Positions 1 to 64,000 of a stretch of DNA of 64,000 nt are shown here, piece by piece. The position numbers and the translations under genes were made by a program. Numbering within the stretch: the first letter of the stretch is position 1; each line of letters opens with the position of its first letter. The notes beneath the pieces are model-generated. The model was not told where the DNA came from. It saw only the letters and a list, made by a program, of their open reading frames with translations, and made no database searches. The stretch comes from a virus: IMG/VR virus record IMGVR_UViG_3300028361_000012, positions 124,001-188,000 of that record; one strand, given 5' to 3'.

Positions 1-272
1 AGACGCTTTCACCAGATAGTCCATATTTTAAGTTTGACATCTTATTTAGTGAAGATGATTTTGGTTCAGAAGAAGAAAAACAAGAATGGTTTCAGGAAGC
101 AAGTCAAGAAGAAATTAAAACCATTGAAATATTTAATACTGCTTATTATCTAAATAAAGACGAACAATATAAAGAACTATTGACAAGAGCAAGTAAGTTT
201 ATTAGAAATGGCTTTGACATACAAAAAGCGATTGATGTTGCAGAAAATTATTGGTATGACCAATATTTATAG
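1..272 (+). CDS. Hypothetical protein, C-terminal part (5' truncated by window edge)
   Basis: The frame starting at base 3 is open for 89 codons and ends at TAG (270-272). The product is acidic and predicted helical, ending in NYWYDQYL. It is followed 29 bases later by an intrinsic terminator, which supports this as the real end of a plus-strand unit. I recognise no family; the start lies outside the window. Confidence 0.7.
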   Translation, partial: TLSPDSPYFKFDILFSEDDFGSEEEKQEWFQEASQEEIKTIEIFNTAYYLNKDEQYKELLTRASKFIRNGFDIQKAIDVAENYWYDQYL

Positions 273-300
273 AAATTGAAATATAATGAATAATATGGCA

Positions 301-331
301 GACCTAAATTTTTAAATTTTAGGTCTTTTTT
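301..331 (+). terminator. Intrinsic terminator after the first gene
   Basis: GACCTAAA and TTTAGGTC form a strong stem with an AT-rich centre, followed by TTTTTT on the plus strand. Confidence 0.8.
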
Positions 332-511
332 GTCATTATGTCATATAAATTGCTATGGCACATGATTTGACTTACTACTATTAAGTTTAATAATAAAAGT
401 TTGATTATGTTGATTAGTTGCGAACCATCACTGCCAGGAGTGTTTCCTGAGTTTATCGGAGTTTCCCATTTGAATAAGGGCATGCCGATGTGATTGGGTT
501 GTTTATTTTTT
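332..511 (+). other. Gap between two terminators; possible short RNA or 28-codon ORF
   Basis: This stretch lies between two plus-strand terminators, so something inside it is probably transcribed separately. A 28-codon ORF (407-493, starting MLISCEPSLPG and ending in TGA) is the only candidate peptide. I see no clear promoter box. It could be a small RNA, a leader or an unrecognised mini-gene. Confidence 0.3.
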
Positions 512-542
512 AAGGGCGGATTCTTTGGAGTTCGCCCTTTTT
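512..542 (+). terminator. Intrinsic terminator
   Basis: AAGGGCG and CGCCCTT flank a 14-base loop and are followed by T-rich sequence on the plus strand only. It therefore serves plus-strand transcription, not the minus-strand gene beside it. Confidence 0.8.
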
Positions 543-550
543 TATGGTCA

Positions 551-754
551 CTATTTTAACTCTCCAATGTATTTTACTGCGATGAAGCTTTTGATAACCC
601 TTTCTATTCTTGAAGTTCTGTAGTTTTTTGCCTGCTGCTCCAGGGTCAAAATATCAGGACCCAATAATTTAGCAGGAACTTTAGTTGTAACTGGTAACAA
701 TGGAACGTTGAACGTCTCTTTCTTTTCTTTCATCTCTATTATCTCTGTGTTCAT
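551..754 (-). CDS. Small hypothetical protein (67 aa)
   Basis: This minus-strand ORF starts with ATG at 754 and encodes a charged protein with a Pro/Val-rich centre and a basic C-terminal helix. It has its own Bacteroidetes-type -7 box about 45 bases upstream (complement 800-809) and is divergent from the gene at 909. No family recognised. The divergent promoter arrangement supports a real gene. Confidence 0.55.
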   Translation of the reverse strand: MNTEIIEMKEKKETFNVPLLPVTTKVPAKLLGPDILTLEQQAKNYRTSRIERVIKSFIAVKYIGELK

Positions 755-799
755 CTTGTTTATCTTCTAAAGTAAATATACTAAGATTTTGAAACCAGG

Positions 800-809
800 C
801 GCAAATATA
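800..809 (-). promoter_or_regulatory. Bacteroidetes-type -7 box for the minus-strand 67-aa gene
   Basis: The minus strand reads TATATTTGCG, matching TAnnTTTG. No convincing -33 box is visible. Confidence 0.45.
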
Positions 810-860
810 CAAAACTTTTCAATTTAATAACATTATAATTGGATAATTATTTTTTTTGGA

Positions 861-885
861 ACATTTTTCTTATTTTGACGTATAA
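861..885 (+). promoter_or_regulatory. Phage promoter ACATTT-N12-CGTATAA
   Basis: ACATTT (861-866) and CGTATAA (879-885) are separated by exactly 12 bases. Seven bases later comes GAACCAATA (893-901), also found after three other copies of this promoter. The first ATG follows at 909. Confidence 0.75.
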
Positions 886-908
886 CTAAATTGAACCAAT
901 ATATTAAA

Positions 909-1715
909 ATGTCACATACTCAAGCAGAAATAAAAAGAATGATAGCCAAGGAGAGAGAAGACTTGAAAGAGATTCTTGATGGTTATAAATTCTTGCCTGA
1001 ATATCAGGATGCTACTGATGAGGTCAAAAGACTTCGCCAGGAGCTTACTCTTGCTGAGAGAAAGCAGACAGAGATTGTTGTTGACTATAAAGAGGAAGTT
1101 AGAGATGAAATAAAATTTAAAAAAGGAGAAATATCATATCTGCAAGATATGCTTGATGACATGAAGAGAGGTTTGGATGTAAACGATTACAACCAAGACC
1201 TTGTTGACATGTTTTGTGAATTTTATTCTGGATACACCACTTCTCACATGAAGAAATTACATTGGGTAGACGAACTTGGAAACTTCGCTATATTCAAAAC
1301 ACTTTCGCATGAATCAGTTCCAGTTGCTTGGTATTTATATGAAATTAAAGAAGACTTCAACAGCGACATCAAACATAATGGTGGACACATTTGGAGTACA
1401 GAAGGTGGACACTGGAGCAAAAAAAAGCATGAAGAAGCGATGAAATCAAAAGAGAATTTTCTTAATCAAGAATTTTTCTTAAATTTGCTTGAAGAACTTG
1501 GTTGGAAAAAATACAAGTATAGAGGGTGTGAGTATAGTCTTGAGTTTACTGCTCCAGATTACGACCCTAATTTGAGATATGTTAAAGAGGATGAAGAGGG
1601 TCATGAAGCTTATGAAGAGAATTATAAGAAAAAGATTTACATTCGTTACCACAAGATGCCAACAACAGATGCAGAAGCTTTTGCAATGTATCCAGTGTTG
1701 AAAGAATATAAATAA
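909..1715 (+). CDS. Hypothetical protein with N-terminal coiled coil (268 aa)
   Basis: I choose ATG 909 (MSHTQAEIKRM) because the promoter and GAACCAATA leader occupy the upstream bases; a TTG at 891 in frame is unlikely. Residues 1-95 are highly charged and heptad-like, so probably coiled coil. The C-terminal half is aromatic-rich and mixed alpha/beta, with no motif I recognise. The stop codon lies inside the P1 helix of the RNase P RNA that follows, so the two probably share a transcript and the RNA is cut out or independently started. Confidence 0.75.
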   Translation: MSHTQAEIKRMIAKEREDLKEILDGYKFLPEYQDATDEVKRLRQELTLAERKQTEIVVDYKEEVRDEIKFKKGEISYLQDMLDDMKRGLDVNDYNQDLVDMFCEFYSGYTTSHMKKLHWVDELGNFAIFKTLSHESVPVAWYLYEIKEDFNSDIKHNGGHIWSTEGGHWSKKKHEEAMKSKENFLNQEFFLNLLEELGWKKYKYRGCEYSLEFTAPDYDPNLRYVKEDEEGHEAYEENYKKKIYIRYHKMPTTDAEAFAMYPVLKEYK

Positions 1716-1946
1716 AGGCGAGGTTATCGCTCTACCCCACTTGTTGGGATGAGAGGACAAACTCAGGCCATCACAGTTTAGGCGGTGTGGGAGCTGAAAA
1801 GCGTTATTGTACCACCATAAGTGTAATTCCTGCCGAGATGAAACTCAAACAGTACTTAGGAGGGTGAGCTGCTCCAGTGAGGTACGGGTAGAGGACAATA
1901 GACAAATGATAACCCACGACAGGAACCTGGTTATGAGCCTTTATTT
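1710..1946 (+). ncRNA. rnpB: RNase P RNA (phage-encoded, compact)
   Basis: Catalytic RNA for 5' tRNA maturation. P1 pairs AAATAAAGGC (1710-1719) with GCCTTTATTT (1937-1946). P2 pairs GGTTATC (1722-1728) with GATAACC (1908-1914). P3 is a hairpin with CTC..CCCA and TGGG..GAG arms (about 1730-1754). The universal core follows in the right order: GAGGACAAACTCAGG after P3, and CACGACAGGAACCTGG directly after P2, where E. coli has CACGACAGAACCC. These strands form P4 as AAC-U-CAGG with CCUGGUU, keeping the universally conserved bulged U. About 237 nt is short for the family (usually 330-400). A GAG..CTC hairpin near 1834-1846 may replace P15 without a clear GGU, which fits tRNAs here that lack encoded CCA. 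I see no rnpA in the window. Confidence 0.85.
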
Positions 1947-1964
1947 ATTTTTAATATTTGAATT

Positions 1965-2378
1965 ATGAATTTAGTAAAAGAAATAATAAGCAAATCTGGA
2001 GAATTGCACTTCAGGAGATGGCAGTTGTTAAAGACTCTATGGTTTTGTGTGTACATCCATGGTATTTACAAGGAAGACCAGGATGACCATCTTCACAATC
2101 ATCCTTGGAGTATTTGGACGATGATATTGTGGGGCTCTTATGTAGAGGAGCTCTTGATGAAGAACGGGAAGGATAAAACTCATAAGGTTAGAACGTTTTT
2201 AAACATGGGATACCGAAATTCGGATAGATTCCACTGCATCAGACAGGTTGTGTCAAAGAAAGTAATCACGTTGGCAATTGTCGGAAAGAGAAAAGAAAAA
2301 GAGTGGGGTTATCATACTGAAAAAGGTTTTGTAGACCACATTACATATAGAAATAATAAAAATAAGAAGAGGAATTAG
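1965..2378 (+). CDS. Cupin-like phage protein (137 aa)
   Basis: Small beta-rich protein with a histidine cluster DDHLHNHPW around residues 40-48 and a later EWGYHTEKGF. This resembles the metal-binding motif of small cupin-fold proteins often found in phages. The family assignment is from pattern only and the substrate is unknown. Its stop codon lies inside the following terminator stem, and the next promoter starts within that same hairpin, so the boundary is extremely compact. Confidence 0.6.
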   Translation: MNLVKEIISKSGELHFRRWQLLKTLWFCVYIHGIYKEDQDDHLHNHPWSIWTMILWGSYVEELLMKNGKDKTHKVRTFLNMGYRNSDRFHCIRQVVSKKVITLAIVGKRKEKEWGYHTEKGFVDHITYRNNKNKKRN

Positions 2379-2396
2379 AACATTCCTCTTTTTTTT
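2368..2396 (+). terminator. Intrinsic terminator overlapping a stop codon and a promoter
   Basis: AGAGGAA and TTCCTCT flank a short loop containing the stop codon of the cupin-like gene, followed by eight or more T. The T tract runs into the CGTATAA box of the next promoter. Confidence 0.75.
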
Positions 2397-2403
2397 CGTA
2401 TAA
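2380..2403 (+). promoter_or_regulatory. Phage promoter overlapping a terminator
   Basis: ACATTC (2380-2385) and CGTATAA (2397-2403) are 11 bases apart. GAACCAATA follows at 2411-2419, again 7 bases after the second box. Confidence 0.65.
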
Positions 2404-2428
2404 ACTAAGTGAACCAATAATTTTATTA

Positions 2429-2803
2429 ATGGAAGAAATAATAGAAAAACCAGGACATAGAAAAACTGCTCTTAAAAAAGGACAATTTGGAACAACTCAA
2501 TATTGGGGGTTTAATGATTCATATATTTTTCTGAATTTCGATAAAGAGAAGTTAGAGCACCTTAAAAGTATTGATGAAGTTGACATCCTATCAAAAGAAG
2601 ATAGTGACAAGATTTGGGAAGAGAAAAGTGCTATTAAAGTCAAAGGCAAGGATGGCATAGAAAGAAGCCAGCTTCAAGGGGCTGTAATTAGATTAAGAGG
2701 AACAACATCTCCAACTGGAAAGTGGATGATGGATTTCTGTAATGAAATTGGTGGCATATACGGAGCTGTCACAATGTTTGAGAAGCTTGGAGGCAACAGT
2801 TAG
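2429..2803 (+). CDS. Hypothetical protein (124 aa)
   Basis: First gene of the unit driven by the promoter at 2380. Mixed alpha/beta, lysine- and glycine-rich, ending in MFEKLGGNS. No family recognised. The next gene's frame is one base earlier and is open across this stop, reading RQQLDEHGLEGAKF before its first ATG. The pair could therefore be one gene separated by a frameshift. Confidence 0.6.
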   Translation: MEEIIEKPGHRKTALKKGQFGTTQYWGFNDSYIFLNFDKEKLEHLKSIDEVDILSKEDSDKIWEEKSAIKVKGKDGIERSQLQGAVIRLRGTTSPTGKWMMDFCNEIGGIYGAVTMFEKLGGNS

Positions 2804-2853
2804 ATGAGCACGGTCTTGAAGGTGCAAAGTTTACAGTAAGCCAGGCTAAGAAT

Positions 2854-3225
2854 ATGACTGGAGAAATTGCTGAAGACCACTTGAGTGCAGACTTTATTGA
2901 AGACCTTTATAAGGAGAAGGATATTCAAATTCATGACAAGGATGAAAAGATTAAATTCCTTGAGTCACAATTGTCTAATTTAAACAAAACAAGTGTTCCT
3001 CTTTTGGAAATCGAAAAAGAAATTCAAATAAATTACAACAAAGTTGAGAAATTATCGTATAACGAAAGTGTGGAGCTCAATTTTGATGGAAAGGTGGACA
3101 CGATTCCAACTTTTATTGTCAAGTGGGAAGAAGGCTACAAAGGTGCTGAAGATGATTCTAAAAGATTGCTTCAGTGGCTTGAACTTCGACTTAAAGTTGA
3201 TTCTCCACGAATTGTAAACTATTAA
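2854..3225 (+). CDS. Hypothetical protein (123 aa), possible continuation of the upstream gene
   Basis: ATG 2854 begins MTGEIAEDHLSADF. A coiled-coil-like segment (residues 15-45) is followed by a beta-rich half. The frame is open upstream to about 2776 without another ATG. No family recognised; the start is uncertain. Confidence 0.55.
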   Translation: MTGEIAEDHLSADFIEDLYKEKDIQIHDKDEKIKFLESQLSNLNKTSVPLLEIEKEIQINYNKVEKLSYNESVELNFDGKVDTIPTFIVKWEEGYKGAEDDSKRLLQWLELRLKVDSPRIVNY

Positions 3226-3236
3226 AAATTTATATT

Positions 3237-3443
3237 ATGCAGTTAGGCGGAGAACCTCAGAAGGTAACATTAAAATCAGGTTTGACCAAATACAATAGTA
3301 AATGTGTGGTTGGCTCTGAGGGCAAAACAATACCAAATAAAGCATTTGGAACTTTTGGTAAATTTGACCATTTTGTGGCTGTTAAATTTGACAATGGCGC
3401 AGAAATGGATGTTGCTTACAGTAGTCTTAAAATAGAAGAATAA
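3237..3443 (+). CDS. Small hypothetical protein (68 aa)
   Basis: Beta-rich, glycine-containing (FGTFGKFDHFVAVKFDNG), perhaps a small SH3-like barrel. It overlaps the next start by one base. No family recognised. Confidence 0.55.
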   Translation: MQLGGEPQKVTLKSGLTKYNSKCVVGSEGKTIPNKAFGTFGKFDHFVAVKFDNGAEMDVAYSSLKIEE

Positions 3444-4024
3444 TGGGTTGGAGCTTAAAAATACAAGAAACTAAGAAGCATGGGAAAAGATATAAATTCT
3501 GGACTTCTGTTGCTGATGGTTGGATTAATGATGAATGGCTTACCAGAGACGAGATGATTAAATTCATGTTCTGGTATAGGTTTGGAAAGATGGTGGATGA
3601 CTTCACCAAGGATGCTATGACCTTTCCAAATGGTTGGTCTGAAAAAGATGAGATGAGGAGGCTTCTAATTGATGAAAAATTATCTGATGCTTTTTATGAT
3701 TGGCAAGAGTCAACATTTAGGGCTGAAAACTATACTGAGGTTATTTACGAAAAGTTTGCAGAGCAACTTGATAAGTATGGAGTAAATGTAAGCATTCACT
3801 CTGGTGAATACAGCTTCAACAACACTGAGAATAAGAAATCAGATTACAGCCATCACTCAATTGATAAAAAGAATTCTCAAAACTTCAAGGAAGTTGAAGA
3901 GATTGCTGAGAAGTATGGTTTGACATACAGCCAGGCAATTGAATTCTGGACAGACATGAATAATCAATGGAAGAAAAGTAGAGACCCATTAAACCCTTTA
4001 AATTTTGTACAAGATAATGAATAA
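3443..4024 (+). CDS. Hypothetical protein (193 aa)
   Basis: The N-terminal half is aromatic-rich (FMFWYRFGKM). A polar linker precedes a C-terminal helical part (EVEEIAEKYGLTYSQAIEF) that resembles a small helix-turn-helix. The latter is only an impression. The end overlaps the next gene's start. Confidence 0.55.
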   Translation: MGWSLKIQETKKHGKRYKFWTSVADGWINDEWLTRDEMIKFMFWYRFGKMVDDFTKDAMTFPNGWSEKDEMRRLLIDEKLSDAFYDWQESTFRAENYTEVIYEKFAEQLDKYGVNVSIHSGEYSFNNTENKKSDYSHHSIDKKNSQNFKEVEEIAEKYGLTYSQAIEFWTDMNNQWKKSRDPLNPLNFVQDNE

Positions 4025-4214
4025 AGAAGAGTTTGAAGAATGGGTTGTAGATGTTCAATGTGCTTTATTTCATGTAGAAAAAAAAGACTTAGATGACACC
4101 CATAAGGTTAGGATTGACCAGTTGTCGGTAATAGAGATGATAGCAAAAAATCCAAAAGTATTACAACATAGAACATTAAAAGAATTACTTGAAAATTTTG
4201 ACGTATTAATATGA
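4017..4214 (+). CDS. Small hypothetical protein (65 aa)
   Basis: ATG 4017 overlaps the preceding stop and the TGA overlaps the MetRS ATG, giving tight translational coupling. It is a helical acidic protein (MNKEEFEEWVVDVQ) of unknown function. Confidence 0.55.
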   Translation: MNKEEFEEWVVDVQCALFHVEKKDLDDTHKVRIDQLSVIEMIAKNPKVLQHRTLKELLENFDVLI

Positions 4215-5758
4215 ATAAAAATAAATACATAACGACCACATTGCCATATGCGAACTCAAATCCGCACATAGGACACGCTTTTGAATTTATCATAGCTGAT
4301 GCTTTGGTGAGATATTTCAAATATCGTGGTGATAATGTATTTTTCAATATTGGTCTTGATGAACATGGCTTAAAGATTCAGCAAGCAGCTGAAGCTAAGG
4401 GTATTTCTCCTCAAGCATATGTTGATGACCTTCTTTACAGTTGGGAAGATTTCATTAAAGAACTTAAGATTGATAGCTGGGATTCATTTTACAGAACATC
4501 TGACTCAGAGCATTATGTGAATGTTCAGCAGTTCTGGGTTGAAGCCTTCAATAGAGGCGACATCTACAAAAAGAAATACACTGGAACCTATTGTGTTGGA
4601 TGCGAGTCATTCAAAAGCGATAGAGAACTTGAGGATAGAATTATTGGAGGAGTTGACCCTGCTCTTGAATATCCTAAGGTGCATATACACAAAAGAAAAG
4701 TTTGTCCAGACCACCCAACAACAGAGCTTCAAGAAGTTGAAGAAGAAAACTATTTCTTCAAACTTTCTAAATATAGAGAAAGGTTTCTTCAGTGGCTGCA
4801 TGTAAATGACAAATTTTTTGAACCAAAGAATAAGATTGGAGAATTCGATAAGATTATAGAGAATCTTCAGGACATTTCTATATCCAGAGTTAAAGAAACT
4901 GTTAGTTGGGGAATCCCAGTTCCAGGAGATGAAGACCAAATCATATATGTATGGTTTGATGCTTTGTTAAACTACATATTTGCTGCAGGATACTACCCTA
5001 ATGACCTTCATGACGACCATGACTTTGAAGAAAGGTGGAATGAGTCTGAAGTAATTCAGATTTGTGGCCCAGATAACCTTAAATTCCAGTCTGTAATATT
5101 TCAGGGACTATTAATGTCTGCAGGAATCAAAAAAACAGATAAATTACTTGTTCATGGAACTATTTTGGATAAAGATGGACGTAAGATGAGTAAGTCTGTT
5201 GGAAATGTTGTTGACCCTATTGACCAAGTTAAAAAATATGGAGTTGATGCAGTTCGTTACTATGCGCTTGCGGGTTTAAGAACTTATGGAAACTCATCTT
5301 GGGATGAAGAGTTGCTTGTAGCTAAATACAACAATGACCTTGCTGATGATTATGGTAATTTAGTCACCAGAGTCACCGTATTGGCTAGTAAGACTCTCGA
5401 CAAGTTCGTGGATGACCCAAATATTGAATTAGACCACTCTTATGTGTCTGAAGAAAAATGGTGTGTTGGACTTGACCAGAGAATTGACAATATAAAAACA
5501 CTTTGGAACAACTATCTAATTTCAGACGCCCTTCAAGAGACAAACAAGCTTGTAAAAGAACTTAATAAGAGAATTGGTGATGCAGAACCTTGGAAAGACC
5601 TTGAGAAAGGTTGGCCGCTAGTCCTAGAGATTCACTATGCCATTACGAAAATAAATGAACTCTACTATCCAGTAATTCCTGGAAAATTTGAAGAAATTAG
5701 AGTCGCACTAAAACAGTGTGAAAAGATTAAACCATTTATAAAATTAGAAACAAAATAA
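4211..5758 (+). CDS. metG: Methionyl-tRNA synthetase
   Basis: Class I synthetase charging tRNA-Met. The HIGH motif is intact at residues 19-22 (TLPYANSNPHIGH) and KMSKS at about 325-329. The connective domain keeps Cys pairs (CVGCESF, then VCPDH) that suggest a zinc knuckle, and the C-terminal third is the helical anticodon-binding domain. At 515 aa it matches the short bacterial form without the dimerisation tail. It overlaps the preceding small gene by 4 bases. No tRNA-Met is in this window, so it must act on host or distal phage tRNA. Confidence 0.95.
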   Translation: MNKNKYITTTLPYANSNPHIGHAFEFIIADALVRYFKYRGDNVFFNIGLDEHGLKIQQAAEAKGISPQAYVDDLLYSWEDFIKELKIDSWDSFYRTSDSEHYVNVQQFWVEAFNRGDIYKKKYTGTYCVGCESFKSDRELEDRIIGGVDPALEYPKVHIHKRKVCPDHPTTELQEVEEENYFFKLSKYRERFLQWLHVNDKFFEPKNKIGEFDKIIENLQDISISRVKETVSWGIPVPGDEDQIIYVWFDALLNYIFAAGYYPNDLHDDHDFEERWNESEVIQICGPDNLKFQSVIFQGLLMSAGIKKTDKLLVHGTILDKDGRKMSKSVGNVVDPIDQVKKYGVDAVRYYALAGLRTYGNSSWDEELLVAKYNNDLADDYGNLVTRVTVLASKTLDKFVDDPNIELDHSYVSEEKWCVGLDQRIDNIKTLWNNYLISDALQETNKLVKELNKRIGDAEPWKDLEKGWPLVLEIHYAITKINELYYPVIPGKFEEIRVALKQCEKIKPFIKLETK

Positions 5759-5766
5759 AAAACATT

Positions 5767-6795
5767 ATGAATAAAAAAGAATTTTGCAAGGAATACAATT
5801 TAACTGAAGAGCAGTTTACTGGTGAAGTTAAAATAAATGGAAGCTTGCACTTGAGCGGGTTGACCTCGATTCCAGAGGGGTTTAACCCAACCGTTGGAGG
5901 AACTTTGGACTTGAACAGTTTGACTTCGATTCCAGAGGGATTTAACCCAACCGTTGGAGGATATTTGGACTTGAGAGGATTGACTTCGACTCCACAGGGA
6001 TTTAACCCAACCGTTGGAGGAAGTTTGTACTTGAGAGGGTTGACTTCGATTCCAGATGGATTTAACCCAACTGTTGGAGAAGGTTTGTACTTGAACAACT
6101 TGACTTCGATTCCAGAGGGATTTAACCCAACCGTTGGAGGAGGTTTGGACTTGAACAGTTTGACCTCGATTCCAGATGGATTTAACCCAACTGTTGGAGA
6201 AGGTTTGTACTTGAACAACTTGACTTCGATTCCAGAGGGATTTAACCCAACTGTTGGAGAAGGTTTGTACTTGAACAACTTGACTTCGATTCCAGAGGGA
6301 TTTAACCCAACCGTTGGAGGAGGTTTGGACTTGGGAGGTTTGACTTGTGATTACACGAAATTAATTGGACCAGTTATGTGGGGCGATAAATACATAAAGG
6401 CAGATGGTATATTTACAGAGATTATTTCTGTGAGAGGCGGTGTTTTCAGAGTTAAAGAGCTATTTAAAGAGAAGGTTTTTTATTTGGTTACAGATGGGAA
6501 TGGCAGATATGCTCATGGAGACTCTCTTTCAGAAGCAAGAGAAGATTTGATTTATAAGTTAAATTCTGATGTAAACAAAGATGATTTTAAAAACTTAAAG
6601 CTAACAGATAAGTTAAGTTTTGAGCAAGCAGTTTCTTGTTATCGAGCTATAACTGGAGCTTGCAGTTTTGGTGTTAAAGATTTTGTTGAGAGAAATAAAA
6701 TAAATAAGAAAGAAAAATATTCAGTTACAGAAATAATTAATTTAACCAAAGGAGAGTTTGGGAGTGAGGTTCTCCAAGAATTTTTGATTAAATAA
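5767..6795 (+). CDS. Leucine-rich-like repeat protein (342 aa)
   Basis: After about 30 residues, eight near-identical 20-residue units follow, each close to LTSIPEGFNPTVGG plus a variable LxLxx segment, then a ninth partial unit. This is a regular beta-solenoid or LRR-like pattern. The C-terminal 150 residues are non-repetitive, mixed alpha/beta (YLVTDGNGRYAHGDSLSEAR). Similar repeat proteins are common in large viruses and Bacteroidetes as binding modules. The function here is unknown. It follows metG by 8 bases. Confidence 0.75.
   Translation: MNKKEFCKEYNLTEEQFTGEVKINGSLHLSGLTSIPEGFNPTVGGTLDLNSLTSIPEGFNPTVGGYLDLRGLTSTPQGFNPTVGGSLYLRGLTSIPDGFNPTVGEGLYLNNLTSIPEGFNPTVGGGLDLNSLTSIPDGFNPTVGEGLYLNNLTSIPEGFNPTVGEGLYLNNLTSIPEGFNPTVGGGLDLGGLTCDYTKLIGPVMWGDKYIKADGIFTEIISVRGGVFRVKELFKEKVFYLVTDGNGRYAHGDSLSEAREDLIYKLNSDVNKDDFKNLKLTDKLSFEQAVSCYRAITGACSFGVKDFVERNKINKKEKYSVTEIINLTKGEFGSEVLQEFLIK
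5861..6340 (+). repeat. Eight tandem 60-bp coding repeats
   Basis: The segment TTTAACCCAACYGTTGGAG recurs exactly every 60 bases from 5881 to 6301. Adjacent units differ by only a few bases and some pairs are identical (for example the units beginning 6181 and 6241). This implies recent expansion by slippage or unequal recombination. Confidence 0.95.
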
Positions 6796-6856
6796 AAAAC
6801 CCCCAATCCTCCCAGTCACACCAACGGTGATGATTAGGTTTTGCGCTGAATAATAT

Positions 6857-6888
6857 AAAAAGCTCTTGGATTATTCTAAGGGCTTTTT
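6857..6888 (+). terminator. Intrinsic terminator after the repeat-protein gene
   Basis: AAAAGC..CTT and AAG..GCTTTT arms are followed by a T run. Upstream (6800-6842) a second imperfect hairpin with AACC/GGTT and TCAC/GTGA arms is present without a T tract. Confidence 0.6.
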
Positions 6889-6922
6889 TTGATTTTATGA
6901 ATTATCTTTTGTATATTTCCTC

Positions 6923-7090
6923 ATGAGTGAATTATTAAACAGCGGAAGGTTTGGAATCCTTGATAAAGACAGAATTTCCAATCACTACATCTTTAATAGA
7001 TGGGATGAGTATGGTTTTTTAGAAGGTCTTGATAAAGAGGTTGCAATGAAAGTAGCGTTATCTTATGAGATAACATCACATTTTTTATAA
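6923..7090 (+). CDS. Small hypothetical protein (55 aa)
   Basis: ATG 6923 begins MSELLNSGRFGILDKD and the gene ends at TAA 7088. A GTATATTTCC box lies just upstream. The stop is immediately left of the IS element, so the 3' end may have been altered by the insertion. No family recognised. Confidence 0.5.
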   Translation: MSELLNSGRFGILDKDRISNHYIFNRWDEYGFLEGLDKEVAMKVALSYEITSHFL

Positions 7091-7104
7091 AACGGAGCGT
7101 AAAA

Positions 7105-7131
7105 CTCACTCATCGCTTTTGCGTGGGTGAG
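7105..7131. repeat. Left-end hairpin of the IS element
   Basis: CTCACTCATCGC pairs imperfectly with GCGTGGGTGAG around a TTTT loop. Such subterminal hairpins are recognised by TnpA in IS200/IS605 elements. Confidence 0.6.
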
Positions 7132-7153
7132 ATGTAAGCGACAAAGGTAACGA

Positions 7154-7558
7154 TTAACCTTGACTTAAAATATATTGACGAATAGTATCAGGACTTGCTT
7201 TGCCTATTGAACAAACGAAATAACCATCACTCCAAAATGTATTTTTGTACCAGTATTCTCTACGAAGTAATGCTGGGTGTAGTAGCCAAATGTGTTTAGT
7301 GGATTCTTGTTTTAACCTACGAACTATTTGAGAGATTGAAAGACGGGGTATGTAACGAATAAGAAAATGATAGTGGTCTAAATCTGACTCATATACTTCT
7401 ACACTAAAATCTGAATTAGAGATAATATTTTGTAGAATATTGTGCATATCTTGTTTGAGTTGACCAACTAATAATGGCTTACGATACTTGCAAACTATAA
7501 TAATATGAGCTTTTAAGTAATGTTTTGAATGATTTGTAGAAATGTAATTTGATTGCAT
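7154..7558 (-). CDS. tnpA: IS200/IS605 TnpA transposase
   Basis: Y1 HUH single-strand transposase of 134 aa, the usual length. The HUH motif is seen as DHYHFLI (residues 61-67), and the catalytic tyrosine is in the C-terminal helix (DTIRQYI). The KYRKPLL and RRLKQES segments are family-typical. All catalytic residues appear present, so the element may be active. It is transcribed divergently from tnpB, with a 146-bp gap between them. Confidence 0.92.
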   Translation of the reverse strand: MQSNYISTNHSKHYLKAHIIIVCKYRKPLLVGQLKQDMHNILQNIISNSDFSVEVYESDLDHYHFLIRYIPRLSISQIVRRLKQESTKHIWLLHPALLRREYWYKNTFWSDGYFVCSIGKASPDTIRQYILSQG

Positions 7559-7704
7559 AATGTAGTATTTAGTTTAAATTATTTACAACCAAAGACGGAA
7601 TGATTTAAACTAAATACGGTATTAATTAAATATAATTTAACCAAAACACAAGTTTTAATTAAAAATTATGTATCTTTACAAAAAATTAGACTATTTAATA
7701 ATAG

Positions 7705-8823
7705 ATGTTAAAAGGATATAAATACAGAATTTTCCCAACGGAAACTCAAAAAGACCAATTACAACGGTACTTTGGAGTTAATAGATTGGTTTTTAACTTA
7801 GGGTTAGAAACTAAGACTACTGCGTATGCTTCAAACAAAAAATCAATATCTAAGTATGATTTAATTAAACAATTACCCGAATTAAAAAAAGAATTTGATT
7901 ACATAAAGGAATGCCCAAGCCAAATTTTGCAACATAGTTTAATTAATTTAGATACTGCATATCAAAACTTTTTTAAAGGCAGGGGGCAATTTCCTAAATA
8001 TAAAAATAGATATTCTAAACAATCAATTACATTTCCGCAAGGTTTTGAAATATCATTTAAGGACAATGTTATTAAACTTCCTAAATTAAAAGAAGTTGCT
8101 ATTGATTATCATAGAGAATTTAAAGGAATACCAAAAAGAGTAACATTAACTAAGACTGTAACAGGTAAATATTTTGTATCTATTTTAGTTGATAATGATA
8201 AAGAAATACCTAAAAAGAAAATAATTACAACAAGTACAAGTGTAGGAATTGATTTTGGGATTAAAGATTTAGCTATCACTTCTGATGGAGTTGTGTATGA
8301 AAATAAAAACTTTTTCAAATCACAACAAATAAGGCTGAGAGTTGAACAAAGAAGTTTAGCAAGAAAAGTAAAAGGAAGTAGTAATAGAGAAAAACAAAAA
8401 TTAAAAGTAGCATTATTGCAAGAGAAAATCCGTAACCAAAGGACTGACTATTTGCATAAAATATCTACTGAATTAGTGGATACTTATGAAACAATTTGTA
8501 TTGAGGATTTAGCAGTTTCTAATATGGTTAAAAACCATTGTTTAGCAAAGGCTATATCTGATATGGGTTGGGGGCAATTAAGAACAATGCTTGAATATAA
8601 ATCTGAATGGCAAGGTAAAAACCTTGTTGTAATCGGAAGATTTGAACCAAGTAGTAAATTGTGCAATGTTTGTGGGAATATCAAGAAAGACCTTAAACTT
8701 TCAGATAGGACATATAATTGTGATAAGTGTGGACATTCGGAAGATAGAGATGTTAATGCAGGTAAAAATATAATGAATTTCGGGATTAGGAACAATCCTG
8801 CAATCGCTAAAGTAGTACATTAG
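7705..8823 (+). CDS. tnpB: TnpB RNA-guided nuclease of the IS605 element
   Basis: 372 aa, typical of TnpB. The N-terminal helical domain starts MLKGYKYRIFPTETQ. The split RuvC triad is complete: D183 in GIDFGIKDLA, E267 in CIEDLAVSN and D349 in SEDRDVNAG. A zinc ribbon has CNVCG and CDKCG pairs. In characterised relatives the guide RNA overlaps the 3' end of tnpB and the right-end hairpin, so an omega RNA is expected across about 8700-8880 with its guide reading into the gene at 8881. That last point is inference. Confidence 0.93.
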   Translation: MLKGYKYRIFPTETQKDQLQRYFGVNRLVFNLGLETKTTAYASNKKSISKYDLIKQLPELKKEFDYIKECPSQILQHSLINLDTAYQNFFKGRGQFPKYKNRYSKQSITFPQGFEISFKDNVIKLPKLKEVAIDYHREFKGIPKRVTLTKTVTGKYFVSILVDNDKEIPKKKIITTSTSVGIDFGIKDLAITSDGVVYENKNFFKSQQIRLRVEQRSLARKVKGSSNREKQKLKVALLQEKIRNQRTDYLHKISTELVDTYETICIEDLAVSNMVKNHCLAKAISDMGWGQLRTMLEYKSEWQGKNLVVIGRFEPSSKLCNVCGNIKKDLKLSDRTYNCDKCGHSEDRDVNAGKNIMNFGIRNNPAIAKVVH

Positions 8824-8843
8824 TACACGCTTTGATTACGAAG

Positions 8844-8870
8844 CCCACAAATCGTTTTTACGTTTGTGGG
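8844..8870. repeat. Right-end hairpin of the IS element
   Basis: CCCACAAA and TTTGTGGG form a perfect 8-bp stem around an 11-base loop, just after the tnpB stop. It is the likely TnpA recognition hairpin and the 3' scaffold of the TnpB guide RNA. Confidence 0.65.
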
Positions 8871-8880
8871 TAGTTCACTA

Positions 8881-9195
8881 ATGGACTATAAGCATTTTGA
8901 TATGGTTCACGAAATAACTGGCCGTGTTATCGAAATAAATGAAAAGTTAGATACAGTTATTTTTCCTATAATTAGAAGGATAGTTTCAAAAACACCTGAA
9001 GCTGCAGACTACATTCCAGAGATAATAAACACTTGTAAGAAACATTACAATTCTCCTCTGGCAAAAGCTATTTATACTGGAGAGGAAAGGTATATGAAGT
9101 ATTTGTATGATGTCGTACTTCCAAAGTGGAGCTCATATCATCGAGATAGAGAACACAAGGATTATGACGATTACAAAAAGAGCTATGTACGATAA
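8881..9195 (+). CDS. Hypothetical protein (104 aa)
   Basis: ATG 8881 directly follows the IS right end; a GTG at 8866 would lie within IS sequence. The protein is helical and basic (KHFDMVHEITGRV at the start, then a tyrosine-rich tail). No family recognised. The insertion has probably replaced its original upstream region. Confidence 0.55.
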   Translation: MDYKHFDMVHEITGRVIEINEKLDTVIFPIIRRIVSKTPEAADYIPEIINTCKKHYNSPLAKAIYTGEERYMKYLYDVVLPKWSSYHRDREHKDYDDYKKSYVR

Positions 9196-9263
9196 GTATA
9201 TTTCAAAAAAATCCTTACATAACTTCAAAATAGAATGGAGTTTTATGAGGAGTTTTGTGTGTC

Positions 9264-9359
9264 ATGGATTGGGAGGCTGAATTTTGTGCAGCTATAGCAG
9301 AGAAGATTGAGACAGACATAAAAGAAAAATTAAATATCAAAGAAGATGAAACCAATTAA
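9264..9359 (+). CDS. Very small ORF (31 aa)
   Basis: ATG 9264 encodes an acidic helical peptide (MDWEAEFCAAIAEKIE) and overlaps the start of the next gene by 14 bases. Size and coupling are typical of phage mini-genes, but no homology is visible. Confidence 0.4.
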   Translation: MDWEAEFCAAIAEKIETDIKEKLNIKEDETN

Positions 9360-9627
9360 ATTTGAAGAGGCGACAAAGAACTTGGCCAAGCCAGCGTCAA
9401 TGACTGACGAAGAATGTAATTCAATGTGGGTCTATAGTGATGGTCAACAATGCATATCTTGCTGGAAGATGACGTGGAAAGAAAGGTTAAAAACTTTATT
9501 CTATGGGAAGGTATGGCTTGGGGTTGTATCTGGACAGAGCCAACCTCCAGTGTGGGTTGACCCAAGTAAAACAGTATTTATAAAAGAAGATGAAAAAGAA
9601 GATGAAAAAGAAGATAGAACAGTTTAA
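9346..9627 (+). CDS. Conserved phage protein with a WKERL...GKVWLGV motif (93 aa)
   Basis: The central segment CWKMTWKERLKTLFYGKVWL and the following VSGQSQPPVWV match a small protein family I associate with many tailed phages, whose role is unknown. The C-terminus is an acidic-lysine repeat (EDEKEDEKED) encoded by a short DNA repeat that also provides the next gene's start. Confidence 0.6.
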   Translation: MKPIKFEEATKNLAKPASMTDEECNSMWVYSDGQQCISCWKMTWKERLKTLFYGKVWLGVVSGQSQPPVWVDPSKTVFIKEDEKEDEKEDRTV

Positions 9628-9793
9628 AAAGTGGAGATTAAGTAAAATTCACAAGTGGGCCCAGTGGTATGCTGATATGATTATCACAAGGTTAGAAGAG
9701 TCTACAACTGAGTGGGAAATTAACTTCTGGATAGCAAAAGGTTATGCTCATGATTTCAATATGATAAATAAATATGAAATTTATTTAGATTAA
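9590..9793 (+). CDS. Small basic hypothetical protein (67 aa)
   Basis: It overlaps the previous gene by 38 bases. Possible starts are ATG 9590 or 9602, both within a repeated GATGAAAAAGAA tract. The protein is Trp-rich and helical (WRLSKIHKWAQWYADM) and of unknown function. Confidence 0.45.
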   Translation: MKKKMKKKIEQFKKWRLSKIHKWAQWYADMIITRLEESTTEWEINFWIAKGYAHDFNMINKYEIYLD

Positions 9794-9799
9794 AGGCAA

Positions 9800-9824
9800 C
9801 ATTTTACATAATTTTACGTATATA
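9800..9824 (+). promoter_or_regulatory. Phage promoter ACATTT-N12-CGTATAT
   Basis: ACATTT 9800-9805 and CGTATAT 9818-9824, spacing 12. It drives the gene at 9904. Confidence 0.65.
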
Positions 9825-9864
9825 TAAACAAGCGACAAAAAAATGACAAAAATTTCAAGAAAGG

Positions 9865-9903
9865 GCTCCGTGTTCTAAGTATTCACTTAGAAAAACACAG
9901 AGC
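9865..9903 (+). promoter_or_regulatory. 5'-UTR hairpin abutting a start codon
   Basis: GCTC..GTGTT..TAAGT pairs with ACTTA..AACAC..GAGC around a 4-base loop. The last paired base (9903) is immediately followed by the ATG at 9904. It would control ribosome access or protect the mRNA. No Shine-Dalgarno sequence is present. Confidence 0.55.
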
Positions 9904-10671
9904 ATGAAAAGAAATGAGAGAACTGAAAAGTTCAAGGCTTATCTCCGAAAGGAAAATGAGTTAAACGAAAACTGGGAAGCTCAAAGAGCTCTTGGTTACA
10001 AACCACTTGATAAACCAATCCACGATGGTTACGATGGCGAATGGAAGCTTAGAGCAGACATTGCCAGAAGTAAAGATGGAGAGGATATTGAGAATCTAAT
10101 TTATCACTTTGGTAAATCAGTTTGGTGCAGAGACAAGTCTTTTACCATATATGATTATAAGCAAAAAAGAGAAGTTGACATTAAGCCTTACTTCAAATTA
10201 ATTGACGAAGGTACTTATGAAAGACTTCTTCCGTGGTGCAAAAGATTCTTCGTATACGCCCCATCAGAAGACAGAGTTTACTGGGGAAGTGTTAAAAAGT
10301 TTTACAAGGTTAATTTACCTGAGTACTACTTTAAGCTAAAAAAGTCTAAGCACTACAAGACTCACTACAAAGTGATTGATGAAGTGCTTAAGCAAGAAGA
10401 GGCTGAAATTGACGCTGCTTTAGAAACTACATTTTTTAATGAAAAGAAAAAGCACGGATGGAGAAGTGGACCAAGCAAAGACATGGTTCAACTCTACAAC
10501 AGAGCCGATAGACATCACAACAAGCAAGCGCTCAAAAAGAACATGAGCATGATGTTTGCGAAGTATGATGACATCAACGATGACTGGGGATGTTGGCTTT
10601 CTGATTACTGCGATGACTTCGTAGAATTCAGATACAACCACAAGCACAGTTGCCTTTGGGATTGGTGGTAA
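9904..10671 (+). CDS. Hypothetical protein (255 aa)
   Basis: Highly charged, Lys/Tyr/Trp-rich, with a C-terminal Trp cluster ending LWDWW. It has its own promoter, a start-proximal hairpin and a downstream terminator, so it is a single-gene unit, often a sign of high expression. I do not recognise the family. Confidence 0.65.
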   Translation: MKRNERTEKFKAYLRKENELNENWEAQRALGYKPLDKPIHDGYDGEWKLRADIARSKDGEDIENLIYHFGKSVWCRDKSFTIYDYKQKREVDIKPYFKLIDEGTYERLLPWCKRFFVYAPSEDRVYWGSVKKFYKVNLPEYYFKLKKSKHYKTHYKVIDEVLKQEEAEIDAALETTFFNEKKKHGWRSGPSKDMVQLYNRADRHHNKQALKKNMSMMFAKYDDINDDWGCWLSDYCDDFVEFRYNHKHSCLWDWW

Positions 10672-10677
10672 AATTTT

Positions 10678-10711
10678 AAAAACCTGGTACATAAGTGTCG
10701 GGTTTTTTTTT
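10678..10711 (+). terminator. Intrinsic terminator (weak stem)
   Basis: AAAACC and GGTTTT arms around a long loop, then TTTTTTTT. Confidence 0.5.
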
Positions 10712-10737
10712 GTATTTATAGAAAAGGTACTTTTATC

Positions 10738-11220
10738 ATGAAAAAAAAAGAAATCATATCAAAATTAAGTTCTATTATATCTGAAGGAACAAATAAAGTT
10801 ACAAAAAAGTCAATTCTTGAGAATGAGAAAAAAAAGCTTCAAGATGAATTTCTAATGATAGAAAATGAAGTAGCAAGCAAAGATACAATAAGCATGCTGG
10901 ATAGTTATATTGAAGCTGCTATTTTCACAGCAGAAGAAGAGCTTGGTTCAGAAGGTGACCTTGAATCTTATATAAACAACGATTCAAAAATTGATGCCTA
11001 TACAGATATTAGAGATTTTGTTAATGCTGCAGGAAGTCTTCTTAATAATATAGACCCTTCTCAAATTGGACATGACCTTTGGCTTACAAGAAATGGTCAT
11101 GGTGCTGGTTTTTGGGATAGAGGACTTGGAGATGTCGGAGAAAAATTATCACAAATAGCTTCAAAAATGGGAGAGAGAAATGTTTTCTGGGATGATGAAG
11201 GAAAAATTAGTATAGAATAA
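10738..11220 (+). CDS. Conserved phage protein with an LTRNGHGAGFWDRG motif (160 aa)
   Basis: The segment GHDLWLTRNGHGAGFWDRG (about residues 112-130) is a hallmark I associate with a widespread small phage protein family of unknown function. Here it follows a typical helical lead-in (MLDSYIEAAIFTAEEEL). The N-terminal 45 residues are a basic coiled-coil-like extension. Confidence 0.65.
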   Translation: MKKKEIISKLSSIISEGTNKVTKKSILENEKKKLQDEFLMIENEVASKDTISMLDSYIEAAIFTAEEELGSEGDLESYINNDSKIDAYTDIRDFVNAAGSLLNNIDPSQIGHDLWLTRNGHGAGFWDRGLGDVGEKLSQIASKMGERNVFWDDEGKISIE

Positions 11221-11287
11221 AGCGCTAACAATCAAGTGATTATAAATTAATTTTAATTTTATCTAAAAAAGATTAGGTTTTATTGAA

Positions 11288-11312
11288 ACAAAAGTATTAT
11301 ATTTGCGTATAA
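11288..11312 (+). promoter_or_regulatory. Promoter of tRNA cluster 1
   Basis: ACAAAA (11288-11293) and CGTATAA (11306-11312), spacing 12. The intervening TATATTTG is also a Bacteroidetes -7 box. GAAACAAAAGTATTA is shared almost exactly with the promoters at 15254 and 48678. Confidence 0.75.
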
Positions 11313-11352
11313 TAAAACGAGAAAACAAAATTTTAGTATATTTAGAAATAAC

Positions 11353-11457
11353 ATGAAAAACATTAACAACATATTACGTCAGTTATCACTGCAATTCTTG
11401 CAGTTACTGTTTGTCTTTAGTAGACAAAAGTTCGGACGTGATATGTCTTTAGTGTGA
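11353..11457 (+). CDS. Candidate attenuation leader peptide of tRNA cluster 1 (34 aa)
   Basis: ATG 11353 to TGA 11455 encodes a 34-residue peptide with 7 Leu, 4 Phe, 4 Gln, 3 Arg and 2 Val. It contains the run QFLQLLFVF. It lies between the cluster promoter and a strong terminator, and the next genes are tRNA-Phe, Val, Leu, Arg, Leu and Leu. Codons used include TTA, CTG, GTG, CGT and TTC, all readable by those tRNAs. Within it are a TTTGTCT/AGACAAA hairpin (11410-11428) and GTTCGG (11430-11435), which can pair with CCGAAC in the terminator's 5' arm. A small hydrophobic toxin is an alternative reading. Confidence 0.55.
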   Translation: MKNINNILRQLSLQFLQLLFVFSRQKFGRDMSLV

Positions 11458-11487
11458 TGATGTAAATTATATAACACAAGATATTTT

Positions 11488-11520
11488 AAAAGCCCGAACA
11501 TAATTGTTCGGGCTTTTTTT
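11488..11520 (+). terminator. Intrinsic terminator / attenuator before tRNA-Phe
   Basis: AAAAGCCCGAAC (11488-11499) and GTTCGGGCTTTT (11506-11517) form a 12-bp stem with a 6-base loop and T tract. It sits between the leader ORF and the first tRNA, so tRNA transcription needs readthrough or processing of an independent transcript. Confidence 0.85.
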
Positions 11521-11573
11521 GTGCCCTATGGAAACGTCCATTGGTATTCGAAAGGAAAATTATTGAAATAAAT

Positions 11574-11647
11574 GGAATAGTAGCTCCAATTGGTAGAGCG
11601 TCATCTTGAAGCGGTGAGCGTTGGCGGTTCGAATCCACCCTATTCCA
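11574..11647 (+). tRNA. tRNA-Phe(GAA)
   Basis: Acceptor GGAATAG/CTATTCC. Anticodon arm TCATC-TTGAAGC-GGTGA gives anticodon GAA. D and T arms are present, with one mismatch in the T stem. CCA is not encoded. Confidence 0.92.
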
Positions 11648-11674
11648 CTATAAGTTCTTTGAAATAATTATTAT

Positions 11675-11760
11675 TTAGGTTTTAGCATTTAATGTTCGTT
11701 CTTTGATAATATTGATTATGATGTCAAGATATTTTTTAATAGTTTTTATTAAAAAATATA
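11675..11760 (-). pseudogene. Remnant of an endonuclease 3' end
   Basis: On the minus strand this reads KKYLDIIINIIKER followed by a short tail and stop. 41 bases (11697-11737) match the 3' end of the endonuclease fragment at 13246-13917 (13262-13302) at 39 positions. No upstream coding part remains. It is a footprint of a lost or recombined copy. Confidence 0.5.
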
Positions 11761-11826
11761 TTAAAAATTAAATTTCGAGCCCTTCTTGGTTTGACCTAAG
11801 ATGAAATTTATAAATTTAGAAAAAAT

Positions 11827-11900
11827 AGGAGTATAGCTCAGTTGGTTAGAGCGCTGATTTTACATGTCAGATGTCGGGGATTCGAATTCCTCTACTCCTA
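11827..11900 (+). tRNA. tRNA-Val(UAC)
   Basis: Acceptor AGGAGTA/TACTCCT. Anticodon arm CTGAT-TTTACAT-GTCAG gives UAC. T arm GGGGA-TTCGAAT-TCCTC. No encoded CCA. Confidence 0.93.
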
Positions 11901-11960
11901 CAAAAATGTAAAATTGTGATAGGATAATCGGAAATATTCCGACTAACTATCCAAAAATAT

Positions 11961-12041
11961 GCAGATGTGGTGGAATGGTAGACACGCTGGTTTTAGAAAC
12001 CAGTGCCGAAAGGCGTGCGAGTTCGACTCTCGTCATCTGTA
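11961..12041 (+). tRNA. tRNA-Leu(UAG), copy 1
   Basis: Class II tRNA with acceptor GCAGATG/CATCTGT. Anticodon arm CTGGT-TTTAGAA-ACCAG gives UAG. Variable arm TGCCGAAAGGCGT. The first 25 bases are identical to copy 2 at 13009, so the two are recent paralogues. Confidence 0.93.
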
Positions 12042-12057
12042 CAAAAAATTTTAAATA

Positions 12058-12374
12058 TGAAACCGAGAATATTTTACACAGAATCAGCACTTCCAATAAT
12101 TTTAGAGGCTCTTGGATATAAAGAAGAGAGTAGAGAACGTGGTAGAAAGTTTAAAATTAAATGCGTTGAATACAAAGGTGGTTGTTGTGAAAAATGTGGA
12201 TATGATAAATATGTTGGAGCTTTACAGTTTCATCACCTTGACCCAAAAGAAAAAGGTTTTGCTTTAAGTAAAATGAAGTCGCATAAGTTTGATAAAAAAA
12301 TAAAAGAAGAATTAGATAAGTGTATGTTGGTTTGTGCTAATTGTCACTTTGAAATTCATAGCTCCATGGTGTAA
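12058..12374 (+). CDS. HNH endonuclease inside the tRNA cluster (105 aa)
   Basis: ATG 12058 (MKPRIFYTESALP) lies just after tRNA-Leu. The HNH core is seen in order: two zinc-knuckle cysteines (CCEKCGYDKY), HHLDPKEKG, and CMLVCANCHFEIH at the C-terminus. It is the size of free-standing phage HNH homing enzymes. Its last 15 bases, including the stop, are the first 15 bases of tRNA-Arg, so coding and tRNA sequence are fused. It probably spreads the adjacent tRNA segment; that role is inferred. Confidence 0.85.
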
Positions 12375-12432
12375 TGGATTAGCACCTAACGCTACGAACG
12401 TTAAAGTCTCAGTTCGAATCTGGGTGGAGTTA
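12360..12432 (+). tRNA. tRNA-Arg(ACG)
   Basis: Acceptor AGCTCCA/TGGAGTT. Anticodon arm TAACG-CTACGAA-CGTTA gives ACG (A34 would need editing to inosine). T arm CTCAG-TTCGAAT-CTGGG. It overlaps the HNH stop by 15 bases. An ArgRS-like protein is encoded at 56831. Confidence 0.9.
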
Positions 12433-12446
12433 CAAATAAAAATGAA

Positions 12447-12995
12447 ATGAAAAAGTTAGTATACATAAATGATTTGGTCAATGAAGATTTTATTGACACC
12501 TTGGTAAGGGATGTTAGTTGGATTGATGAGACGAAGATGAGAAGAGAGTGTTTTATGGCAGATTCTGACATTGAATACTCTTACTTAGACCACAGTGGAG
12601 CTCCAACTTATAAATCAACACCAATGTTGCCTGCGATTAGGGAAATAATGGAAAAGGTTAATAAAAAGTTGGGAACAAGTTTGGATATTTGCTTCTTGAA
12701 TTTATATATGAACTCAAGAAATGGATTAGGATGGCACGCTGACGACTCTCATTCAATTGACCATAATGATGGGATAGCGGTTGTATCATTTGGGGCTGAA
12801 AGAGAAATTTGGTGGAAGTTAAAAGGAGAAAAAGGAGTAGTTCCAGAAGAGAATAAGAGAAAGTTAGAAAATGGTTCTTTATTCTATATGCCTCCAGGAT
12901 TCCAAGATACAAATTTGCACAGGATTCCTAAGCACGATAGAGATTGTGGCCCAAGAGTGAGTATGACTTTTAGAAAATATAAAGCTGTAGATTAA
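12447..12995 (+). CDS. alkB: AlkB-like 2-oxoglutarate/Fe(II) dioxygenase (182 aa)
   Basis: Oxidative demethylase of alkylated bases in DNA or RNA. The iron ligands are seen: H97 and D99 in GLGWHADD, and the distal His in NLHRIPKH followed by RVSMTFRKY, which carries the 2-oxoglutarate-binding Arg. Length fits the compact AlkB fold. It sits between tRNA-Arg and tRNA-Leu in the same direction and would be co-transcribed with them. This suggests tRNA demethylation or protection, although DNA repair is equally compatible with the family. Confidence 0.9.
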   Translation: MKKLVYINDLVNEDFIDTLVRDVSWIDETKMRRECFMADSDIEYSYLDHSGAPTYKSTPMLPAIREIMEKVNKKLGTSLDICFLNLYMNSRNGLGWHADDSHSIDHNDGIAVVSFGAEREIWWKLKGEKGVVPEENKRKLENGSLFYMPPGFQDTNLHRIPKHDRDCGPRVSMTFRKYKAVD

Positions 12996-13008
12996 TCTAC
13001 AGCGCCAT

Positions 13009-13089
13009 GCAGATGTGGTGGAATGGTAGACACAATAGCCTTAGAAGCTATGGCCGAGAGGCGTGCGAGTTCGACTCTCGCTATCTGTA
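13009..13089 (+). tRNA. tRNA-Leu(UAG), copy 2
   Basis: Class II. Acceptor GCAGATG/TATCTGT. Anticodon arm ATAGC-CTTAGAA-GCTAT gives UAG. Variable arm TGGCCGAGAGGCGT. Same anticodon as copy 1, with a different anticodon stem. Confidence 0.92.
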
Positions 13090-13098
13090 CAAACAAAT

Positions 13099-13189
13099 GC
13101 TCCTGTGGCGAAATTGGTTGAAACGCATCAGACTTAAAATCTGATACCCATGCAGGTAAACGTTGTCGGTTCGAGTCCGACCAGGAGTA
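13099..13189 (+). tRNA. tRNA-Leu(UAA)
   Basis: Class II with a long variable arm. Acceptor GCTCCTG/CAGGAGT. Anticodon arm TCAGA-CTTAAAA-TCTGA gives UAA. T arm GTCGG-TTCGAGT-CCGAC. Confidence 0.92.
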
Positions 13190-13199
13190 GACAACCAAA

Positions 13200-13258
13200 G
13201 TTAACCCGCTTCCACGTAGCGGTTGTTGGAAACAGGTAAAGCTGGCTAAGAGGTTAAC
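13200..13258. other. Structured 59-base element after the tRNA-Leu cluster
   Basis: GTTAACC and GGTTAAC close a perfect 7-bp stem containing a CGCT/AGCG hairpin. It is too short for a tRNA and has no T tract. It may be a degenerate tRNA, a processing signal or part of the endonuclease junction, since the fragment's stop codon lies inside it. Confidence 0.35.
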
Positions 13259-13917
13259 ATGCGTTCTTTGATAATATTATTTATGATGTCAAGATATTTT
13301 TTGGAAGTAGATTCTTTGAAGTATTTTTGACCACTTGTGTCGATGGTGCATAAGTCGATTTTTAAGTCATGACATGCCTTGGATTTGGAGATGTCGTTCT
13401 CTTGAATCTGCTGGAGTTTATCAACTCCGTATATAGGTTCATAGTGAAAGATTCCATTGAGCTCAACAGCAAGGTTTAATGAAGGTATATAGATGTCAAG
13501 TTCAGACTCTATAGTATTTTTCTTGTTGAAGTCTATTTGGATATTTGGATAAAGCTTGGTTAACTGCTCCTCCAGCCAAACTTCAAGTTTTGACCTACGA
13601 GTGCCGTGGGTTTTGTGTTTGTTGTTGTAGGTTGCATTACAAGAGAGAGAGCAAAAGTGGTTTTTTGATTTTTTAATTTGGCTATATTGTTTTTCAAATT
13701 CTTCATCACAGTTTGTGCAATTTATTGTTTCTTTTTTAGTGTTGTTTTTTGCTCTACATTTGTTAGAACAAAAATTTCCATTTTTTTGTTGATTTGGATT
13801 TAATACTCTTTGTGTTTGGTGTTTTGTTAGATAAAAAGTTTCTTTGCAAACTGAGCATTGACAAGGTAGTTTGTCATCGCTTTTAGCTGTATCAAATTCT
13901 TGTTGAAGGAATTTAAA
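13246..13917 (-). pseudogene. Endonuclease gene lacking its start (223 codons)
   Basis: The minus strand carries an uninterrupted frame with three zinc-ribbon-like Cys pairs (CQCSVC, CSNKC, CTNC) and a C-terminal restriction-like fold: SELDIYIPSLNLAVELNG, then a Lys/Asp-rich segment and KKYLDIINNIIKER. A TAG lies immediately upstream (complement 13918-13920) and no ATG, GTG or TTG occurs near the beginning, so the gene is 5' truncated. It resembles the intact endonuclease at 14256-15176 in its nuclease part. Confidence 0.7.
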
Positions 13918-13996
13918 CTATTTATAGAAGAGTCCACTTTTGGTGGAAAATTATTAACAAAACTTGATTAAATGGAATCAGACAGTATAGGGGATT

Positions 13997-14245
13997 ATGA
14001 GAAACAGAAAGAACATAGGTATAATGTTCCTAATGATGGGAATGTTCTTTTGTCCAATAGGATTCGATGCTGCAACGGCAGTTGTGATGAAATGGACGGG
14101 AGATTATTGGACTACTATGTCTATTTTCTACCTATTGTCAGCTTCGTTTTTTGGAGCATACTTCTTTGTAGCTAAAATTAACGTTTTTAAATATATTAAG
14201 AATAGATTCAACTCACTAAAAAGTTTTTTGAGAAATCTATTTTAA
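13997..14245 (+). CDS. Small membrane protein, two predicted helices (82 aa)
   Basis: Two hydrophobic stretches are clear: residues 6-28 (IGIMFLMMGMFFCPIGF) and 42-60 (SIFYLLSASFFGAYFFVA). Basic residues flank both. The tail is basic (KSFLRNLF). No family recognised. A frame at 13972 overlaps it but has no protein-like features. The gene lies between two endonuclease genes. Confidence 0.6.
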   Translation: MRNRKNIGIMFLMMGMFFCPIGFDAATAVVMKWTGDYWTTMSIFYLLSASFFGAYFFVAKINVFKYIKNRFNSLKSFLRNLF

Positions 14246-14255
14246 GTTCTTTGAT

Positions 14256-15176
14256 TTATTGTTTTTGTCGTTTGACAGAGTTTGTTAGAATTTGATTAAT
14301 ATCATCAATTTCAAGGTAAGATATTCTTAAAATTTTAGGTTTATCATTTATGCCTGTGCAATATTGATTTTTGATTTCATCTTTTTTCTTTCTGTCATCT
14401 GAATAGTATCTGTTTTTTTTATTAAAATGCTGAATGCCATCATATTCTATGCAAAGATTTAATTTTGGCAAATAAAAATCAAAAGGAAGTGTTCTTTTGT
14501 CTTTACAATCTTTGAATCTTTTTTGAGGTATAAATTTTATTGAATTTTCTGTTAAGAAATTTCTTATTGCAATTTCTCCTTTAGATTCACAACAGATAGG
14601 ACAGCCATTTTTATTGCTAAGGTGGTCATTTGGTTTTTGTTGAAATTCACCATGTTGATTACATATTATTGTTACATTTAAGTTTGATTTTTTATACTCA
14701 ACATTTGAATAATCATATTTGTCTCCATGAGTATAAATTGCTTTTTTAATAAATTCTTCTGCATTTGAAGTTCTTGAATTAGCTCTTTTTTTAATGCCAC
14801 ATTTAGAGCATCCAAGTTTGTTCATGTGGTCTTGAGGCCTCTGTTTAAATTTTCCATGCTCTGGGCATATTATTGTCACTTTAGTGGCGTTATTTTTATA
14901 TTCTACTAAAGAATAATCATACTTGCTATTGTGAGATTTGTTAGATTGCTCAATGAATTCATTGATAGATAATCTAACCCCACCATTGCATTTAGGGCAC
15001 CCAGATTTTTTATTTATATGATTATCTGGAGTTACACTAAACTGACCATGCTTTGAGCATATAATTATAACTTTAATTTTAGAATTTGAATATTTAGATA
15101 GAGAATAGTCATATCTATCTACATGAGCACAAATTGCTTTTTGAATAAACTTTTCTGTTTTAGATTCTTTGTTCAT
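14256..15176 (-). CDS. Homing-type endonuclease with zinc-ribbon repeats (306 aa)
   Basis: Three repeats of about 65 residues each contain KYDYS..EYKN...TVIICxxHGxF..xPxxH followed by a CPKC-type pair, probably DNA-binding ribbons. The C-terminal nuclease has LPFDFYLPKLNLCIEYDG and a later acidic/Lys segment, as in restriction-like (Vsr/PD-(D/E)XK) folds. Such proteins are common free-standing endonucleases in large phages. It runs against the surrounding genes and ends 10 bases from the end of the membrane-protein gene. Confidence 0.75.
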   Translation of the reverse strand: MNKESKTEKFIQKAICAHVDRYDYSLSKYSNSKIKVIIICSKHGQFSVTPDNHINKKSGCPKCNGGVRLSINEFIEQSNKSHNSKYDYSLVEYKNNATKVTIICPEHGKFKQRPQDHMNKLGCSKCGIKKRANSRTSNAEEFIKKAIYTHGDKYDYSNVEYKKSNLNVTIICNQHGEFQQKPNDHLSNKNGCPICCESKGEIAIRNFLTENSIKFIPQKRFKDCKDKRTLPFDFYLPKLNLCIEYDGIQHFNKKNRYYSDDRKKKDEIKNQYCTGINDKPKILRISYLEIDDINQILTNSVKRQKQ

Positions 15177-15253
15177 ATCAATAAATATATTAAAAATTTC
15201 TGAACCCTATTGCTTACGACAAAAATAATTAAAAAAAGAGTTGAATAATTGAA

Positions 15254-15278
15254 ACAAAAGTATTACATTTGCGTATAA
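15254..15278 (+). promoter_or_regulatory. Promoter of tRNA cluster 2
   Basis: ACAAAA (15254-15259) and CGTATAA (15272-15278), spacing 12. TACATTTG lies between the boxes. Nearly identical to the promoter at 11288. Confidence 0.75.
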
Positions 15279-15382
15279 GAAATTAATTATAACAATCGAC
15301 AGTCCTTATCAAGGCGAGTAAACACCCGAACAAACTTCGACAGTAGAACGGTAGAGGCACTTTACTAAGTTATGGTTAAATT

Positions 15383-15464
15383 GGCCCAGTGGTGGAATTG
15401 GTAGACACGCACGTTTAAGGGGCGTGTGTCGCAAGACGTGTCGGTTCGACTCCGACCTGGGTCA
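15383..15464 (+). tRNA. tRNA-Leu(AAG)
   Basis: Class II. Acceptor GGCCCAG/CTGGGTC. Anticodon arm CACGT-TTAAGGG-GCGTG gives AAG with G37, as in CUN-reading tRNA-Leu. Variable arm TGTCGCAAGACGT. It lies upstream of the Gln leader ORF, so it is not under that attenuator. Confidence 0.85.
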
Positions 15465-15524
15465 CAAATAGCGGATTACCACGCTGATTATTGGTAAACA
15501 AAAAAAGAATACTATTTAAAAGTA

Positions 15525-15605
15525 ATGAAAACAGTAATTAACATAAACGTACAGCAGCAACAGCAGCAACAATCTTCGAAAGAGGACAGTCCTGGTGGTG
15601 CCTGA
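15525..15605 (+). CDS. Candidate poly-Gln attenuation leader peptide (26 aa)
   Basis: ATG 15525 encodes a 26-residue peptide with seven consecutive Gln codons (15552-15572; CAG CAG CAA CAG CAG CAA CAA), then a short polar tail and TGA at 15603-15605. The next features are a terminator and four tRNAs with Gln anticodons. GCCTGAAC, which spans the stop (15600-15607), is perfectly complementary to GTTCAGGC in the terminator (15651-15658). A ribosome stalled at the Gln codons would leave it free to form an antiterminator, and a ribosome reaching the stop would cover it. The role is inferred from this geometry. Confidence 0.65.
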   Translation: MKTVININVQQQQQQQSSKEDSPGGA

Positions 15606-15658
15606 ACATTTTAGTTAATAAAACAAAAATATTTAAAGCCTGGACTGAACGTTCAGGC
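15600..15658 (+). promoter_or_regulatory. Candidate antiterminator pairing for the Gln-tRNA attenuator
   Basis: The 8-base strand at 15600-15607 and its complement at 15651-15658 compete with the terminator's CAGGCTT arm (15654-15660). Both helices cannot exist at once. Confidence 0.6.
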
Positions 15659-15667
15659 TTTTTTTTG
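15636..15667 (+). terminator. Intrinsic terminator / attenuator before the Gln tRNAs
   Basis: AAGCCTG (15636-15642) and CAGGCTT (15654-15660) form a 7-bp stem with an 11-base loop, followed by a T tract. Confidence 0.85.
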
Positions 15668-15677
15668 TGTTTAATAT

Positions 15678-15748
15678 TTCGGGGTCGTCTAATGGCAGGA
15701 TTTCACTTTTTGACAGTGACCATAGAAGTTCGAATCTTCTCCCCGAAA
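15678..15748 (+). tRNA. tRNA-Gln(UUG), copy 1
   Basis: Acceptor TTCGGGG/CCCCGAA, with the U1-A72 pair typical of tRNA-Gln. Anticodon arm TCACT-TTTTGAC-AGTGA gives UUG. T arm AGAAG-TTCGAAT-CTTCT. Confidence 0.92.
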
Positions 15749-15789
15749 CAAACACTTTACTATTGACCATTGATAGTAAAGTGTAATAT

Positions 15790-15872
15790 TGTACAGTGGA
15801 GAAACTGGCAGATTCGCCCGCCTTTGAAGCGGGTGCCCAAAAGGCGTGTAGGTTCGAGCCCTACCTGTACAA
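15790..15872 (+). tRNA. tRNA with Gln anticodon UUG but a class II variable arm
   Basis: Acceptor TGTACAG/CTGTACA keeps U1-A72. Anticodon arm CCCGC-CTTTGAA-GCGGG gives UUG. The variable arm TGCCCAAAAGGCGT is 14 bases with a GCC/GGC stem and closely resembles that of the phage tRNA-Leu(UAG). The loop differs from tRNA-Leu(UAG) copy 2 by one base (CTTAGAA versus CTTTGAA). Amino-acid identity is therefore uncertain: Gln by anticodon and acceptor, Leu-like by arm. Confidence 0.8.
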
Positions 15873-15941
15873 CCAAGTATGCATATGCTTTATGAACGAC
15901 AACCTCTGCAGGGGTTGGGATATTAGTAATGTGTGCGATAT

Positions 15942-16015
15942 TGTAGGATAGACAAACTGGTAAAGTCACTCGACTCTGAATCGAGAATTTGAGGGTTCGA
16001 AGCCTTCTCTTACAA
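15942..16015 (+). tRNA. tRNA-Gln(CUG)
   Basis: Acceptor TGTAGGA/TCTTACA. Anticodon arm CTCGA-CTCTGAA-TCGAG gives CUG. T arm GAGGG-TTCGAAG-CCTTC. Its D arm resembles that of the tRNA at 16022. Confidence 0.9.
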
Positions 16016-16021
16016 CTAAAT

Positions 16022-16097
16022 TGCTCAGTGGACAAATTGGTAAAGTCGCCACACTTTGAATGTGGAGTTTTTGGAGGTTCGAAGCCTTCCTGAGCAG
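16022..16097 (+). tRNA. tRNA-Gln(UUG), copy 2
   Basis: Acceptor TGCTCAG/CTGAGCA with U1-A72 and discriminator G. Anticodon arm CCACA-CTTTGAA-TGTGG gives UUG. T arm GGAGG-TTCGAAG-CCTTC. Confidence 0.9.
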
Positions 16098-16101
16098 CAA
16101 G

Positions 16102-16146
16102 AAGGAAACACGTTATTAGGTTCGAACAATAGTGTTTCCTTTTTTA
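16102..16146 (+). terminator. Terminator of tRNA cluster 2
   Basis: AAGGAAACAC (16102-16111) and GTGTTTCCTT (16132-16141) form a 10-bp stem followed by T residues. The loop contains GGTTCGAA, a T-arm-like sequence that may be left from a lost tRNA. Confidence 0.85.
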
Positions 16147-16162
16147 TTGTCTATTTATAAAT

Positions 16163-16831
16163 ATGAATAGACAAGAAAGATACTCAAAAGAAAATTTTGA
16201 GAAAGCAATAAAGAGTGCAAGGTCAATAAAAGGGGCGCTAAAAAACTTAGATTTAAGAGCTGCAGGTGGAAACTATAAAGTATTTCACAAATATGTAAAA
16301 ATGCACTGTATTGATACATCTCATTTTGAGACAAGAGATGAAATATATAAAAGGTCATTAGGCGCTAATGCTTTAAGAAGAAAGAAACCTCTTTCAGAAA
16401 TACTTATCGAAGATTCAACATATGGAAGGACTCATTTAAAAAAGAGATTATATGAAGAGGGCTTAAAGGAAAAAAAATGCGAGATGTCAGGTTGTGGCCA
16501 GGGCGAGATTTGGATGGGAAAGAAGATGAGTTTAATTATCGACCATATCAATGGGGTCTATAATGATAATCGACTTGAAAATCTCAGAATTGTTTGCGCA
16601 AATTGTAATGCAACACTTCCAACTCACTGCGGTAAACATAATGCAAAACCAAAACAAAAAAAAGACCCAAGTATTAGGGAAAAATCTGATTTTAAAAAAA
16701 GAATAGTTAAACGACCTCCGTTTGCACAACTTAAACAGGAAATAGACGAATTAGGGTATTCTGCCACTGGCAGAAAGTATGGCGTGTCTGATAATGCTAT
16801 TAGAAAATGGCTCAAGTCATATGAAAAATAA
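16163..16831 (+). CDS. HNH homing endonuclease with C-terminal helix-turn-helix (222 aa)
   Basis: The N-terminal helical region (FEKAIKSARSIKGALKNL) resembles the DNA-reading module of phage HNH enzymes. The HNH core is CEMSGCGQGEIW, then LIIDHINGVYNDNRLENLR and IVCANCNAT. The C-terminus (GYSATGRKYGVSDNAIRKWL) is a recognisable small HTH. It directly follows the tRNA-Gln cluster and probably promotes inheritance of that locus. One of only two endonucleases here in the same direction as the tRNAs. Confidence 0.9.
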   Translation: MNRQERYSKENFEKAIKSARSIKGALKNLDLRAAGGNYKVFHKYVKMHCIDTSHFETRDEIYKRSLGANALRRKKPLSEILIEDSTYGRTHLKKRLYEEGLKEKKCEMSGCGQGEIWMGKKMSLIIDHINGVYNDNRLENLRIVCANCNATLPTHCGKHNAKPKQKKDPSIREKSDFKKRIVKRPPFAQLKQEIDELGYSATGRKYGVSDNAIRKWLKSYEK

Positions 16832-16895
16832 ATAACAAATTGAAATAATTTTGATTTAGTGCCATTGAATTTCTATATTTATAAAAAGATATTTT

Positions 16896-17315
16896 ATGAA
16901 ACAAGAACCAAAATCAATTTATGATTTCAAGCCTGGTGATATAGTTACCAGGATTGAACCAGTGGTTAAGATTAACCAAGTCATGTTTATGGGCGGCCTT
17001 GATTACGATGGTGCCTATGTTGGTGAGAAAATGATATTCATTGGAATAGCAAACGGTTGTGCTTATTTTGAGCCGACTGATTCATTTACTTATCTGTTGG
17101 AGAAAGGAAAACCAGTCAGTCTTCCGCTTCACAAATTTGAAAATGGATGGGCTCACTACATAGACCCAATAACCATAGTTAACGCAATGCCGAGAAGCAA
17201 ATATGATAGCATGTCTGACACTGCTCTTGTATGCGACCTTGATAGCGCAATTGAAAAAGAGGAGTATGAAGAAGCAAGCAGAATTCAGCACGAAATTAAT
17301 AAAAGAGAAATATGA
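16896..17315 (+). CDS. Hypothetical protein with C-terminal UVR-like motif (139 aa)
   Basis: The N-terminal 100 residues are beta-rich (FKPGDIVTRIEPV at the start suggests a small barrel). The last 25 residues (LDSAIEKEEYEEASRIQHEI) match the UVR helical hairpin that mediates protein contacts in UvrB/UvrC and Clp adaptors. The same motif ends the unrelated protein at 27278. Function unknown. Confidence 0.6.
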   Translation: MKQEPKSIYDFKPGDIVTRIEPVVKINQVMFMGGLDYDGAYVGEKMIFIGIANGCAYFEPTDSFTYLLEKGKPVSLPLHKFENGWAHYIDPITIVNAMPRSKYDSMSDTALVCDLDSAIEKEEYEEASRIQHEINKREI

Positions 17316-17539
17316 TTGAGTTGACTACAGAAGAGAGATACCAGATTTATATAGATAAATATGTTGGAGTTGGTGAAGAGGAAAAAGATGATGGTAGTGG
17401 AGATACTGTGACAGGTAAGAGGTCTATGAGTAGTTTTTTATGTAGAAAGAGAGCTAATGATTGGTTTAGCAGTAAAACTGGAGAAGGTGGTTGGATAAAT
17501 GTGGAATACCAAGAACAAAAACATTGGAAGATAAAGTAA
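17312..17539 (+). CDS. Hypothetical protein (75 aa)
   Basis: Starts with an ATGA overlap with the previous gene. Mixed polar protein (MIELTTEERYQIYIDKYVGV) with a Gly/Asp-rich loop. No family recognised. Confidence 0.5.
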   Translation: MIELTTEERYQIYIDKYVGVGEEEKDDGSGDTVTGKRSMSSFLCRKRANDWFSSKTGEGGWINVEYQEQKHWKIK

Positions 17540-17712
17540 TAATAACATTTCCAAATACTGGAGAAGACTATATTGGTTTTGATATAATAAGCAAGTGGAA
17601 CGTGGAAATTAAGAACGATTTTGGTGAAGTATTATTTTGCAAAGATTTGAATAGTGATTTTGTGTTCTCAATTAAAAGAGAAGAATGCAATAGAGTTTTT
17701 GAAAAGAGTTAA
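17491..17712 (+). CDS. Hypothetical protein, start uncertain (up to 73 aa)
   Basis: No ATG exists in this frame near the beginning. TTG 17491 or 17524 are the possible starts, both overlapping the previous gene. The product is beta-rich (VIITFPNTGEDYIGFDIISK). It could be a frameshifted continuation of the previous gene. No family recognised. Confidence 0.4.
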   Translation: MDKCGIPRTKTLEDKVIITFPNTGEDYIGFDIISKWNVEIKNDFGEVLFCKDLNSDFVFSIKREECNRVFEKS

Positions 17713-17722
17713 AACAAAAATT

Positions 17723-17983
17723 ATGAATTTAGAATGGGAGAAAGTATGCAATCCGAAGTCCTGGGGCTCTCTAACAGAGAACGAAAGAGCAGAGGTTATG
17801 TTATTTATGAACAGAACTTCTTACACAGTTGAGGAAGTTAACACAATGCTTGAAGAGCAAAGAAAATTCATAGCTTCCAGATTCCAAGGACAAACAACTC
17901 TTATTTCAAATAAAGTTTGTGAGTCAAGAATTTTGAGTTCTCATGAATATGTATTAAATTTGCGCTTAGGAATTAGAAAATAA
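17723..17983 (+). CDS. Hypothetical protein (86 aa)
   Basis: I choose ATG 17723 (MNLEWEKVCNPKSW) over a GTG 69 bases upstream because the latter lies inside the previous gene. The protein is helical with an R/L-rich C-terminus. Unknown. Confidence 0.5.
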   Translation: MNLEWEKVCNPKSWGSLTENERAEVMLFMNRTSYTVEEVNTMLEEQRKFIASRFQGQTTLISNKVCESRILSSHEYVLNLRLGIRK

Positions 17984-17986
17984 ATT

Positions 17987-18316
17987 ATGAGCCATTACAG
18001 ACCATTACCTCCAGAAGTTGGAATTAGAGAAAGCAAATATTTAAGTGACATAACTGGCAGGAGCGAGTTGGGCTTGTTTGCAAACATAGCAATTTTAAAG
18101 GGAACAAGGTGGATGACGCATGTTGTGACAGATGACCCTATTTTTGAAGACGGTCTAATAAGGCTTCCAATTGGAGGATTTTTCAACCACAACTCTAAGG
18201 GCCCAAATTGCGTTGTAATCCACGAAGAAAAATATATCTTCTTTGAGACCCTAAGAGGCATTGAGGCTGGAGAAGAATTAACTGCTAAATATACATTATA
18301 TGACCCCGAAGCGTAA
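17987..18316 (+). CDS. SET-domain protein (109 aa)
   Basis: SET domains transfer methyl groups from SAM to protein lysines. Visible motifs are GRSELGLFANIAILKGT (start of the fold), GGFFNHNSKGPNCVV (the NHxxxPN SAM-site motif) and ETLRGIEAGEELTAKYTLY (final strand with the Y used in catalysis). At 109 aa it is a minimal domain without pre- or post-SET zinc clusters, as in some giant-virus and phage proteins. The target is unknown. It overlaps the next gene by 17 bases. Confidence 0.8.
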   Translation: MSHYRPLPPEVGIRESKYLSDITGRSELGLFANIAILKGTRWMTHVVTDDPIFEDGLIRLPIGGFFNHNSKGPNCVVIHEEKYIFFETLRGIEAGEELTAKYTLYDPEA

Positions 18317-18623
18317 TAAAGATTTTTTTGATAAGTTCCTTCAAGATTTTGAAGATGACGAAGTAGTGGATGTTGCTGAATTTAATATGGGATATGTTCC
18401 ATTTATCATAGATAGAGTTGATGATGGAGAGCGGCTTCAACTAAATAAAGACAATAAAACATATTCTTTTGTTGACCTTGATGCTCGAAAAGCAAGAGGT
18501 GGTAATATGGAGTATACTTGGGGTAGACTCTTCAGAGACCATAGGTGTGTGAATTGTTTTGTTGCTACATCTTGGGTTAAAATTGATAATTTAGAGTCAG
18601 CTCATAAAGCGCTTGAAAAATAA
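18300..18623 (+). CDS. Hypothetical protein (107 aa)
   Basis: Acidic N-terminus (FDKFLQDFEDDEVVDVAEF) and a mixed C-terminal half with two cysteines (HRCVNCFVATSW). Overlaps the SET gene. No family recognised. Confidence 0.5.
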   Translation: MTPKRNKDFFDKFLQDFEDDEVVDVAEFNMGYVPFIIDRVDDGERLQLNKDNKTYSFVDLDARKARGGNMEYTWGRLFRDHRCVNCFVATSWVKIDNLESAHKALEK

Positions 18624-18627
18624 AAAT

Positions 18628-18819
18628 ATGTTTTTAAAAATAAAAAGAAAAACTAAATACGAAAATAGATACCATAAAAAAATGGGAAGATTAAAAGTCC
18701 CAGTAGTAAGAATTAAGGTGTTTTTTTTCGGTTTATTTCCAATAAAAACTTTACATGAATACAGAAAAACTTATTATGGAGAGGTGAAGGATTTAGAAGA
18801 CTGCAAGCTATCAAAATAA
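18628..18819 (+). CDS. Small basic hypothetical protein (63 aa)
   Basis: ATG 18628 (MFLKIKRKTKYENRY) follows the previous stop by 4 bases. Strongly basic with a hydrophobic middle (VFFFGLFPIKTL). Unknown. Confidence 0.5.
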   Translation: MFLKIKRKTKYENRYHKKMGRLKVPVVRIKVFFFGLFPIKTLHEYRKTYYGEVKDLEDCKLSK

Positions 18820-18825
18820 AACAAT

Positions 18826-19806
18826 ATGACAGAAGATAGAAAGAAAGATATGGTAATGGGCTGCTTGGTTGGTCTTGCTGTAGGCGATGCCTATGGAACC
18901 ACATACGAATTTAGAGGTAGAAATCAAATGCCAGATGAAAACGAGCTGCCAGATGAAATTGTTGGAGGCGGACCGTTTAAGCTTCAACCAGGAGATTGGA
19001 CTGATGACACGTCAATGGCTCTTTGTCTTGCAGAATCATTAGTTGAGAAAGGTTGGGACCCTCGTGACCAGATGAAGAAATACATCAACTGGTGGCAACA
19101 AGGGTATAATTCTGTTACTGGAGAGTGCTTCGACATTGGAGGAGCAACAAGGAAAGCTCTTGGGTGGTTTAACATGACTCAAGGTAGAGAATATGTAAAA
19201 GACACTCAAGCTGCAGGAAATGGGGTTCTTATGAGAATGGGAGCCATTCCAATGATTCTTCATGGTAATGTAAATTCGGTCCTGGCATCATGCGCTGAGC
19301 AATCAAGAATGACACACCCATCGAGTCAATCAATAGAATGCACCATGCTTATGGGGGCAATTATTGACAAAATACTTTCTGGAGAAAGAGATAAGACGAG
19401 AATTTTGAAATTTGAATATCTTTTCGATGAAAATGGAAAGAATTATTATCAAGAGATGTATTCCAAGTATGGTTGTCATAATAATGGAAAAATAGAAGAC
19501 ATCAAGGAGATGAAGTATTCTGGTTATTTATCAGACAAAATTAGTGGTGATGGATATTGTGTGCTCACATTGGAAGCTGCTCTTTGGGCTTTTTTGAATA
19601 CTGATTCATACAAAGAAGGTCTTAAAAAAGTTGTTTCTCTTGGAGATGACACAGATACAACTGGAGCTGTCTATGGACAGATTGCAGGAGCATATTATGG
19701 ATTAAATGCAATTCCTTGGAGAGAAAAGATTACTTGGTCAGAAAAAATTCATACCTTAGCGGAAGATTTATATAAACTCAACAAAGAATCAAGAGATGGA
19801 AAATGA
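18826..19806 (+). CDS. ADP-ribosylglycohydrolase (DraG/ARH family, 326 aa)
   Basis: Removes ADP-ribose from modified substrates. The binuclear metal site is complete: GLAVGDAYGTTYEF near the N-terminus, GDWTDDTSMALC, and GDDTDTTGAVYGQIAGAYYG near the C-terminus. AAGNGVLMRMGAIPM and RMTHPSSQS are also family-typical. Length fits a full domain. It could reverse host ADP-ribosylation of phage tRNA, DNA or protein, or clear the ADP-ribose intermediates of KptA chemistry (28333). Both are inferences. Confidence 0.93.
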   Translation: MTEDRKKDMVMGCLVGLAVGDAYGTTYEFRGRNQMPDENELPDEIVGGGPFKLQPGDWTDDTSMALCLAESLVEKGWDPRDQMKKYINWWQQGYNSVTGECFDIGGATRKALGWFNMTQGREYVKDTQAAGNGVLMRMGAIPMILHGNVNSVLASCAEQSRMTHPSSQSIECTMLMGAIIDKILSGERDKTRILKFEYLFDENGKNYYQEMYSKYGCHNNGKIEDIKEMKYSGYLSDKISGDGYCVLTLEAALWAFLNTDSYKEGLKKVVSLGDDTDTTGAVYGQIAGAYYGLNAIPWREKITWSEKIHTLAEDLYKLNKESRDGK

Positions 19807-19987
19807 CATTTACACAAAAGGGCAATGGTACGAACAAGGAAGGTACATAGGAGTAGTTGATACTTATCCTTGGGGTGCTGAACACTTTGTTAGAAATCAT
19901 CACTTTATGGAAGATTATCCAGGTGGAAAGTCGCCATCAAAAATTAATAAAATTTTCATTGAGAAAATAAAAAAGGCTAACAAGTAA
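19796..19987 (+). CDS. Small hypothetical protein (63 aa)
   Basis: Overlaps the end of the glycohydrolase gene by 11 bases. Aromatic-rich (GQWYEQGRYIGVVDTYPWG), basic C-terminus. Unknown. Confidence 0.45.
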   Translation: MENDIYTKGQWYEQGRYIGVVDTYPWGAEHFVRNHHFMEDYPGGKSPSKINKIFIEKIKKANK

Positions 19988-20012
19988 ACATTTGCTCATA
20001 TTTTGCGTATAA
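19988..20012 (+). promoter_or_regulatory. Phage promoter ACATTT-N12-CGTATAA (AsnRS unit)
   Basis: ACATTT 19988-19993 and CGTATAA 20006-20012. It excludes in-frame upstream ATGs at 20003 and 20012 as starts of asnS. Confidence 0.75.
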
Positions 20013-20041
20013 TGTATTGTGGACAGAATATAAAAAAAATT

Positions 20042-21439
20042 ATGAAACGAGCAAGTGTATTTTCAATATTGACAGCATCAGAGCAGATGCCTCTAATTAA
20101 ATTTGGAGAAGAAGTAGAATTATTTGGATGGATAAGAACGATAAGAGGTAGCAAGAATGTTTCTTTTATTGTATTTTATGATGGCTCTACGTTTGAAAAC
20201 CTACAAGTGGTTGTTAGTGCTGAACTTGGAATTGACTTAACTAGATTTTCATCTGGAGCGTCAATTAGAGTTGTTGGAGCAGCTGTTGAATCAAAAGGTT
20301 CAGAACAAGCTGTTGATTTTGATGCTGCATTTGTAGAGTTGATAGGGGCAGCTGGAGAAGATTATCCAATGCAACCAAAAAGACACTCGATGGAGTTTTT
20401 TAGAGCTCATCCACATCTAAGAACAAGAACAAAGTTATTTCAAGCAATATTCAGAATAAGACACCAACTTAAGATGGCGACTCACGAGTTTTTCGATAGA
20501 GGAGGTTTCATTCAGGTTGATACACCTATTATAAGCGGAAGTGATTGTGAAGGAGCTGGAGAAATGTTTAGAGTAGATGAGGCTATTGAGTTTTTTGGAA
20601 AGGATGCGGGTCTAACTGTGTCTGGACAACTTGAAGCTGAAACTGCAGCTCTTGGGCTTGGTAGAGTTTATACATTCGGTCCAACATTTAGGGCAGAGAA
20701 AAGTCAGACATCAAGACATCTTGCTGAGTTCTGGATGATTGAGCCAGAGATTTCATTTGCCGACCTTGACTATACAGCAATGCTTGCTGAAGCATATCTT
20801 AGAAATGTTATAGGATATGTTTTGCAGAAGTGTTCTGCTGAAATTGATTATCTTGATGAGTATATTCAAGAAGAGGAAAAGAACATGAAAAAAGAGGATA
20901 GAAGTATTCCTCTTAGAGATAAGCTCGAAGATGTAGCTATTACCAAGTTTGAAAGAGTTACATATACTGAAGCTTTTGATATTCTTAAGAACTCAAAGCC
21001 AGCAAAGAAAGGTAAATTTGAATTCCCAGTAGAAGATTGGGGAATGGATTTCCAGTCAGAGCATGAAAGGTATCTTGTTGAGAAACACTTCAAAGGGGTT
21101 CCAGTAATTGTTACAGATTATCCAAAAGAAATCAAAGCATTCTATATGCGTGATAACGAAGATGGAAAAACTGTTGCTGCAATGGATATTCTTTTTCCTG
21201 GAATTGGAGAAATAGTTGGCGGAAGTCAGAGAGAAGAAAGACTTGGTGTGCTTGAAGATAAAATGACTGCATTTGGAATATCTCATGAAGAAATGAGTTG
21301 GTATCTTGATACAAGACGATTTGGCTCAGCACCTCACTCTGGTTTCGGATTAGGGTTTGAAAGATTGGTTCAATTTGCAACGGGTATGAAGAACATAAAA
21401 GATGTGACTCTTTTCCCAAGAACACCAGGTAAATTATAA
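20042..21439 (+). CDS. asnS: Asparaginyl-tRNA synthetase
   Basis: Class IIb synthetase, 465 aa from ATG 20042 (MKRASVFSIL), the usual length. The N-terminal OB-fold anticodon domain covers residues 1-110. Motif 2 reads YTFGPTFRAEKSQTSRHLAE and motif 3 GFGLGFERLVQF. The GQLEAE segment and the ending TLFPRTPGKL point to AsnRS rather than AspRS. Promoter-proximal gene of the unit running to 23667. No tRNA-Asn occurs in the window. Confidence 0.94.
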   Translation: MKRASVFSILTASEQMPLIKFGEEVELFGWIRTIRGSKNVSFIVFYDGSTFENLQVVVSAELGIDLTRFSSGASIRVVGAAVESKGSEQAVDFDAAFVELIGAAGEDYPMQPKRHSMEFFRAHPHLRTRTKLFQAIFRIRHQLKMATHEFFDRGGFIQVDTPIISGSDCEGAGEMFRVDEAIEFFGKDAGLTVSGQLEAETAALGLGRVYTFGPTFRAEKSQTSRHLAEFWMIEPEISFADLDYTAMLAEAYLRNVIGYVLQKCSAEIDYLDEYIQEEEKNMKKEDRSIPLRDKLEDVAITKFERVTYTEAFDILKNSKPAKKGKFEFPVEDWGMDFQSEHERYLVEKHFKGVPVIVTDYPKEIKAFYMRDNEDGKTVAAMDILFPGIGEIVGGSQREERLGVLEDKMTAFGISHEEMSWYLDTRRFGSAPHSGFGLGFERLVQFATGMKNIKDVTLFPRTPGKL

Positions 21440-21442
21440 GAT

Positions 21443-21967
21443 ATGAAAAAGAAGCTAGTAATAGGAATGTTTGGTACATGTGGGAATTCTACATTTAGAA
21501 AGGAGGTGTTAATTCCTGCATATGAAAAAGAAAATATTGAGTTTTTCAATCCTCAAGTTGATGATTGGAAGCCAGAGCTTGCTGATATTGAAGCAGAGCA
21601 TCTTGCTACAGACCAGATAGTACTTTTTCCAGTGTTAGGAGAAACTTATGGTACTGGTAGTTTAGCTGAGACTGGATTCTCAATTGCTCAAGCAATGAAG
21701 TTCAATAGTTCAAGAGACTTTATCTTTTTGATTGAAAAAGAACTTTCTCCAGAGTTAATGGACAATGAAGTTGCTGCAAAGGAATCTATTAGAGCAAGAG
21801 CTCTTGTTTTGGCACATTTCAAACAATTAGACCTTCCAAATGCTTATATGGTTGAAACCATTGAGGAAATGACTGAATTAAGCGTTGCTTTGTATAGAGC
21901 GCAGGAGACGGTTTGGAAATTTAGAGAAAAATACGCATTAAACAAAAATAATGAAAGAAGTTTATAA
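21443..21967 (+). CDS. Nucleoside 2-deoxyribosyltransferase-like protein (174 aa)
   Basis: MFGTCGNSTFRKEVLIPAYE opens a flavodoxin-like fold. ADIEAEHLATDQIVLFPVLG and TYGTGSLAETGFSI match the nucleoside deoxyribosyltransferase-like family, in which an Asp/Glu attacks the glycosidic bond. Such proteins in phages are thought to act in nucleotide salvage or nucleoside signalling. The exact substrate is unknown. It overlaps the MazG-like gene by 17 bases. Confidence 0.75.
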   Translation: MKKKLVIGMFGTCGNSTFRKEVLIPAYEKENIEFFNPQVDDWKPELADIEAEHLATDQIVLFPVLGETYGTGSLAETGFSIAQAMKFNSSRDFIFLIEKELSPELMDNEVAAKESIRARALVLAHFKQLDLPNAYMVETIEEMTELSVALYRAQETVWKFREKYALNKNNERSL

Positions 21968-22472
21968 AGATATTCAAAGAATTAACGCTCTTGACCCAGC
22001 AACTTCAGAACTTAGGTTGTGTAAGTTTTTTGAAGAGGCAGGAGAGTTTTCTCGTGCTGTCAATATGAAGCTTGGAAGAAAAGCGACAAATCTAACTCCA
22101 GATGAGATTCTTGAGGAAATCAAAGAAGAGGCTGCAGACACAATTCAGTGCTTGCTTTCTTTTGCTGACACTTACGAGCTTGACTACGACCATTTCAAAG
22201 ATGAATTTAGAGATGGTTCTCACAAGCCAGATGGCACTCGCCCAGAGAACTTATTAATCAAGGTTAATAAATATGTTGGAGGTATTTGTTATAGGTTCGA
22301 AAAGAATCATCCAGAGTTGATTTACCAATTCAACACATGCATTTCAAAAGTGTTGAGCCTGGCAAGTTATTATGGTATTAAAGAATCGGAAGTGGTTGAT
22401 AAGATTGCTGTAAAGAATGTTAAGTGGGAGAAAGTTGTTAACAAAAGAATTGAAGATGGAAAAGCAGGTTAA
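21951..22472 (+). CDS. MazG-like nucleotide pyrophosphohydrolase (173 aa)
   Basis: All-alpha NTP pyrophosphatase pattern: RLCKFFEEAGEFSRAVNMK in the first helix pair, then EEIKEEAADTIQCLLSFAD, giving the EExxE...EEAAD metal-binding arrangement. The second half (KVNKYVGGIC) looks like a partial repeat. MazG-type enzymes hydrolyse non-canonical NTPs or alarmone precursors in phage-infected cells. A second, unrelated-looking MazG-like protein is at 60267. Confidence 0.75.
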   Translation: MKEVYKDIQRINALDPATSELRLCKFFEEAGEFSRAVNMKLGRKATNLTPDEILEEIKEEAADTIQCLLSFADTYELDYDHFKDEFRDGSHKPDGTRPENLLIKVNKYVGGICYRFEKNHPELIYQFNTCISKVLSLASYYGIKESEVVDKIAVKNVKWEKVVNKRIEDGKAG

Positions 22473-22917
22473 GCAATATATAATCGTAAGAACAGACCTT
22501 CCAATGAATGCAGGAAAGGTTGCGGCACAAGCTGCTCATGCATGCTTAAAAGTGTTTTTTGATAAAATGACTTTTAGAGAAAAAACAGGAACTTGTCCTG
22601 GTGCTCCAGGTAATAGTGATGAAGAAGGTATTGCTGGAACTTTTTCTTTTGAAGGTACGCATGAAGAAAGGCAATGGATGAAGGGTAAGTTTACAAAGAT
22701 TGCCAAGAAAGTAAAAAATGAAGGTCAACTTCTAAAAGTATATAACCAAGCTAAAGAGGCTGGTCTTAATGTTTCTTTGATAAAGGACGCTGGTCTTTAT
22801 GGGTTAGAGGGAGAGAATTTTACCTGCATTGCAGTTGGTCCTAATTACGTTGAAGATTGTGAGCCAGTTGTTGGCAAGCTTAGATTATTGACAGATTTAA
22901 AGAAGTATGAAGAATAA
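22456..22917 (+). CDS. pth2: Peptidyl-tRNA hydrolase 2 (Pth2/PTRHD family)
   Basis: Releases tRNA from stalled peptidyl-tRNA. ATG 22456 gives MEKQVKQYIIVRTDLPMNAG, and KVAAQAAHACLKVF follows, the conserved Lys/Ala/His face of Pth2. The C-terminal half has AKEAGLNVSLIKDAG (family VxDAGxT-like region) and CIAVGPNYVEDCEPVVGKL. Pth2 is the archaeal/eukaryotic type, distinct from bacterial Pth, so this is a non-host form that recycles tRNA. An insert around residues 45-80 makes it longer than the usual 115 aa. Confidence 0.88.
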   Translation: MEKQVKQYIIVRTDLPMNAGKVAAQAAHACLKVFFDKMTFREKTGTCPGAPGNSDEEGIAGTFSFEGTHEERQWMKGKFTKIAKKVKNEGQLLKVYNQAKEAGLNVSLIKDAGLYGLEGENFTCIAVGPNYVEDCEPVVGKLRLLTDLKKYEE

Positions 22918-23251
22918 GTGGACATTAAATATAAGAGATAGCTATACTGTTGGAGGCCAAGAGTTGGTTAGAACTAATATGATGGCCATACCTCCTACTA
23001 ACGGAGATAGGACTGATATTGTTGATGAGAATGGTTATTATCATTATGGTATGACTAAGGCTGAATTCAATAAGAAGTTTGTAAAAAAGCTGACTCCAGA
23101 AGAGTATATGGAACAGACACTTCCTGGTCTTGAAGGAGCTGAAAGAGAAAAAGTTCTTAGAGGAATTGATTGGACACCCACAAACACATTAAACACGATA
23201 GCTGTAATCATTGAGATTAAGCAAGGTGAAATAACTTTAAAACATAAGTAA
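22907..23251 (+). CDS. Hypothetical protein (114 aa)
   Basis: Overlaps pth2 by 11 bases and the next gene by 1. Contains GMTKAEFNKKFVKKLTPEEY and a beta-rich C-terminus. Unknown. Confidence 0.5.
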   Translation: MKNKWTLNIRDSYTVGGQELVRTNMMAIPPTNGDRTDIVDENGYYHYGMTKAEFNKKFVKKLTPEEYMEQTLPGLEGAEREKVLRGIDWTPTNTLNTIAVIIEIKQGEITLKHK

Positions 23252-23667
23252 TGGTATTAACAGAAAAAATAGAATCTGGAGAAGTTATCTTCACTGGAAA
23301 AAAGAAATATAAGAGATTGGTTTTGAAAAACGGAGTTGAGTGGAGAAGGTTTAAAACAAATCACCAAGTAACAAAGGAGCAGCATGATATTCTTGAAGAA
23401 ATGTATGCGACTGCTTTCCCTTCTTCAAAACCTCATCTTGTTGCTGCTGGAGTTAAGAAATTGGATATAAGAGACGACAGCGACAGAAAATTCTTAGAAA
23501 GAAACATGGTTAGGCTATCTGATGGTGGCAAATCTAAACTTGCAGCGGTTAAGTTTGTAAAGGAAAATACTGGCATGGGATTTAAGGAATCTAAAGAGTA
23601 CTTTGAGAATTTCATGGAGAGAAAGAGAATATTCAATAGTTTTTCAGGTTCTACAAGAACATTTTAA
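23251..23667 (+). CDS. Hypothetical protein with an L7/L12-like C-terminal segment (138 aa)
   Basis: The segment GGKSKLAAVKFVKENTGMGF (about residues 91-110), followed by KESKEYFENF, resembles the helix of the ribosomal bL12 C-terminal domain that contacts translation GTPases. This is a short similarity and may be fortuitous. The N-terminal half is basic and unknown. Confidence 0.45.
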   Translation: MVLTEKIESGEVIFTGKKKYKRLVLKNGVEWRRFKTNHQVTKEQHDILEEMYATAFPSSKPHLVAAGVKKLDIRDDSDRKFLERNMVRLSDGGKSKLAAVKFVKENTGMGFKESKEYFENFMERKRIFNSFSGSTRTF

Positions 23668-23683
23668 TCAAAATATCGTATAA
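23659..23683 (+). promoter_or_regulatory. Phage promoter ACATTT-N12-CGTATAA (GluRS)
   Basis: ACATTT 23659-23664 overlaps the previous stop codon; CGTATAA 23677-23683 is 7 bases from the gltX ATG. Confidence 0.7.
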
Positions 23684-23689
23684 TAAATT

Positions 23690-25231
23690 ATGGATAAGAA
23701 AATAAGAGTAAGATTTGCACCAAGTCCCACGGGACCTTTGCATATAGGTGGCGTGAGAACTGCTTTATTTAATTACCTCTTTGCCAAGAAGCATGGGGGC
23801 GATTTTATTTTAAGGATTGAAGATACCGACTCAAGCAGAGAGGTTGATGGAGCAATTGATTATGTAACAGACTCTCTTAAGTGGCTTGGAATAAGTCCAG
23901 ACGAAGGTTACGGCATAGGTGGTGACCATGGGCCATACATCCAATCTGAAAGAAAAGATATTTACAAAGAGCATGTTGAAATGCTTGTTGAGTCTGGAAA
24001 TGCTTATTATGCATTTGATACAAAAGAAGACTTGACAAAGATGCGAGATGACTTTGAGGCTGCTGGAGTTAAAGGTGGTTACACTGGCGTTGTTAGAGAA
24101 AGAATGAAAAACTCACTAACAATGTCTGCCAGTGATGCTAAAGCTAAGATTGATGCTGGAGAAGCGTATACAATTAGGTTTAAAATGCCAAGAGCTGAAG
24201 ATATTAAGTTTCATGATGAAGTTAGAGGATGGGTTAAGTTCAATACGAAAGACCTTGATGACAAAGTTATCTGGAAATCTTCTGACGGACTCCCTACTTA
24301 TCATCTTGCAAATATTGTTGATGATAAGTTAATGGAAATTAGTCATGTTATTCGTGGTGAAGAGTGGTTATCTGCTACGCCACTTCATGTTCTTATTTAT
24401 AGAGCTTTTGGATGGGATGCTCCTATTTTTGCTCACTTACCACTTCTTCTTGGAGATGATGGAAAGAAATTAAGCAAGAGACATGGAGATAAGTATGGCT
24501 ACCCTATTTTCCCGTTGACTTGGGACTATATCACTCATGAGGACAAAAAAGCTCATGTAACTGGGTTTAAGCATGAAGGTTACGAGCCAGATGCTCTTTT
24601 AAACTTCTTAGTTCTTCTTGGCTGGAATCCTAAGAACAATGTAGAAATAATGTCAATCAAAGAAATGATTGATTTATTTAGTCTTGAAAGTGTTAATAAG
24701 GCTGGTGCAATGTTCGATAAGAAGAAATTGATGAACTTCAATTCTCATTACTTAAGGTCGAGGGATGCTGACTCTATTCTGTCGGAAATGACTGATATGC
24801 CAGAAGACTTCCTTTTGTCTATGGACCATGACAAACTTGATTTAATTGCAAGTATGGCTGTTGAGCGTGTTGAATTTTCTCACGAACTAAAAGATAGCTT
24901 GAGCTACATTTATAATACTCCTACTCTTGAAGGTGAAATCAAGATGAAGAACGTTGAAGAGTTTATAAAGGTTATGAATGTATTTGCAGCTGATGACTTC
25001 ATGAGTAATTTCGAGGAATACGACTGGATACCCAAGAACATTAGGTATGAACTTGAGCACATCTCTGGTAATATGAACATTGGTGTTGGTAAAATAATGC
25101 CAATGCTTAGAGTGGCTATTTGTGGAGGTGCCTCTGGCCCACAACTGCCAGATGTAATGTATGTAATTGGTTCTAAAGAAACTAAAGCAAGAATTGAAGC
25201 TCTACTTAATAAAATTAAGGAATTAGCGTAG
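23690..25231 (+). CDS. gltX: Glutamyl-tRNA synthetase
   Basis: Class I synthetase of 513 aa. The N-terminus RVRFAPSPTGPLHIGGVRTA is the GluRS signature (GlnRS has a different one), and KLSKR is at about 260-264. A helical anticodon domain follows to the C-terminus. Without host data it is open whether it is discriminating or also charges tRNA-Gln. The four Gln-anticodon tRNAs and YqeY in this window make that worth asking. The ATG is 6 bases after the promoter box, so the mRNA may be nearly leaderless. Confidence 0.95.
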   Translation: MDKKIRVRFAPSPTGPLHIGGVRTALFNYLFAKKHGGDFILRIEDTDSSREVDGAIDYVTDSLKWLGISPDEGYGIGGDHGPYIQSERKDIYKEHVEMLVESGNAYYAFDTKEDLTKMRDDFEAAGVKGGYTGVVRERMKNSLTMSASDAKAKIDAGEAYTIRFKMPRAEDIKFHDEVRGWVKFNTKDLDDKVIWKSSDGLPTYHLANIVDDKLMEISHVIRGEEWLSATPLHVLIYRAFGWDAPIFAHLPLLLGDDGKKLSKRHGDKYGYPIFPLTWDYITHEDKKAHVTGFKHEGYEPDALLNFLVLLGWNPKNNVEIMSIKEMIDLFSLESVNKAGAMFDKKKLMNFNSHYLRSRDADSILSEMTDMPEDFLLSMDHDKLDLIASMAVERVEFSHELKDSLSYIYNTPTLEGEIKMKNVEEFIKVMNVFAADDFMSNFEEYDWIPKNIRYELEHISGNMNIGVGKIMPMLRVAICGGASGPQLPDVMYVIGSKETKARIEALLNKIKELA

Positions 25232-25241
25232 ATTTAATAGA

Positions 25242-25267
25242 ACATTTATAGACCCGTTTTCGTATAA
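25242..25267 (+). promoter_or_regulatory. Phage promoter embedded in a terminator hairpin
   Basis: ACATTT 25242-25247 and CGTATAA 25261-25267 (spacing 13). The second box forms the end of the 5' arm and the loop of the terminator at 25252-25287. Confidence 0.6.
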
Positions 25268-25287
25268 CTAATGAAAACGGGTTTTTT
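25252..25287 (+). terminator. Terminator of gltX containing the next promoter
   Basis: ACCCGTTTTC (25252-25261) and GAAAACGGGT (25273-25282) form a 10-bp stem followed by TTTTTT, directly before the ATG at 25288. Confidence 0.8.
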
Positions 25288-26766
25288 ATGAACATATTAT
25301 ACACTATATTGGGATTGTTATTGTTGCTGGTGGTTTACGACACCTTTAATAGAAAACATACAATCAAAAGCAATTTCCCATTGATTGGGAGGTTAAGGTA
25401 TTTCCTTGAGAAGATTGGACCAGAACTTCGACAGTACTGGGTTGCTAACAATAGAGAGGAGGGACCTTTTAATAGGGTTTGGAGAAACTATATTTATGCA
25501 AGCGCAAAGAAGCAGAACAATCTGACTGGATTTGGTTCCGACATGGACTTCGATAAAAGTGGAAACTTCTTTATTAAAACAAATGCGTTTCCAACGAACA
25601 TTAACAACACAATTAACGCAATTGCTCCAGACGTACTTCCTTGTGCTAAGACAATTGGGATGAGAAGAGAAAAGCCATACAGACCTAATTCGGTAATTAA
25701 TATCTCAGCGATGAGTTATGGTTCTCTTGGCAAAAGAGCAACTGAAGCAAATAACAGAGGGGCATATAAATCAAATTCTTATCACAATACTGGCGAAGGT
25801 GGATATTCTAAATATCACAAAGGAGGTGCAGATGTTGTATTTCACTTTGGAACTGGGTATTTTGGATGCGGCACTACAGATAGGGATGGGAACAGACAAT
25901 TTAGCATGGATAAATTACTGCACCTTATAGACACGGGCAAGAACATCAAAATGATTGAGATTAAATTATCTCAAGGTGCGAAGCCAGGAAAAGGTGGAAT
26001 GTTGCCAGGGAAGAAGGTAACAAAAGAAATAGCAGACATAAGAGGTATTGAAAAGGGGAAAGATGTTAATTCCCCCGCATACCACAGTGCGTTTTCAAAT
26101 GTTGATGAGCTGATTGCTTTAATTGAAGACATTGCGAGGCTAACAGGGCTGCCAGTTGGAATCAAGTCCGCTGTCGGTAAATTAGAATTTTGGCATGAGC
26201 TTGCTCAGAAAATGACAAGAGGTGTCGGTCCAGATTTTATAACAATTGATGGCGGAGAGGGTGGAACTGGAGCTGCTCCTGCAGCGTTTGCAGATAACAT
26301 GAGTCTTCCTTTGGATGATGCATTCACATCTGTCTATAAGATATTTCAACTCAGAGGAGCAATGGATAATATGGTTTGGATTGCCAGCGGAAAATTGGGG
26401 CATCCAACAAGAGCTGCTAAAGCATTTGCAATGGGAGCTGATGTTATCAACATTGCGAGAGAAGTAATGATTTCGGCAGGATGCATTCAAGCGCAAATAT
26501 GTCATACTGGAAATTGTCCAGCTGGGATTGCAACTCATAAGTGGTGGTTGGAAAAAGGGGTTAATGTTAGCGAGAAGGGTGATAGAGTTGGAAATTTTAT
26601 TAATACCTTAAAGAAAGATATAATTCAAGTAACACATGCTGCTGGATATAAACATCCTTGTGAATTTACAACAAATGATGTGGTTTTGAATATAGGTGAC
26701 ATGAGAAAAACGCTTGGCGAAGTTTATGATTACACTAAAACGCCAGTTGAAAACGAATTTAATTAA
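25288..26766 (+). CDS. FMN-binding glutamate-synthase-like protein with N-terminal membrane helix (492 aa)
   Basis: Homologous to the FMN/synthase domain of glutamate synthase (YerD-type stand-alone proteins). Residues 3-19 (ILYTILGLLLLLVVYD) form a membrane anchor. The barrel shows ISAMSYGSLGKRA, NTGEGGYSKYH, IEIKLSQGAKPGKGGMLPG, ITIDGGEGGTGAAP and GADVINIAREVM, followed by CIQAQICHTGNCPAGIATH, the cysteine cluster for an iron-sulfur centre. All these are the family's FMN and catalytic elements, so it looks functional. It is a full-length metabolic gene, unusual in a phage. Its role could be nitrogen or redox metabolism at the membrane. Confidence 0.9.
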   Translation: MNILYTILGLLLLLVVYDTFNRKHTIKSNFPLIGRLRYFLEKIGPELRQYWVANNREEGPFNRVWRNYIYASAKKQNNLTGFGSDMDFDKSGNFFIKTNAFPTNINNTINAIAPDVLPCAKTIGMRREKPYRPNSVINISAMSYGSLGKRATEANNRGAYKSNSYHNTGEGGYSKYHKGGADVVFHFGTGYFGCGTTDRDGNRQFSMDKLLHLIDTGKNIKMIEIKLSQGAKPGKGGMLPGKKVTKEIADIRGIEKGKDVNSPAYHSAFSNVDELIALIEDIARLTGLPVGIKSAVGKLEFWHELAQKMTRGVGPDFITIDGGEGGTGAAPAAFADNMSLPLDDAFTSVYKIFQLRGAMDNMVWIASGKLGHPTRAAKAFAMGADVINIAREVMISAGCIQAQICHTGNCPAGIATHKWWLEKGVNVSEKGDRVGNFINTLKKDIIQVTHAAGYKHPCEFTTNDVVLNIGDMRKTLGEVYDYTKTPVENEFN

Positions 26767-26768
26767 TT

Positions 26769-27281
26769 ATGAATAAAGACAATTTAGAAATAGAAAGGAA
26801 GTTCTTGTTAAAGAATGTTCCAAATTTTAATAGGAAAGAAATTGAGAAGCATCTCATACATCAAATCTATGTTGATGTCAAAGGTGTAATTACCAGGTTT
26901 CGTATGTCTGAGAAATTCAATACAAAAGGTTCGGAGCCAGAAGTTGAAAGACACTACATTCAATGTGTAAAGAAAGTTTTATCTCCAGGAGTGTTTGAAG
27001 AAATTGAGAAAGAAATTACTCAAGAGAAATTCAGAGACATGTGCCACGAAGACCATACTTACATCATCAAAACAAGATACGTTTATGAGCATGGTGGTTT
27101 GAAGTGGGAGGTTGATGAGTACCATGATGTTAAATTGGTAACTCTGGAAGTTGAGTTGGATGATATTAATCAAGACATAACAATTCCAGAAATTATAGAA
27201 AAAGAAGTTATTGTTGAAGTTACTGGTCAAAGAGTTTTTAGCAATCAGAACCTATCAGTAAAACAGGAGGTTTCAATATGA
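26769..27281 (+). CDS. CYTH-domain protein (triphosphate tunnel metalloenzyme family, 170 aa)
   Basis: The N-terminal signature ExExK is present (LEIERKFLL, residues 6-14). Alternating charged strands follow (ITRFRMSEKF, IIKTRYVYEHGG, WEVDEYHD, VTLEVELDD), the inward-facing residues of the tunnel. Relatives hydrolyse tripolyphosphate, thiamine triphosphate or 5'-triphosphates of RNA, or cyclise ATP. With RNA-repair genes downstream, RNA 5'-triphosphatase or polyphosphatase activity is plausible but unproven. ATGA overlap with the next gene. Confidence 0.85.
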   Translation: MNKDNLEIERKFLLKNVPNFNRKEIEKHLIHQIYVDVKGVITRFRMSEKFNTKGSEPEVERHYIQCVKKVLSPGVFEEIEKEITQEKFRDMCHEDHTYIIKTRYVYEHGGLKWEVDEYHDVKLVTLEVELDDINQDITIPEIIEKEVIVEVTGQRVFSNQNLSVKQEVSI

Positions 27282-27685
27282 GCAATTTAAAAACATATCT
27301 ATTATTATTTCAAGGTGGAGATAATAAAAAGTTGACGAATAGCTATGTTGCTGTTAAACAAGCTCACATCTCTAATGAGATTGCTGAAAAAGCAGAAAGA
27401 GTAAATGAGTATGGCGTTTTGTTTACAACCAATATGGATTGGGTAAGTGTAAATGAAAAACTAAACATGAGAGATGGAGAGCATTATCTTCTAATAGAGC
27501 TTAAAGATAGAGATTCTATATCTGGAGTTTTTCCAGACACAAACATAGAAGAAATTAAGTCTCTAAATTTAGAAAACTTCAAGGACAGCGCTGAATGGTT
27601 GAAAAAGGAATTAAACAAAGCAGTTGCTGAAGAGAATTATGAAAGAGCTGAAAAATTAAAAAAAGAACTTGATAAAAAGAATTGA
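27278..27685 (+). CDS. Hypothetical protein with C-terminal UVR-like motif (135 aa)
   Basis: The N-terminal alpha/beta domain (LKTYLLLFQGGDNKKLTN) is not recognised. The C-terminus LKKELNKAVAEENYERAEKL is a UVR-type helical hairpin, like the one at the end of the protein at 16896. Translationally coupled to the CYTH gene. Confidence 0.6.
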   Translation: MSNLKTYLLLFQGGDNKKLTNSYVAVKQAHISNEIAEKAERVNEYGVLFTTNMDWVSVNEKLNMRDGEHYLLIELKDRDSISGVFPDTNIEEIKSLNLENFKDSAEWLKKELNKAVAEENYERAEKLKKELDKKN

Positions 27686-27697
27686 AGCACATTTGTG

Positions 27698-27728
27698 TTT
27701 GTCACATAAAATATTTTCACTACATTTG
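27698..27728 (+). promoter_or_regulatory. Bacteroidetes-type promoter TTTG-N19-TACATTTG
   Basis: TTTG 27698-27701 and TACATTTG 27721-27728 match the Bacteroidetes -33/-7 consensus with normal spacing. A terminator follows 27 bases later, before the gene at 27798, so readthrough control is likely. Confidence 0.65.
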
Positions 27729-27754
27729 CTCCAGAAGAGTAAATTAATAACCAC

Positions 27755-27785
27755 AAAGAGCCTTCTAATATGGGCTCTTTTTATT
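27755..27785 (+). terminator. Intrinsic terminator between a promoter and its gene
   Basis: AAAGAGCC (27755-27762) and GGCTCTTT (27773-27780), then T-rich sequence. It may end the upstream unit or attenuate the downstream RNA-repair unit. Confidence 0.75.
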
Positions 27786-27797
27786 TGTAGATAAAAT

Positions 27798-28346
27798 ATG
27801 TATAAAGAACAATGTATCGTAGTAAACCTAATTGGAGGCCCAGGAGTTGGGAAGTCAATTTTAACATCAGAAGTGTTTGTAGAATTAAAGAGAAAGTTTA
27901 TATCAGCTGAAATTTCTCCAGAGTATATCAAAAAGAAACTTAGAGAAGGCTCGATGAAAGCGGTCCAGAGTCAAATTTATATATTTGGAAAACAACAGTA
28001 TCAACTTTTTACAATGAAAGATGAGGTTGATGTAATTGTTACAGATTCTCCATTTGTGCTTTCAAGTATATATGACACTTCTGGTTGTGACGAATTAAGA
28101 ACTATTATTATGAAGGAATTCAATAAATATGATAACATGACGTACTTCATTGAAAGAGATACGACTGTTGCTTACGAGCAAGAGGGAAGGTATCAAGATA
28201 TTGATGGAGCAAAAGAGGTTGATAATAATGTAAAAGATTTCTTGAAATCTAACAATATTGATTTTACATCTGTAAATGGAATTGGTAAAGAAAGTTTAGA
28301 TTTTATTATTAATGATGTAATTAAAAAATTAGATGGAAAAGAGTAG
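27798..28346 (+). CDS. P-loop NTPase/kinase of the AAA_28 (NadR/Ttd14-like) type (182 aa)
   Basis: Walker A is GGPGVGKS (residues 13-20). VDVIVTDSPFVLSS carries the DxP motif that replaces Walker B in this kinase-like group, and a helical lid follows (AYEQEGRYQDIDGAKEVD). Related domains phosphorylate nucleosides, nicotinamide riboside or small nucleotides. First gene of the RNA-repair unit and overlaps kptA by 14 bases. The substrate is not deducible; an NAD-related kinase would fit its neighbours. Confidence 0.75.
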   Translation: MYKEQCIVVNLIGGPGVGKSILTSEVFVELKRKFISAEISPEYIKKKLREGSMKAVQSQIYIFGKQQYQLFTMKDEVDVIVTDSPFVLSSIYDTSGCDELRTIIMKEFNKYDNMTYFIERDTTVAYEQEGRYQDIDGAKEVDNNVKDFLKSNNIDFTSVNGIGKESLDFIINDVIKKLDGKE

Positions 28347-28875
28347 AGAAAAAAAAATAAGCAAAGCATTGTCATATTGGTTGAGACACAAACCAGAAGA
28401 CATTGGAATTAAGCTTAACTCAAGTGGTTGGACAGATGTTAGAGAGTTAATTGAAAAGGCGAGTAGCAATTTATTGTTCGACTTTAATGAGCTTAAATAC
28501 GTGGTTCAAAATAATGAGAAACAAAGATTTTCTTTGAGTGGAGATTTTTGTAGCATAAGAGCAAACCAAGGTCACTCAGTTAAAGTTGACTTGGAGCTTT
28601 CAGAAATTATGCCTCCAGTAACACTTTATCATGGAGCTCCAGTGGGAGTTATTGATGCAATAATGAAAGAGGGGTTGAAGAAAATGAATAGGCATCACGT
28701 TCACTTGAGTATTGATAAAGAAACTGCTGCAAAAGTAGGTTCAAGAAGGGGTGAGTTTGAAATTCTTGAAGTTGAAGCCATGAGATTTAGAGCTGATGGT
28801 CATAAAATTTACATTTCTGAAAATGGTGTTTATCTGACTGATGAAGTTCCACCAGAATATATAAAAAGAAATTAA
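28333..28875 (+). CDS. kptA: RNA 2'-phosphotransferase (KptA/Tpt1)
   Basis: Removes an internal RNA 2'-phosphate by transferring it to NAD+, giving ADP-ribose 1'',2''-cyclic phosphate. The N-terminal winged helix reads SKALSYWLRHKPEDIGIKL and GWTDVRELIEKA. The NAD-binding ART fold has LYHGAPVGVIDAIMKEGL, MNRHHVHLSIDKETAAKVG and NGVYLTDEVPPEYI. The catalytic Arg/His set appears intact and the length (180 aa) is normal. It matches the neighbouring Hen1, Pnkp and exonuclease genes as part of RNA repair. Confidence 0.93.
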   Translation: MEKSREKKISKALSYWLRHKPEDIGIKLNSSGWTDVRELIEKASSNLLFDFNELKYVVQNNEKQRFSLSGDFCSIRANQGHSVKVDLELSEIMPPVTLYHGAPVGVIDAIMKEGLKKMNRHHVHLSIDKETAAKVGSRRGEFEILEVEAMRFRADGHKIYISENGVYLTDEVPPEYIKRN

Positions 28876-28876
28876 A

Positions 28877-29590
28877 ATGGGAAGAAGAAAAATGAAAAGA
28901 GATGTAGTTCTGTTGATTGATGTGGAAGCTACCTGTTGGGACCATCCAACTCCAGAGGGGATGAAGAGTGAGATAATTGAGATTGGAATTTCTGCTGTTG
29001 ATTACAAGACAAAAGAAATTAGACTCAAGGATACAATCATAGTTAAACCAGAATATTCAACTGTATCAAAGTTTTGTAACGAATTAACTACGCTTACAGA
29101 TGAGTATCTCGAAGAGCATGGTGTTAGTTTTGAAGAAGCTTGTAATATTCTTAAAGATAAATTTAAGTCCAGCGATAGGATATGGATGAGTTGGGGTGAA
29201 TATGATAGAAAGCAGTTCGAAAGAGATTGTGAAGCAAAGGGTGTAAAGTATCCATTTGGTAGAACTCACATAAACATGAAGCCTTTGTTTAGTATTGCCT
29301 ATGGAATAGGTACAGACCTTGGTGTTGGACAAGCTTTAGACCATCTTGGGTTAGAATTTGAAGGGACACCACACAGAGGAGATGATGATGCCTACAATAT
29401 AGCAAGGATTCTTCAAAAGGTGTTTATACCACTAATGGGTAATGAAAACTATGGAGAAAGAGTCAAAAAAGAACATGAGATTTTACATGAACACCTCATT
29501 GACAAATACGACAAAGAGGAACTTAAGGGTAATGTTGCAAGAATTATAAATAAGACAACTCCACAAAACCCTGATAAATCAAATAGATAA
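28877..29590 (+). CDS. DEDDh 3'-5' exonuclease, ERI-1-like (237 aa)
   Basis: ExoI LLIDVEATCWD carries the first D-x-E. EIIEIGIS and CNELTTLTDEYL are typical of the ERI-1/RNase T group. ExoII is in RIWMSWGEYDRKQF, and ExoIII reads HRGDDDAYNIARIL with the catalytic His and Asp. ERI-1-like enzymes trim RNA 3' ends. Between kptA and hen1, end trimming before repair is plausible. Start is ATG 28877; ATG 28892 is an alternative. Confidence 0.87.
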   Translation: MGRRKMKRDVVLLIDVEATCWDHPTPEGMKSEIIEIGISAVDYKTKEIRLKDTIIVKPEYSTVSKFCNELTTLTDEYLEEHGVSFEEACNILKDKFKSSDRIWMSWGEYDRKQFERDCEAKGVKYPFGRTHINMKPLFSIAYGIGTDLGVGQALDHLGLEFEGTPHRGDDDAYNIARILQKVFIPLMGNENYGERVKKEHEILHEHLIDKYDKEELKGNVARIINKTTPQNPDKSNR

Positions 29591-29593
29591 ATT

Positions 29594-30070
29594 ATGAAAG
29601 AAGACATGACAATTAATGAAGACCTTAGAGGTTTCATTCAAGAATATTTTGTTCAACCACAATTGTTAGCTCCAGAAGATGAAGGAGAAAGAATTGAAAG
29701 AGCAGAAGGTCTAAAGAAAGTAATTCAAAAAGGTTTCATCAAGTATGCAGTTTTAAACTGGGACAACCTAAAAGCAATTTTAGAAGATGATGAAGACATG
29801 ATTGCTCTACACGATGCTCTTGCAAAAAAAGAATCAAGACAAGTTGCTAACGACATATTTAACAATGCAATTGATGACGCTAAGAAGGTGATTGCTGTAG
29901 AGTTTGGATTGGCACCAAGAAAGAAGTTAGCACACGAGATTCTTTCTGAAGAGTTAGATAAGAAGTTTGGAAAAAACCACATCAATCAAAACATTAACAA
30001 ATTAATCCAAAAAAACATTGGAAATGGTGGAGATGCAGATTGTGATGATGGTTCTTGCAGTTCTTGTTAA
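29594..30070 (+). CDS. Helical hypothetical protein with Cys-rich tail (158 aa)
   Basis: Almost entirely helical, acidic. The C-terminal tail DADCDDGSCSSC has three cysteines that could bind metal. No family recognised. Last gene of the unit before the promoter at 30080. Confidence 0.55.
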   Translation: MKEDMTINEDLRGFIQEYFVQPQLLAPEDEGERIERAEGLKKVIQKGFIKYAVLNWDNLKAILEDDEDMIALHDALAKKESRQVANDIFNNAIDDAKKVIAVEFGLAPRKKLAHEILSEELDKKFGKNHINQNINKLIQKNIGNGGDADCDDGSCSSC

Positions 30071-30079
30071 ATTTTAAGA

Positions 30080-30104
30080 ACATTTTATAAAAAATATCGT
30101 ATAA
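30080..30104 (+). promoter_or_regulatory. Phage promoter ACATTT-N12-CGTATAA (hen1 unit)
   Basis: ACATTT 30080-30085, CGTATAA 30098-30104; the first ATG is at 30127. Confidence 0.75.
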
Positions 30105-30126
30105 CTAACTACTATACGAGATTTTT

Positions 30127-30339
30127 ATGGACGATATATCAAAAGATTACATGTTAGACACTGCTATGGCAAGCATTGTTGCTTTTAAAGAGGCAATAAA
30201 GATTGTTAACCATAAGCATAAGGACAAATCAAAAAATCTATCTCCTACACAGAAGATTAAGTATTTCACTGACTTTATTAATGATGAACATGATAGAGTA
30301 ATGGTAGAATATGATAAATGTACAAAAAACAATAGCTGA
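30127..30339 (+). CDS. Small helical hypothetical protein (70 aa)
   Basis: Leader gene of the hen1 unit (MDDISKDYMLDTAMAS), all helical, overlapping the hen1 ATG by one base. Unknown. Confidence 0.55.
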   Translation: MDDISKDYMLDTAMASIVAFKEAIKIVNHKHKDKSKNLSPTQKIKYFTDFINDEHDRVMVEYDKCTKNNS

Positions 30340-31649
30340 TGAGCATAGTTCAATTGAAAAGTGATAATAAGGATTTTTCCTTTATCATAAAAAAGAATCC
30401 TGGAACAGGGTTGGTAGCAAAGAATATTAAACAAGGAGTTGTGTTTGGGTTTTTCACCAAAGGCAATGAACAAAGTTTTAATATCTACTTTAAAGATGGT
30501 AGTGATGAAGTTTCATTCCCATCTTATGAAGGAGAAACGTTTGAATACCTTAATACAAGTAGATATAATTCTGCTTCATTTGTTGTTAGCGCAATTGATG
30601 AAATGTTTCGTTCAGCATTTAAAAGTGATGAATACACTGCTCCAGATGGAGATAAAAAAGATGAAGGTGGACTTGAGAGCACATTTTTCATTAACATGAT
30701 ATATGTTAAAAACGAAAGATACATAAGTGCATTTCAAGATTACTTTCCAGGGTTTGAGGTTAATTCTGAATTAATTTCTGGAAAAAACTATAAAATCACA
30801 ATCACTACTAAAAAATCTATTTACGAATTATTAAATTTCGCAAGTCTATTTTCTATCTTCCAAGCGATTGTGAATAATGAACCAATGTTTGTGAGTGAAG
30901 AGAGTGCGTCTAAATACATTAGGTGTATGAATATTTTGGATGCTCCTTACTTTGTGAGATACTTATTTAAGATTAGATTTCTTGAAAACTTTAAGTTATT
31001 CAGAGGTCTGCAGGAAGAGCTTTCTAAAAATAGAAAGAATGAAATCACTATGACTCTTGGTAACACATGGCAAGCCAGACAAATGGCAATACAAGATAGG
31101 CTTGAATTCAATAACAACATTCTTGATGTTGGTTGTGGCGAAGGAAAGTACATCACCAGGTTCAATAGATTCATGAAGGACAAAGATTATTTTGCTGTGG
31201 ACATTGACCCAGTTGAGAGAGCTAAGGCCGAAAAGAGAGTTAAGCAAAAGAGCATGAAGAATGTTCATTTCTTTGAGTCTGTCAAGGGGTTTATGAAAAC
31301 AGAGCATCACAATTATGATGAAGAAAAAAAACTTGATGTTGTTTGCACTGAGGTTATTGAGCACATGCCAATTGAAGATGCTAAGTTGTTAATGAATGAC
31401 ATTCTTGGATGCAACGTTAGCACTCTTATTGTTACAACTCCAGATGCAAGATTTAATGATAACTACTTTATGGAAGGAATGCGTCATGATGACCATGATT
31501 GGGAGCCAACAAGAGAAGAATTTGAGGATTTTATGAACGATGTTCTTGAAATGCCAAATAACAGAATTGAGTTAGCTGAATGGTTTGGAATTGGAGATGT
31601 TGTTGACGGTGTAACACCAAGTCAAGGATTTATTGTAAAATTTAAGTAA
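30339..31649 (+). CDS. hen1: 3'-terminal RNA ribose 2'-O-methyltransferase Hen1 (436 aa)
   Basis: Methylates the 2'-OH at a broken RNA 3' end so that the repaired site resists recleavage. SAM motif I is ILDVGCGEGKY (about residues 261-271). The metal site specific to Hen1 is present: ExxEH in EVIEHMP (E338, E341, H342) and downstream histidines in MRHDDHDWEPTREEF (H383, H386). The roughly 200-residue N-terminal domain corresponds to the bacterial Hen1 part that activates the Pnkp ligase. The split Pnkp follows directly, reproducing the bacterial Pnkp/Hen1 cassette. Confidence 0.9.
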   Translation: MSIVQLKSDNKDFSFIIKKNPGTGLVAKNIKQGVVFGFFTKGNEQSFNIYFKDGSDEVSFPSYEGETFEYLNTSRYNSASFVVSAIDEMFRSAFKSDEYTAPDGDKKDEGGLESTFFINMIYVKNERYISAFQDYFPGFEVNSELISGKNYKITITTKKSIYELLNFASLFSIFQAIVNNEPMFVSEESASKYIRCMNILDAPYFVRYLFKIRFLENFKLFRGLQEELSKNRKNEITMTLGNTWQARQMAIQDRLEFNNNILDVGCGEGKYITRFNRFMKDKDYFAVDIDPVERAKAEKRVKQKSMKNVHFFESVKGFMKTEHHNYDEEKKLDVVCTEVIEHMPIEDAKLLMNDILGCNVSTLIVTTPDARFNDNYFMEGMRHDDHDWEPTREEFEDFMNDVLEMPNNRIELAEWFGIGDVVDGVTPSQGFIVKFK

Positions 31650-31660
31650 CAAAACAGAAA

Positions 31661-31685
31661 ACATTTTTTAAAAAATAACGTATAA
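31661..31685 (+). promoter_or_regulatory. Phage promoter ACATTT-N12-CGTATAA (Pnkp N-part)
   Basis: ACATTT 31661-31666, CGTATAA 31679-31685, only 6 bases before the ATG at 31692. Confidence 0.75.
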
Positions 31686-31691
31686 TATAAT

Positions 31692-32462
31692 ATGCAAGAA
31701 GAAACTCTTAAAATAAAAGCGAAAACTAAGTCTGATATTACTCAGATTGAATTGAGAATGAATACAATCGTTTTTTTGATTGGGCCTTCTGGATGTGGTA
31801 AAACTTACTTTACTGAAAACAAATTAATTCCAGAATTAAAAGCTAAGGGTGATGTGAAAATTCATCACATTGCTTCTGATGAAATTCGTAGAGAAATTCT
31901 TGGAGACCAAACTCTTTCAAAGAAAGATGCAAAAATGCTTTACGCAAGTAAGCCAGCGTTCGAACTTCTTGATGCAAGAGTGAGAGCTCTTACTTCATAC
32001 CCAGTTAACGCTGATTTCGTTGTCGTTGACTCAACTGGTCTTAGTAAAGATTTTAGAGATTCTATTAAAAGAATTGCTGACGATAATAACTACAACATTG
32101 CTGTAGTAATGTTTGACTACAAAGGAAGACAACCATACTACGAGTTCCTTTCTCAGGATGAGGAAAGCAAAGCTGTTACTTCTCGTCAAATCAAATACAT
32201 GAGAGAAAGTGTAATGTCAGAAGTAAGTAAAAAGACTTTTAACAACATTACAAAGATTAAATCTCATAACCTTGATGATTACAGTATTGATATAATTGAT
32301 TACGATAAATACCAAGAATGTATTCTTCCTTCTGGTTTTGATTACGTAACAATTGGTGACATCCACGGGTGTTATGATGAATTTGTTGCTCTTCTTGAAA
32401 AGAATGGGTTTGTAATTGATAAAGAAAATAAGAAAATATTAGGACATAAAGACGATGGTTAA
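31692..32462 (+). CDS. pnkp-N: Pnkp N-terminal half: polynucleotide 5'-kinase and start of the phosphatase domain (256 aa)
   Basis: Kinase P-loop FLIGPSGCGKTYF (about residues 28-40), DEIRREILGD and VVVDSTGLSKDFRD give the 5'-OH polynucleotide kinase domain of bacterial Pnkp. From about residue 216, DYVTIGDIHGCYDEFVALLE is the first metallophosphatase motif (GDxHG). The frame then stops after KKILGHKDDG. The next phosphatase motif (GDxxDKG) begins the protein at 33871. A LAGLIDADG endonuclease gene and a small ORF lie between, so one Pnkp has been split into two genes. Whether the halves assemble is untested. Confidence 0.88.
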   Translation: MQEETLKIKAKTKSDITQIELRMNTIVFLIGPSGCGKTYFTENKLIPELKAKGDVKIHHIASDEIRREILGDQTLSKKDAKMLYASKPAFELLDARVRALTSYPVNADFVVVDSTGLSKDFRDSIKRIADDNNYNIAVVMFDYKGRQPYYEFLSQDEESKAVTSRQIKYMRESVMSEVSKKTFNNITKIKSHNLDDYSIDIIDYDKYQECILPSGFDYVTIGDIHGCYDEFVALLEKNGFVIDKENKKILGHKDDG

Positions 32463-32521
32463 TGTGAATAAAAGTTTATATAAATCTGATGATAATGGTA
32501 TAACAATGCGCTCTTGTTGTA

Positions 32522-32773
32522 ATGGACATAGTGTTGTGTTGTGTGTGTAAAAAACAATTTTCAGTGACAGACTTGTGTGATAAACCTTTCTCTGATAATC
32601 ATGAATCTTGTGGGTGGAGTTCTGATAAAGAGAAAACAAAATTAGATACACATTCATATTATCAAGAACATTTTAAAAATGATGAGCACATAAATAGTGG
32701 AGATGACGGAACTCTGCATTGTGAAAATTGTAATAGAGAGGGTTATCATTATCCAGATGATTATGATTACTAA
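32522..32773 (+). CDS. Small zinc-ribbon-like protein within the Pnkp insertion (83 aa)
   Basis: CCVCKKQF near the N-terminus and HCENCNREG near the C-terminus could form a zinc site. The rest is acidic and polar. It ends 5 bases from the end of the endonuclease gene. It may travel with the insertion. Start ATG 32522 is preceded by a short competing frame (32455-32550). Confidence 0.5.
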   Translation: MDIVLCCVCKKQFSVTDLCDKPFSDNHESCGWSSDKEKTKLDTHSYYQEHFKNDEHINSGDDGTLHCENCNREGYHYPDDYDY

Positions 32774-32778
32774 ATAAA

Positions 32779-33825
32779 TTATTTATTTTTTAATCTATCT
32801 GAAACAATAGTAGTGCTAACACCTAATTCAATGGCTATTTTTTTAAGAGAATAATCATTTTTCCTTAACTCTTTTATCTTATTAATATCAACATGCTTGT
32901 AGTTTGGGTTTTTTGTTCCTAAGTTTTTTTCTCTTGCAATTTTTCTCTGTTCTTTTGTTAAATGTCTGTTAACTGAAGATTTTTCTTTTATAGATTTATA
33001 AATTTCATATTTTCTTGGCAATCCTATTTGGTAATTTTCGTAGTTTTTATAAATATAATCACCAAGTTTAGCAATATCTTTTTTGTTGGTTATTTTTAAA
33101 ATAGAGCCACCACCTTTTTTGTTTATTTGCAATTCTTTTTTATAGTTAGATATTTTTATTTCTTTTAACATCAATTCAAAAGAATTCCAATTTTGTTCGT
33201 TAGTACCTGCTATGCAAAAATAATAATTTCCACCTTTGTTTTGCCAGTGTCCATCTCCATCAATTAAGCCTCTAAAAAAATAATGTTTTAATTCTTTTGG
33301 AATTTTAGAAATAATTTTATCTGGTGATGCTGTAGATTTTATTAAATAATCATTTTCAGATAAAAAAGAGTGTATGTGATAATTACTTGTTGATATTGAT
33401 TTTTGAGCCTTCCAATCATTCCTATCTCTTTCATACATATTCCACTCTCCAAGTTTATTAAGATTAGGTAAAATAGTATCTAAATCATCTTTTATTATTT
33501 CCAAAGTGATTTTGTACGTTTTTTTGCAAACACTACCATCTGCCCAAATAAATCCAAGAAAGTATGCAACTTCAGGGGTGTTTATTTGTATAAATTGTTG
33601 TGGATTAATTTTGTATTCGTCAAACTTTTTTATATGACTTTGTTTTAGTATTTTTGATTTAATTTCTTTAGATAATTTAATATTTAATTTATTAGTCATA
33701 GTTTGAATGGACTGCACAGTTCTATTTAATTTTTCAGAGCAATACTGAGCGCCTTTTTTTGGATAATTTTCTTTTAAAAAAATAAAATCATTATTTGTCC
33801 ATTTTTTTCCCATATTTTGAAACAT
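32779..33825 (-). CDS. LAGLIDADG homing endonuclease (348 aa)
   Basis: Two LAGLIDADG helices are clear: YFLGFIWADGSVCKK and YFFRGLIDGDGHWQN, so it is a single-chain monomeric enzyme. The N-terminus (KKWTNNDFIFLKENYPKKG) and the C-terminus (IKELRKNDYSLKKIAIELGV) are small HTH DNA-binding modules. It runs opposite to pnkp and sits exactly between the two halves of its phosphatase domain. No intron or intein splice signals are visible, so it acts as a free-standing gene that split its host gene. Confidence 0.92.
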   Translation of the reverse strand: MFQNMGKKWTNNDFIFLKENYPKKGAQYCSEKLNRTVQSIQTMTNKLNIKLSKEIKSKILKQSHIKKFDEYKINPQQFIQINTPEVAYFLGFIWADGSVCKKTYKITLEIIKDDLDTILPNLNKLGEWNMYERDRNDWKAQKSISTSNYHIHSFLSENDYLIKSTASPDKIISKIPKELKHYFFRGLIDGDGHWQNKGGNYYFCIAGTNEQNWNSFELMLKEIKISNYKKELQINKKGGGSILKITNKKDIAKLGDYIYKNYENYQIGLPRKYEIYKSIKEKSSVNRHLTKEQRKIAREKNLGTKNPNYKHVDINKIKELRKNDYSLKKIAIELGVSTTIVSDRLKNK

Positions 33826-33846
33826 TTTTATTAAATTTGCGTATAA
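33822..33846 (+). promoter_or_regulatory. Phage promoter ACATTT-N12-CGTATAA (Pnkp C-part)
   Basis: ACATTT 33822-33827 overlaps the endonuclease start region on the other strand; CGTATAA 33840-33846; ATG 33871. The second half of Pnkp therefore has its own promoter. Confidence 0.75.
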
Positions 33847-33870
33847 CTGTTATAAGTTACATTAATAAAT

Positions 33871-35811
33871 ATGGAAAAAAAAGAAAAACGCATCATTTTA
33901 TGTGGAGACGTTATAGACAAAGGTTATGATGTTCGTTCTGTTATTGAGTTAATTCACAATAACATGGATATGTTCTACATGGTTAGAGGTAATCATGAGA
34001 ATTTCGTATACAGATTTCTTAAGAATGATATGGCTGCCAAGGATTTGCCACCACAAGATGTGATGGACACTTACTTTGATAGCATTAAAACTTTCGAAGC
34101 AGACGAAGAGCTTAAGCAAAAGTTTTTTGACATCTACGAAGTTATGAAGCCATTTTTGAAGTCTGACCACTTTATTGTTACTCATGCTCCTTGTGACCAG
34201 AAGTACCTTGGTAAACTTGGCTCTGTTTCAGAAAGAAATCAGAGAACGATTGTGTACCCTAAGCAAGCAGAGTTTGATACTCCGCAAGATTACTTGGCTG
34301 CAAAGTCTAAGTTTTTCGGATTCTTTAGAAAGCAAGCAAGTCGTTCTTTGCCTTACCATTTGTTTGGACACGTTTCAACAAGAGGGATTGCAATTAAAGC
34401 AAACAAAGTAAACCTTGATAGCGGTGCAGTTAGCGGTGGGCACTTGAGTTCTATTATTATCAACCCGTTTGGTAGAAATATCTCAAGAAAAACTCCTGCA
34501 ACAAATGAAAACATTGTTAAGAAAGAGTTAAATGATTTCTTCTTTACTCCTCCTCCAAGAATCTCTATGGATAACCTGGAAGGCAAAGAGAGGGGGAGGA
34601 TTTTCCACGCTTCAGAGCAGAGTGTAAACTTTGTGTCTGGAACAATATGTCCTGCGGATAAAAACATTGTTAGAGACGAGAATAAAGATATTTACCTTCA
34701 AGAAAGTGAATTAGAGTCTCTTGATAAAGGGGTGGAATATTTCAGAAAAAATGGAGTTACCAAGATTATAGCACAACCTAAATACATGGGTTCAAGAGCT
34801 AATATCTACCTTTTTAAAGACTCAAGCAAGAATTATACTACAACAAGACAGGGTTATATGGTTAAGCCAGAGAATCTTGACCTTACTGAAGCGTACAAGC
34901 CTCTTTATGAGATTCCATTTATAAAAGAAGCATTTGAAGGTAAAACTGAGCTTCTTATATTGGATGCAGAACTTCTTCCTTGGTCTTCAATTGGAAAAGG
35001 GTTGATTGAAAGAAATTTTGTAACTGTTGACAAAGCTGTTACCAGTGAGATAGAATTCCTTAAAGAAAACGGTTTTGAAGAAGCTCTTAACGAAATTGTT
35101 AACGGCCCTTATAAAGATTGTGATTTTGAAACAATATCTCACAAGACATCAAGAAAAGATATAATCAATCAGGTTGGTTCTAACAACGAAAGAACGTTTA
35201 GAGCAATAAAAGATTACATCAGAGAATTTGATAGCATAGATGATTTTGATGCAATGATTAAGATTTACTCTCGTCAGATTGAGCTTTACGGTTCTGAAGG
35301 AGAAGTTCACTTTAAGCCTTTCTCTATCTTAAAGCAAGTGTTCACAGGTGGAGCAGAGAAATTATTCTTTGACGCTTCAAATGAAGACATCTACAAAGCC
35401 ATAAATAGCGATAACTATATTGTTGTTGACCTTGAGAGTGAAGAAGACCTTAAGAAGCTTAAAGCGTTTTATGATACGACTACCATTGATGAAGAAATGG
35501 AGGGAATAATGCTTAAGCCATTGACTGTTTATGTTAAAGGTGTAGTTCCTGCAATGAAGGTTAGAAACCCAAGATACTTGACAATTATTTATGGACCAGA
35601 TTACTTGATGTCCACAAAACTTGAAAAGCTTATTAACAGAAAAAAAGTGTTCAGAAAATTGGAAACATCTGTTAACGAGTGGGAAATAGGAAAAAGATTG
35701 CTTGAAATTCCATATAACAAAATCAGCAAAGAAAATGCGCATTATGTGCAAGCTTTTGGTGAGATGGTAATTGAAGAAAGAAACGAACGAGAAATTGACC
35801 CAAGATTATAA
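33871..35811 (+). CDS. pnkp-C: Pnkp C-terminal half: phosphatase remainder and RNA ligase (646 aa)
   Basis: Begins [20 protein letters not shown], the second metallophosphatase motif, then [13 protein letters not shown] (GNHE), FIVTHAPCD and [10 protein letters not shown] (GHxH-like). The nucleotidyltransferase ligase follows: motif I KYMGSRAN with nucleophile K304, motif [12 protein letters not shown] and motif [13 protein letters not shown]. The order phosphatase-ligase is that of bacterial Pnkp lacking only the kinase and first phosphatase motif, which are in the gene at 31692. Overlaps dnaJ by one base. Confidence 0.9.
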
Positions 35812-36902
35812 TGAGAGATTATTACGAAATATTAGGGCTTCAAAAAAGCGCTGCTGATGCTGACATCAAAAAAGCATTCAGAAAACTTGCTAAGAAGTAT
35901 CATCCAGACGTTAATCCTAGAGACTCAGATGCAGAGGAAAAGTTTAAAGAACTAAACCAAGCAAACGATGTTCTTAGCGACCCAGAGAAAAGAAAATTAT
36001 ATGACCAGTATGGTCACAACTGGGAAGGCGCAAGCAAACAAGGTTTTGGAGGAGGATTTGGAAGTTCTGCCAGAGAAATGTTTGAAGAGCTTAGGAGAGA
36101 GCAGGAGATGATGAGACAAAGGGGTCATAATGTTGTTATAAAAATAGCGCTTACTCTTGAAGAGTGTTACACTGGATGTACAAAAGAGGTTCCTTTTAAT
36201 GTTAAAAAGGTTTGTGGAAGTTGTCATGGAACCAGAGCTAAGGGTGGTACTGCTTATCATTCTTGCACTACATGTGGAGGAACTGGGCATAGAGCTGTAG
36301 TTCAAAATATGGGGGCGTTTACAAGACAAGATATAGTTACCTGCAATGTGTGCCAAGGTGCAAAAGTTATAATTGACGAAAACTGCTCGGACTGCAAAGG
36401 ACAAGGTACTGTAATTGAAACTGAAAATGCTATCATAACGTTTCCAAGAGGAGTTCAAAATGGAGAGAGTCTTATGACAGAGCAAAAGGGTCATTATTCA
36501 GTATATCCAGGAGGAATGAGAGGTGATGCTATTTTTACTATTCAGGAAATTGCTCATGATAAATTTGAGAGATTTGGAAAAGACTTAGTTTATAGACATA
36601 AAGTTAGTTTTGAAGACCTTGCATTAGGAACAAAGATGGAGATTCCAACTATTCATGGCAAAGTTACAAACCTTGTAATTAAGCCTGGAACTCAAAATCG
36701 CAAAGTATTCAGACTAAAAGGTTATGGAATGCCAATGTTGAATTTGGGCAAGAACTTTAGTGTATCTGCAGCCCCAGAAGGAGCTTTTGGAAATTACATG
36801 GTAGAGCTTGACCTTATTATTCAAGAAGAATATTCTGAAGATGAAATTCACCTTATCGAACAATTAAGAGATTTGAAGAAAAATTTGGATGAAGTTAAAT
36901 AA
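35811..36902 (+). CDS. dnaJ: DnaJ/Hsp40 co-chaperone
   Basis: Full type I DnaJ of 363 aa. The J domain is [20 protein letters not shown] with the HPD motif (YHPDVNP). A short Gly/Phe region follows, then four zinc-finger repeats (CGSCHG, CTTCGG, CNVCQG, CSDCKG) and two client-binding beta domains. It stimulates host DnaK; no DnaK is in the window. Its coupling to the ligase half of Pnkp suggests help in folding or assembling the split repair enzyme, or simple operon packing. Confidence 0.95.
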
Positions 36903-36907
36903 AGAAG

Positions 36908-36915
36908 TAAATTTG
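36908..36915 (+). promoter_or_regulatory. Bacteroidetes-type -7 box TAAATTTG
   Basis: TAAATTTG 22 bases before the ATG at 36938, right after the dnaJ stop. No clear -33 box. Confidence 0.4.
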
Positions 36916-36937
36916 TATTAATATAAAATAAACAATT

Positions 36938-37783
36938 ATGAAAAAGAAAGTAGCATTACTTATTATTGATGCTCAGAACGATTTTTGTGACCCAAAGGGT
37001 TCTTTATTCGTTGATGGAGCAGTAGAGGATAATGAAAGATTATCTAAATTCATTGTTGACAACAAAGAGGACATCAACTTTATTGGTTGTACACTTGACA
37101 GTCATCAAATGATGGACATCGCTCATCCAAATTTTTGGTTTGACAAAGATGGAAATCACCCTAACCCATTTTCAGTTATTACAGCTGCAGATGTAGAGAA
37201 CGGAACCTGGAGCGCAGTTAAGCCTCAGACGGCACTTAAGTATTTGCAAGACCTTGAGGCTACAAATTCATTCCCACACGTAATTTGGCCAGTACACTGT
37301 GTTATTGGAACTTGGGGAAATCAATTAGACCCAAAAGTTAATGACGCTGTTTTATCATGGGCATCACAAGGTCACTTTGTTCAATATGTATCAAAGGGGG
37401 CAAATCCTTTTTCTGAGCACTTTGGAGCATTCGAAGCGCAGGTGCCAATTAAAAATGTGCCAGCTACTCAATACAACTTAGGTCTTCAAAAGACTCTTGA
37501 GAAGTATGATGTAATTTACTTGACTGGACAAGCTAAGTCTCACTGTGTTGCTAACACTTTGAAGCAATTAGTTGACAAGGCTCCAGATGTAGCTAAAAAA
37601 GTTGTTGTACTTGAAGATACGATGTCTCCAGTTGGAGGTGGACCAAACGGACCAGGAACTACTCCTACGTTTGATGAGTTAGCTCAGCCTATCTATGATG
37701 CTGCAGCTAAGATTGGAGTTCGATTCTCAACAACTGTTGCAGAAGGGGTTGCTTCTAACTCAACAGCTGGTCAACCAGCATAA
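36938..37783 (+). CDS. pncA-like: Nicotinamidase-like cysteine hydrolase (281 aa)
   Basis: Isochorismatase-fold hydrolase. The catalytic Asp is in LLIIDAQNDFC, and metal ligands are in TLDSHQMMDIAHPNFW (D-x-H...H). VIWPVHCVIGTWGNQL is the PncA-type segment, and the nucleophilic Cys is in TGQAKSHCVANTL. These are the residues expected for conversion of nicotinamide to nicotinate. It is longer than bacterial PncA (about 210 aa) because of loops and a Pro/Gly-rich C-terminus. It would feed NAD salvage while KptA consumes NAD. The substrate is inferred. Confidence 0.82.
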   Translation: MKKKVALLIIDAQNDFCDPKGSLFVDGAVEDNERLSKFIVDNKEDINFIGCTLDSHQMMDIAHPNFWFDKDGNHPNPFSVITAADVENGTWSAVKPQTALKYLQDLEATNSFPHVIWPVHCVIGTWGNQLDPKVNDAVLSWASQGHFVQYVSKGANPFSEHFGAFEAQVPIKNVPATQYNLGLQKTLEKYDVIYLTGQAKSHCVANTLKQLVDKAPDVAKKVVVLEDTMSPVGGGPNGPGTTPTFDELAQPIYDAAAKIGVRFSTTVAEGVASNSTAGQPA

Positions 37784-37794
37784 GAAAACTTATT

Positions 37795-37823
37795 GCCAGA
37801 GGCAATTGGTCTCTGGCTTTTTT
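37795..37823 (+). terminator. Intrinsic terminator after the nicotinamidase gene
   Basis: GCCAGAG (37795-37801) and CTCTGGC (37811-37817) followed by TTTTTT. Confidence 0.85.
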
Positions 37824-37846
37824 AAACACAAATAAAATCATATATT

Positions 37847-38581
37847 ATGGACACGTCAACGACAAGTCAAGAAAAATCCGAAAGCGGATTAGAAAATGTG
37901 GATTTCAACTATGGATTTGGGGATTTTAACCCAGATGATGTAGATGTAGAGGACACAATAAATGTTCAATTCGTAGTAGATGTATCTTCTTCAGTAGGAG
38001 GATATGTAGCTGAATTGAATGCAGGGTTTAATGAATTTGTATCAAGAATGCAAACTTCACACTCAGCAAGTAAAATATTTGTATCTGTAGTTGTATTCAA
38101 TCACAACATAGAAACAATTTCAGGATACCAACCAATTAAAAGTGTTGGAGTTATTGATTTCGGTAAATATGTCGGTGGAAGCACTGCATTGTTTGGTGGA
38201 ACTAAGGTAGCTCTTGATAACGCTCTTAATTATAGAGAAGGTCTTGAGAATGCTGGTGTAAATTGCAAAACTCTTGTGTTTGTTATGACCGATGGTGATG
38301 ACAACTGCCCAGACAAAGGAACTGCTGCTGATGTTAAGAAAGTTATTGTTGACTTATTGACTGAAGAAAGAAACTTTGCATCTTTTGAAACAATGTTGTT
38401 CGGAATCAACAAATCTGAAGAGGCTACTTTTAAGAAAGCTGCTTTAGATATGGGGTTTGGTGATAACGTAGTTACAATCGACAACACGGCAGACGAGATA
38501 AAAAAGATGATAAACTTCATCTCTTCTTCAGTTTCTAATGCAAGTGGAAACGGAAATGCAATTTCTGTTGTAAACTTCTAA
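37847..38581 (+). CDS. vWA-domain protein, TerY-like (244 aa)
   Basis: The MIDAS metal site is DVSSSVGG (D45-x-S-x-S), with the later Thr and Asp in GGSTALFGGTKVA and FVMTDGDDNC. The domain fills most of the protein, which has an acidic N-terminal extension and a Ser/Gly-rich tail. Together with the PP2C and kinase genes that follow it forms a vWA/phosphatase/kinase triad like the TerY-P systems described in bacterial stress and defence loci. It is flanked by terminators on both sides, so it may be expressed at a different level from its partners. Confidence 0.85.
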   Translation: MDTSTTSQEKSESGLENVDFNYGFGDFNPDDVDVEDTINVQFVVDVSSSVGGYVAELNAGFNEFVSRMQTSHSASKIFVSVVVFNHNIETISGYQPIKSVGVIDFGKYVGGSTALFGGTKVALDNALNYREGLENAGVNCKTLVFVMTDGDDNCPDKGTAADVKKVIVDLLTEERNFASFETMLFGINKSEEATFKKAALDMGFGDNVVTIDNTADEIKKMINFISSSVSNASGNGNAISVVNF

Positions 38582-38607
38582 GATAACTTTTATACATTAA
38601 GAAGGTG

Positions 38608-38636
38608 AAAGGGACTCCTTCTGGGGTCCCTTTTTT
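38608..38636 (+). terminator. Intrinsic terminator after the vWA gene
   Basis: AAAGGGAC (38608-38615) and GTCCCTTT (38626-38633) followed by T residues. Confidence 0.85.
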
Positions 38637-38639
38637 ATT

Positions 38640-38846
38640 ATGAGAAATAAGCAAGAAATACAAAACAAAATTGATGCACTTGAACCAGAAGTGTTTGCAG
38701 CAGAAGAGTCTTATTATTCTATGATTAATGAGAAGCAAACTGGTGGTCGCATTAATGAATCTGATTTTCTAAAAATAGAATCAGAGTATGAAATTCTCAA
38801 AAAAGAAATTGAAACCCTTCAGTGGGTACTAAACGAAGAAGAATGA
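38640..38846 (+). CDS. Small coiled-coil hypothetical protein (68 aa)
   Basis: Entirely helical, heptad-like (KQEIQNKIDALEPEVFAAEE). Sits between the vWA and PP2C genes and is coupled to the latter by ATGA overlap, so it may be a linker or adaptor of the triad. Unknown family. Confidence 0.55.
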   Translation: MRNKQEIQNKIDALEPEVFAAEESYYSMINEKQTGGRINESDFLKIESEYEILKKEIETLQWVLNEEE

Positions 38847-39631
38847 AAGTGCAAACAGTTATAAGAAAAGGAAGTGACCATCCAGTGTTTTGCGAAGACT
38901 TCTTGTCTACTGAAGACGCAGGTAGGTATTTTATAGGAGCAGTATTTGATGGTTGCAGTGGTGGAAATGATTCACACTTCGCATCTTCATTGTTTGGAAA
39001 GATATTTAAACAGATTATTAGAGAAGGTGCTATGTCTGGAGATACCATAGAAGATAAGTCGAAAGACTTTATGAGAAAGTTTGTAAGAAAACTTTTCCAA
39101 TCAAAAGTAACTCTTGAATTGCTTGACCACGACATGCTCGCCACCTTCATGATGATTATTTATGATAAAGTTCATGGTGAGTGTCTGACGATGACAATTG
39201 GTGATGGAATAATTTGTCATGATGGAGAGTTCACAATCCTGGAGAATGAAAGGTTTAAATTAGCTGACCCAATTAGATATAGAGATATGCCAAATTACAT
39301 TGCATACGATATTGTAGACCTCGGACTTCAACCTTCTGGTTTCGATGTATGGTTTGAAAGGTTCGTAACTTTAACAAGACATGACAATCCAAAAGACATC
39401 AGTATTTCCACAGATGGACTGTTAACATTCAACACTCCGATTGGAGAAGTTGACCCATTGACTTTTTTGCTTGTGGACCAAAATTGGGTAGACAACAAAA
39501 TAATGTTATCAAAGAAAGTTAATGTGCTTGGCTCTAAGTACAAGACAACTCACAAAGATGACATTAGCATAATAAGATTAATAATACCTAATTCTGAAGA
39601 AGATGATAACAGCAGTAACAAAGAGGGGTAA
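38843..39631 (+). CDS. PP2C-like protein phosphatase (262 aa)
   Basis: Starts at ATG 38843 (MKVQTVIRKGSDHPVF). Metal-binding motifs of the PPM/PP2C fold are GAVFDGCSGGND, LTMTIGDGIICHDG, ISISTDGLLTF and THKDDISIIRL (the final D). It would dephosphorylate targets of the adjacent kinase. It overlaps the kinase start by 29 bases, which strongly indicates paired function. Confidence 0.88.
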   Translation: MKVQTVIRKGSDHPVFCEDFLSTEDAGRYFIGAVFDGCSGGNDSHFASSLFGKIFKQIIREGAMSGDTIEDKSKDFMRKFVRKLFQSKVTLELLDHDMLATFMMIIYDKVHGECLTMTIGDGIICHDGEFTILENERFKLADPIRYRDMPNYIAYDIVDLGLQPSGFDVWFERFVTLTRHDNPKDISISTDGLLTFNTPIGEVDPLTFLLVDQNWVDNKIMLSKKVNVLGSKYKTTHKDDISIIRLIIPNSEEDDNSSNKEG

Positions 39632-41315
39632 GATACAAATCAGGACCGAGCGTGAAATTAACCAAGGTGGTGAAGGTGTTGTTTATGAAATAGACCCAAA
39701 TACAGTTGCTAAGATTTATCATGCTGGAATTAAACCAATAGACCCAAGTAAATTTAGATTCCTGAGTAGTCTTGACCCAAATTACTTTGTGGCTCCTATT
39801 GAGCTTTTATATGATGATAAAGGTTTTGTTATTGGATATACAATGGCTTATATAAATCAGCAGGAATTTTTCCCTTTATCAAGTATTTACAGCAAGAAAT
39901 TTTGCAGTAATCATGGTATAGACAAAAAGGTTAAGATGAAGATTATTGAGAAATTAATTTCAGCTGTAAACTATGCTCACAGAGAGAATGTAGTTATAGG
40001 AGACCTTAATCCTTATAACATCCTTGTAAATGACAGAGGTGTTGTTAAATTCATTGATACAGATTCATATCAAACTCCAGGTTCACTACACTCTGATAGA
40101 CTTCTTGAAGATATTAGAGATTACTATTATGGAGGCAAGGTAGGTAAAGATAGTGATTTCTTTGCTCTTTCTGTGCTGTCATTTAATATGCTTGCATTTT
40201 TGCACCCTTTTAAAGGAATGCATAACACATACAAAAAGTTGTCAGATAGAATGATAAACAAGCTTCCAGTATTTGTTGGAAGCGACATCAAGACCCCTAA
40301 GTGCTATGAGCCAATTCAGGATTCTAATTTTATGGCCCAGTTTAAGAGGATGTATATTGATGGAGAAAGGTTTATATTAACTTTATCTGGAGTAGATGGT
40401 GACATTGTTGCTGTTAGCCCTTTAGCTAAGCCAAGCCTTGTTAAGAGTTATGAGCAGGATGAGCTTATAATTACAATGGTAATTCAAGGTGAGCAAATAG
40501 TTAACATCCATTTCTTAGAAAAGCAAGGTCTTATTGAAACTAAGTCTGAATTTATTGTATATGATACAAGAAATAAAGGATTTATTAATCTTAGACATAG
40601 AATTAACAAGAGTGATTGGGATAAAGTATTCATTGGTAACAGCGAGGTTCTTGCAAAGAAAGGTAGTGAGCTTTGGAGATGTAAAAGTGGTGGCAAGTTT
40701 GAAAAGATGAATAATTTCACATTTCCAGACAAGCATATTATAACTCAAATGGGAAACATTCTTATTGTAATAGGAGAGGATGATATGTATAAGCTATTTT
40801 TGGATGAAATTGGTCCAGGAATGATTGTTATGAAAACTTCTTCTGTTTTTGGAAGGAGCTTTACAAACCACAATGGATTCATTCACAATTCATCTGGTAA
40901 GCAGAATCTATTCTACAATTCTGGTAAAGACGCTTCAATTGTACAATCTCCAGTTAAGCTTAAAGGGATTTATCAAAGTAAAAACGTTGGTATACTTCAG
41001 TATGAAGACAAGAAAAATATTAAGCAAAAATTCTTTAAGATTGATGGAATGAATATTAAGGTGTCTCAACTGGATATTGATGGCATGAGGAATTTTGCCT
41101 ATGTTCCAAATGTTGATAACAATGGCAATTATGAAACTGAGGGAATGATATTTTCTCCAGAAGATGGTAGAATAGATATATATCGCACTAATGATTTTGA
41201 AAAAATAGGAAGTTTATGTTTTGATTTAATCTCAACACAATCAGTAATTCAAAAAAGTAATTGTGGCTTAGTAATATGGGAAAATAATTACGTGGTATTG
41301 GCAAATAAAAAGTGA
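39603..41315 (+). CDS. Serine/threonine kinase-like protein with C-terminal beta domain (570 aa)
   Basis: Kinase N-lobe: EINQGGEGVVYEIDPNTVAK (Gly loop and ATP-binding Lys). Catalytic loop: IGDLNPYNILVN. Metal-binding loop: FIDTDSYQTPG, with DTD in place of DFG. The kinase covers about residues 1-250. The remaining 320 residues are beta-rich repeats (EVLAKKGSELWRCKSGGKF) suggestive of a propeller or sensor. It is the kinase member of the vWA/PP2C/kinase triad. Its 3' end is overlapped by an antisense endonuclease fragment. Confidence 0.87.
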   Translation: MITAVTKRGKIQIRTEREINQGGEGVVYEIDPNTVAKIYHAGIKPIDPSKFRFLSSLDPNYFVAPIELLYDDKGFVIGYTMAYINQQEFFPLSSIYSKKFCSNHGIDKKVKMKIIEKLISAVNYAHRENVVIGDLNPYNILVNDRGVVKFIDTDSYQTPGSLHSDRLLEDIRDYYYGGKVGKDSDFFALSVLSFNMLAFLHPFKGMHNTYKKLSDRMINKLPVFVGSDIKTPKCYEPIQDSNFMAQFKRMYIDGERFILTLSGVDGDIVAVSPLAKPSLVKSYEQDELIITMVIQGEQIVNIHFLEKQGLIETKSEFIVYDTRNKGFINLRHRINKSDWDKVFIGNSEVLAKKGSELWRCKSGGKFEKMNNFTFPDKHIITQMGNILIVIGEDDMYKLFLDEIGPGMIVMKTSSVFGRSFTNHNGFIHNSSGKQNLFYNSGKDASIVQSPVKLKGIYQSKNVGILQYEDKKNIKQKFFKIDGMNIKVSQLDIDGMRNFAYVPNVDNNGNYETEGMIFSPEDGRIDIYRTNDFEKIGSLCFDLISTQSVIQKSNCGLVIWENNYVVLANKK

Positions 41316-41692
41316 TTTATTAATGAATCAATGTTTTTTATTTTATAGTATGGAATTGAAAGTAGTTTAATATTATTTTTAATACAATATTCTTTTTTTA
41401 TTTCATCATTTACCTTAATAGCATTGAAAGATTTGTTACCTCCAAAAGCAGCTACTGATTCGTAGTGATGTCTTCCATTGAATTCTATGCATATATTGTG
41501 TTTTGGTAAGTAGAAATCAAATGGTAATGGTAAAATATTTTTACAACCTGTAAATCTATGTTGTTTTTTGTGTTTTATGTTATTTTTATTAAGACATGTT
41601 TCTACTAATCTTTCTCCTTTAGAAAGTTTACATGATGGACAACCTTTTCCTTGTAATATATTGCTTGGTGTAATGGACTTCATCAAGAACAA
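41288..41692 (-). pseudogene. C-terminal part of a zinc-ribbon homing endonuclease (134 codons)
   Basis: Reads ITPSNILQGKGCPSC (end of a ribbon repeat), then LPLPFDFYLPKHNICIEFNG and HHYESVAAFGG, the nuclease domain. It is the same family as the 306-aa protein at 14256, but only the last repeat stub and the nuclease remain. The missing N-terminal part coincides with the start of the plus-strand gene at 41673. It overlaps the kinase end by 28 bases. Possibly still expressed from the internal ATG, but probably a degraded insertion. Confidence 0.65.
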
Positions 41693-42068
41693 TCAAGAGG
41701 GATTGACAAAAACATTAAGAGACATTAGCTTTATGAGCATGTTTACTAAAATAATTGTAAACACTTCTGGGGCACCTTTAGTAACAGCAATTAAAGACCC
41801 AAAACAAGCTGAAAAAGAAGCAAAGATGCTTGCTAACACTACAATGGCAGAAATGATGGAGGTATCTTCTAAGTTGGTAGAAGAATCAACTTTTGTATTA
41901 GGAATTAAGAGAGAAAAGAAAAGTTTTTGGAAAAAAGTGATAAATTTTTTGCTGTTCTGGAGAAAAAGGAATAACTTTACACTCAAGGTTCTGAAAAGCA
42001 GAAATGGAAAGACAAAATCATATAGAATGAATCTGGACATGGAAACATCTAAGACTGAAATTTTATAA
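41673..42068 (+). CDS. Hypothetical protein (131 aa)
   Basis: ATG 41673 (MDFIKNNQEGLTKTLRD). A helical N-terminal half with VNTSGAPLVTAIKDPKQAEK, then a hydrophobic-basic segment (KSFWKKVINFLLFWRKRN) that may be membrane-associated. It follows the kinase gene after the endonuclease remnant and may belong to the triad. Unknown family. Confidence 0.55.
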   Translation: MDFIKNNQEGLTKTLRDISFMSMFTKIIVNTSGAPLVTAIKDPKQAEKEAKMLANTTMAEMMEVSSKLVEESTFVLGIKREKKSFWKKVINFLLFWRKRNNFTLKVLKSRNGKTKSYRMNLDMETSKTEIL

Positions 42069-42135
42069 ATTATAAATTTAGAAAGGGAATTGAAGAGACC
42101 TTCTAAATTAACAGACAACTAAAATAAATAACATA

Positions 42136-43560
42136 ATGGAAAAGTTAAATTTTGAACAACTGAAGAAAGACACTTTGGTTGAAGTGAAAAATGAGTACAT
42201 TGCGAGAGTATCGCATGGTGAGAGAATTAATTCTCCTTTGATGAAAATATTGTTTGATTACTTTAATGTATTGAATGATAAACCTAAAATGCAGAAGGAA
42301 CAAGGATTGTTCGTAAATGGTTTCGTAAATGGTTCCAATTCATTCTGCGAAAACCTTCCAGAAAGAGCTTCTGGAGGTTTGAACTTTAAAGTCAATCTTG
42401 GATATAAAAGCTCATCAGAAGACCTTACTCTTCTTTTAGTTTTGTCAAGATACCAAATTGATAACAATTGGGTGAGTGAAGTTTCATTTACATCAAACAA
42501 GTCTTCTTATGTAAGTTCTGAGTTTCTTTATAAGAAAATAATCTATAGTGCTATTGCGCATTCAAACCTTAAAGGGTCTTACTTCACAATGCCTCCAGAT
42601 GCTTTGGCTTGGGAAAAAAGAACTCTTGAGAGAAGAGATTATGGAGACATATACCTTCCAGAAAAAACAATGCAAGACCTTCAATTGTTCACTGGTCTTT
42701 ATGAAAAGAAAGGTGAAATAATGAGATACCTTTTTGCTGGAACACCAGGAACAGGTAAAACAGAGTCTACTCTTGCTATTTCTAACATCCTTAAAGATGG
42801 TGGAGTTACAATTATTAAGACTGTGGTTTGTGATGCTCTTAAAGAAAAGGTAGAGCTTGCAGAATTACTTGCGCCTTCGCTTATTATCTTTGATGATATT
42901 GACCTTTCACTTGGTTCAAGAACTAAGGGTGGAGTTTCAAGGTCTCTTGGAACATTCTTAGATGCCCTTGATGGTACAGATAAGATTTCTGCTGGTGTTG
43001 GAATTATTGCAACAACAAACTCTATTGACCTTCTTGACCTTGCAGCTCAAAGGCCTGGTCGTTTTGATAAGATTATGTCATTCGAAACAATCACTCAAGA
43101 TAACATTAGAAATATTATTTTGAAATCTCTTAGAAGTAACTTTGGTTTTGGAAAGAATCATCCAGCAACATCTAAGTTCACTGACAAAAAAGTTGTAGAC
43201 TTTTTCTATGACTCTAAGTTGACTGGTTCTCACGTTTACATTTACACTAAGCAAATTATGCGTAAAATAGAAACTCTTGACATCACTAAGTATGATGCTA
43301 ATTGGATTTTAGAAGAACTTGAAGATGAGCTTACAACTGTTAAGACAATTACAAATGCTCGTTATTTACAAAGCGGACAACTTAAGGGTGAAGATTCATC
43401 TAAAAAAATGGGTCTTGTTCCTAACAATTATGATGATAGTGAAGATTATTGCATAGAAGAGGATTGTGACGAGGCGCCTTTAAGGTCAAACGAAGGCTTC
43501 AATGAAGACATAGGTTTGGGAGAAGGAGACGACATGCATGAAAAAGGTCTTGATAATTAG
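42136..43560 (+). CDS. AAA+ ATPase (474 aa)
   Basis: Classical AAA domain in the second half: Walker A FAGTPGTGKTES (about residues 201-212), Walker B SLIIFDDIDLSLG, sensor 1 GIIATTNSIDLLD and the second region of homology AAQRPGRFDKIM with arginine fingers. The N-terminal 190 residues are unfamiliar, and the C-terminus is an acidic tail. It resembles substrate-remodelling AAA proteins (FtsH/Bcs1/proteasomal type) without a protease domain. Partner unknown. Confidence 0.88.
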   Translation: MEKLNFEQLKKDTLVEVKNEYIARVSHGERINSPLMKILFDYFNVLNDKPKMQKEQGLFVNGFVNGSNSFCENLPERASGGLNFKVNLGYKSSSEDLTLLLVLSRYQIDNNWVSEVSFTSNKSSYVSSEFLYKKIIYSAIAHSNLKGSYFTMPPDALAWEKRTLERRDYGDIYLPEKTMQDLQLFTGLYEKKGEIMRYLFAGTPGTGKTESTLAISNILKDGGVTIIKTVVCDALKEKVELAELLAPSLIIFDDIDLSLGSRTKGGVSRSLGTFLDALDGTDKISAGVGIIATTNSIDLLDLAAQRPGRFDKIMSFETITQDNIRNIILKSLRSNFGFGKNHPATSKFTDKKVVDFFYDSKLTGSHVYIYTKQIMRKIETLDITKYDANWILEELEDELTTVKTITNARYLQSGQLKGEDSSKKMGLVPNNYDDSEDYCIEEDCDEAPLRSNEGFNEDIGLGEGDDMHEKGLDN

Positions 43561-43561
43561 A

Positions 43562-43586
43562 ACATTTTATAATCAATTTCGTATAA
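43562..43586 (+). promoter_or_regulatory. Phage promoter ACATTT-N12-CGTATAA (rlaP unit)
   Basis: ACATTT 43562-43567, CGTATAA 43580-43586, ATG at 43593. Confidence 0.75.
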
Positions 43587-43592
43587 GTTACT

Positions 43593-43697
43593 ATGACTGA
43601 TATTGAAAAAGATTTAAAAGATAAAGAAAAAGAGATGAAACTCAAGGAGCAAAAAGCCCTTGAGTTTTATCATTTCCTAAAAGAGCAAGCACTATGA
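43593..43697 (+). CDS. Very small coiled-coil ORF (34 aa)
   Basis: MTDIEKDLKDKEKEMKLKEQ and a short hydrophobic tail. First ORF after the promoter, coupled to the next gene by ATGA overlap, which supports translation. Confidence 0.5.
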   Translation: MTDIEKDLKDKEKEMKLKEQKALEFYHFLKEQAL

Positions 43698-44947
43698 AAG
43701 ATAAGGAAGTAATTAAAAATAAATATTTTGACTTAATTAATTCAAAATGTAATGGAGCAATACCTTTATTTATAGTTGTTGTTGGTTCTCAAGCATATGG
43801 AACAAATCTTCCGACTTCAGATTTAGATATTGCTGGAGTATTTTTACAATCAAAAGAAGATATTTTCGGATTCAATTATATTGAACAAATAGACGAAAAA
43901 AAGGGTAAATCAGACTTTGGAGATAAAGAAAAAGATGACGCTGTGTTTTATGAAGTTAAAAGATTTTTACAGCTTTTGCAAAAAGCTAATCCAACAACTT
44001 TATCTATTTTGTTTTCACCTGAAGACTGTGTAATTTATAAGCACCCTATTTTTGATGTTATTTTAAATAAAAAGGAAGACTTTGTTACAAAGATGTGTAA
44101 AAATAGTTTTGCAGGATATGCTGTAGCTCAATGTAAAAAAGCAAAAGGGCTTGATAAAAAACAAAATTGGGAAAAAGATAAAGTAACTCGAAAAGATATA
44201 TTTGATTTCTGTTATGTGATTAATGGTCAAAAAACAATACCTTTGAATACTTGGTTTGTAAATAATGGATATAACAGTGATGTTCAAAAATTTTGTGGTG
44301 TTGTTAATGTGTCTAATGCTCGTGATGTTTATGCGTTGTTTTTTGATTCTATAGCCTCCAATTGTTTTTCTATTGATGAATCAGAATCTAATAAGGAACA
44401 CAATAAATTAATTTATAAACAAAAGGGTAATGCTGTTGGATTAGGGTATAAAGGAATTCAAAAAGTTGGTGAATCTGACAATGCAGGAGTATCAAACCAA
44501 CTTAGACTTTCATCAATTCCAAAAGGAGAAGAAGCAATTTGTAATATAATCTTTAATAAAGATGGATATTCTCAACATTGTAAAGATTATAAGTCATACA
44601 TAGATTGGATTAATAATAGGAATGAACAAAGGTATGTTGATAATAAAGGGCATAATCAGAAAATTGATTCTAAAAATATAATGCATTTAGTTAGACTTAT
44701 TAGAATGTCTCGTGAAATAGCAGAAAGAAAAGAGTTTGTTATTAGAAGACCAGATGCAGAATATCTTAAATCAATAAGAAGAGGGGAAGAGAACCTTCAA
44801 GATATAATTGAATGGGCTGAGAAAGAACTTTTAATTATAGATGATTTATTTGTAAATTCTGATTTACCTAATGAAATTGATAGAGAGTTGATAAATAATA
44901 TGTTGATTAAAATTAGAAAGGAGTGTTATAAAATAAACTCATTATAG
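43694..44947 (+). CDS. RlaP-like nucleotidyltransferase, polymerase-beta fold (417 aa)
   Basis: The signature VVGSQAYGTNLPTSDLDIAG (about residues 28-47) is the GS...DxD active site of minimal nucleotidyltransferases of the RlaP/YcgL group, a family predicted to act in RNA repair. A third acid is likely in DAVFYEVKRFLQLL. The long helical C-terminal region (MHLVRLIRMSREIAE) is typical of this group. With Hen1, Pnkp and KptA nearby it may add nucleotides to damaged RNA ends. The last 22 bases overlap the antisense endonuclease. Confidence 0.82.
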   Translation: MKDKEVIKNKYFDLINSKCNGAIPLFIVVVGSQAYGTNLPTSDLDIAGVFLQSKEDIFGFNYIEQIDEKKGKSDFGDKEKDDAVFYEVKRFLQLLQKANPTTLSILFSPEDCVIYKHPIFDVILNKKEDFVTKMCKNSFAGYAVAQCKKAKGLDKKQNWEKDKVTRKDIFDFCYVINGQKTIPLNTWFVNNGYNSDVQKFCGVVNVSNARDVYALFFDSIASNCFSIDESESNKEHNKLIYKQKGNAVGLGYKGIQKVGESDNAGVSNQLRLSSIPKGEEAICNIIFNKDGYSQHCKDYKSYIDWINNRNEQRYVDNKGHNQKIDSKNIMHLVRLIRMSREIAERKEFVIRRPDAEYLKSIRRGEENLQDIIEWAEKELLIIDDLFVNSDLPNEIDRELINNMLIKIRKECYKINSL

Positions 44948-45873
44948 TTTAGTTCTTTTTTTGAACAATTTATCATTGTTTTTGTAATACATAGATTTTC
45001 TATATTTCCTATAGTTTTTTCTGATATATCATTTAAAAACCCATAGCTTACGCTTATTTTGTGGTCTATTGAGGGGTAGTTTGGATTTCTTGGTTTAAAG
45101 TTATCTAAATTATCTTTTATGTATTCATTATCATAAAAATCATATCCATCCCATTCTTTAAAAAGAGATTTTTTATACTTATTAGTTTCGTTTCTAACTT
45201 TTCTTTTATATAATTCCCATTTGTCAACTAATTCATCAGGAATTTGCGTACCATTTTCAATTCTTGTGTTTTTTGCTTTATTTGTAAAAACATCTGATTG
45301 CATACAAAATTCTACTCCATTATTTTTTAAGCAAGTTTGCTTGCTTTTTTCTAATAGTTGAGGATTTTTAAGAGCGTGTTTAACTCCATATTTTTCTTCT
45401 GTTTTTGATTGTGCTTTTTTAAGTATATTTTTATCTTGCAGAGCATGTCTAACTCCTAATTTTTTCTCTAATGAGTCTCCTATTTTATTTAAAATTTCTT
45501 TAGAATGAGATGGATTCTTTACAGAGTAATTTTTCATACATGTATTTTCCTTTTTTATTTTAACCTCGTTTATTTGAGATACATTTTTAACTCCATATTT
45601 ATCTAAGCATATTTCTTCTATTTTAAATTTCCTACAATTCAAGCAGCTGAATAGATTCAAAGTCTTTAAACTATTATTATATCTATTGTATGAAAGTTCT
45701 TTTAAATCACCACAATAATCGCATGCAGCTTCTATTAAAATGTCACTACCAAGAGTTAAGTCTTTAATATCTATGGTTATTGTTTTTTTATGTTCAGCAG
45801 GATACCCTAAATCTTTATAATACTTAATTGATTTTCCTATTGTTTTTATTTTAACATTTTTTGTAATAATCAT
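44926..45873 (-). CDS. Homing endonuclease with repeated KYGVKN motifs and HNH-like C-terminus (315 aa)
   Basis: An N-terminal zinc-ribbon-like part (CDYCGDLKELSYNRY, CLNCRKF) precedes five short repeats of the type LDKYGVKNVSQ, EKKLGVRHALQ and EEKYGVKHALK, which are DNA-binding modules seen in phage endonucleases. The C-terminus (YPSIDHKISVSYGF and NIENLCITKTMINCSKK) is HNH-like. Antisense to and overlapping rlaP. Its start overlaps the stop of a small upstream gene, so the two are co-translated. Confidence 0.75.
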   Translation of the reverse strand: MIITKNVKIKTIGKSIKYYKDLGYPAEHKKTITIDIKDLTLGSDILIEAACDYCGDLKELSYNRYNNSLKTLNLFSCLNCRKFKIEEICLDKYGVKNVSQINEVKIKKENTCMKNYSVKNPSHSKEILNKIGDSLEKKLGVRHALQDKNILKKAQSKTEEKYGVKHALKNPQLLEKSKQTCLKNNGVEFCMQSDVFTNKAKNTRIENGTQIPDELVDKWELYKRKVRNETNKYKKSLFKEWDGYDFYDNEYIKDNLDNFKPRNPNYPSIDHKISVSYGFLNDISEKTIGNIENLCITKTMINCSKKELNYNEFIL

Positions 45874-46040
45874 TTGACACCATCCCCTTTATTTAATCCG
45901 AAATGCTCCATCAGGAGACAGTTAATTAATTTAGATTTATTTTTGATTTCATGCTCATCGAAATTAAGAGCATTCTCAAGAGATATGGTTACTGATAATT
46001 TCTGTTTTTTATCTTCTGTGTCTATTTTTTTTCTTCCCAT
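45870..46040 (-). CDS. Small RHH-like protein coupled to the endonuclease (56 aa)
   Basis: Minus-strand ATG at 46040 gives a basic start (MGRKKIDTEDKKQKLSVTIS) and the helical C-terminus NKSKLINCLLMEHFG. The strand-helix-helix pattern matches ribbon-helix-helix DNA-binding proteins. Its TGA overlaps the endonuclease ATG. It may autoregulate this small operon. Paralogous to the next gene. Confidence 0.6.
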   Translation of the reverse strand: MGRKKIDTEDKKQKLSVTISLENALNFDEHEIKNKSKLINCLLMEHFGLNKGDGVK

Positions 46041-46087
46041 TGTTTGTGTGTTTTATTATAAATAGGAATAAAAAAGTAAAAACCGTG

Positions 46088-46249
46088 TCAACACGACTTT
46101 TTTTCTGAAGATTTATCCTCACTACTAAAATAATCACTTAGAAGTGAGTCAATTAGCTTGGATTTATTATAGTTTCCTTCCTCAAGTTTTTTTAGAATTT
46201 GTGGCTCCAGTACGATGCTGATGCTCTTATATGTCTTTTTTGTGCTCAT
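46088..46249 (-). CDS. Small RHH-like protein, paralogue (53 aa)
   Basis: Starts at minus-strand ATG 46249 (MSTKKTYKSISIVLEPQIL) and contains NKSKLIDSLLSDYFS, matching NKSKLINCLLMEHF in its neighbour. RHH-like antitoxins and repressors share this layout. A longer frame from 46336 begins with an unlikely hydrophobic extension. Confidence 0.55.
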   Translation of the reverse strand: MSTKKTYKSISIVLEPQILKKLEEGNYNKSKLIDSLLSDYFSSEDKSSEKKSC

Positions 46250-46340
46250 GTAGAAATGTAAGAATTTGCTTAAGAAAAACAAAATACTTGACTTATAATA
46301 GTGGTTTTTTTTATTAAGCCCAATATATAAAAACAAAGAG

Positions 46341-46433
46341 ATGAAAAAAGAAAATAAAAAGAAAGATTGGAATTCGAGGGTTAATTTGATTGTAAAAATA
46401 ATTATATTAATATTGAATAACTTTTATGATTGA
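46341..46433 (+). CDS. Possible small membrane peptide (30 aa)
   Basis: MKKENKKKDWNSRVN then a hydrophobic stretch (LIVKIIILIL). Positive-then-hydrophobic layout is compatible with a tiny membrane peptide or toxin, but length alone makes it doubtful. Confidence 0.3.
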   Translation: MKKENKKKDWNSRVNLIVKIIILILNNFYD

Positions 46434-46437
46434 TGAA

Positions 46438-46462
46438 ACATTATCTATATATTTGCGTATAA
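46438..46462 (+). promoter_or_regulatory. Phage promoter (methyltransferase), with GAACCAATA leader
   Basis: ACATTA 46438-46443, CGTATAA 46456-46462, then 7 bases and GAACCAATA 46470-46478; ATG 46490. Confidence 0.75.
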
Positions 46463-46489
46463 TAAGATAGAACCAATAAAACATATGTT

Positions 46490-48031
46490 ATGACAACAGT
46501 TAGAAAGAATCAGTTTGAGGAATTGATTGATGCAATGATGATTGATGAAGTCGCAGGGATTGACCAAGATATTAGAGAAGCGCTTGAGAATCTTGACACT
46601 GATAAGAAGAGGATGGCAATTTTATCTATATTAGATAAGGATAGAGACATGTTTCTTAAGATTAAAGGCATTGTTGGCGATAATGATGTAACAAAGACTG
46701 AGCACATTAAAGAAGTTGTTTCTATGTTAAGGTCATATGTGGAAGTTGGTGATAGAGAACAGAAGCAGTATGGTGAAGTTTTTACAAAGTATTGGACAAT
46801 TTCAGAAATGTTGGATTTAATTCCCGCTGAAGATTGGTCAAATCCGAATTTAAAGTTTTTGGATTCTTGCGCTGGAGCTGGCAATTTTCCTGCTGTCATT
46901 ATTGAGCGTCTCATGAATGGCCTTTCTGAAGTGTTTACAAATGAGGAAGAACGTTATACTCATATTGTAGAAAATATGATTCACATGGCAGAACTGCAGG
47001 CTAAGAATGCTTTTTTGATTCTCGCAGCTTTGGACCCACAAGATATTTATGAGTTGAATATATTTAATGGCTCATTTTTGTTAGATGAATTTGACGAACA
47101 TTCAAAAGAAGTTTGGGGTGTTGAAAAATATGACTATGTAATCCAAAACCCACCATATCAAGAGCTTATTGAGGGTAATAATATAATGAAACCACTTTAT
47201 CACACATTTATTGAAAAGGCTCTTAAGATTTCTGATAAACTTATTTCTATTCACCCTTCTCGTTGGATGACTGGTGGAATGGGGTTGTCTAAATTTAGAA
47301 AAATGATGCTTAATAAAACTGATATTAAATCTATTAAGCATTGGAATGATTCACAAGAAGTGTTTGGAAAACATGTGGATATTAGGGGAGGAATTCAATA
47401 TTTTTTGATTGATAAAAATCATAATGGATTAACTAAGTATAATGGAGTTGAATGTAAATTAAATGAGTTTGATATTTTTGTTGAACCTATATTTCACGCT
47501 ATTATTAAAAAACTTGTAAAATATGAAAGTTTATATAACCTATATCTTCCTGAGGGAAAGGTTTTCCTAAATATTAGAACGAATGACAAAAAATTATCAA
47601 ATATTAAAGAAAACGAAAACTTCATAAAGTGTTATGTTTCAAAATCAAAAGGATTTGAAAAGTTTGTAGACAGAACTTTAATTAAAAATCAACCAGTCAT
47701 TGATTCTTACAAAGTAATTGTTACTGAGGCAAGCGGTAAAGGAGGAGATGGGTTTGGAAATAAGTTTATTGGCTATCCAAGCGAGGCTTATAGTGGTTCA
47801 TATATTTGTTTTTATGTAAATTCAGAAGAGGAGGCTAAAAGCTTACTTTCCTACATGAATACAAAATTTTGTAATTTTATGCTTAGTTTGAGAAAGAAAA
47901 CTCATCATACAACTGGAGCTACAACAAAATTTATTCCAATGGTTCCTTTTGATAGAGAATGGAATAATGAGATGTTGTTTGAGTATTTTGAATTAACAGA
48001 AGAAGAGAAAGAATTAATTTTAAATAAGTAA
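46490..48031 (+). CDS. N6-adenine DNA methyltransferase (513 aa)
   Basis: SAM-binding motif: LKFLDSCAGAGNFPAVIIER. Catalytic motif IV: VIQNPPYQEL with NPPY at 220-223, which marks amino-methylation of adenine. The preceding KQYGEVFTKYWTISEMLDL is typical of Eco57I/Type I-like and Type ISP enzymes. The C-terminal 250 residues (KVFLNIRTNDKKL, GSYICFYVNSEEEAKSLLSY) resemble a target-recognition domain. Its promoter and leader match those of the nuclease gene at 51591, suggesting joint control. It may also simply protect phage DNA. Confidence 0.88.
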   Translation: MTTVRKNQFEELIDAMMIDEVAGIDQDIREALENLDTDKKRMAILSILDKDRDMFLKIKGIVGDNDVTKTEHIKEVVSMLRSYVEVGDREQKQYGEVFTKYWTISEMLDLIPAEDWSNPNLKFLDSCAGAGNFPAVIIERLMNGLSEVFTNEEERYTHIVENMIHMAELQAKNAFLILAALDPQDIYELNIFNGSFLLDEFDEHSKEVWGVEKYDYVIQNPPYQELIEGNNIMKPLYHTFIEKALKISDKLISIHPSRWMTGGMGLSKFRKMMLNKTDIKSIKHWNDSQEVFGKHVDIRGGIQYFLIDKNHNGLTKYNGVECKLNEFDIFVEPIFHAIIKKLVKYESLYNLYLPEGKVFLNIRTNDKKLSNIKENENFIKCYVSKSKGFEKFVDRTLIKNQPVIDSYKVIVTEASGKGGDGFGNKFIGYPSEAYSGSYICFYVNSEEEAKSLLSYMNTKFCNFMLSLRKKTHHTTGATTKFIPMVPFDREWNNEMLFEYFELTEEEKELILNK

Positions 48032-48032
48032 A

Positions 48033-48479
48033 ATGGAACAATTTGAATGGTTAATCGCAAAAATATTATTTCCTATGTTGATTAGTTGGTTATTTTTTAA
48101 ACTTGTTGAATACTTAACAAATAAAATATCAATAAGAGACTATGAATTTGAAGGTGATGATTTAGTGAATGCTAAAACAAAAGTTATTTGGTATTATGCT
48201 GATAACAACAAAAATGGAATAAAATATTCTAATAATAAATATTACTTCAAAGTATTTACTCAGTTTTTTAAAGGAGAAGAAGGTAAAATGGTTACACTTG
48301 TACTTAATAAGCCAATTAATACAGAAGACAAAAGCACTTTTGATTTTTCTACGATTGTTATTTTTAACAAAAAAGAAATGAACTTTAAAATAAGAATTAA
48401 GTTAATTAAATGGCTTATCGGTGAATGTATTAAAAATAAATTCTGTTCTTGTAGAGAAAAAAAATACCTAAATTTTTAA
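48033..48479 (+). CDS. Hypothetical protein with N-terminal membrane helix (148 aa)
   Basis: Residues 8-24 (IAKILFPMLISWLFFKL) are a likely membrane segment. The rest is a cytoplasmic basic, beta-rich domain with a Cys pair near the C-terminus (KFCSC). Follows the methyltransferase by one base, so part of the same unit. Unknown. Confidence 0.55.
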   Translation: MEQFEWLIAKILFPMLISWLFFKLVEYLTNKISIRDYEFEGDDLVNAKTKVIWYYADNNKNGIKYSNNKYYFKVFTQFFKGEEGKMVTLVLNKPINTEDKSTFDFSTIVIFNKKEMNFKIRIKLIKWLIGECIKNKFCSCREKKYLNF

Positions 48480-48480
48480 T

Positions 48481-48510
48481 AGAGCCTCATATTTTCACTG
48501 ATGCTCTTTA
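48481..48510 (+). terminator. Probable terminator after the methyltransferase unit
   Basis: AGAG..CAT and ATG.CTCT arms around a loop, then TTTATTT. Weak stem. Confidence 0.4.
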
Positions 48511-48616
48511 TTTGAATATGGAAAGTTTTTACAAAAATTTTAAAAATAAATGATAGATTTCAGATTTAACAAACAATTCATAGACTAAAGAAAAATAATA
48601 TTCTTTAAAACACTTA

Positions 48617-48650
48617 TTTCCAATGCATTAATTTGTGTTGGAAATTTTTT
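48617..48650 (+). terminator. Intrinsic terminator
   Basis: TTTCCAA (48617-48623) and TTGGAAA (48638-48644) followed by TTTTTT. Confidence 0.6.
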
Positions 48651-48677
48651 ATTTAAAAAAGATTTGGTTTTTTTGAA

Positions 48678-48702
48678 ACAAAAGTGTTAAATTTGCGTAT
48701 AT
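48678..48702 (+). promoter_or_regulatory. Phage promoter of the tRNA-cluster type
   Basis: ACAAAA 48678-48683 and CGTATAT 48696-48702, spacing 12. GAAACAAAAGTGTTAAATTTG matches the promoters at 11288 and 15254, with a TTTG at the -33 position. Confidence 0.7.
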
Positions 48703-48734
48703 TTAATTGAGACAAAAAATTATAAATTTAGAAT

Positions 48735-49640
48735 ATGCAAAATCCATCATTAAAAACACAAAATGAACTATTAAAATTACAAAACCCACAAACAATAGAA
48801 AGGCAACTAAAATCTAATAAGTTGATAACTAACACATCTATTGCAATTTTTAATTGTATTGATAATAATGATTTTTCCGATTTAGATAGAGATGTGTTTA
48901 ATACTTTTAAAATATCTACCCTTAAATCAATTTCTATAATGAATTCAGCTAATAATTTTGACTACGAGTGTGATTATGCTAAACTCACAATGACAGACCC
49001 ATTTTCTACTTGGAGTTTAGTTAGAGCTCAATTTGAATCCTTTTGTAATTTTAATAACATTATGATTCAGCAAAATTCAGAAGAAGAAAAAGAGCTTAAA
49101 TATCTTGTTTGGAAAATGTCTGGATTGAAAAATAGACAAACATATTCAGCAACAACTCAAGAAAATATAGAAAAAAAGGAAACGGAAAGGTTGGAAATAG
49201 AAAACATAAAATCACAAATAACCTTAAACAGTTTTTTTAATTTATTAACAACAAAGTCACAAGATGTTTTAAGAAATGTTGATAAAAATAACTGGAAAGT
49301 TGTAATAAATTCTGATTCAGCAAAAAAAGTTGGATGGCAAGAATTATTTGAAAGGTCTGGTGTTAATTTTTCTGGACTTAGCAAATTTTACACTTACCTC
49401 TCCACATGTACTCATCCAACTTATTTGTCGTCAATTCAATTTGTAGATATTTATAATATTTCTAATGACGATGATAAAATAACAAGGTTTGCCCTCGAAT
49501 TTTCAAATATAATTATGTCTTTTTTCATTATTGATTTATGTAATTATTCAAAAAAAATAAAAAATTATTTTGATACTCTTCCTGAGTCAAATAGAACTTT
49601 GATTAATATGAATAATATGTTTAGAACATCCAACTATTAA
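48735..49640 (+). CDS. Hypothetical helical protein (301 aa)
   Basis: Largely alpha-helical, Asn/Ser-rich. The core (FSTWSLVRAQFESFCNFNNI and FYTYLSTCTHPTYLSSI) resembles HEPN/DUF5677-type proteins encountered near restriction or defence genes, but this is a weak resemblance without a recognisable RxxxxH motif. It has its own strong promoter of the tRNA-cluster type. It lies between the methyltransferase and the nuclease/translocase genes. Confidence 0.55.
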   Translation: MQNPSLKTQNELLKLQNPQTIERQLKSNKLITNTSIAIFNCIDNNDFSDLDRDVFNTFKISTLKSISIMNSANNFDYECDYAKLTMTDPFSTWSLVRAQFESFCNFNNIMIQQNSEEEKELKYLVWKMSGLKNRQTYSATTQENIEKKETERLEIENIKSQITLNSFFNLLTTKSQDVLRNVDKNNWKVVINSDSAKKVGWQELFERSGVNFSGLSKFYTYLSTCTHPTYLSSIQFVDIYNISNDDDKITRFALEFSNIIMSFFIIDLCNYSKKIKNYFDTLPESNRTLINMNNMFRTSNY

Positions 49641-49699
49641 GAATTTCCTATAAAAATAAAGACATTAAAAAAATAATTAATGATTTAATTGCAGGATAA

Positions 49700-49726
49700 A
49701 CAAAATAGCTTTACATTTGCATATAT
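49700..49726 (+). promoter_or_regulatory. Variant promoter
   Basis: ACAAAA 49700-49705, TACATTTG 49712-49719 and CATATAT 49720-49726. Spacing is 14 rather than 12. ATG at 49742. Confidence 0.45.
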
Positions 49727-49741
49727 AAAAAAATATAAAAC

Positions 49742-50059
49742 ATGGAAAGGTTAATTTTTAAATGCACAATCTTAAATGAAGATGGCATTATTGAACAAAT
49801 TGGAGTTTATGATGAAAACGCTGTTTTATCAGACGGAACTGGTAAAATGCATTATAAAGTTAGAGAAAAACAAGAACTTATTGATGTAATTAATGAGTTG
49901 AAAAACAGTAAAGATGCTGTTGAATTTGAAATGATGACAAGTGATGGAACAGAGGTTATTCTTGTAGATAATAAATATTTCAGAACTGATGGAGATAAAA
50001 ATAAGTCTAATGATTTATTAGACTTAAATAATTGTAAGTTGTATTCTTTTAATGGTTGA
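49742..50059 (+). CDS. Hypothetical protein (105 aa)
   Basis: Beta-strand-rich start (MERLIFKCTILNEDGIIEQI) with an acidic helical middle and a polar tail. Single-gene unit with a promoter and a terminator. Unknown. Confidence 0.55.
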   Translation: MERLIFKCTILNEDGIIEQIGVYDENAVLSDGTGKMHYKVREKQELIDVINELKNSKDAVEFEMMTSDGTEVILVDNKYFRTDGDKNKSNDLLDLNNCKLYSFNG

Positions 50060-50090
50060 AAATTCATAAAACAACATAATTCTAATTTAA

Positions 50091-50121
50091 AAAAGTCAAG
50101 CTCCACAGTTTGACTTTTTAT
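50091..50121 (+). terminator. Intrinsic terminator (duplicated sequence, copy 1)
   Basis: AAAAGTCAA and TTTGACTTTTT around the loop GCTCCACAG. The same sequence recurs at 51256-51286. Confidence 0.85.
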
Positions 50122-50192
50122 TTTTAAGCACCATCTTAAATCTCACCAATTTACACTCAGAAAAAGTTTTAAAATAAATCTATTTATAGTCA

Positions 50193-50690
50193 ATGGAACC
50201 ATTTGAATATACAATAAGAAAAGCAACAAACAAAGATAGGTTTGGAGTTGCGAGATTAATTCTAAGAACATTTAAACCATTTGATAGTTTTTTATCTTTA
50301 GAATTTGTAGCTGATTCAATATTAAATCACGGATTTGATGAAGATGACCTTGTTATGCTTGTTGACGGAAATAGAGTTGGCTTTCACTCTCTTTGTGAGT
50401 CTAATATTTGCCATGCATGGCTTGAGGATGAGGCTGCTTATTATGAGGGAAAAAAAGGTCTTCATGGCGCTTTATTCTGCATCCACCCAGACTTTCAGAG
50501 AATTGGACTAGGGTCAAAGTTCATCCAATTTGAAAGAGGATATTTTAAAGATAAGTACGATTATATTTGGGGAGGAGCAAATGATAAATTGAATAATCTA
50601 TCTTTTTGGAAAAAAAATAGAGACTTTATAAAAGAGAGCTCAAGTTTTAAAACACAAAAAACAGGTTCAACATCAGTTTTAAATTTGTAA
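50193..50690 (+). CDS. GNAT-family acetyltransferase (165 aa)
   Basis: The acetyl-CoA-binding motif is clear: ALFCIHPDFQRIGLGSKFIQF (Q/RxxGxG/A type). The N-terminal strand-helix IRKATNKDRFGVARLILRTF and the C-terminal FWKKNRDF segment fit the fold. The acceptor is unknown; phage GNATs may modify tRNA-linked amino acids, toxins or proteins. Followed after 3 bases by the next gene. Confidence 0.82.
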   Translation: MEPFEYTIRKATNKDRFGVARLILRTFKPFDSFLSLEFVADSILNHGFDEDDLVMLVDGNRVGFHSLCESNICHAWLEDEAAYYEGKKGLHGALFCIHPDFQRIGLGSKFIQFERGYFKDKYDYIWGGANDKLNNLSFWKKNRDFIKESSSFKTQKTGSTSVLNL

Positions 50691-50693
50691 ATT

Positions 50694-51230
50694 ATGAAAA
50701 ATATAAGAGAAGAAGTGAGAAAATTATTAAGTGAACTCTTGTTCACTGAAACTGTTACCACAGCAACAGAACCACCTTTTTTTGAGGAATTTGATATGGG
50801 GTCAGAATTTCAATATGGTTTTAAAACAGAAAATGGAAATGTATATTATTTATCCCTTAAGCAGACAAAAGTAAAAACAAAAAATCAAGATGTAATAGAG
50901 GCATCAGCGGAGTCATTAAGTGATGATGGCATAATAGGTTTTTATGCAGTAAACTTTTATAGTTCAGATGAGAATCCAAACAACAGCGTAGCCTTTAGTC
51001 AGATAACTGGAGTGCATGAACAATTTGCTATTTTATCCCACCTAGTTTGGCTTATTAATTATTTCTCAGAAAAACACAATGAAGATAGGATAATGTTTTC
51101 AGCAGAGCCAAGAAGAATGAAATTATATTCAAATGCATTTGATAATTTTAAAGATAATTTCCATATTTTTGGCCCAGATAACTTTGACTCCTCATATGAA
51201 CATAATCAAGTCCTTATGATAAAAAAATAA
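50694..51230 (+). CDS. Hypothetical protein (178 aa)
   Basis: Begins MKNIREEVRKLLSELLF, then a Thr/Ala linker and a beta-rich domain ending HNQVLMIKK. The N-terminal helix plus linker is a pattern seen in proteins that dock to virions, but nothing firmer is visible. Unknown. Confidence 0.5.
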   Translation: MKNIREEVRKLLSELLFTETVTTATEPPFFEEFDMGSEFQYGFKTENGNVYYLSLKQTKVKTKNQDVIEASAESLSDDGIIGFYAVNFYSSDENPNNSVAFSQITGVHEQFAILSHLVWLINYFSEKHNEDRIMFSAEPRRMKLYSNAFDNFKDNFHIFGPDNFDSSYEHNQVLMIKK

Positions 51231-51255
51231 TCCGTCCAAAATTCTTAATTTAACA

Positions 51256-51286
51256 AAAAGTCAAGCTCCACAGTTTGACTTTTTTG
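51256..51286 (+). terminator. Intrinsic terminator (duplicated sequence, copy 2)
   Basis: Same arms and the same GCTCCACAG loop as the terminator at 50091. Confidence 0.85.
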
Positions 51287-51296
51287 CATATTTGAA

Positions 51297-51321
51297 ACAT
51301 TTATTTAATTTCTTCGTATAA
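51297..51321 (+). promoter_or_regulatory. Phage promoter ACATTT-N12-CGTATAA
   Basis: ACATTT 51297-51302, CGTATAA 51315-51321, ATG 51328 only 7 bases on. Confidence 0.75.
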
Positions 51322-51327
51322 TAAATT

Positions 51328-51540
51328 ATGGAGATTAAATTGGCACAAGAGGATATGATTGAGATGGCAGGACACTTCTTGTCGTACCATGAATATATGT
51401 CAATGACAGACTTTGAGAGATATTGTCACTCAAGAGACTTAATCAAAGAATGGAACTGTTTGCCGCTGGAGCAAAGAACTCAGAAGTCATTTGATATTGA
51501 ATTATTAGGATTTGAAGTTGAAAGTCCTGTCTGGGTGTGA
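51328..51540 (+). CDS. Small hypothetical protein (70 aa)
   Basis: Acidic, His/Met-rich (EMAGHFLSYHEYMSMTDFER). Single gene between two promoters. Unknown. Confidence 0.5.
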   Translation: MEIKLAQEDMIEMAGHFLSYHEYMSMTDFERYCHSRDLIKEWNCLPLEQRTQKSFDIELLGFEVESPVWV

Positions 51541-51541
51541 A

Positions 51542-51566
51542 ACATTTTTTTATTATCTGCGTATAA
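51542..51566 (+). promoter_or_regulatory. Phage promoter (nuclease/translocase), with GAACCAATA leader
   Basis: ACATTT 51542-51547, CGTATAA 51560-51566, GAACCAATA 51574-51582; ATG 51591. Confidence 0.75.
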
Positions 51567-51590
51567 CAAGTTAGAACCAATAAGAAAATT

Positions 51591-52178
51591 ATGAAAATCA
51601 ATCTGCAACATCAATTCCAAACAAAGTCTCACGACCTTGCTGGCCTATTTGAAGGTGTCAATAGAATGTCTGCTTTTATGAAAAGACTTGAAGAGCATTC
51701 TTTAATTGACCCAGCAAGATATGAATCAAATATGTACCTTGGAGATGGGTTTGAATTTTTCATTGAACTTCTTCTTGCACTTCATCCAGTTGATAGCAGA
51801 CTTGGAGTATATAACTATTCGCCAGTTCAATCAAATGATAATGGAGTTGATGGAATTGGAGTTAATATTAAGATGGAACCATGTGTGGTTCAAATTAAAT
51901 TCAGAGCCAATACACAGTCTCTGCTGACCTCAAACATTGACCACCTATCCAATCTATTCTCAGATGGAATGCTCGCACACAACGTTGTATCAGACAATGA
52001 TAATCCAAAGAATTATCGTCACTTTGTGTTTACAACCGCTGAGGGTCTTCACTTTTACACAGACCAGGAGATGTTTAAGAGCAAAGTTCGATGTGTTGGA
52101 TATAAGCAACTTAAGTCAATGGTAGATAATAATATGCCATTCTGGAATAAAGTTAGAGAAATTGTTAAAGAAATATAA
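51591..52178 (+). CDS. Mrr-like PD-(D/E)XK endonuclease (195 aa)
   Basis: Restriction fold seen as GDGFEFFIELLLALHP (helix with Glu), NDNGVDGIGVN (catalytic D87) and CVVQIKFRA (Q101-x-K103), the D...QxK form of the motif used by Mrr and Type ISP enzymes. A four-base gap separates it from the DEAH translocase gene, and its leader matches that of the adenine methyltransferase. It is therefore probably the nuclease subunit of a split restriction system. Confidence 0.8.
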   Translation: MKINLQHQFQTKSHDLAGLFEGVNRMSAFMKRLEEHSLIDPARYESNMYLGDGFEFFIELLLALHPVDSRLGVYNYSPVQSNDNGVDGIGVNIKMEPCVVQIKFRANTQSLLTSNIDHLSNLFSDGMLAHNVVSDNDNPKNYRHFVFTTAEGLHFYTDQEMFKSKVRCVGYKQLKSMVDNNMPFWNKVREIVKEI

Positions 52179-52183
52179 AAATC

Positions 52184-53713
52184 ATGAATGTATTAGACAG
52201 GCTATATCCTTACCAAAAGGATTCGGTTACAACTACTTTTTACAATTACAAGGGAATTATATGTCTTCCGACAGGCACGGGAAAGACATTTTGCCAGGCT
52301 GCAATTATTGCAAATGACATTGCGATGAACCCAGACCAGTTTAGAATGTATGTAATCAATGCGCCAAGAATTCTTTTAACATACCAACTTCTTAAAGAGG
52401 TGTATGGATTTCTTGTTCACTATGGAATCGAAGCAAGATATTCCTTTGTACACTCAGGTGGAAAGACAGAAGAATCCGAACTTGAAGCAATGAGAGTGGA
52501 GGCTAATGTTGATGGTCACGATATTCCTTTTTCAGAAATAGGCTCTGGAACATCAGTTGATGGTATCAAGGATATGATGAAAAAATCCAAGGAACAGGAA
52601 CTTCCCTTGATTATGTTTTCGACATATAATTCTGCTGATAAAATTGAAATGGCTAGACAACAGCTTTATAAGCAACCAATATCAATTATCCTTAATGATG
52701 AGGCTCATTACCTTGTTCAGGAACAGTTTCATGATATTTTGCACACAATGTCTTCTTCTCGTTGTTATTTCTTTACAGCAACTTTAATCAATACCCCTTC
52801 TGATAGTGGTCGTGGTATGAATAATGCAAAATTGTATGGAAACATACTTTATCAAATGATTCCACGAGAGGCCATTGCGCTTGGAAAAATGATACGTCCT
52901 CGATTGCATATCGTTAAGACAGATGATGTTTATAATAGCATGGATTATGATAAAAGCATTAGCAAGATTATCTATGAGTCTTTTAATCAACACGGAGCTG
53001 CTATTGGCGATAAATTAAGTCCAAAGATTTTAATTTCTGTGAAAGGTACTGGAGATATTAAAAAGTTTATTGCAAGCAAAGAATACAAAATGCTTAGACA
53101 GGATGGGGTTGACATTTATTCCATTGCATCACACGAAGAAATAGGAAATGATATTAATGGAGAAAAATTTAGGAGACAAACCTTTTTAAAGAATTTAAAG
53201 AAGGATGAAAACAATAAATCAAAGAAAATAATTGTTCTTCATTACGATACAATGGCTGAAGGAATATCTATTAATGGCTTCACTGGAATTATGCCATTAA
53301 GAACTTTAAATAAAAGCAAGTTCCTTCAAACTTTTGGTAGAGCCGCACGCCTTGATAAAGACGATAGACAAAAACTACAGGAGGGAATTATAACTCCAGA
53401 TGACTTACACCTATTCAATAAGCCATATGCTTATATAATTATTCCAAATGTAATTCAGAGTAATGAAGATGATAGAGTTAATTTGACTCAGCTGATAACA
53501 GAGCTTCGAAGTTACGGGTTCAATCCATCAGAGGATATTATTTCATCATCAAGAGTAAATGGAATTCCAGAAGTTGAAGAGTTGAATGGATTGAATGATA
53601 TAAAAATTAAGATTCCTAATATTGGAGAACTTATTGAGAACCTTGAGGCAGAGATTGAGAGTGAAATAAATGCAAAGCTTTCTAAAAAAGAATTTTTATT
53701 AAAAAATTTATAA
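52184..53713 (+). CDS. DEAH-box SF2 helicase/translocase (509 aa)
   Basis: Motif I LPTGTGKTFC, motif II NDEAHYLV (D172-E-A-H175), motif III FFTATLIN, motif V-like LHYDTMAEGISINGFTG and motif VI QTFGRAARLDKDD. The two RecA folds fill the protein. The C-terminus (ENLEAEIESEINAKLSKKEF) is helical and may be a coupler. This arrangement resembles the ATPase of Type I/III/ISP restriction enzymes. Co-transcribed with the Mrr-like nuclease. Confidence 0.9.
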   Translation: MNVLDRLYPYQKDSVTTTFYNYKGIICLPTGTGKTFCQAAIIANDIAMNPDQFRMYVINAPRILLTYQLLKEVYGFLVHYGIEARYSFVHSGGKTEESELEAMRVEANVDGHDIPFSEIGSGTSVDGIKDMMKKSKEQELPLIMFSTYNSADKIEMARQQLYKQPISIILNDEAHYLVQEQFHDILHTMSSSRCYFFTATLINTPSDSGRGMNNAKLYGNILYQMIPREAIALGKMIRPRLHIVKTDDVYNSMDYDKSISKIIYESFNQHGAAIGDKLSPKILISVKGTGDIKKFIASKEYKMLRQDGVDIYSIASHEEIGNDINGEKFRRQTFLKNLKKDENNKSKKIIVLHYDTMAEGISINGFTGIMPLRTLNKSKFLQTFGRAARLDKDDRQKLQEGIITPDDLHLFNKPYAYIIIPNVIQSNEDDRVNLTQLITELRSYGFNPSEDIISSSRVNGIPEVEELNGLNDIKIKIPNIGELIENLEAEIESEINAKLSKKEFLLKNL

Positions 53714-53728
53714 AAATTCAGAATTAAA

Positions 53729-53841
53729 AATAAATTTTGCAAGTTAACAATTTTGTTTTAACTTCGCTACTAAATAATAAAAATATGTCAACTTTAATTG
53801 AAAAAATCAAAACAGCATTTACTGATGCCTACAAGGCAAAG
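53729..53841 (+). repeat. Direct repeat, copy 1: promoter and 5' end of yqeY
   Basis: Near-identical to 55152-55263, including ATAAATTTTGC, GTTAAC, TTTTGTTTTAACTTCGC and the first codons of yqeY. Confidence 0.85.
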
Positions 53842-53877
53842 AATCTTGAGTTAAGGATTGGATTGTTATGGAACTGA
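53785..53877 (+). pseudogene. Truncated copy of yqeY (30 codons)
   Basis: MSTLIEKIKTAFTDAYKAKN matches the first 20 residues of YqeY at 55207 with two changes, then diverges and stops at TGA. It is a partial duplication joined to unrelated sequence. With its promoter it could still produce a short peptide. Confidence 0.7.
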
Positions 53878-54037
53878 AGAGAATACAATTTTCCAATGGT
53901 TCGGTGGGCAAAACAGAATTATAGAATCTAAAGATATTGAGTCAAGTAGAGACCATGACTCAGCTTTATTTAGAAAGATAGTTGTTGAGATTGAAAACAA
54001 TGTTCCAGAAGGAGCAAAAGAAGCAATAGACGCATAA
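53858..54037 (+). CDS. Possible C-terminal gene fragment or TTG-started small gene (59 aa)
   Basis: An open frame (DCYGTEENTIFQWFGGQNRI then a helical tail ending EGAKEAIDA) overlaps the truncated yqeY. It has no ATG; TTG 53858 is possible. It ends overlapping the next gene's ATG. The protein-like composition suggests the remains of a gene whose 5' part was replaced by the yqeY duplication. Confidence 0.4.
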   Translation: MDCYGTEENTIFQWFGGQNRIIESKDIESSRDHDSALFRKIVVEIENNVPEGAKEAIDA

Positions 54038-55140
54038 TGAAAGATATAGCAGAATTTCAGAAATTATTTAAAGTTAACTTCCCAGTGGAGGAGTATTATC
54101 AGTATTACTTAGATACGATGATGAAATCTCCTTTTTATGCTGGGGTTGGTCTTCTTGTAAAAGAGTTTGAGCAATATGAGAGAGATGTTGAAGAGCTTGG
54201 GTATAAAAGCGCAAAGTCTTACAAGCTTGACTATGCTTTGCCTCTTCTTAAAAACTTCATCATCAACTCTGAGCCTCATAAAAATCTTATGAACTGGGAG
54301 ATGTCAGATAAATTAAGAACAAAGGATGTAATTAAAAATAATGATGATACATATTTGATTTCTATAGATTTCAAGTCAGCAAACTACAGCGCCCTTAAAA
54401 CATTTGACTCTTTTGGAGTTCTTGGAAGTTCTTGGGAAGATTTTTGCTTGCAAATGGACGTGCATCCAACTCTTTCTAAGTCAAAGTCATTTAGACAATA
54501 TGTGTTTGGAAACACAAATCCTAAGAGACTTCAAAGAAGACAGCATAGCAACATTGTAAAAATTGTTGATGCGTTAATTGAAGGTCATGATTTTGAAGAG
54601 GATGATTTTGTTTTCATTAGTCATGATGAATTCATAGTAAGGCTTCGACCTGACCACAAGCTTGCTGTTGGTAGGGTTAATATTTTGCTTACTGCAGTTG
54701 GAAATATAATTGAAAGTGAAGGCATTGATATGATGACTCACTATAAAGTTATTAAGAACTCGACAATATCGAAAGGAGGAAAAGCTCTTAAAGAAGCCAG
54801 GATTCAAACACACTACAATGTTAAGATGGGTGGACTTTCAGAGAAGTATGACACTCTTTTTGCTGTATCTGGAGATAGGTTCTTCAAGTATTTTAAGAAG
54901 CACATTTTGAATGAGCCACTTGACAAAAGAGACCTTATGTTCATAAGTAATGGAGACATTGCTGTCTGGGAAGAAGAAGAGGATTCAATATCAGAAATGA
55001 TTTATCCAGAGGGTGAGCTTTCTTATGAAGAACTGGAGCATCAATATCCAGACCTTATTAAAAGGTTGAAAAAAGAAGTTGATGGTCTTAATAGCTCTCA
55101 AGTTAGAAAGATTGCCAACATAGCCTTAGAGCTTAAATAA
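54037..55140 (+). CDS. Unknown protein with polymerase-palm-like motifs (367 aa)
   Basis: I do not recognise the family with certainty. Three segments in order recall polymerase motifs: LISIDFKSANYSALKTFD (like motif A, a strand ending in Asp), FRQYVFGNTNPKRLQRRQ (basic helix, like motif B) and FVFISHDEFIVRL (His-Asp-Glu after a strand, like motif C of family A polymerases). The C-terminal third is mixed. It could be a minimal nucleic-acid polymerase or unrelated. It overlaps the fragment upstream by one base. Confidence 0.45.
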   Translation: MKDIAEFQKLFKVNFPVEEYYQYYLDTMMKSPFYAGVGLLVKEFEQYERDVEELGYKSAKSYKLDYALPLLKNFIINSEPHKNLMNWEMSDKLRTKDVIKNNDDTYLISIDFKSANYSALKTFDSFGVLGSSWEDFCLQMDVHPTLSKSKSFRQYVFGNTNPKRLQRRQHSNIVKIVDALIEGHDFEEDDFVFISHDEFIVRLRPDHKLAVGRVNILLTAVGNIIESEGIDMMTHYKVIKNSTISKGGKALKEARIQTHYNVKMGGLSEKYDTLFAVSGDRFFKYFKKHILNEPLDKRDLMFISNGDIAVWEEEEDSISEMIYPEGELSYEELEHQYPDLIKRLKKEVDGLNSSQVRKIANIALELK

Positions 55141-55151
55141 AATAATTATAA

Positions 55152-55263
55152 ATAAATTTTGCGGGTTAACATTTTTGTTTTAACTTCGCCTTAAATAATA
55201 AAAAATATGTCAACTTTAATTGAACAGGTCAAAACAGCATTCACTGACGCTTACAAAGCTAAG
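55152..55263 (+). repeat. Direct repeat, copy 2: promoter and 5' end of intact yqeY
   Basis: Contains ACATTT-N12-CG, a degenerate form of the phage promoter, and the start of yqeY. Confidence 0.85.
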
Positions 55264-55614
55264 GAGCTTGATTTGAAGAATGTAATCGGAACTATCAAAG
55301 GTGAAATTGAAAGAGAGTCGAAAGACCCTAAGAATATTTCTGATGATGAGGTATCTAAGGAGCTTAAAAAAATGCTTAAGAAGAACAGTGAAGCTATTGA
55401 TAAGACTGGAAACCCTTCTCTTACTGATGTGGAGATTGCTTTCATTGATTCTATCTTGCCAAAGCAAATGTCTGATGCTGAAATTGATGAGAAACTTAAA
55501 GAACTTGTTGATGGTGGTGCAAACCACATCGGAAGAATCATGGGAGGGTTCAAAGGGTTGAACGCTGATATGAATGTTGTAAAAACTAAGGCTGACGCAA
55601 TTCTAACAAAATAA
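55207..55614 (+). CDS. yqeY: GatB/YqeY-domain protein
   Basis: 135-aa helical protein homologous to the tRNA-binding tail of the amidotransferase GatB and to a domain fused to some GlnRS enzymes. MSTLIEQVKTAFTDAYKAKE, ESKDPKNISDDEVSKELKKM and PKQMSDAEIDEKLKEL are family-typical. GGANHIGRIMGGFKG matches the conserved GxxxxGxxMG...KG region that contacts the tRNA elbow. With four Gln-anticodon tRNAs and GluRS in this window, a role in Gln-tRNA handling is an attractive inference. Confidence 0.88.
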   Translation: MSTLIEQVKTAFTDAYKAKELDLKNVIGTIKGEIERESKDPKNISDDEVSKELKKMLKKNSEAIDKTGNPSLTDVEIAFIDSILPKQMSDAEIDEKLKELVDGGANHIGRIMGGFKGLNADMNVVKTKADAILTK

Positions 55615-55616
55615 TT

Positions 55617-56108
55617 ATGAAAACACTTTTACTATTGCTTGCGCTGATTATGTCAGCAAACACTGATGCTCAAAGCGCATCTAAAACAGATTCAACAATA
55701 ACTTGGACAGTATATCAATCAACTGGTACTGATACTTATACTTCAGAAGGAACGCTACCTTACTTAGTAGGGGCTTGCGACATTTCAGGGTACGATATTG
55801 AAACAAGGGTTTGTACAGATGATGAAACTGTAACCCTTTCTAATGGAAGGAAGATTGCTGGGTTAAGTTGTATTATATTTGATACTCCAGAATATATTGG
55901 AGGCGAAATGGTATTCAATGGCGACACAACAGTTGTAAAAAACATAGAAGTTGCTCCAGTTGCTGATTGCGCTGTTTTTACAGTAACAGGAGAAGATTTC
56001 ACAATGAGCTTTACTCTTAAAACTGGAATAATTTTAAAATATGAGAGTGATTATACCACTTTTAATACAGAAGGTAGAGGTATCTGGACAATTCACAAGA
56101 AAGTCTAA
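55617..56108 (+). CDS. Secreted or periplasmic hypothetical protein (163 aa)
   Basis: Clear N-terminal signal peptide (MKTLLLLLALIMSANTDAQS) with probable cleavage near residue 19 and no lipobox Cys. The mature part is a beta-rich domain with four cysteines (ACDISG, RVCTDD, LSCIIF, ADCAVF) that could form two disulphides. Resembles small GLPGLI-like Bacteroidetes exported proteins only in general style. Follows yqeY by 2 bases. Confidence 0.65.
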   Translation: MKTLLLLLALIMSANTDAQSASKTDSTITWTVYQSTGTDTYTSEGTLPYLVGACDISGYDIETRVCTDDETVTLSNGRKIAGLSCIIFDTPEYIGGEMVFNGDTTVVKNIEVAPVADCAVFTVTGEDFTMSFTLKTGIILKYESDYTTFNTEGRGIWTIHKKV

Positions 56109-56140
56109 CATATCTCTACCCACTGGATTCAAGGTATATA

Positions 56141-56168
56141 AAGGGCTCGTAAATCGGGCCCTTTTTTG
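56141..56168 (+). terminator. Intrinsic terminator after the exported-protein gene
   Basis: AAAGGGC.CG and CG.GCCCTTT arms, then T residues. Confidence 0.8.
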
Positions 56169-56199
56169 TTTTTAAAAATTAAATATTTATATTTCAGAA

Positions 56200-56829
56200 A
56201 TGGAAAACGTAATTAAAATAACAGGTACAATATTATTCGACCCAAAGGAGATGACATCCAAGCAATCAAGGCAAGGTGAGTGGAAGAAGACTGCCATGGT
56301 TATGCTTGAGCCAGACCTTGGTATGAATGAGAAAGGTATTTCAGATTATTACGCTTGGTTCATCAAGAAACGCTACAACCTTCCTCTTCAGAGCCCTTTA
56401 AGAGATGCTCATGTCACTTTTGTAAATGATAGAGCTTCTGATATGAATGGAGACTGGGAGAAAGTTAAGAAGAAGTGGGATGGAAAAAGAATTGATGTCG
56501 TTGTTCACGTTGACCCATTCTTGGGAATTAAGAATAGAAAACATGACTATCTTAACTGGTGGCTAACTGTTCCTTATGAATATAGGGATGAGTTGCAATC
56601 AATTAGAGAGGAGCTTGGATTGAATGCAAGGCCTTACTTTGGTCTTCACATGACAATAGGAACAGCTTTGAATTTCTACCCAAGATTTGAAGAGGATTAT
56701 GAATACCCAAAGCAGTATGGAACCAAGTGCATGGGAATGTATGAGGAGCAATCTAAGTATTTAATAGAATTAGCTCAAAATGATAAGTTAAATTTAGGTG
56801 AAATACCAATTCACGAAAGAGATAAATAA
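56200..56829 (+). CDS. 2H phosphoesterase-like protein (209 aa)
   Basis: Two His-x-Thr motifs placed as in the 2H family: RDAHVTFVND (about residues 68-77) and GLHMTIGTA (about 149-157). The family includes 2'-5' RNA ligases, RNA cyclic phosphodiesterases and viral 2'-5'-oligoadenylate phosphodiesterases. Either opening of 2',3'-cyclic phosphates during RNA repair, or degradation of cyclic oligonucleotide signals, would suit this phage. The fold assignment rests on the paired motifs. Confidence 0.75.
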   Translation: MENVIKITGTILFDPKEMTSKQSRQGEWKKTAMVMLEPDLGMNEKGISDYYAWFIKKRYNLPLQSPLRDAHVTFVNDRASDMNGDWEKVKKKWDGKRIDVVVHVDPFLGIKNRKHDYLNWWLTVPYEYRDELQSIREELGLNARPYFGLHMTIGTALNFYPRFEEDYEYPKQYGTKCMGMYEEQSKYLIELAQNDKLNLGEIPIHERDK

Positions 56830-56830
56830 T

Positions 56831-58012
56831 ATGAAAAAGATTAACATAAATGATATTCGAACTACTCCATCCAAAGATGGTTCATTTGGATTATGTGTAT
56901 ATGGAGAAGCAAGTCAAGAAATAGTTGAATGGGCTAATTCTTGGGGTTTTCGATTGGAGGACTCAAAACCTTACACAAACATTCTGGTGCCAAAGAACTT
57001 TGATATTTCAGAATGCTTTGAGAAATTTAGTCAATATAAATACGTTGATGGATTCAGTCCAAATCTAAATAAACATCTTCACGTTGGTCACATGTCCAAT
57101 TTTATTCTTGCTAAGACATTTCAAAATATGGAAGTTGGCGAGAAGTTTATTTCTATTCTTGGAGATACGCTTGAAGGTAAAGTTGAGAAGCATGAAGCGT
57201 ATAATATGTATGAAACGTACTGTGAGACATTTGGTCTTGATGTAAGCGATGTATTCTATGCATCTAACATGAAATATACTGGAGACCTATTGAAGGGCGG
57301 AGAAGGTAAATATGAAGGAACCAAGGTATTTGATACTGGAGAGGAAAAGATTGTAGGAGTTAAGAGCGATGGCTCAACAAGTTACTTCTATCAAGATATG
57401 GCATTGGCCAAAAAGCTTAATGCCCCTACTTTGTATTTAACTGGTCATGAGCAAAATAATCATTTTGGAACTCTTAAGAAGTTTCATCCAACCACAAATC
57501 ACATTGGTCTTGGTCTTGTTAAAGTTACTGGAGCAAAAATGTCCAGTCGAGATGGGAATGTTATTTATTTTTCAGACATCATAGAAGATTGTCTTGAGAA
57601 GTTTAATAATGATTGGGAGCTTGTGTACAATGTGCTTGCTGGGTTTATTATTAAAATTGACCCAACCAAGGATAAGAATATTAACATGAAGATGCTTGAT
57701 AATCCAAAGAATTCTCCAGGGCTTTATTTATCATACACACTTGCACGATTAACTTCTGCAGGAGTTCGAGGAATGAAGACAGACACATTTAACAGTACTG
57801 ACCTTCAGTTTAAGTATATGAAATCAATGATTAACCTTCAGCCTAATATTTTGTTCTTAGGTCTTGTTGACCATTGTAAATTTATTAATAGCTTGTATTC
57901 TAAACATACAATTAAAGGAAATCCAGAAAACGAAGTGATGTTCAGCACTTTGAAAGAGGATTTAGAGTTGGGGATGAAGAAACTTGGGTTGTTTTTGGTA
58001 GATAAGGTATAA
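56831..58012 (+). CDS. Arginyl-tRNA synthetase-like class I synthetase, short (393 aa)
   Basis: ATG 56831 (MKKININDIR). FSPNLNKHLHVGHMSNF carries the HIGH-type motif (HVGH 84-87) in the form typical of ArgRS, and GAKMSSRDGNVIYFSDII has the KMSKS-type motif (236-240) in the ArgRS style. YLTGHEQNNHFGTLKKF matches the segment before it. Bacterial ArgRS is usually 550-600 aa, so both the N-terminal Add1 domain and much of the anticodon domain are reduced. tRNA-Arg(ACG) in cluster 1 is a candidate substrate. Specificity is inferred. Confidence 0.82.
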   Translation: MKKININDIRTTPSKDGSFGLCVYGEASQEIVEWANSWGFRLEDSKPYTNILVPKNFDISECFEKFSQYKYVDGFSPNLNKHLHVGHMSNFILAKTFQNMEVGEKFISILGDTLEGKVEKHEAYNMYETYCETFGLDVSDVFYASNMKYTGDLLKGGEGKYEGTKVFDTGEEKIVGVKSDGSTSYFYQDMALAKKLNAPTLYLTGHEQNNHFGTLKKFHPTTNHIGLGLVKVTGAKMSSRDGNVIYFSDIIEDCLEKFNNDWELVYNVLAGFIIKIDPTKDKNINMKMLDNPKNSPGLYLSYTLARLTSAGVRGMKTDTFNSTDLQFKYMKSMINLQPNILFLGLVDHCKFINSLYSKHTIKGNPENEVMFSTLKEDLELGMKKLGLFLVDKV

Positions 58013-58016
58013 TATT

Positions 58017-58169
58017 ATGAAAAAAAGTCTTTCAGATTTATATGAAGAGTATAAAGTTAAATATAGTGGTAATCCAAAATATAAACTTAGTCATTTCATA
58101 AGAGTTTTGAGCTCTATTAATCATCATAGATTACACATAAGGCCAAAAATAAAATGGTGGTCAGAATGA
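58017..58169 (+). CDS. Small basic hypothetical protein (50 aa)
   Basis: MKKSLSDLYEEYKVKYSGNP, then an Arg/His-rich C-terminus (NHHRLHIRPKIKWW). Its last 9 bases overlap the end of the antisense GIY-YIG gene. Unknown. Confidence 0.5.
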   Translation: MKKSLSDLYEEYKVKYSGNPKYKLSHFIRVLSSINHHRLHIRPKIKWWSE

Positions 58170-59072
58170 TTTTCCAAACCAATCATACCAATTAATCCAC
58201 CCCTTTTTATTGTAATATCTCTGCGGTGTTCCTGGGATAAAACTTGGTATTAATTTGTTTTTGACTAATTCTCTCCAAAGCTTTTCTGTTTTTATATTTT
58301 TAAAATTGTTTTGAACATATTTTTTTGCATCATTATAATTTAGATATTCTACGTTATGAGTTCCTTTATTATCAGTTCCAAAAAAATCACCCCAAGATGT
58401 CCAACCTCTATTTTTGTAATATCTTTCTGGTCTGCTTGGTATTGATTCTGGTATTTTTCCACTCAAAACTAAGTCTCTCCATTCTAATTTAGATTTAACT
58501 TTAAAATTTTCATTAACATATTTTTTAGATTCATTTAATGTAATATATTTATAATCTGATGGTTTCTTGTTATTAGAGTCTAAAAAGTCATTCCAACTAA
58601 TCCACTCTTTATTGTAAACATCTTGTGGTGCATTTGGAATAAAGTCGGGTATTTTATTTTCTTTAGTTAATTTAAACCATTCTCTACTGCTATTTGCGTT
58701 TATATTTTTTTTAATCCAATTTTTAGTATCACTATATGAGTAGGTGTACTTGCTTGGACATCCACCATTTCCTCCTTTTGCAAAGTTTGTTAAATCATAA
58801 TCTTGAAATGAATTTATGAAAAATATTTCAGCATTTTTCCAAAACATTTTGTTTACTATTTTTAAAATATTAATCTTAATTTCATATCCTTGTGAAATCT
58901 TTTTATTAATCCACCTGTGTTTGTGGGTTGAATTAAGTCTCTTTGATTCTTGTATATGTTTTTTTATTCTTATATTTGGAGTATCTGATTTCCCTATGTA
59001 TCTAACATTATTTGGCTCATCAGAGCTTGATAGGTTATATATATAAGTAATATTGGTTTGTAAGGTTTTCAT
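58161..59072 (-). CDS. GIY-YIG homing endonuclease with integrase-type repeats (303 aa)
   Basis: The GIY-YIG domain has TYIYNLSSSDE, VRYIGKSDTPNIRIKKH and an acidic end (WKNAEIFFINSF). Four C-terminal repeats follow of the form (I/F)P..P...Y....W..W.D(F/W)(F/L)G, for example SIPSRPERYYKNRGWTSWGD, matching the phage-integrase repeat unit that binds DNA. The same architecture is found at 62292. Antisense to its neighbours, end overlapping the gene before it. Confidence 0.88.
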   Translation of the reverse strand: MKTLQTNITYIYNLSSSDEPNNVRYIGKSDTPNIRIKKHIQESKRLNSTHKHRWINKKISQGYEIKINILKIVNKMFWKNAEIFFINSFQDYDLTNFAKGGNGGCPSKYTYSYSDTKNWIKKNINANSSREWFKLTKENKIPDFIPNAPQDVYNKEWISWNDFLDSNNKKPSDYKYITLNESKKYVNENFKVKSKLEWRDLVLSGKIPESIPSRPERYYKNRGWTSWGDFFGTDNKGTHNVEYLNYNDAKKYVQNNFKNIKTEKLWRELVKNKLIPSFIPGTPQRYYNKKGWINWYDWFGKSF

Positions 59073-59112
59073 TTATATGGTTTTCGTGAGTATATTAATA
59101 AATATAAAATTT

Positions 59113-59144
59113 TTTGCAAAATCAATAATTAATTATTAAATTTG
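59113..59144 (+). promoter_or_regulatory. Bacteroidetes-type promoter TTTG-N20-TAAATTTG
   Basis: TTTG 59113-59116 and TAAATTTG 59137-59144, 22 bases before the ATG at 59166. Confidence 0.6.
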
Positions 59145-59165
59145 CTATGAATTAAAAAAAAACAA

Positions 59166-60005
59166 ATGTTTGATATTAAAAAAGGAACTGATTATTATTT
59201 AAACAAAACGAAAGGAAAGAAGCTTTTAGATATAAAGTTCCTTGGAATTGGAGGAGCTTTTGATGTAGAAGAAGGTGAGTCAAGCGCTATTTTTGAAACA
59301 CAATTAGGTAAAATATTTTTAATTGATTGTGGATATACTTCCTATGTGTATTTGAAAAAAAAGAAAATGACCAAAGAGATAGATAGAGTGTTTATTACTC
59401 ATACACATTCTGACCATATTTCAGGGTTGTCAACATTAATTTATGATAGGTATTATGTTCATAATCTTGTTACAGCAATCGAGTGTTCTCCAGCTGTTGC
59501 TGTTTATTTAAAGCAATATCTTAAGATAACTGGACACCCAGAAGAGCAGTATACAATTAATGTAGACAATGTTTATATTGAAGATGAAGCTATTAGCATC
59601 ACAAAGATAGATACTTCAAATAACCACTGGCCAGTTGATAATTTTCCTAACTCAGGGCTGCTTTTTCATTTTTCTACTGGAGATGATTATGCTGTTTTAA
59701 TTTATAGTGGAGATATAAACATTCCGATTATAAATCTAATGAGCCCAGAGGATTATTCTTTTGTTTATGATAAACCAGAAAATGTGTTTATATTTCACGA
59801 TATGACATCTTTGGTTCATGAGCAAAATCCACATACACATTTCGACTTGCTGGTTCCAGTGTTAGATAAGTTTAGTAATTTGTATACTTATCATCATGGT
59901 CAAGATACAATTGAGAGAATCAATCAAATGAATCCAACTATGGCATCTACTTCTTTGATAATTCAAGGGACAAGTTTTGTAATAGAAGAAAAAATGGGAG
60001 TATGA
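59166..60005 (+). CDS. MBL-fold metallohydrolase, possibly RNase Z-like (279 aa)
   Basis: The metal site is ITHTHSDHISGL (HxHxDH), with the bridging Asp in IYSGDINIP. Later histidines lie in FHDMTSLVHE and PHTHFDLL. The opening (LDIKFLGIGGAFDVEEGESS) and the insertion-free layout resemble the RNase Z/phosphodiesterase branch of the superfamily. tRNA 3'-end maturation would complement the phage RNase P RNA and its CCA-less tRNAs, but cyclic-nucleotide or other phosphodiester cleavage is equally possible from sequence alone. Confidence 0.7.
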   Translation: MFDIKKGTDYYLNKTKGKKLLDIKFLGIGGAFDVEEGESSAIFETQLGKIFLIDCGYTSYVYLKKKKMTKEIDRVFITHTHSDHISGLSTLIYDRYYVHNLVTAIECSPAVAVYLKQYLKITGHPEEQYTINVDNVYIEDEAISITKIDTSNNHWPVDNFPNSGLLFHFSTGDDYAVLIYSGDINIPIINLMSPEDYSFVYDKPENVFIFHDMTSLVHEQNPHTHFDLLVPVLDKFSNLYTYHHGQDTIERINQMNPTMASTSLIIQGTSFVIEEKMGV

Positions 60006-60277
60006 TAAATATGAAAATGAATCCAGTCAACAAAGAGGTTGAAAAATGGAAAGAAAAAATTGAAAAAGAAAGTGAGCCATTTAATTTCATTCAGTTAGAT
60101 TTTCTTGTTGACATGAGAGTTGCTCAAATGATGTTTAAGAATGACTATAGAAATGACATAGGCAAGATTAAGACTTTGAAAATTCCATTTGACCAATGGC
60201 TCGAATTAAAGAAATATGAAGCAGCAAAGTTTCATGTAAAACATAATAATTACAATTTAGAAAAAAATGAAATTTAA
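60002..60277 (+). CDS. Small hypothetical protein (91 aa)
   Basis: Coupled to the MBL gene by ATGA overlap. Charged N-terminus (NKEVEKWKEKIEKESEPF), basic C-terminus. Unknown. Confidence 0.5.
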   Translation: MINMKMNPVNKEVEKWKEKIEKESEPFNFIQLDFLVDMRVAQMMFKNDYRNDIGKIKTLKIPFDQWLELKKYEAAKFHVKHNNYNLEKNEI

Positions 60278-60989
60278 AAAAGGAGACTGGGTTTGTGATA
60301 TTGGTGACCAATCTATGGGTGTTAAAGTTGTCAGCATAAAACAAGATGGAATGTTGATAGTGGAGCTAGAAGGGAATGAGTTTAAATTAGACCCAGAATT
60401 AGTAGAAATTTATAAAAAAAAGAAGATGAATGAACAAAAAAGAATTTCAGACTGGCTTACATTGGCTGGGGTAGAATCTCCTGAAAAACCACAATTTCCA
60501 GATAGTGATAAGTTACAGCTTGCACTTGGTTTAGTTTTAGAAGAGTTGACTGAAGCGGCAGAGGCTGCTTCATATATAGACTTCAAAGAGTTTTTAACGA
60601 CATCAGTAAAAACATTTCAGGAAGCGCTTTTAAATCTTAAAAATAGTGATAACAAAAAAGAAGAAGGCGACTTAGATGAGTTTAGAGATGCGTGTGCTGA
60701 TATGAGAGTCGTTATGGGAAACTTAATTCACTTTGCTGGAATTAAAGAAAAGTTTAACGAAGACTTTGAAGAAGTAATGAACTCAAATTTCTCAAAGTTT
60801 TGTAAAACAGAGCAAGAAGCTAAAGATTCTGTTGAGGCATATATTCTTGGAACACATCCCAATAAGATGGGTAGCGTAATAGATTGCTATTATGAGAAAG
60901 TAGGAGAATATTGGATTATTAAAAGAGATAAAGATAATAAAGTTATGAAGTCAATTGGATATACTGAACCTAATTTTACTAAAATTTAA
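60267..60989 (+). CDS. MazG-like/PRA-PH nucleotide pyrophosphohydrolase with N-terminal small barrel (240 aa)
   Basis: Residues 1-50 (KKGDWVCDIGDQSMGVKVVS) look like a KOW/SH3-type barrel. From about residue 54 the all-alpha pyrophosphatase follows, with VLEELTEAAEAASY and DEFRDACADMRVVMGNL supplying the ExxE...D acids, and NEDFEEVMNSNFSKF closing the fold, as in phage phosphoribosyl-ATP pyrophosphohydrolase-like proteins. An internal ATG at 60426 could give the catalytic domain alone. Likely role: removal of abnormal or signalling nucleotides. Confidence 0.75.
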   Translation: MKFKKGDWVCDIGDQSMGVKVVSIKQDGMLIVELEGNEFKLDPELVEIYKKKKMNEQKRISDWLTLAGVESPEKPQFPDSDKLQLALGLVLEELTEAAEAASYIDFKEFLTTSVKTFQEALLNLKNSDNKKEEGDLDEFRDACADMRVVMGNLIHFAGIKEKFNEDFEEVMNSNFSKFCKTEQEAKDSVEAYILGTHPNKMGSVIDCYYEKVGEYWIIKRDKDNKVMKSIGYTEPNFTKI

Positions 60990-61004
60990 TTTTTAATAAA
61001 TAAA

Positions 61005-61036
61005 TTTGTAAGTGTCATTGAATAATGATACATTTG
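61005..61036 (+). promoter_or_regulatory. Bacteroidetes-type promoter TTTG-N20-TACATTTG
   Basis: TTTG 61005-61008 and TACATTTG 61029-61036, upstream of clpP (ATG 61064). Confidence 0.6.
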
Positions 61037-61063
61037 CATAGAGATAATTAATAAATAGACAAA

Positions 61064-61813
61064 ATGAACGAAAAAGATTTAAAAGACTTTAAGTTATTTG
61101 CAAGAGACCATGGTGTATCAAGCACTACTTTTGACAAGTACACAACAATCATTAACAAGAACCCTTTGGAAATTACTTCTAAAGCTACAAACCTCCCAGG
61201 TGGGATTATTATGCCTACCAGCATGACTCCTAACATTATTGAGGAACGTCAAATGAACGCTGTAGCAATGGATGTATTCTCAAGGTTAATGATGGACAGA
61301 ATCATCTTCTTAGGAACAGGAATTGATGACATGGTAGCTAACATTATCAATGCTCAACTATTGTTCTTAGAATCAGTTGATGCAAGAAAAGATATTACAA
61401 TTTATGTAAACTCTCCAGGAGGAAGCGTGTATGCTGGTCTTGGGATTTATGATGTAATGAATTTTGTTGAACCAGACATCGTAACAGTTAATACTGGAAT
61501 CGCAGCTTCAATGGCTTACGTTCTTGCGTGTGCTGGAGAACCTGGAAAGAGATATTCACTTCCTCACGCAAGATTCATGCAGCACCAACCGCTTGGTGGA
61601 GCATCAGGACAAGCTTCTGACATTGAAATCACTGCAAGAGAAATTCAAAAGCTTAAAGTTGAGCTTTATGAAATCATTGCTCACCACACAGGTCAAAAGT
61701 ATGACAAAGTTTATGCTGATTGTGACCGTGACCATTGGATGACTGCCAAAGAAGCTAAAACTTATGGTTGTTGTGATGGAATTCTTTATGGAAAGAATAA
61801 GAACAAGAAATAA
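61064..61813 (+). CDS. clpP: ClpP-family serine protease (249 aa)
   Basis: Catalytic Ser is in TGIAASMAYVLA (S149), His in HARFMQHQPLGG (H174), and the Asp lies in the DCDRDHWMTAKEA segment. RIIFLGTGIDDMVANIINAQ and ITIYVNSPGGSVYAGLGIYD are typical ClpP strands. An N-terminal extension of about 65 residues precedes the core. It could pair with a host Clp ATPase or serve in virion or defence-protein turnover. No phage ClpX is in the window. Confidence 0.93.
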   Translation: MNEKDLKDFKLFARDHGVSSTTFDKYTTIINKNPLEITSKATNLPGGIIMPTSMTPNIIEERQMNAVAMDVFSRLMMDRIIFLGTGIDDMVANIINAQLLFLESVDARKDITIYVNSPGGSVYAGLGIYDVMNFVEPDIVTVNTGIAASMAYVLACAGEPGKRYSLPHARFMQHQPLGGASGQASDIEITAREIQKLKVELYEIIAHHTGQKYDKVYADCDRDHWMTAKEAKTYGCCDGILYGKNKNKK

Positions 61814-61814
61814 G

Positions 61815-62285
61815 ATGGAGGGCACAATAGCAATATATCCAGGAAGCTTTAATCCATTTACGGTGGGGCATCAAAATATCTTAGAAAAAGCTGAGAGAAT
61901 TTTTGGAGAAGGCAATGTAATTATTGCTATTGGAGTCAATCCAGATAAAACACCTAATTATTTAGATGTTAATAAATATAGCAGAGTTGAAACTGTAAGG
62001 AATCAATTGCCATCTGCAACGGTGGAGGGTTATGAAGGTTTCTTGACAGAATATGTCAGGGAAAAAATGGAAGAAACTGGCAAAAGAGTTGTTGTTATTC
62101 GTGGCCTTAGAAATGGGCATGATTTCGATTATGAATATAATAGCAGTCATTTCTGTTGGGACCAGTTTCCTGAAATGAATATAATAATGATTCCATGTGA
62201 CCCAATGTATATTCACATTTCATCAAGTGCCTATAGACAATTGGAGAAAATAAAACCAGGAGCTGGGCATTATCTTTTAGCATAA
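61815..62285 (+). CDS. coaD: Phosphopantetheine adenylyltransferase (CoaD)
   Basis: Penultimate step of CoA synthesis. ATG 61815 gives MEGTIAIYPGSFNPFTVGHQ (the T/HxGH nucleotide-binding motif). VVVIRGLRNGHDFDYEYN and HISSSAYRQLE (ISSS motif) are diagnostic for CoaD within nucleotidylyltransferases. 156 aa, normal length. CoaD-like enzymes that act on nicotinamide mononucleotide exist, so an NAD link is possible but less likely. Follows clpP by one base. Confidence 0.9.
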   Translation: MEGTIAIYPGSFNPFTVGHQNILEKAERIFGEGNVIIAIGVNPDKTPNYLDVNKYSRVETVRNQLPSATVEGYEGFLTEYVREKMEETGKRVVVIRGLRNGHDFDYEYNSSHFCWDQFPEMNIIMIPCDPMYIHISSSAYRQLEKIKPGAGHYLLA

Positions 62286-62291
62286 AATTAA

Positions 62292-63380
62292 TCATTTTCC
62301 AAGCCAATCCTTCCAACTAATCCATTTATCAAAATAAACTGACTGTGGATGTTTTGGGATGTCTATTAATTTATTATCATCAAAATACTTAAACCATTCT
62401 TCTCTATTTTTTAAATTAATTTTTTGTGATATATTTTTTGCTTTTTCATAATCCATATATCTACTTTTTGAGCCAAGCCAAACCTTCCAACCTTCCCAAT
62501 TTTCTTTATATGTTCTTTGCGGATTAAAAGGTATTTTTTCTAATTTATTGTTTTTAAAATATTCCACCCATTCTTTGTATGTATTTAATCTTAAAGAATG
62601 AGCAATTTTTTTAGCTTCTTCATAAGTTATTTTATTTCTATTTGAAAACTTATCACTTGAGAGCCAGTTTTTATAGCCACTCCATTCTTTTTTATATATT
62701 TTCTGAGGATTAGAAGGTATGTTTTTTGGTTTTTTACCAGATGCACAAAAAACAATCCATTCTTTTTGATTGTTGATATTAAATTTAGATACTATTTTTT
62801 TAGAAGATTTGAAATCTAAAAAATTTTCAGAAATAGCTTTATTTGATTTGTTTCCAGTTCCAAGAAAATCTCCATACCCCTTCCATTCTTGTTTATATAC
62901 TTTTTCTGGACATTTTGGTAAAAAATAAGGGAATTCATTTTCTTTACAAAAATAATCCCATTTATATTTTTTATCAACATCTTTTTTGTTGTCTAAAATC
63001 CACTTTTTAGCATCATCATATGATATATAGTCAATAACAGGTCTGCCACCACTTCCTCCAATAATATAATTTGTCAGATTAGAAATACCAATTTTGTTTA
63101 TCCAATAGACTTCTCTTTCTTCCCAATTTTTATAATTAACAATCTCAATAACATTAATTTCTATTTCTCCACTATTTTTTAAGACAGAATTAATCCACTT
63201 ATGTTTGTGAGATTTATTTAATTTAACAGATTCAATTAGGTGTTCACGAAGTCTTCTTTTTATATTATTAGTTTTTCCTATATACCTTATTTTATCTACA
63301 CCTTTTTCTTTGAGTGTATAAATATAAATATTATGAAGGTTTTTCTTACGTTTACTCATTTTGATTATTTTTATATTCAT
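62292..63380 (-). CDS. GIY-YIG homing endonuclease with integrase-type repeats (362 aa)
   Basis: N-terminal GIY-YIG: IYIYTLKEKG, IRYIGKTNNIKRRLREH and WEEREVYWINKIG. Six C-terminal repeats follow of about 45 residues, each with an (I/F)P..P...Y...W.G(Y/W)..WLG core (for example EKIPFNPQRTYKENWEGWKV). It is a longer paralogue of the protein at 58161. Antisense, ending 6 bases from the coaD stop. Confidence 0.88.
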   Translation of the reverse strand: MNIKIIKMSKRKKNLHNIYIYTLKEKGVDKIRYIGKTNNIKRRLREHLIESVKLNKSHKHKWINSVLKNSGEIEINVIEIVNYKNWEEREVYWINKIGISNLTNYIIGGSGGRPVIDYISYDDAKKWILDNKKDVDKKYKWDYFCKENEFPYFLPKCPEKVYKQEWKGYGDFLGTGNKSNKAISENFLDFKSSKKIVSKFNINNQKEWIVFCASGKKPKNIPSNPQKIYKKEWSGYKNWLSSDKFSNRNKITYEEAKKIAHSLRLNTYKEWVEYFKNNKLEKIPFNPQRTYKENWEGWKVWLGSKSRYMDYEKAKNISQKINLKNREEWFKYFDDNKLIDIPKHPQSVYFDKWISWKDWLGK

Positions 63381-63418
63381 AAATAGTATAAAAATTTTTA
63401 ATTATCAAATAAAAATCG

Positions 63419-63426
63419 TAAATTTG
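63419..63426 (+). promoter_or_regulatory. Bacteroidetes-type -7 box TAAATTTG
   Basis: TAAATTTG ends 4 bases before the ATG at 63431, implying a leaderless or near-leaderless mRNA if used. Confidence 0.4.
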
Positions 63427-63430
63427 TTTA

Positions 63431-64000
63431 ATGGAAAATGGGATAAAAAAAACAATTAAGATTGTGTTATTTTCTGACACTCACGGAAAAGAGCAGGAAT
63501 TAACATTACCAAGTGATGGTATAGACATAGCAATATTTGCTGGAGATGCAGGTACATATAAAAACCCACACCAAAATATTCGGAGTGTTTTGAATTTTAT
63601 TGATTGGTACGCATCAGTTCCAAATATAAAGCACAAAATTTGGATTGCAGGAAATCACTGCACTTCTATTGAGGCTGGATTAGTAGATGCAAAGACATTG
63701 AGCAAAGAAAAAGAGTTAATTTATATTGAAGACGAAACAGTAATTATTGAAGGGTTGAAGATTTTTGGTAGCCCTTGGACCCCCCTCTTTTATAATTGGG
63801 CATTCAATGCTGAGCGTGGAGAAGATATTAAAAAACATTGGGAACTTATTGAGCCTGAGACAGATATTATAATATCGCATGGCCCAGTTCAAGGTGTTTT
63901 AGATAGGTGCATGGATGGGTCAACTCCTGGTTGTAGCGACCTACTTGAAAAAGTTAGAGAAATTAAGCCAATATGCTTTGTTTCAGGTCATATTCACGAG
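63431..64000 (+). CDS. Calcineurin-like phosphoesterase, 3' truncated by window edge
   Basis: 190 codons are present from ATG 63431. Metal motifs in order are LFSDTHGKEQ (DxH), IFAGDAGTYK (GDxx), WIAGNHCTS (GNH with Cys for Glu/Asp), IIISHGPVQG and VSGHIHE at the window end. This is the stand-alone metallophosphoesterase layout (MPPED/YfcE-like). Substrate unknown; cyclic nucleotides or RNA ends are possible. Confidence 0.85.
   Translation, partial: MENGIKKTIKIVLFSDTHGKEQELTLPSDGIDIAIFAGDAGTYKNPHQNIRSVLNFIDWYASVPNIKHKIWIAGNHCTSIEAGLVDAKTLSKEKELIYIEDETVIIEGLKIFGSPWTPLFYNWAFNAERGEDIKKHWELIEPETDIIISHGPVQGVLDRCMDGSTPGCSDLLEKVREIKPICFVSGHIHE

Follow-up and report, generated by a model that had tools for sequence, protein, structure and literature searches.

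Codon-matched leader ORFs precede tRNA operons in huge phages: computational evidence for ribosome-mediated transcription attenuation of tRNA genes

Introduction

Ribosome-mediated transcription attenuators of amino-acid operons (the trpL, hisL, leuL, thrL, and ilv types) use regulatory codons within a leader peptide. The leader peptide is combined with alternative antiterminator and terminator structures, and ribosome stalling at a scarce aminoacyl-tRNA turns on the downstream genes. The phage leaders described here share this design but would regulate the tRNAs themselves, several isotypes at once (an OR gate), with codons that match isoacceptors; further, unlike the trp and his leaders, most of them show no clear, strong 1:2 hairpin in the predictions and are predicted to be ON without translation. 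Attenuators of aminoacyl-tRNA synthetase genes, such as Escherichia coli pheST, likewise place translation-apparatus genes under control of charging level, but there the product is a protein enzyme, a single amino acid is concerned, and the gene is cellular. T-box riboswitches also sense uncharged tRNA and control transcription termination, but they do so by direct tRNA-RNA binding without a leader ORF, and the phage leaders in the regions searched have no Rfam match to them.

Why phages carry tRNAs, and when these are expressed, is an old question; the usual proposals are that they compensate for codon bias or offer rescue from defences that cleave tRNA. Al-Shayeb et al. 2020 (PMC7162821) described huge phages, including a 735-kb phage, with up to 67 tRNAs per genome and many synthetases; that study is the likely source of several huge-phage records used here. 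The words leader, attenuat-, and terminator are absent from its main text, and the open-access literature searched yielded no account of an attenuator controlling tRNA operons in phages (subscription literature and preprints lay outside the search).

Results

A Gln leader unit and its conservation

The window analyzed here is a stretch of 64,000 nucleotides, namely bases 124001-188000 of the 195,333-base record IMGVR_UViG_3300028361_000012. An initial annotation, made from sequence alone, had described a 26-codon ORF with seven Gln codons, an intrinsic terminator, and four tRNA-Gln genes, and had proposed that they form a ribosome-mediated attenuator controlling the tRNA genes. This description held, and the unit comprises the following features:

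15249-15275, + strand, putative promoter of the Leu-Gln tRNA unit, Bacteroidota type (TTG...TAnnTTTGCGTA), from motif recurrence
15383-15465, + strand, tRNA-Leu(aag) between promoter and Gln leader (ARAGORN; same order in the relative L005)
15525-15605, + strand, Gln leader ORF, 26 codons, peptide MKTVININVQQQQQQQSSKEDSPGGA (homologue in L005)
15552-15572, + strand, seven consecutive Gln codons, the putative stall site
15587-15595, + strand, predicted antiterminator strand CAGTCCTGG within the Gln ORF, pairing with 15639-15647 (prediction, covariation)
15600-15607, + strand, GCCTGAAC, complementary to the terminator 3' arm (15651-15658); kept in L005, weak across the family
15635-15661, + strand, intrinsic terminator AAAGCCTGGACTGAACGTTCAGGCTTT followed by a T run; its 5' arm contains 15639-15647
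15678-15749, + strand, tRNA-Gln(ttg) (ARAGORN)
15790-15875, + strand, tRNA-Gln(ttg) (ARAGORN)
15942-16016, + strand, tRNA-Gln(ctg) (ARAGORN)
16022-16098, + strand, tRNA-Gln(ttg) (ARAGORN)

The promoter motif (TAnnTTTG type) also lies upstream of the window's other leader (11283) and at other genes, with a chance expectation of 0.07 in the window, and the CAR run of the Gln leader was matched in 0 of 100 shuffles. HNH/homing endonuclease-like genes lie amid the tRNA genes of the window (14256-15176 on the - strand, 16163-16831, and 12003-12374, the last identified by eye).

The whole Gln unit is kept in L005 (IMGVR_UViG_3300009504_000946), whose class II synthetase is 73% identical to that of the window phage: L005 has tRNA-Leu(aag), the leader MKNVINISAQQQQQQSSREDGPGVA, a terminator of the same type, and four tRNA-Gln genes. 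Conservation in relatives had been proposed as a check in the initial annotation, and both the Gln run and the pairing it had proposed are conserved in L005. The antiterminator pairing of the 15587-15595 strand is maintained, with one A-U pair changed to G-U. Moreover, the distal part of the ORF (SSKEDSPGGA) differs between the two phages at three codons, all of them non-synonymous and none synonymous, yet the ORF can still pair with the terminator 5' arm; this points to constraint on the RNA. As separate observations, L005 carries an 84-codon ORF (L005:6995-7249), not found in the window, between the terminator of the Gln leader and the tRNA-Gln genes, as well as a tRNA-like gene (L005:936-1075) whose anticodon region is interrupted by several dozen extra bases, for which ARAGORN makes no call and which possibly contains an intron.

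Five leader units in one phage

The Gln unit is one of five leader units in this ∼195-kb phage, in which each of the five main tRNA operons has a leader. The initial annotation had overlooked a second unit in the window (11283-11517), as well as three more elsewhere in the genome. The features of the second unit are:

11283-11309, + strand, putative promoter of the second attenuated tRNA operon, from motif
11353-11457, + strand, leader ORF MKNINNILRQLSLQFLQLLFVFSRQKFGRDMSLV with Leu, Phe, Val, and Arg codons (homologue L005:712-813)
11430-11435, + strand, predicted antiterminator strand GTTCGG, pairing with CCGAAC at 11494-11499 (prediction, covariation)
11488-11517, + strand, intrinsic terminator of the Phe/Val/Leu/Arg leader
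11574-13190, + strand, tRNA operon behind this leader: Phe(gaa), Val(tac), Leu(tag), Arg(acg), Leu(tag), and Leu(taa), with small ORFs interspersed

This leader and its terminator are also kept in L005, where the leader reads MKNINNISRQLLLQVQLLFVFSRQEFGRNMSLS. Outside the window, the leader MKTVITNRWSRWSSSSNRATERTLVCQNVM precedes Ser/Cys/Arg tRNAs, MEKVYTYNENTSINPMGYMGAPAADDCSRDGIVLHKLKV precedes Pro/Asp/Tyr/Gly/Met tRNAs, and MYSLNIHTTINNTICNKKQNGMVELCISKNGSDELI precedes Asn/Thr/Lys/Ile/Met/Cys tRNAs, so that the five operon sets are Gln; Phe/Val/Leu/Arg; Ser/Arg/Cys; Pro/Asp/Tyr/Gly/Met; and Asn/Thr/Lys/Ile/Met/Cys. The true assignment of the five leaders to their operons scores highest among all 120 permutations, and each leader ranks between 2nd and 41st of 851 small ORFs for the amino acids of its own operon (Fisher p = 1e-5). 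In the scanned regions of this genome, 37 of 40 tRNAs lie under a leader; the geometric scan described below found no leader for the tRNAs near 72.4-73.9 kb and 104 kb. One tRNA at genome 73284-73356 (L019:13284-13356), in a group for which the scan found no leader, has the anticodon CTA and is a possible amber suppressor.

Three further observations concern these tRNA regions. A Cys-rich ORF (MKTNMTYWRPTSQAIDCGLEGVCPFCKKNVSLSVMK) with a terminator (genome 114395-114505) lies ∼0.8 kb upstream of two tRNA-Cys genes and is a possible sixth, internal leader. A hairpin motif of unknown function with an apical GAAACGU (e.g., TGGAAACGTCCA) is common to three operons, between the terminator and the first tRNA (window 11520-11574; L020:15890-15966; L021:10270-10320; L005:870-935). 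A GOLLD RNA lies near tRNA arrays (L021:5621-6047; genome 105621-106047), above the Rfam gathering score.

The window phage encodes Met-, Asx/Lys-, and Glu/Gln-class synthetases. Its host is probably a member of the phylum Bacteroidota, because the best 80 bacterial relatives of the Glu/Gln-class synthetase, with an alignment including other phages as the query, all belong to this phylum. A glutamate synthase domain protein (window 25288-26766), unusual for a phage, adjoins the Glu/Gln-class synthetase gene.

Leaders across huge phages

Relatives reached via the synthetases, comprising IMG/VR records and the huge-phage records LR756501, LR756502, LR756504, and LR745206, were scanned by geometry only, requiring a terminator ≤700 nt upstream of a tRNA and an ATG-initiated ORF of 14-45 codons ending 15-40 nt before that terminator. 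This yielded 37 leader-operon pairs from eight phages, in which 436 residues were cognate to the downstream tRNAs where 197.5 would be expected; not one of 100,000 permutations did as well. Examples include MKNNINTLVLLLNNLLLQSNRTGRVIQMC upstream of seven tRNA-Leu genes, MKTTMTITISRSRSSRSLPLVV upstream of Ser/Arg tRNAs, and MKAMILSLCLSLSLSLQKLGVVGVCKVIS upstream of Leu/Ser/Cys tRNAs. DNA patterns from three leader classes then located further IMG/VR contigs, on which the non-chance matches lie directly upstream of cognate tRNAs; loci found in this way are biased towards leaders, whereas the 37 geometry-only pairs are free of that bias. Altogether we identified 83 distinct leaders in 26 huge-phage records, upstream of tRNAs of all 20 isotypes. 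The Gln-only scope of the initial annotation was thus too narrow for what is a general design, applied to every isotype.

In most phages scanned, ∼80-100% of the detected tRNAs lie under a leader, the exceptions being the 735-kb phage (25 of 56 tRNAs; LR756501.1 comprises 735,411 bases) and a related record, G002 (0 of 19). The motif TAnnTTTG occurs ≤90 nt upstream of 50 of the 83 leaders, compared with 6 of 83 when shuffled. The gap from the leader stop to the terminator stem spans 17-36 nt, and the 15-40 nt filter partly determined these limits.

In control scans, three Bacteroidota genomes with 65 tRNAs produced four ORFs attributable to chance but no cognate leader, and the tRNA operons of Prevotella phage Lak-A1 gave no cognate leader. 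A direct DNA search of annotated phages returned no near relative, and tblastn with the leader peptides returned no more than one phage, already in the huge-phage set. Several candidates were rejected: a weak DNA match in a Lak phage falls within an AT-rich stretch without a tRNA or leader; the pattern match L008 corresponds to a scaffold-like protein encoded on a GC-rich contig that is unrelated; and other chance matches are on contigs without tRNAs.

Leader codons match the downstream tRNAs and their isoacceptors

For 73 leaders, the cognate match reached z = 16.8, and none of 20,000 swaps within genomes equaled it; each of the 20 amino acids occurs more often in leaders that precede an operon with its cognate tRNA. 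The signal is confined to the ORF's own frame (0.37, against 0.16 and 0.12 in the other frames). Furthermore, the match extends to isoacceptors, both for Arg (p = 1.6e-6) and for Ile (p = 6e-5). Leaders of operons with AGR-reading tRNA-Arg contain 22 AGR and 1 CGN codons, and those of operons with CGN-reading tRNAs contain 24 CGN and 12 AGR; leaders of tRNA-Ile(tat) operons favor ATA by 21:10, and those of tRNA-Ile(gat) operons favor ATY by 23:4. Homology among leaders of the same class, and the close relationship of some contigs, mean that the permutation and Fisher statistics lack full independence and that the p-values overstate it; the many different leader classes, together with the within-genome test, serve as a safeguard.

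A predicted RNA switch set by ribosome position

Folding was modelled with a ribosome at each codon, ignoring kinetics and proteins. In 62 of the 73 leaders, a ribosome in mid-leader is predicted to leave the terminator 5' arm sequestered and a ribosome at the stop codon to free it (difference >0.4), with a weak predicted switch in the remaining 11; the mean difference is 0.57, compared with 0.11 in shuffles. Other ORF-terminator pairs of the window phage give weaker switches on average, but three of them reach 0.46-0.51. Cognate residues account for 48% of the leader as far as the predicted switch codon and for 19% beyond that codon (p = 1.6e-46).

The leader strand pairs far better with its own terminator 5' arm (-12.4 kcal) than with the arms of others (-8.0 kcal; z = -15.8), also within genomes, and the pairing therefore covaries. 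Compensatory changes are visible in alignments, where, for example, most KWF-class leaders have GUUCGG:CCGAAC and two have CUUGG:CCAAG. The initial annotation had taken a different pairing as the antiterminator, namely that of GCCTGAAC (15600-15607) with GTTCAGGC (15651-15658) in the terminator 3' arm. While the complementarity is indeed perfect and is conserved in the L005 Gln leader, it is probably not the main antiterminator: over 83 leaders, pairing with the 3' arm gave z = -2.7 vs -13.4 for the 5' arm, which makes the 5'-arm pairing (here 15587-15595 with 15639-15647) the predicted family-wide antiterminator. We therefore rejected 3'-arm pairing as the family mechanism and regard it as an extra feature of the Gln leader, where it might add to the effect.

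Without a ribosome, the terminator 5' arm is predicted to be sequestered in most leaders (mean 0.67). Many leaders are therefore predicted to be ON by default, with translation to the end shutting the operon, and loss of translation alone could thus switch them on. A predicted 1:2 hairpin is strong in the Phe/Val/Leu/Arg leader (ribosome-free value 0.06 in the window and 0.19 in L005) and is not clear in most leaders.

Discussion

Our computational analyses establish the architecture of these units, their conservation, the codon and isoacceptor match, a covarying antiterminator, and the placement of cognate codons relative to the predicted switch. Among the criteria for an attenuator, (i) a short leader ORF between the promoter and the regulated genes, (ii) regulatory codons cognate to the regulated function, and (iii) an intrinsic terminator after the leader are met, and (iv) mutually exclusive antiterminator and terminator structures controlled by ribosome position are met by prediction and covariation, not by experiment. 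The proposal of a ribosome-mediated attenuator is thus supported by conservation, the codon match over 83 leaders, covarying antiterminators, and codon placement before the switch. We consider it very likely that the tRNA operons are under ribosome-mediated transcription attenuation triggered by shortage of the encoded tRNAs. In the absence of expression or translation data, translation of the leader, function of the terminator, and the role of tRNA shortage as the natural signal are inferences.

In the proposed mechanism, RNA polymerase would transcribe a leader ORF rich in codons of the tRNAs encoded just downstream. With these tRNAs plentiful and charged, the ribosome would reach the end of the ORF and cover its 3' part, leaving the terminator 5' arm free to form the hairpin, and the tRNA genes would not be transcribed. 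Were any one cognate tRNA scarce, the ribosome would stall at the corresponding codon, the ORF's 3' part would pair with the terminator 5' arm as antiterminator, and the polymerase would read on into the tRNA genes. Since the leaders of mixed operons are themselves mixed, each such unit would act as an OR gate over the isotypes of its operon, with negative feedback. Host shut-off, phage codon demand, and tRNA cleavage by host defence are possible sources of the shortage.

Among the alternatives, the one that survives best, while still unlikely, is that the switch reports a global loss of translation rather than of one tRNA, and that the codon match merely mirrors phage codon supply. The predicted default-ON state of most leaders favors this reading. 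Against it, the match is operon-specific within a genome and isoacceptor-specific, and cognate codons are concentrated before the switch point.

T-box-like control, in which uncharged tRNA would bind the leader RNA directly by codon-anticodon pairing without translation, is very unlikely. Leader triplets are indeed complementary to the anticodons of the regulated tRNAs; however, several in-frame cognate codons lie between an ATG and a stop, the match exists in one frame only, and the switch geometry tracks ribosome position. Searches for the Rfam T-box elements (Stem I, specifier loop, and antiterminator) gave no match in the window at the gathering threshold, or in the other three operon regions at E up to 0.1.

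Likewise very unlikely is a reading in which the leaders encode small functional peptides (or low-complexity proteins) and the terminator does no more than close a separate transcript from upstream. Conserved short ORFs whose peptides are specific to a class, e.g., KHFSKSNKWFS, do exist, but peptide content follows the downstream tRNAs in every class, the leader covaries with the terminator, and the changes in SSKEDSPGGA between the window and L005 are all non-synonymous with terminator complementarity kept. Chance juxtaposition of a Gln-rich ORF and a terminator near tRNAs, conceivable for one locus alone, is all but excluded by the 83 distinct leaders, the permutations, and the negative bacterial control.

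Ribosome-mediated attenuation of tRNA genes would work like the classical attenuators, and what is new is its target, its breadth, and its combinatorial logic: attenuation would now cover tRNA genes as well as enzymes, and mixed sets as well as a single amino acid. The leaders offer a route to annotating tRNA operons in unannotated huge phages, as well as ready-made sensors of single tRNA isoacceptors. In a bolder reading, which we consider likely, tRNA supply in a clade of huge Bacteroidota phages is organized genome-wide and at codon resolution: nearly every operon would have its own isoacceptor-spelling leader, and depletion of any of those isoacceptors, whether by phage demand, host shut-off, or a tRNA-cleaving defence, would release exactly that operon. 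The phage genome itself would state which shortage each tRNA operon answers, a claim that is directly testable in reporters.
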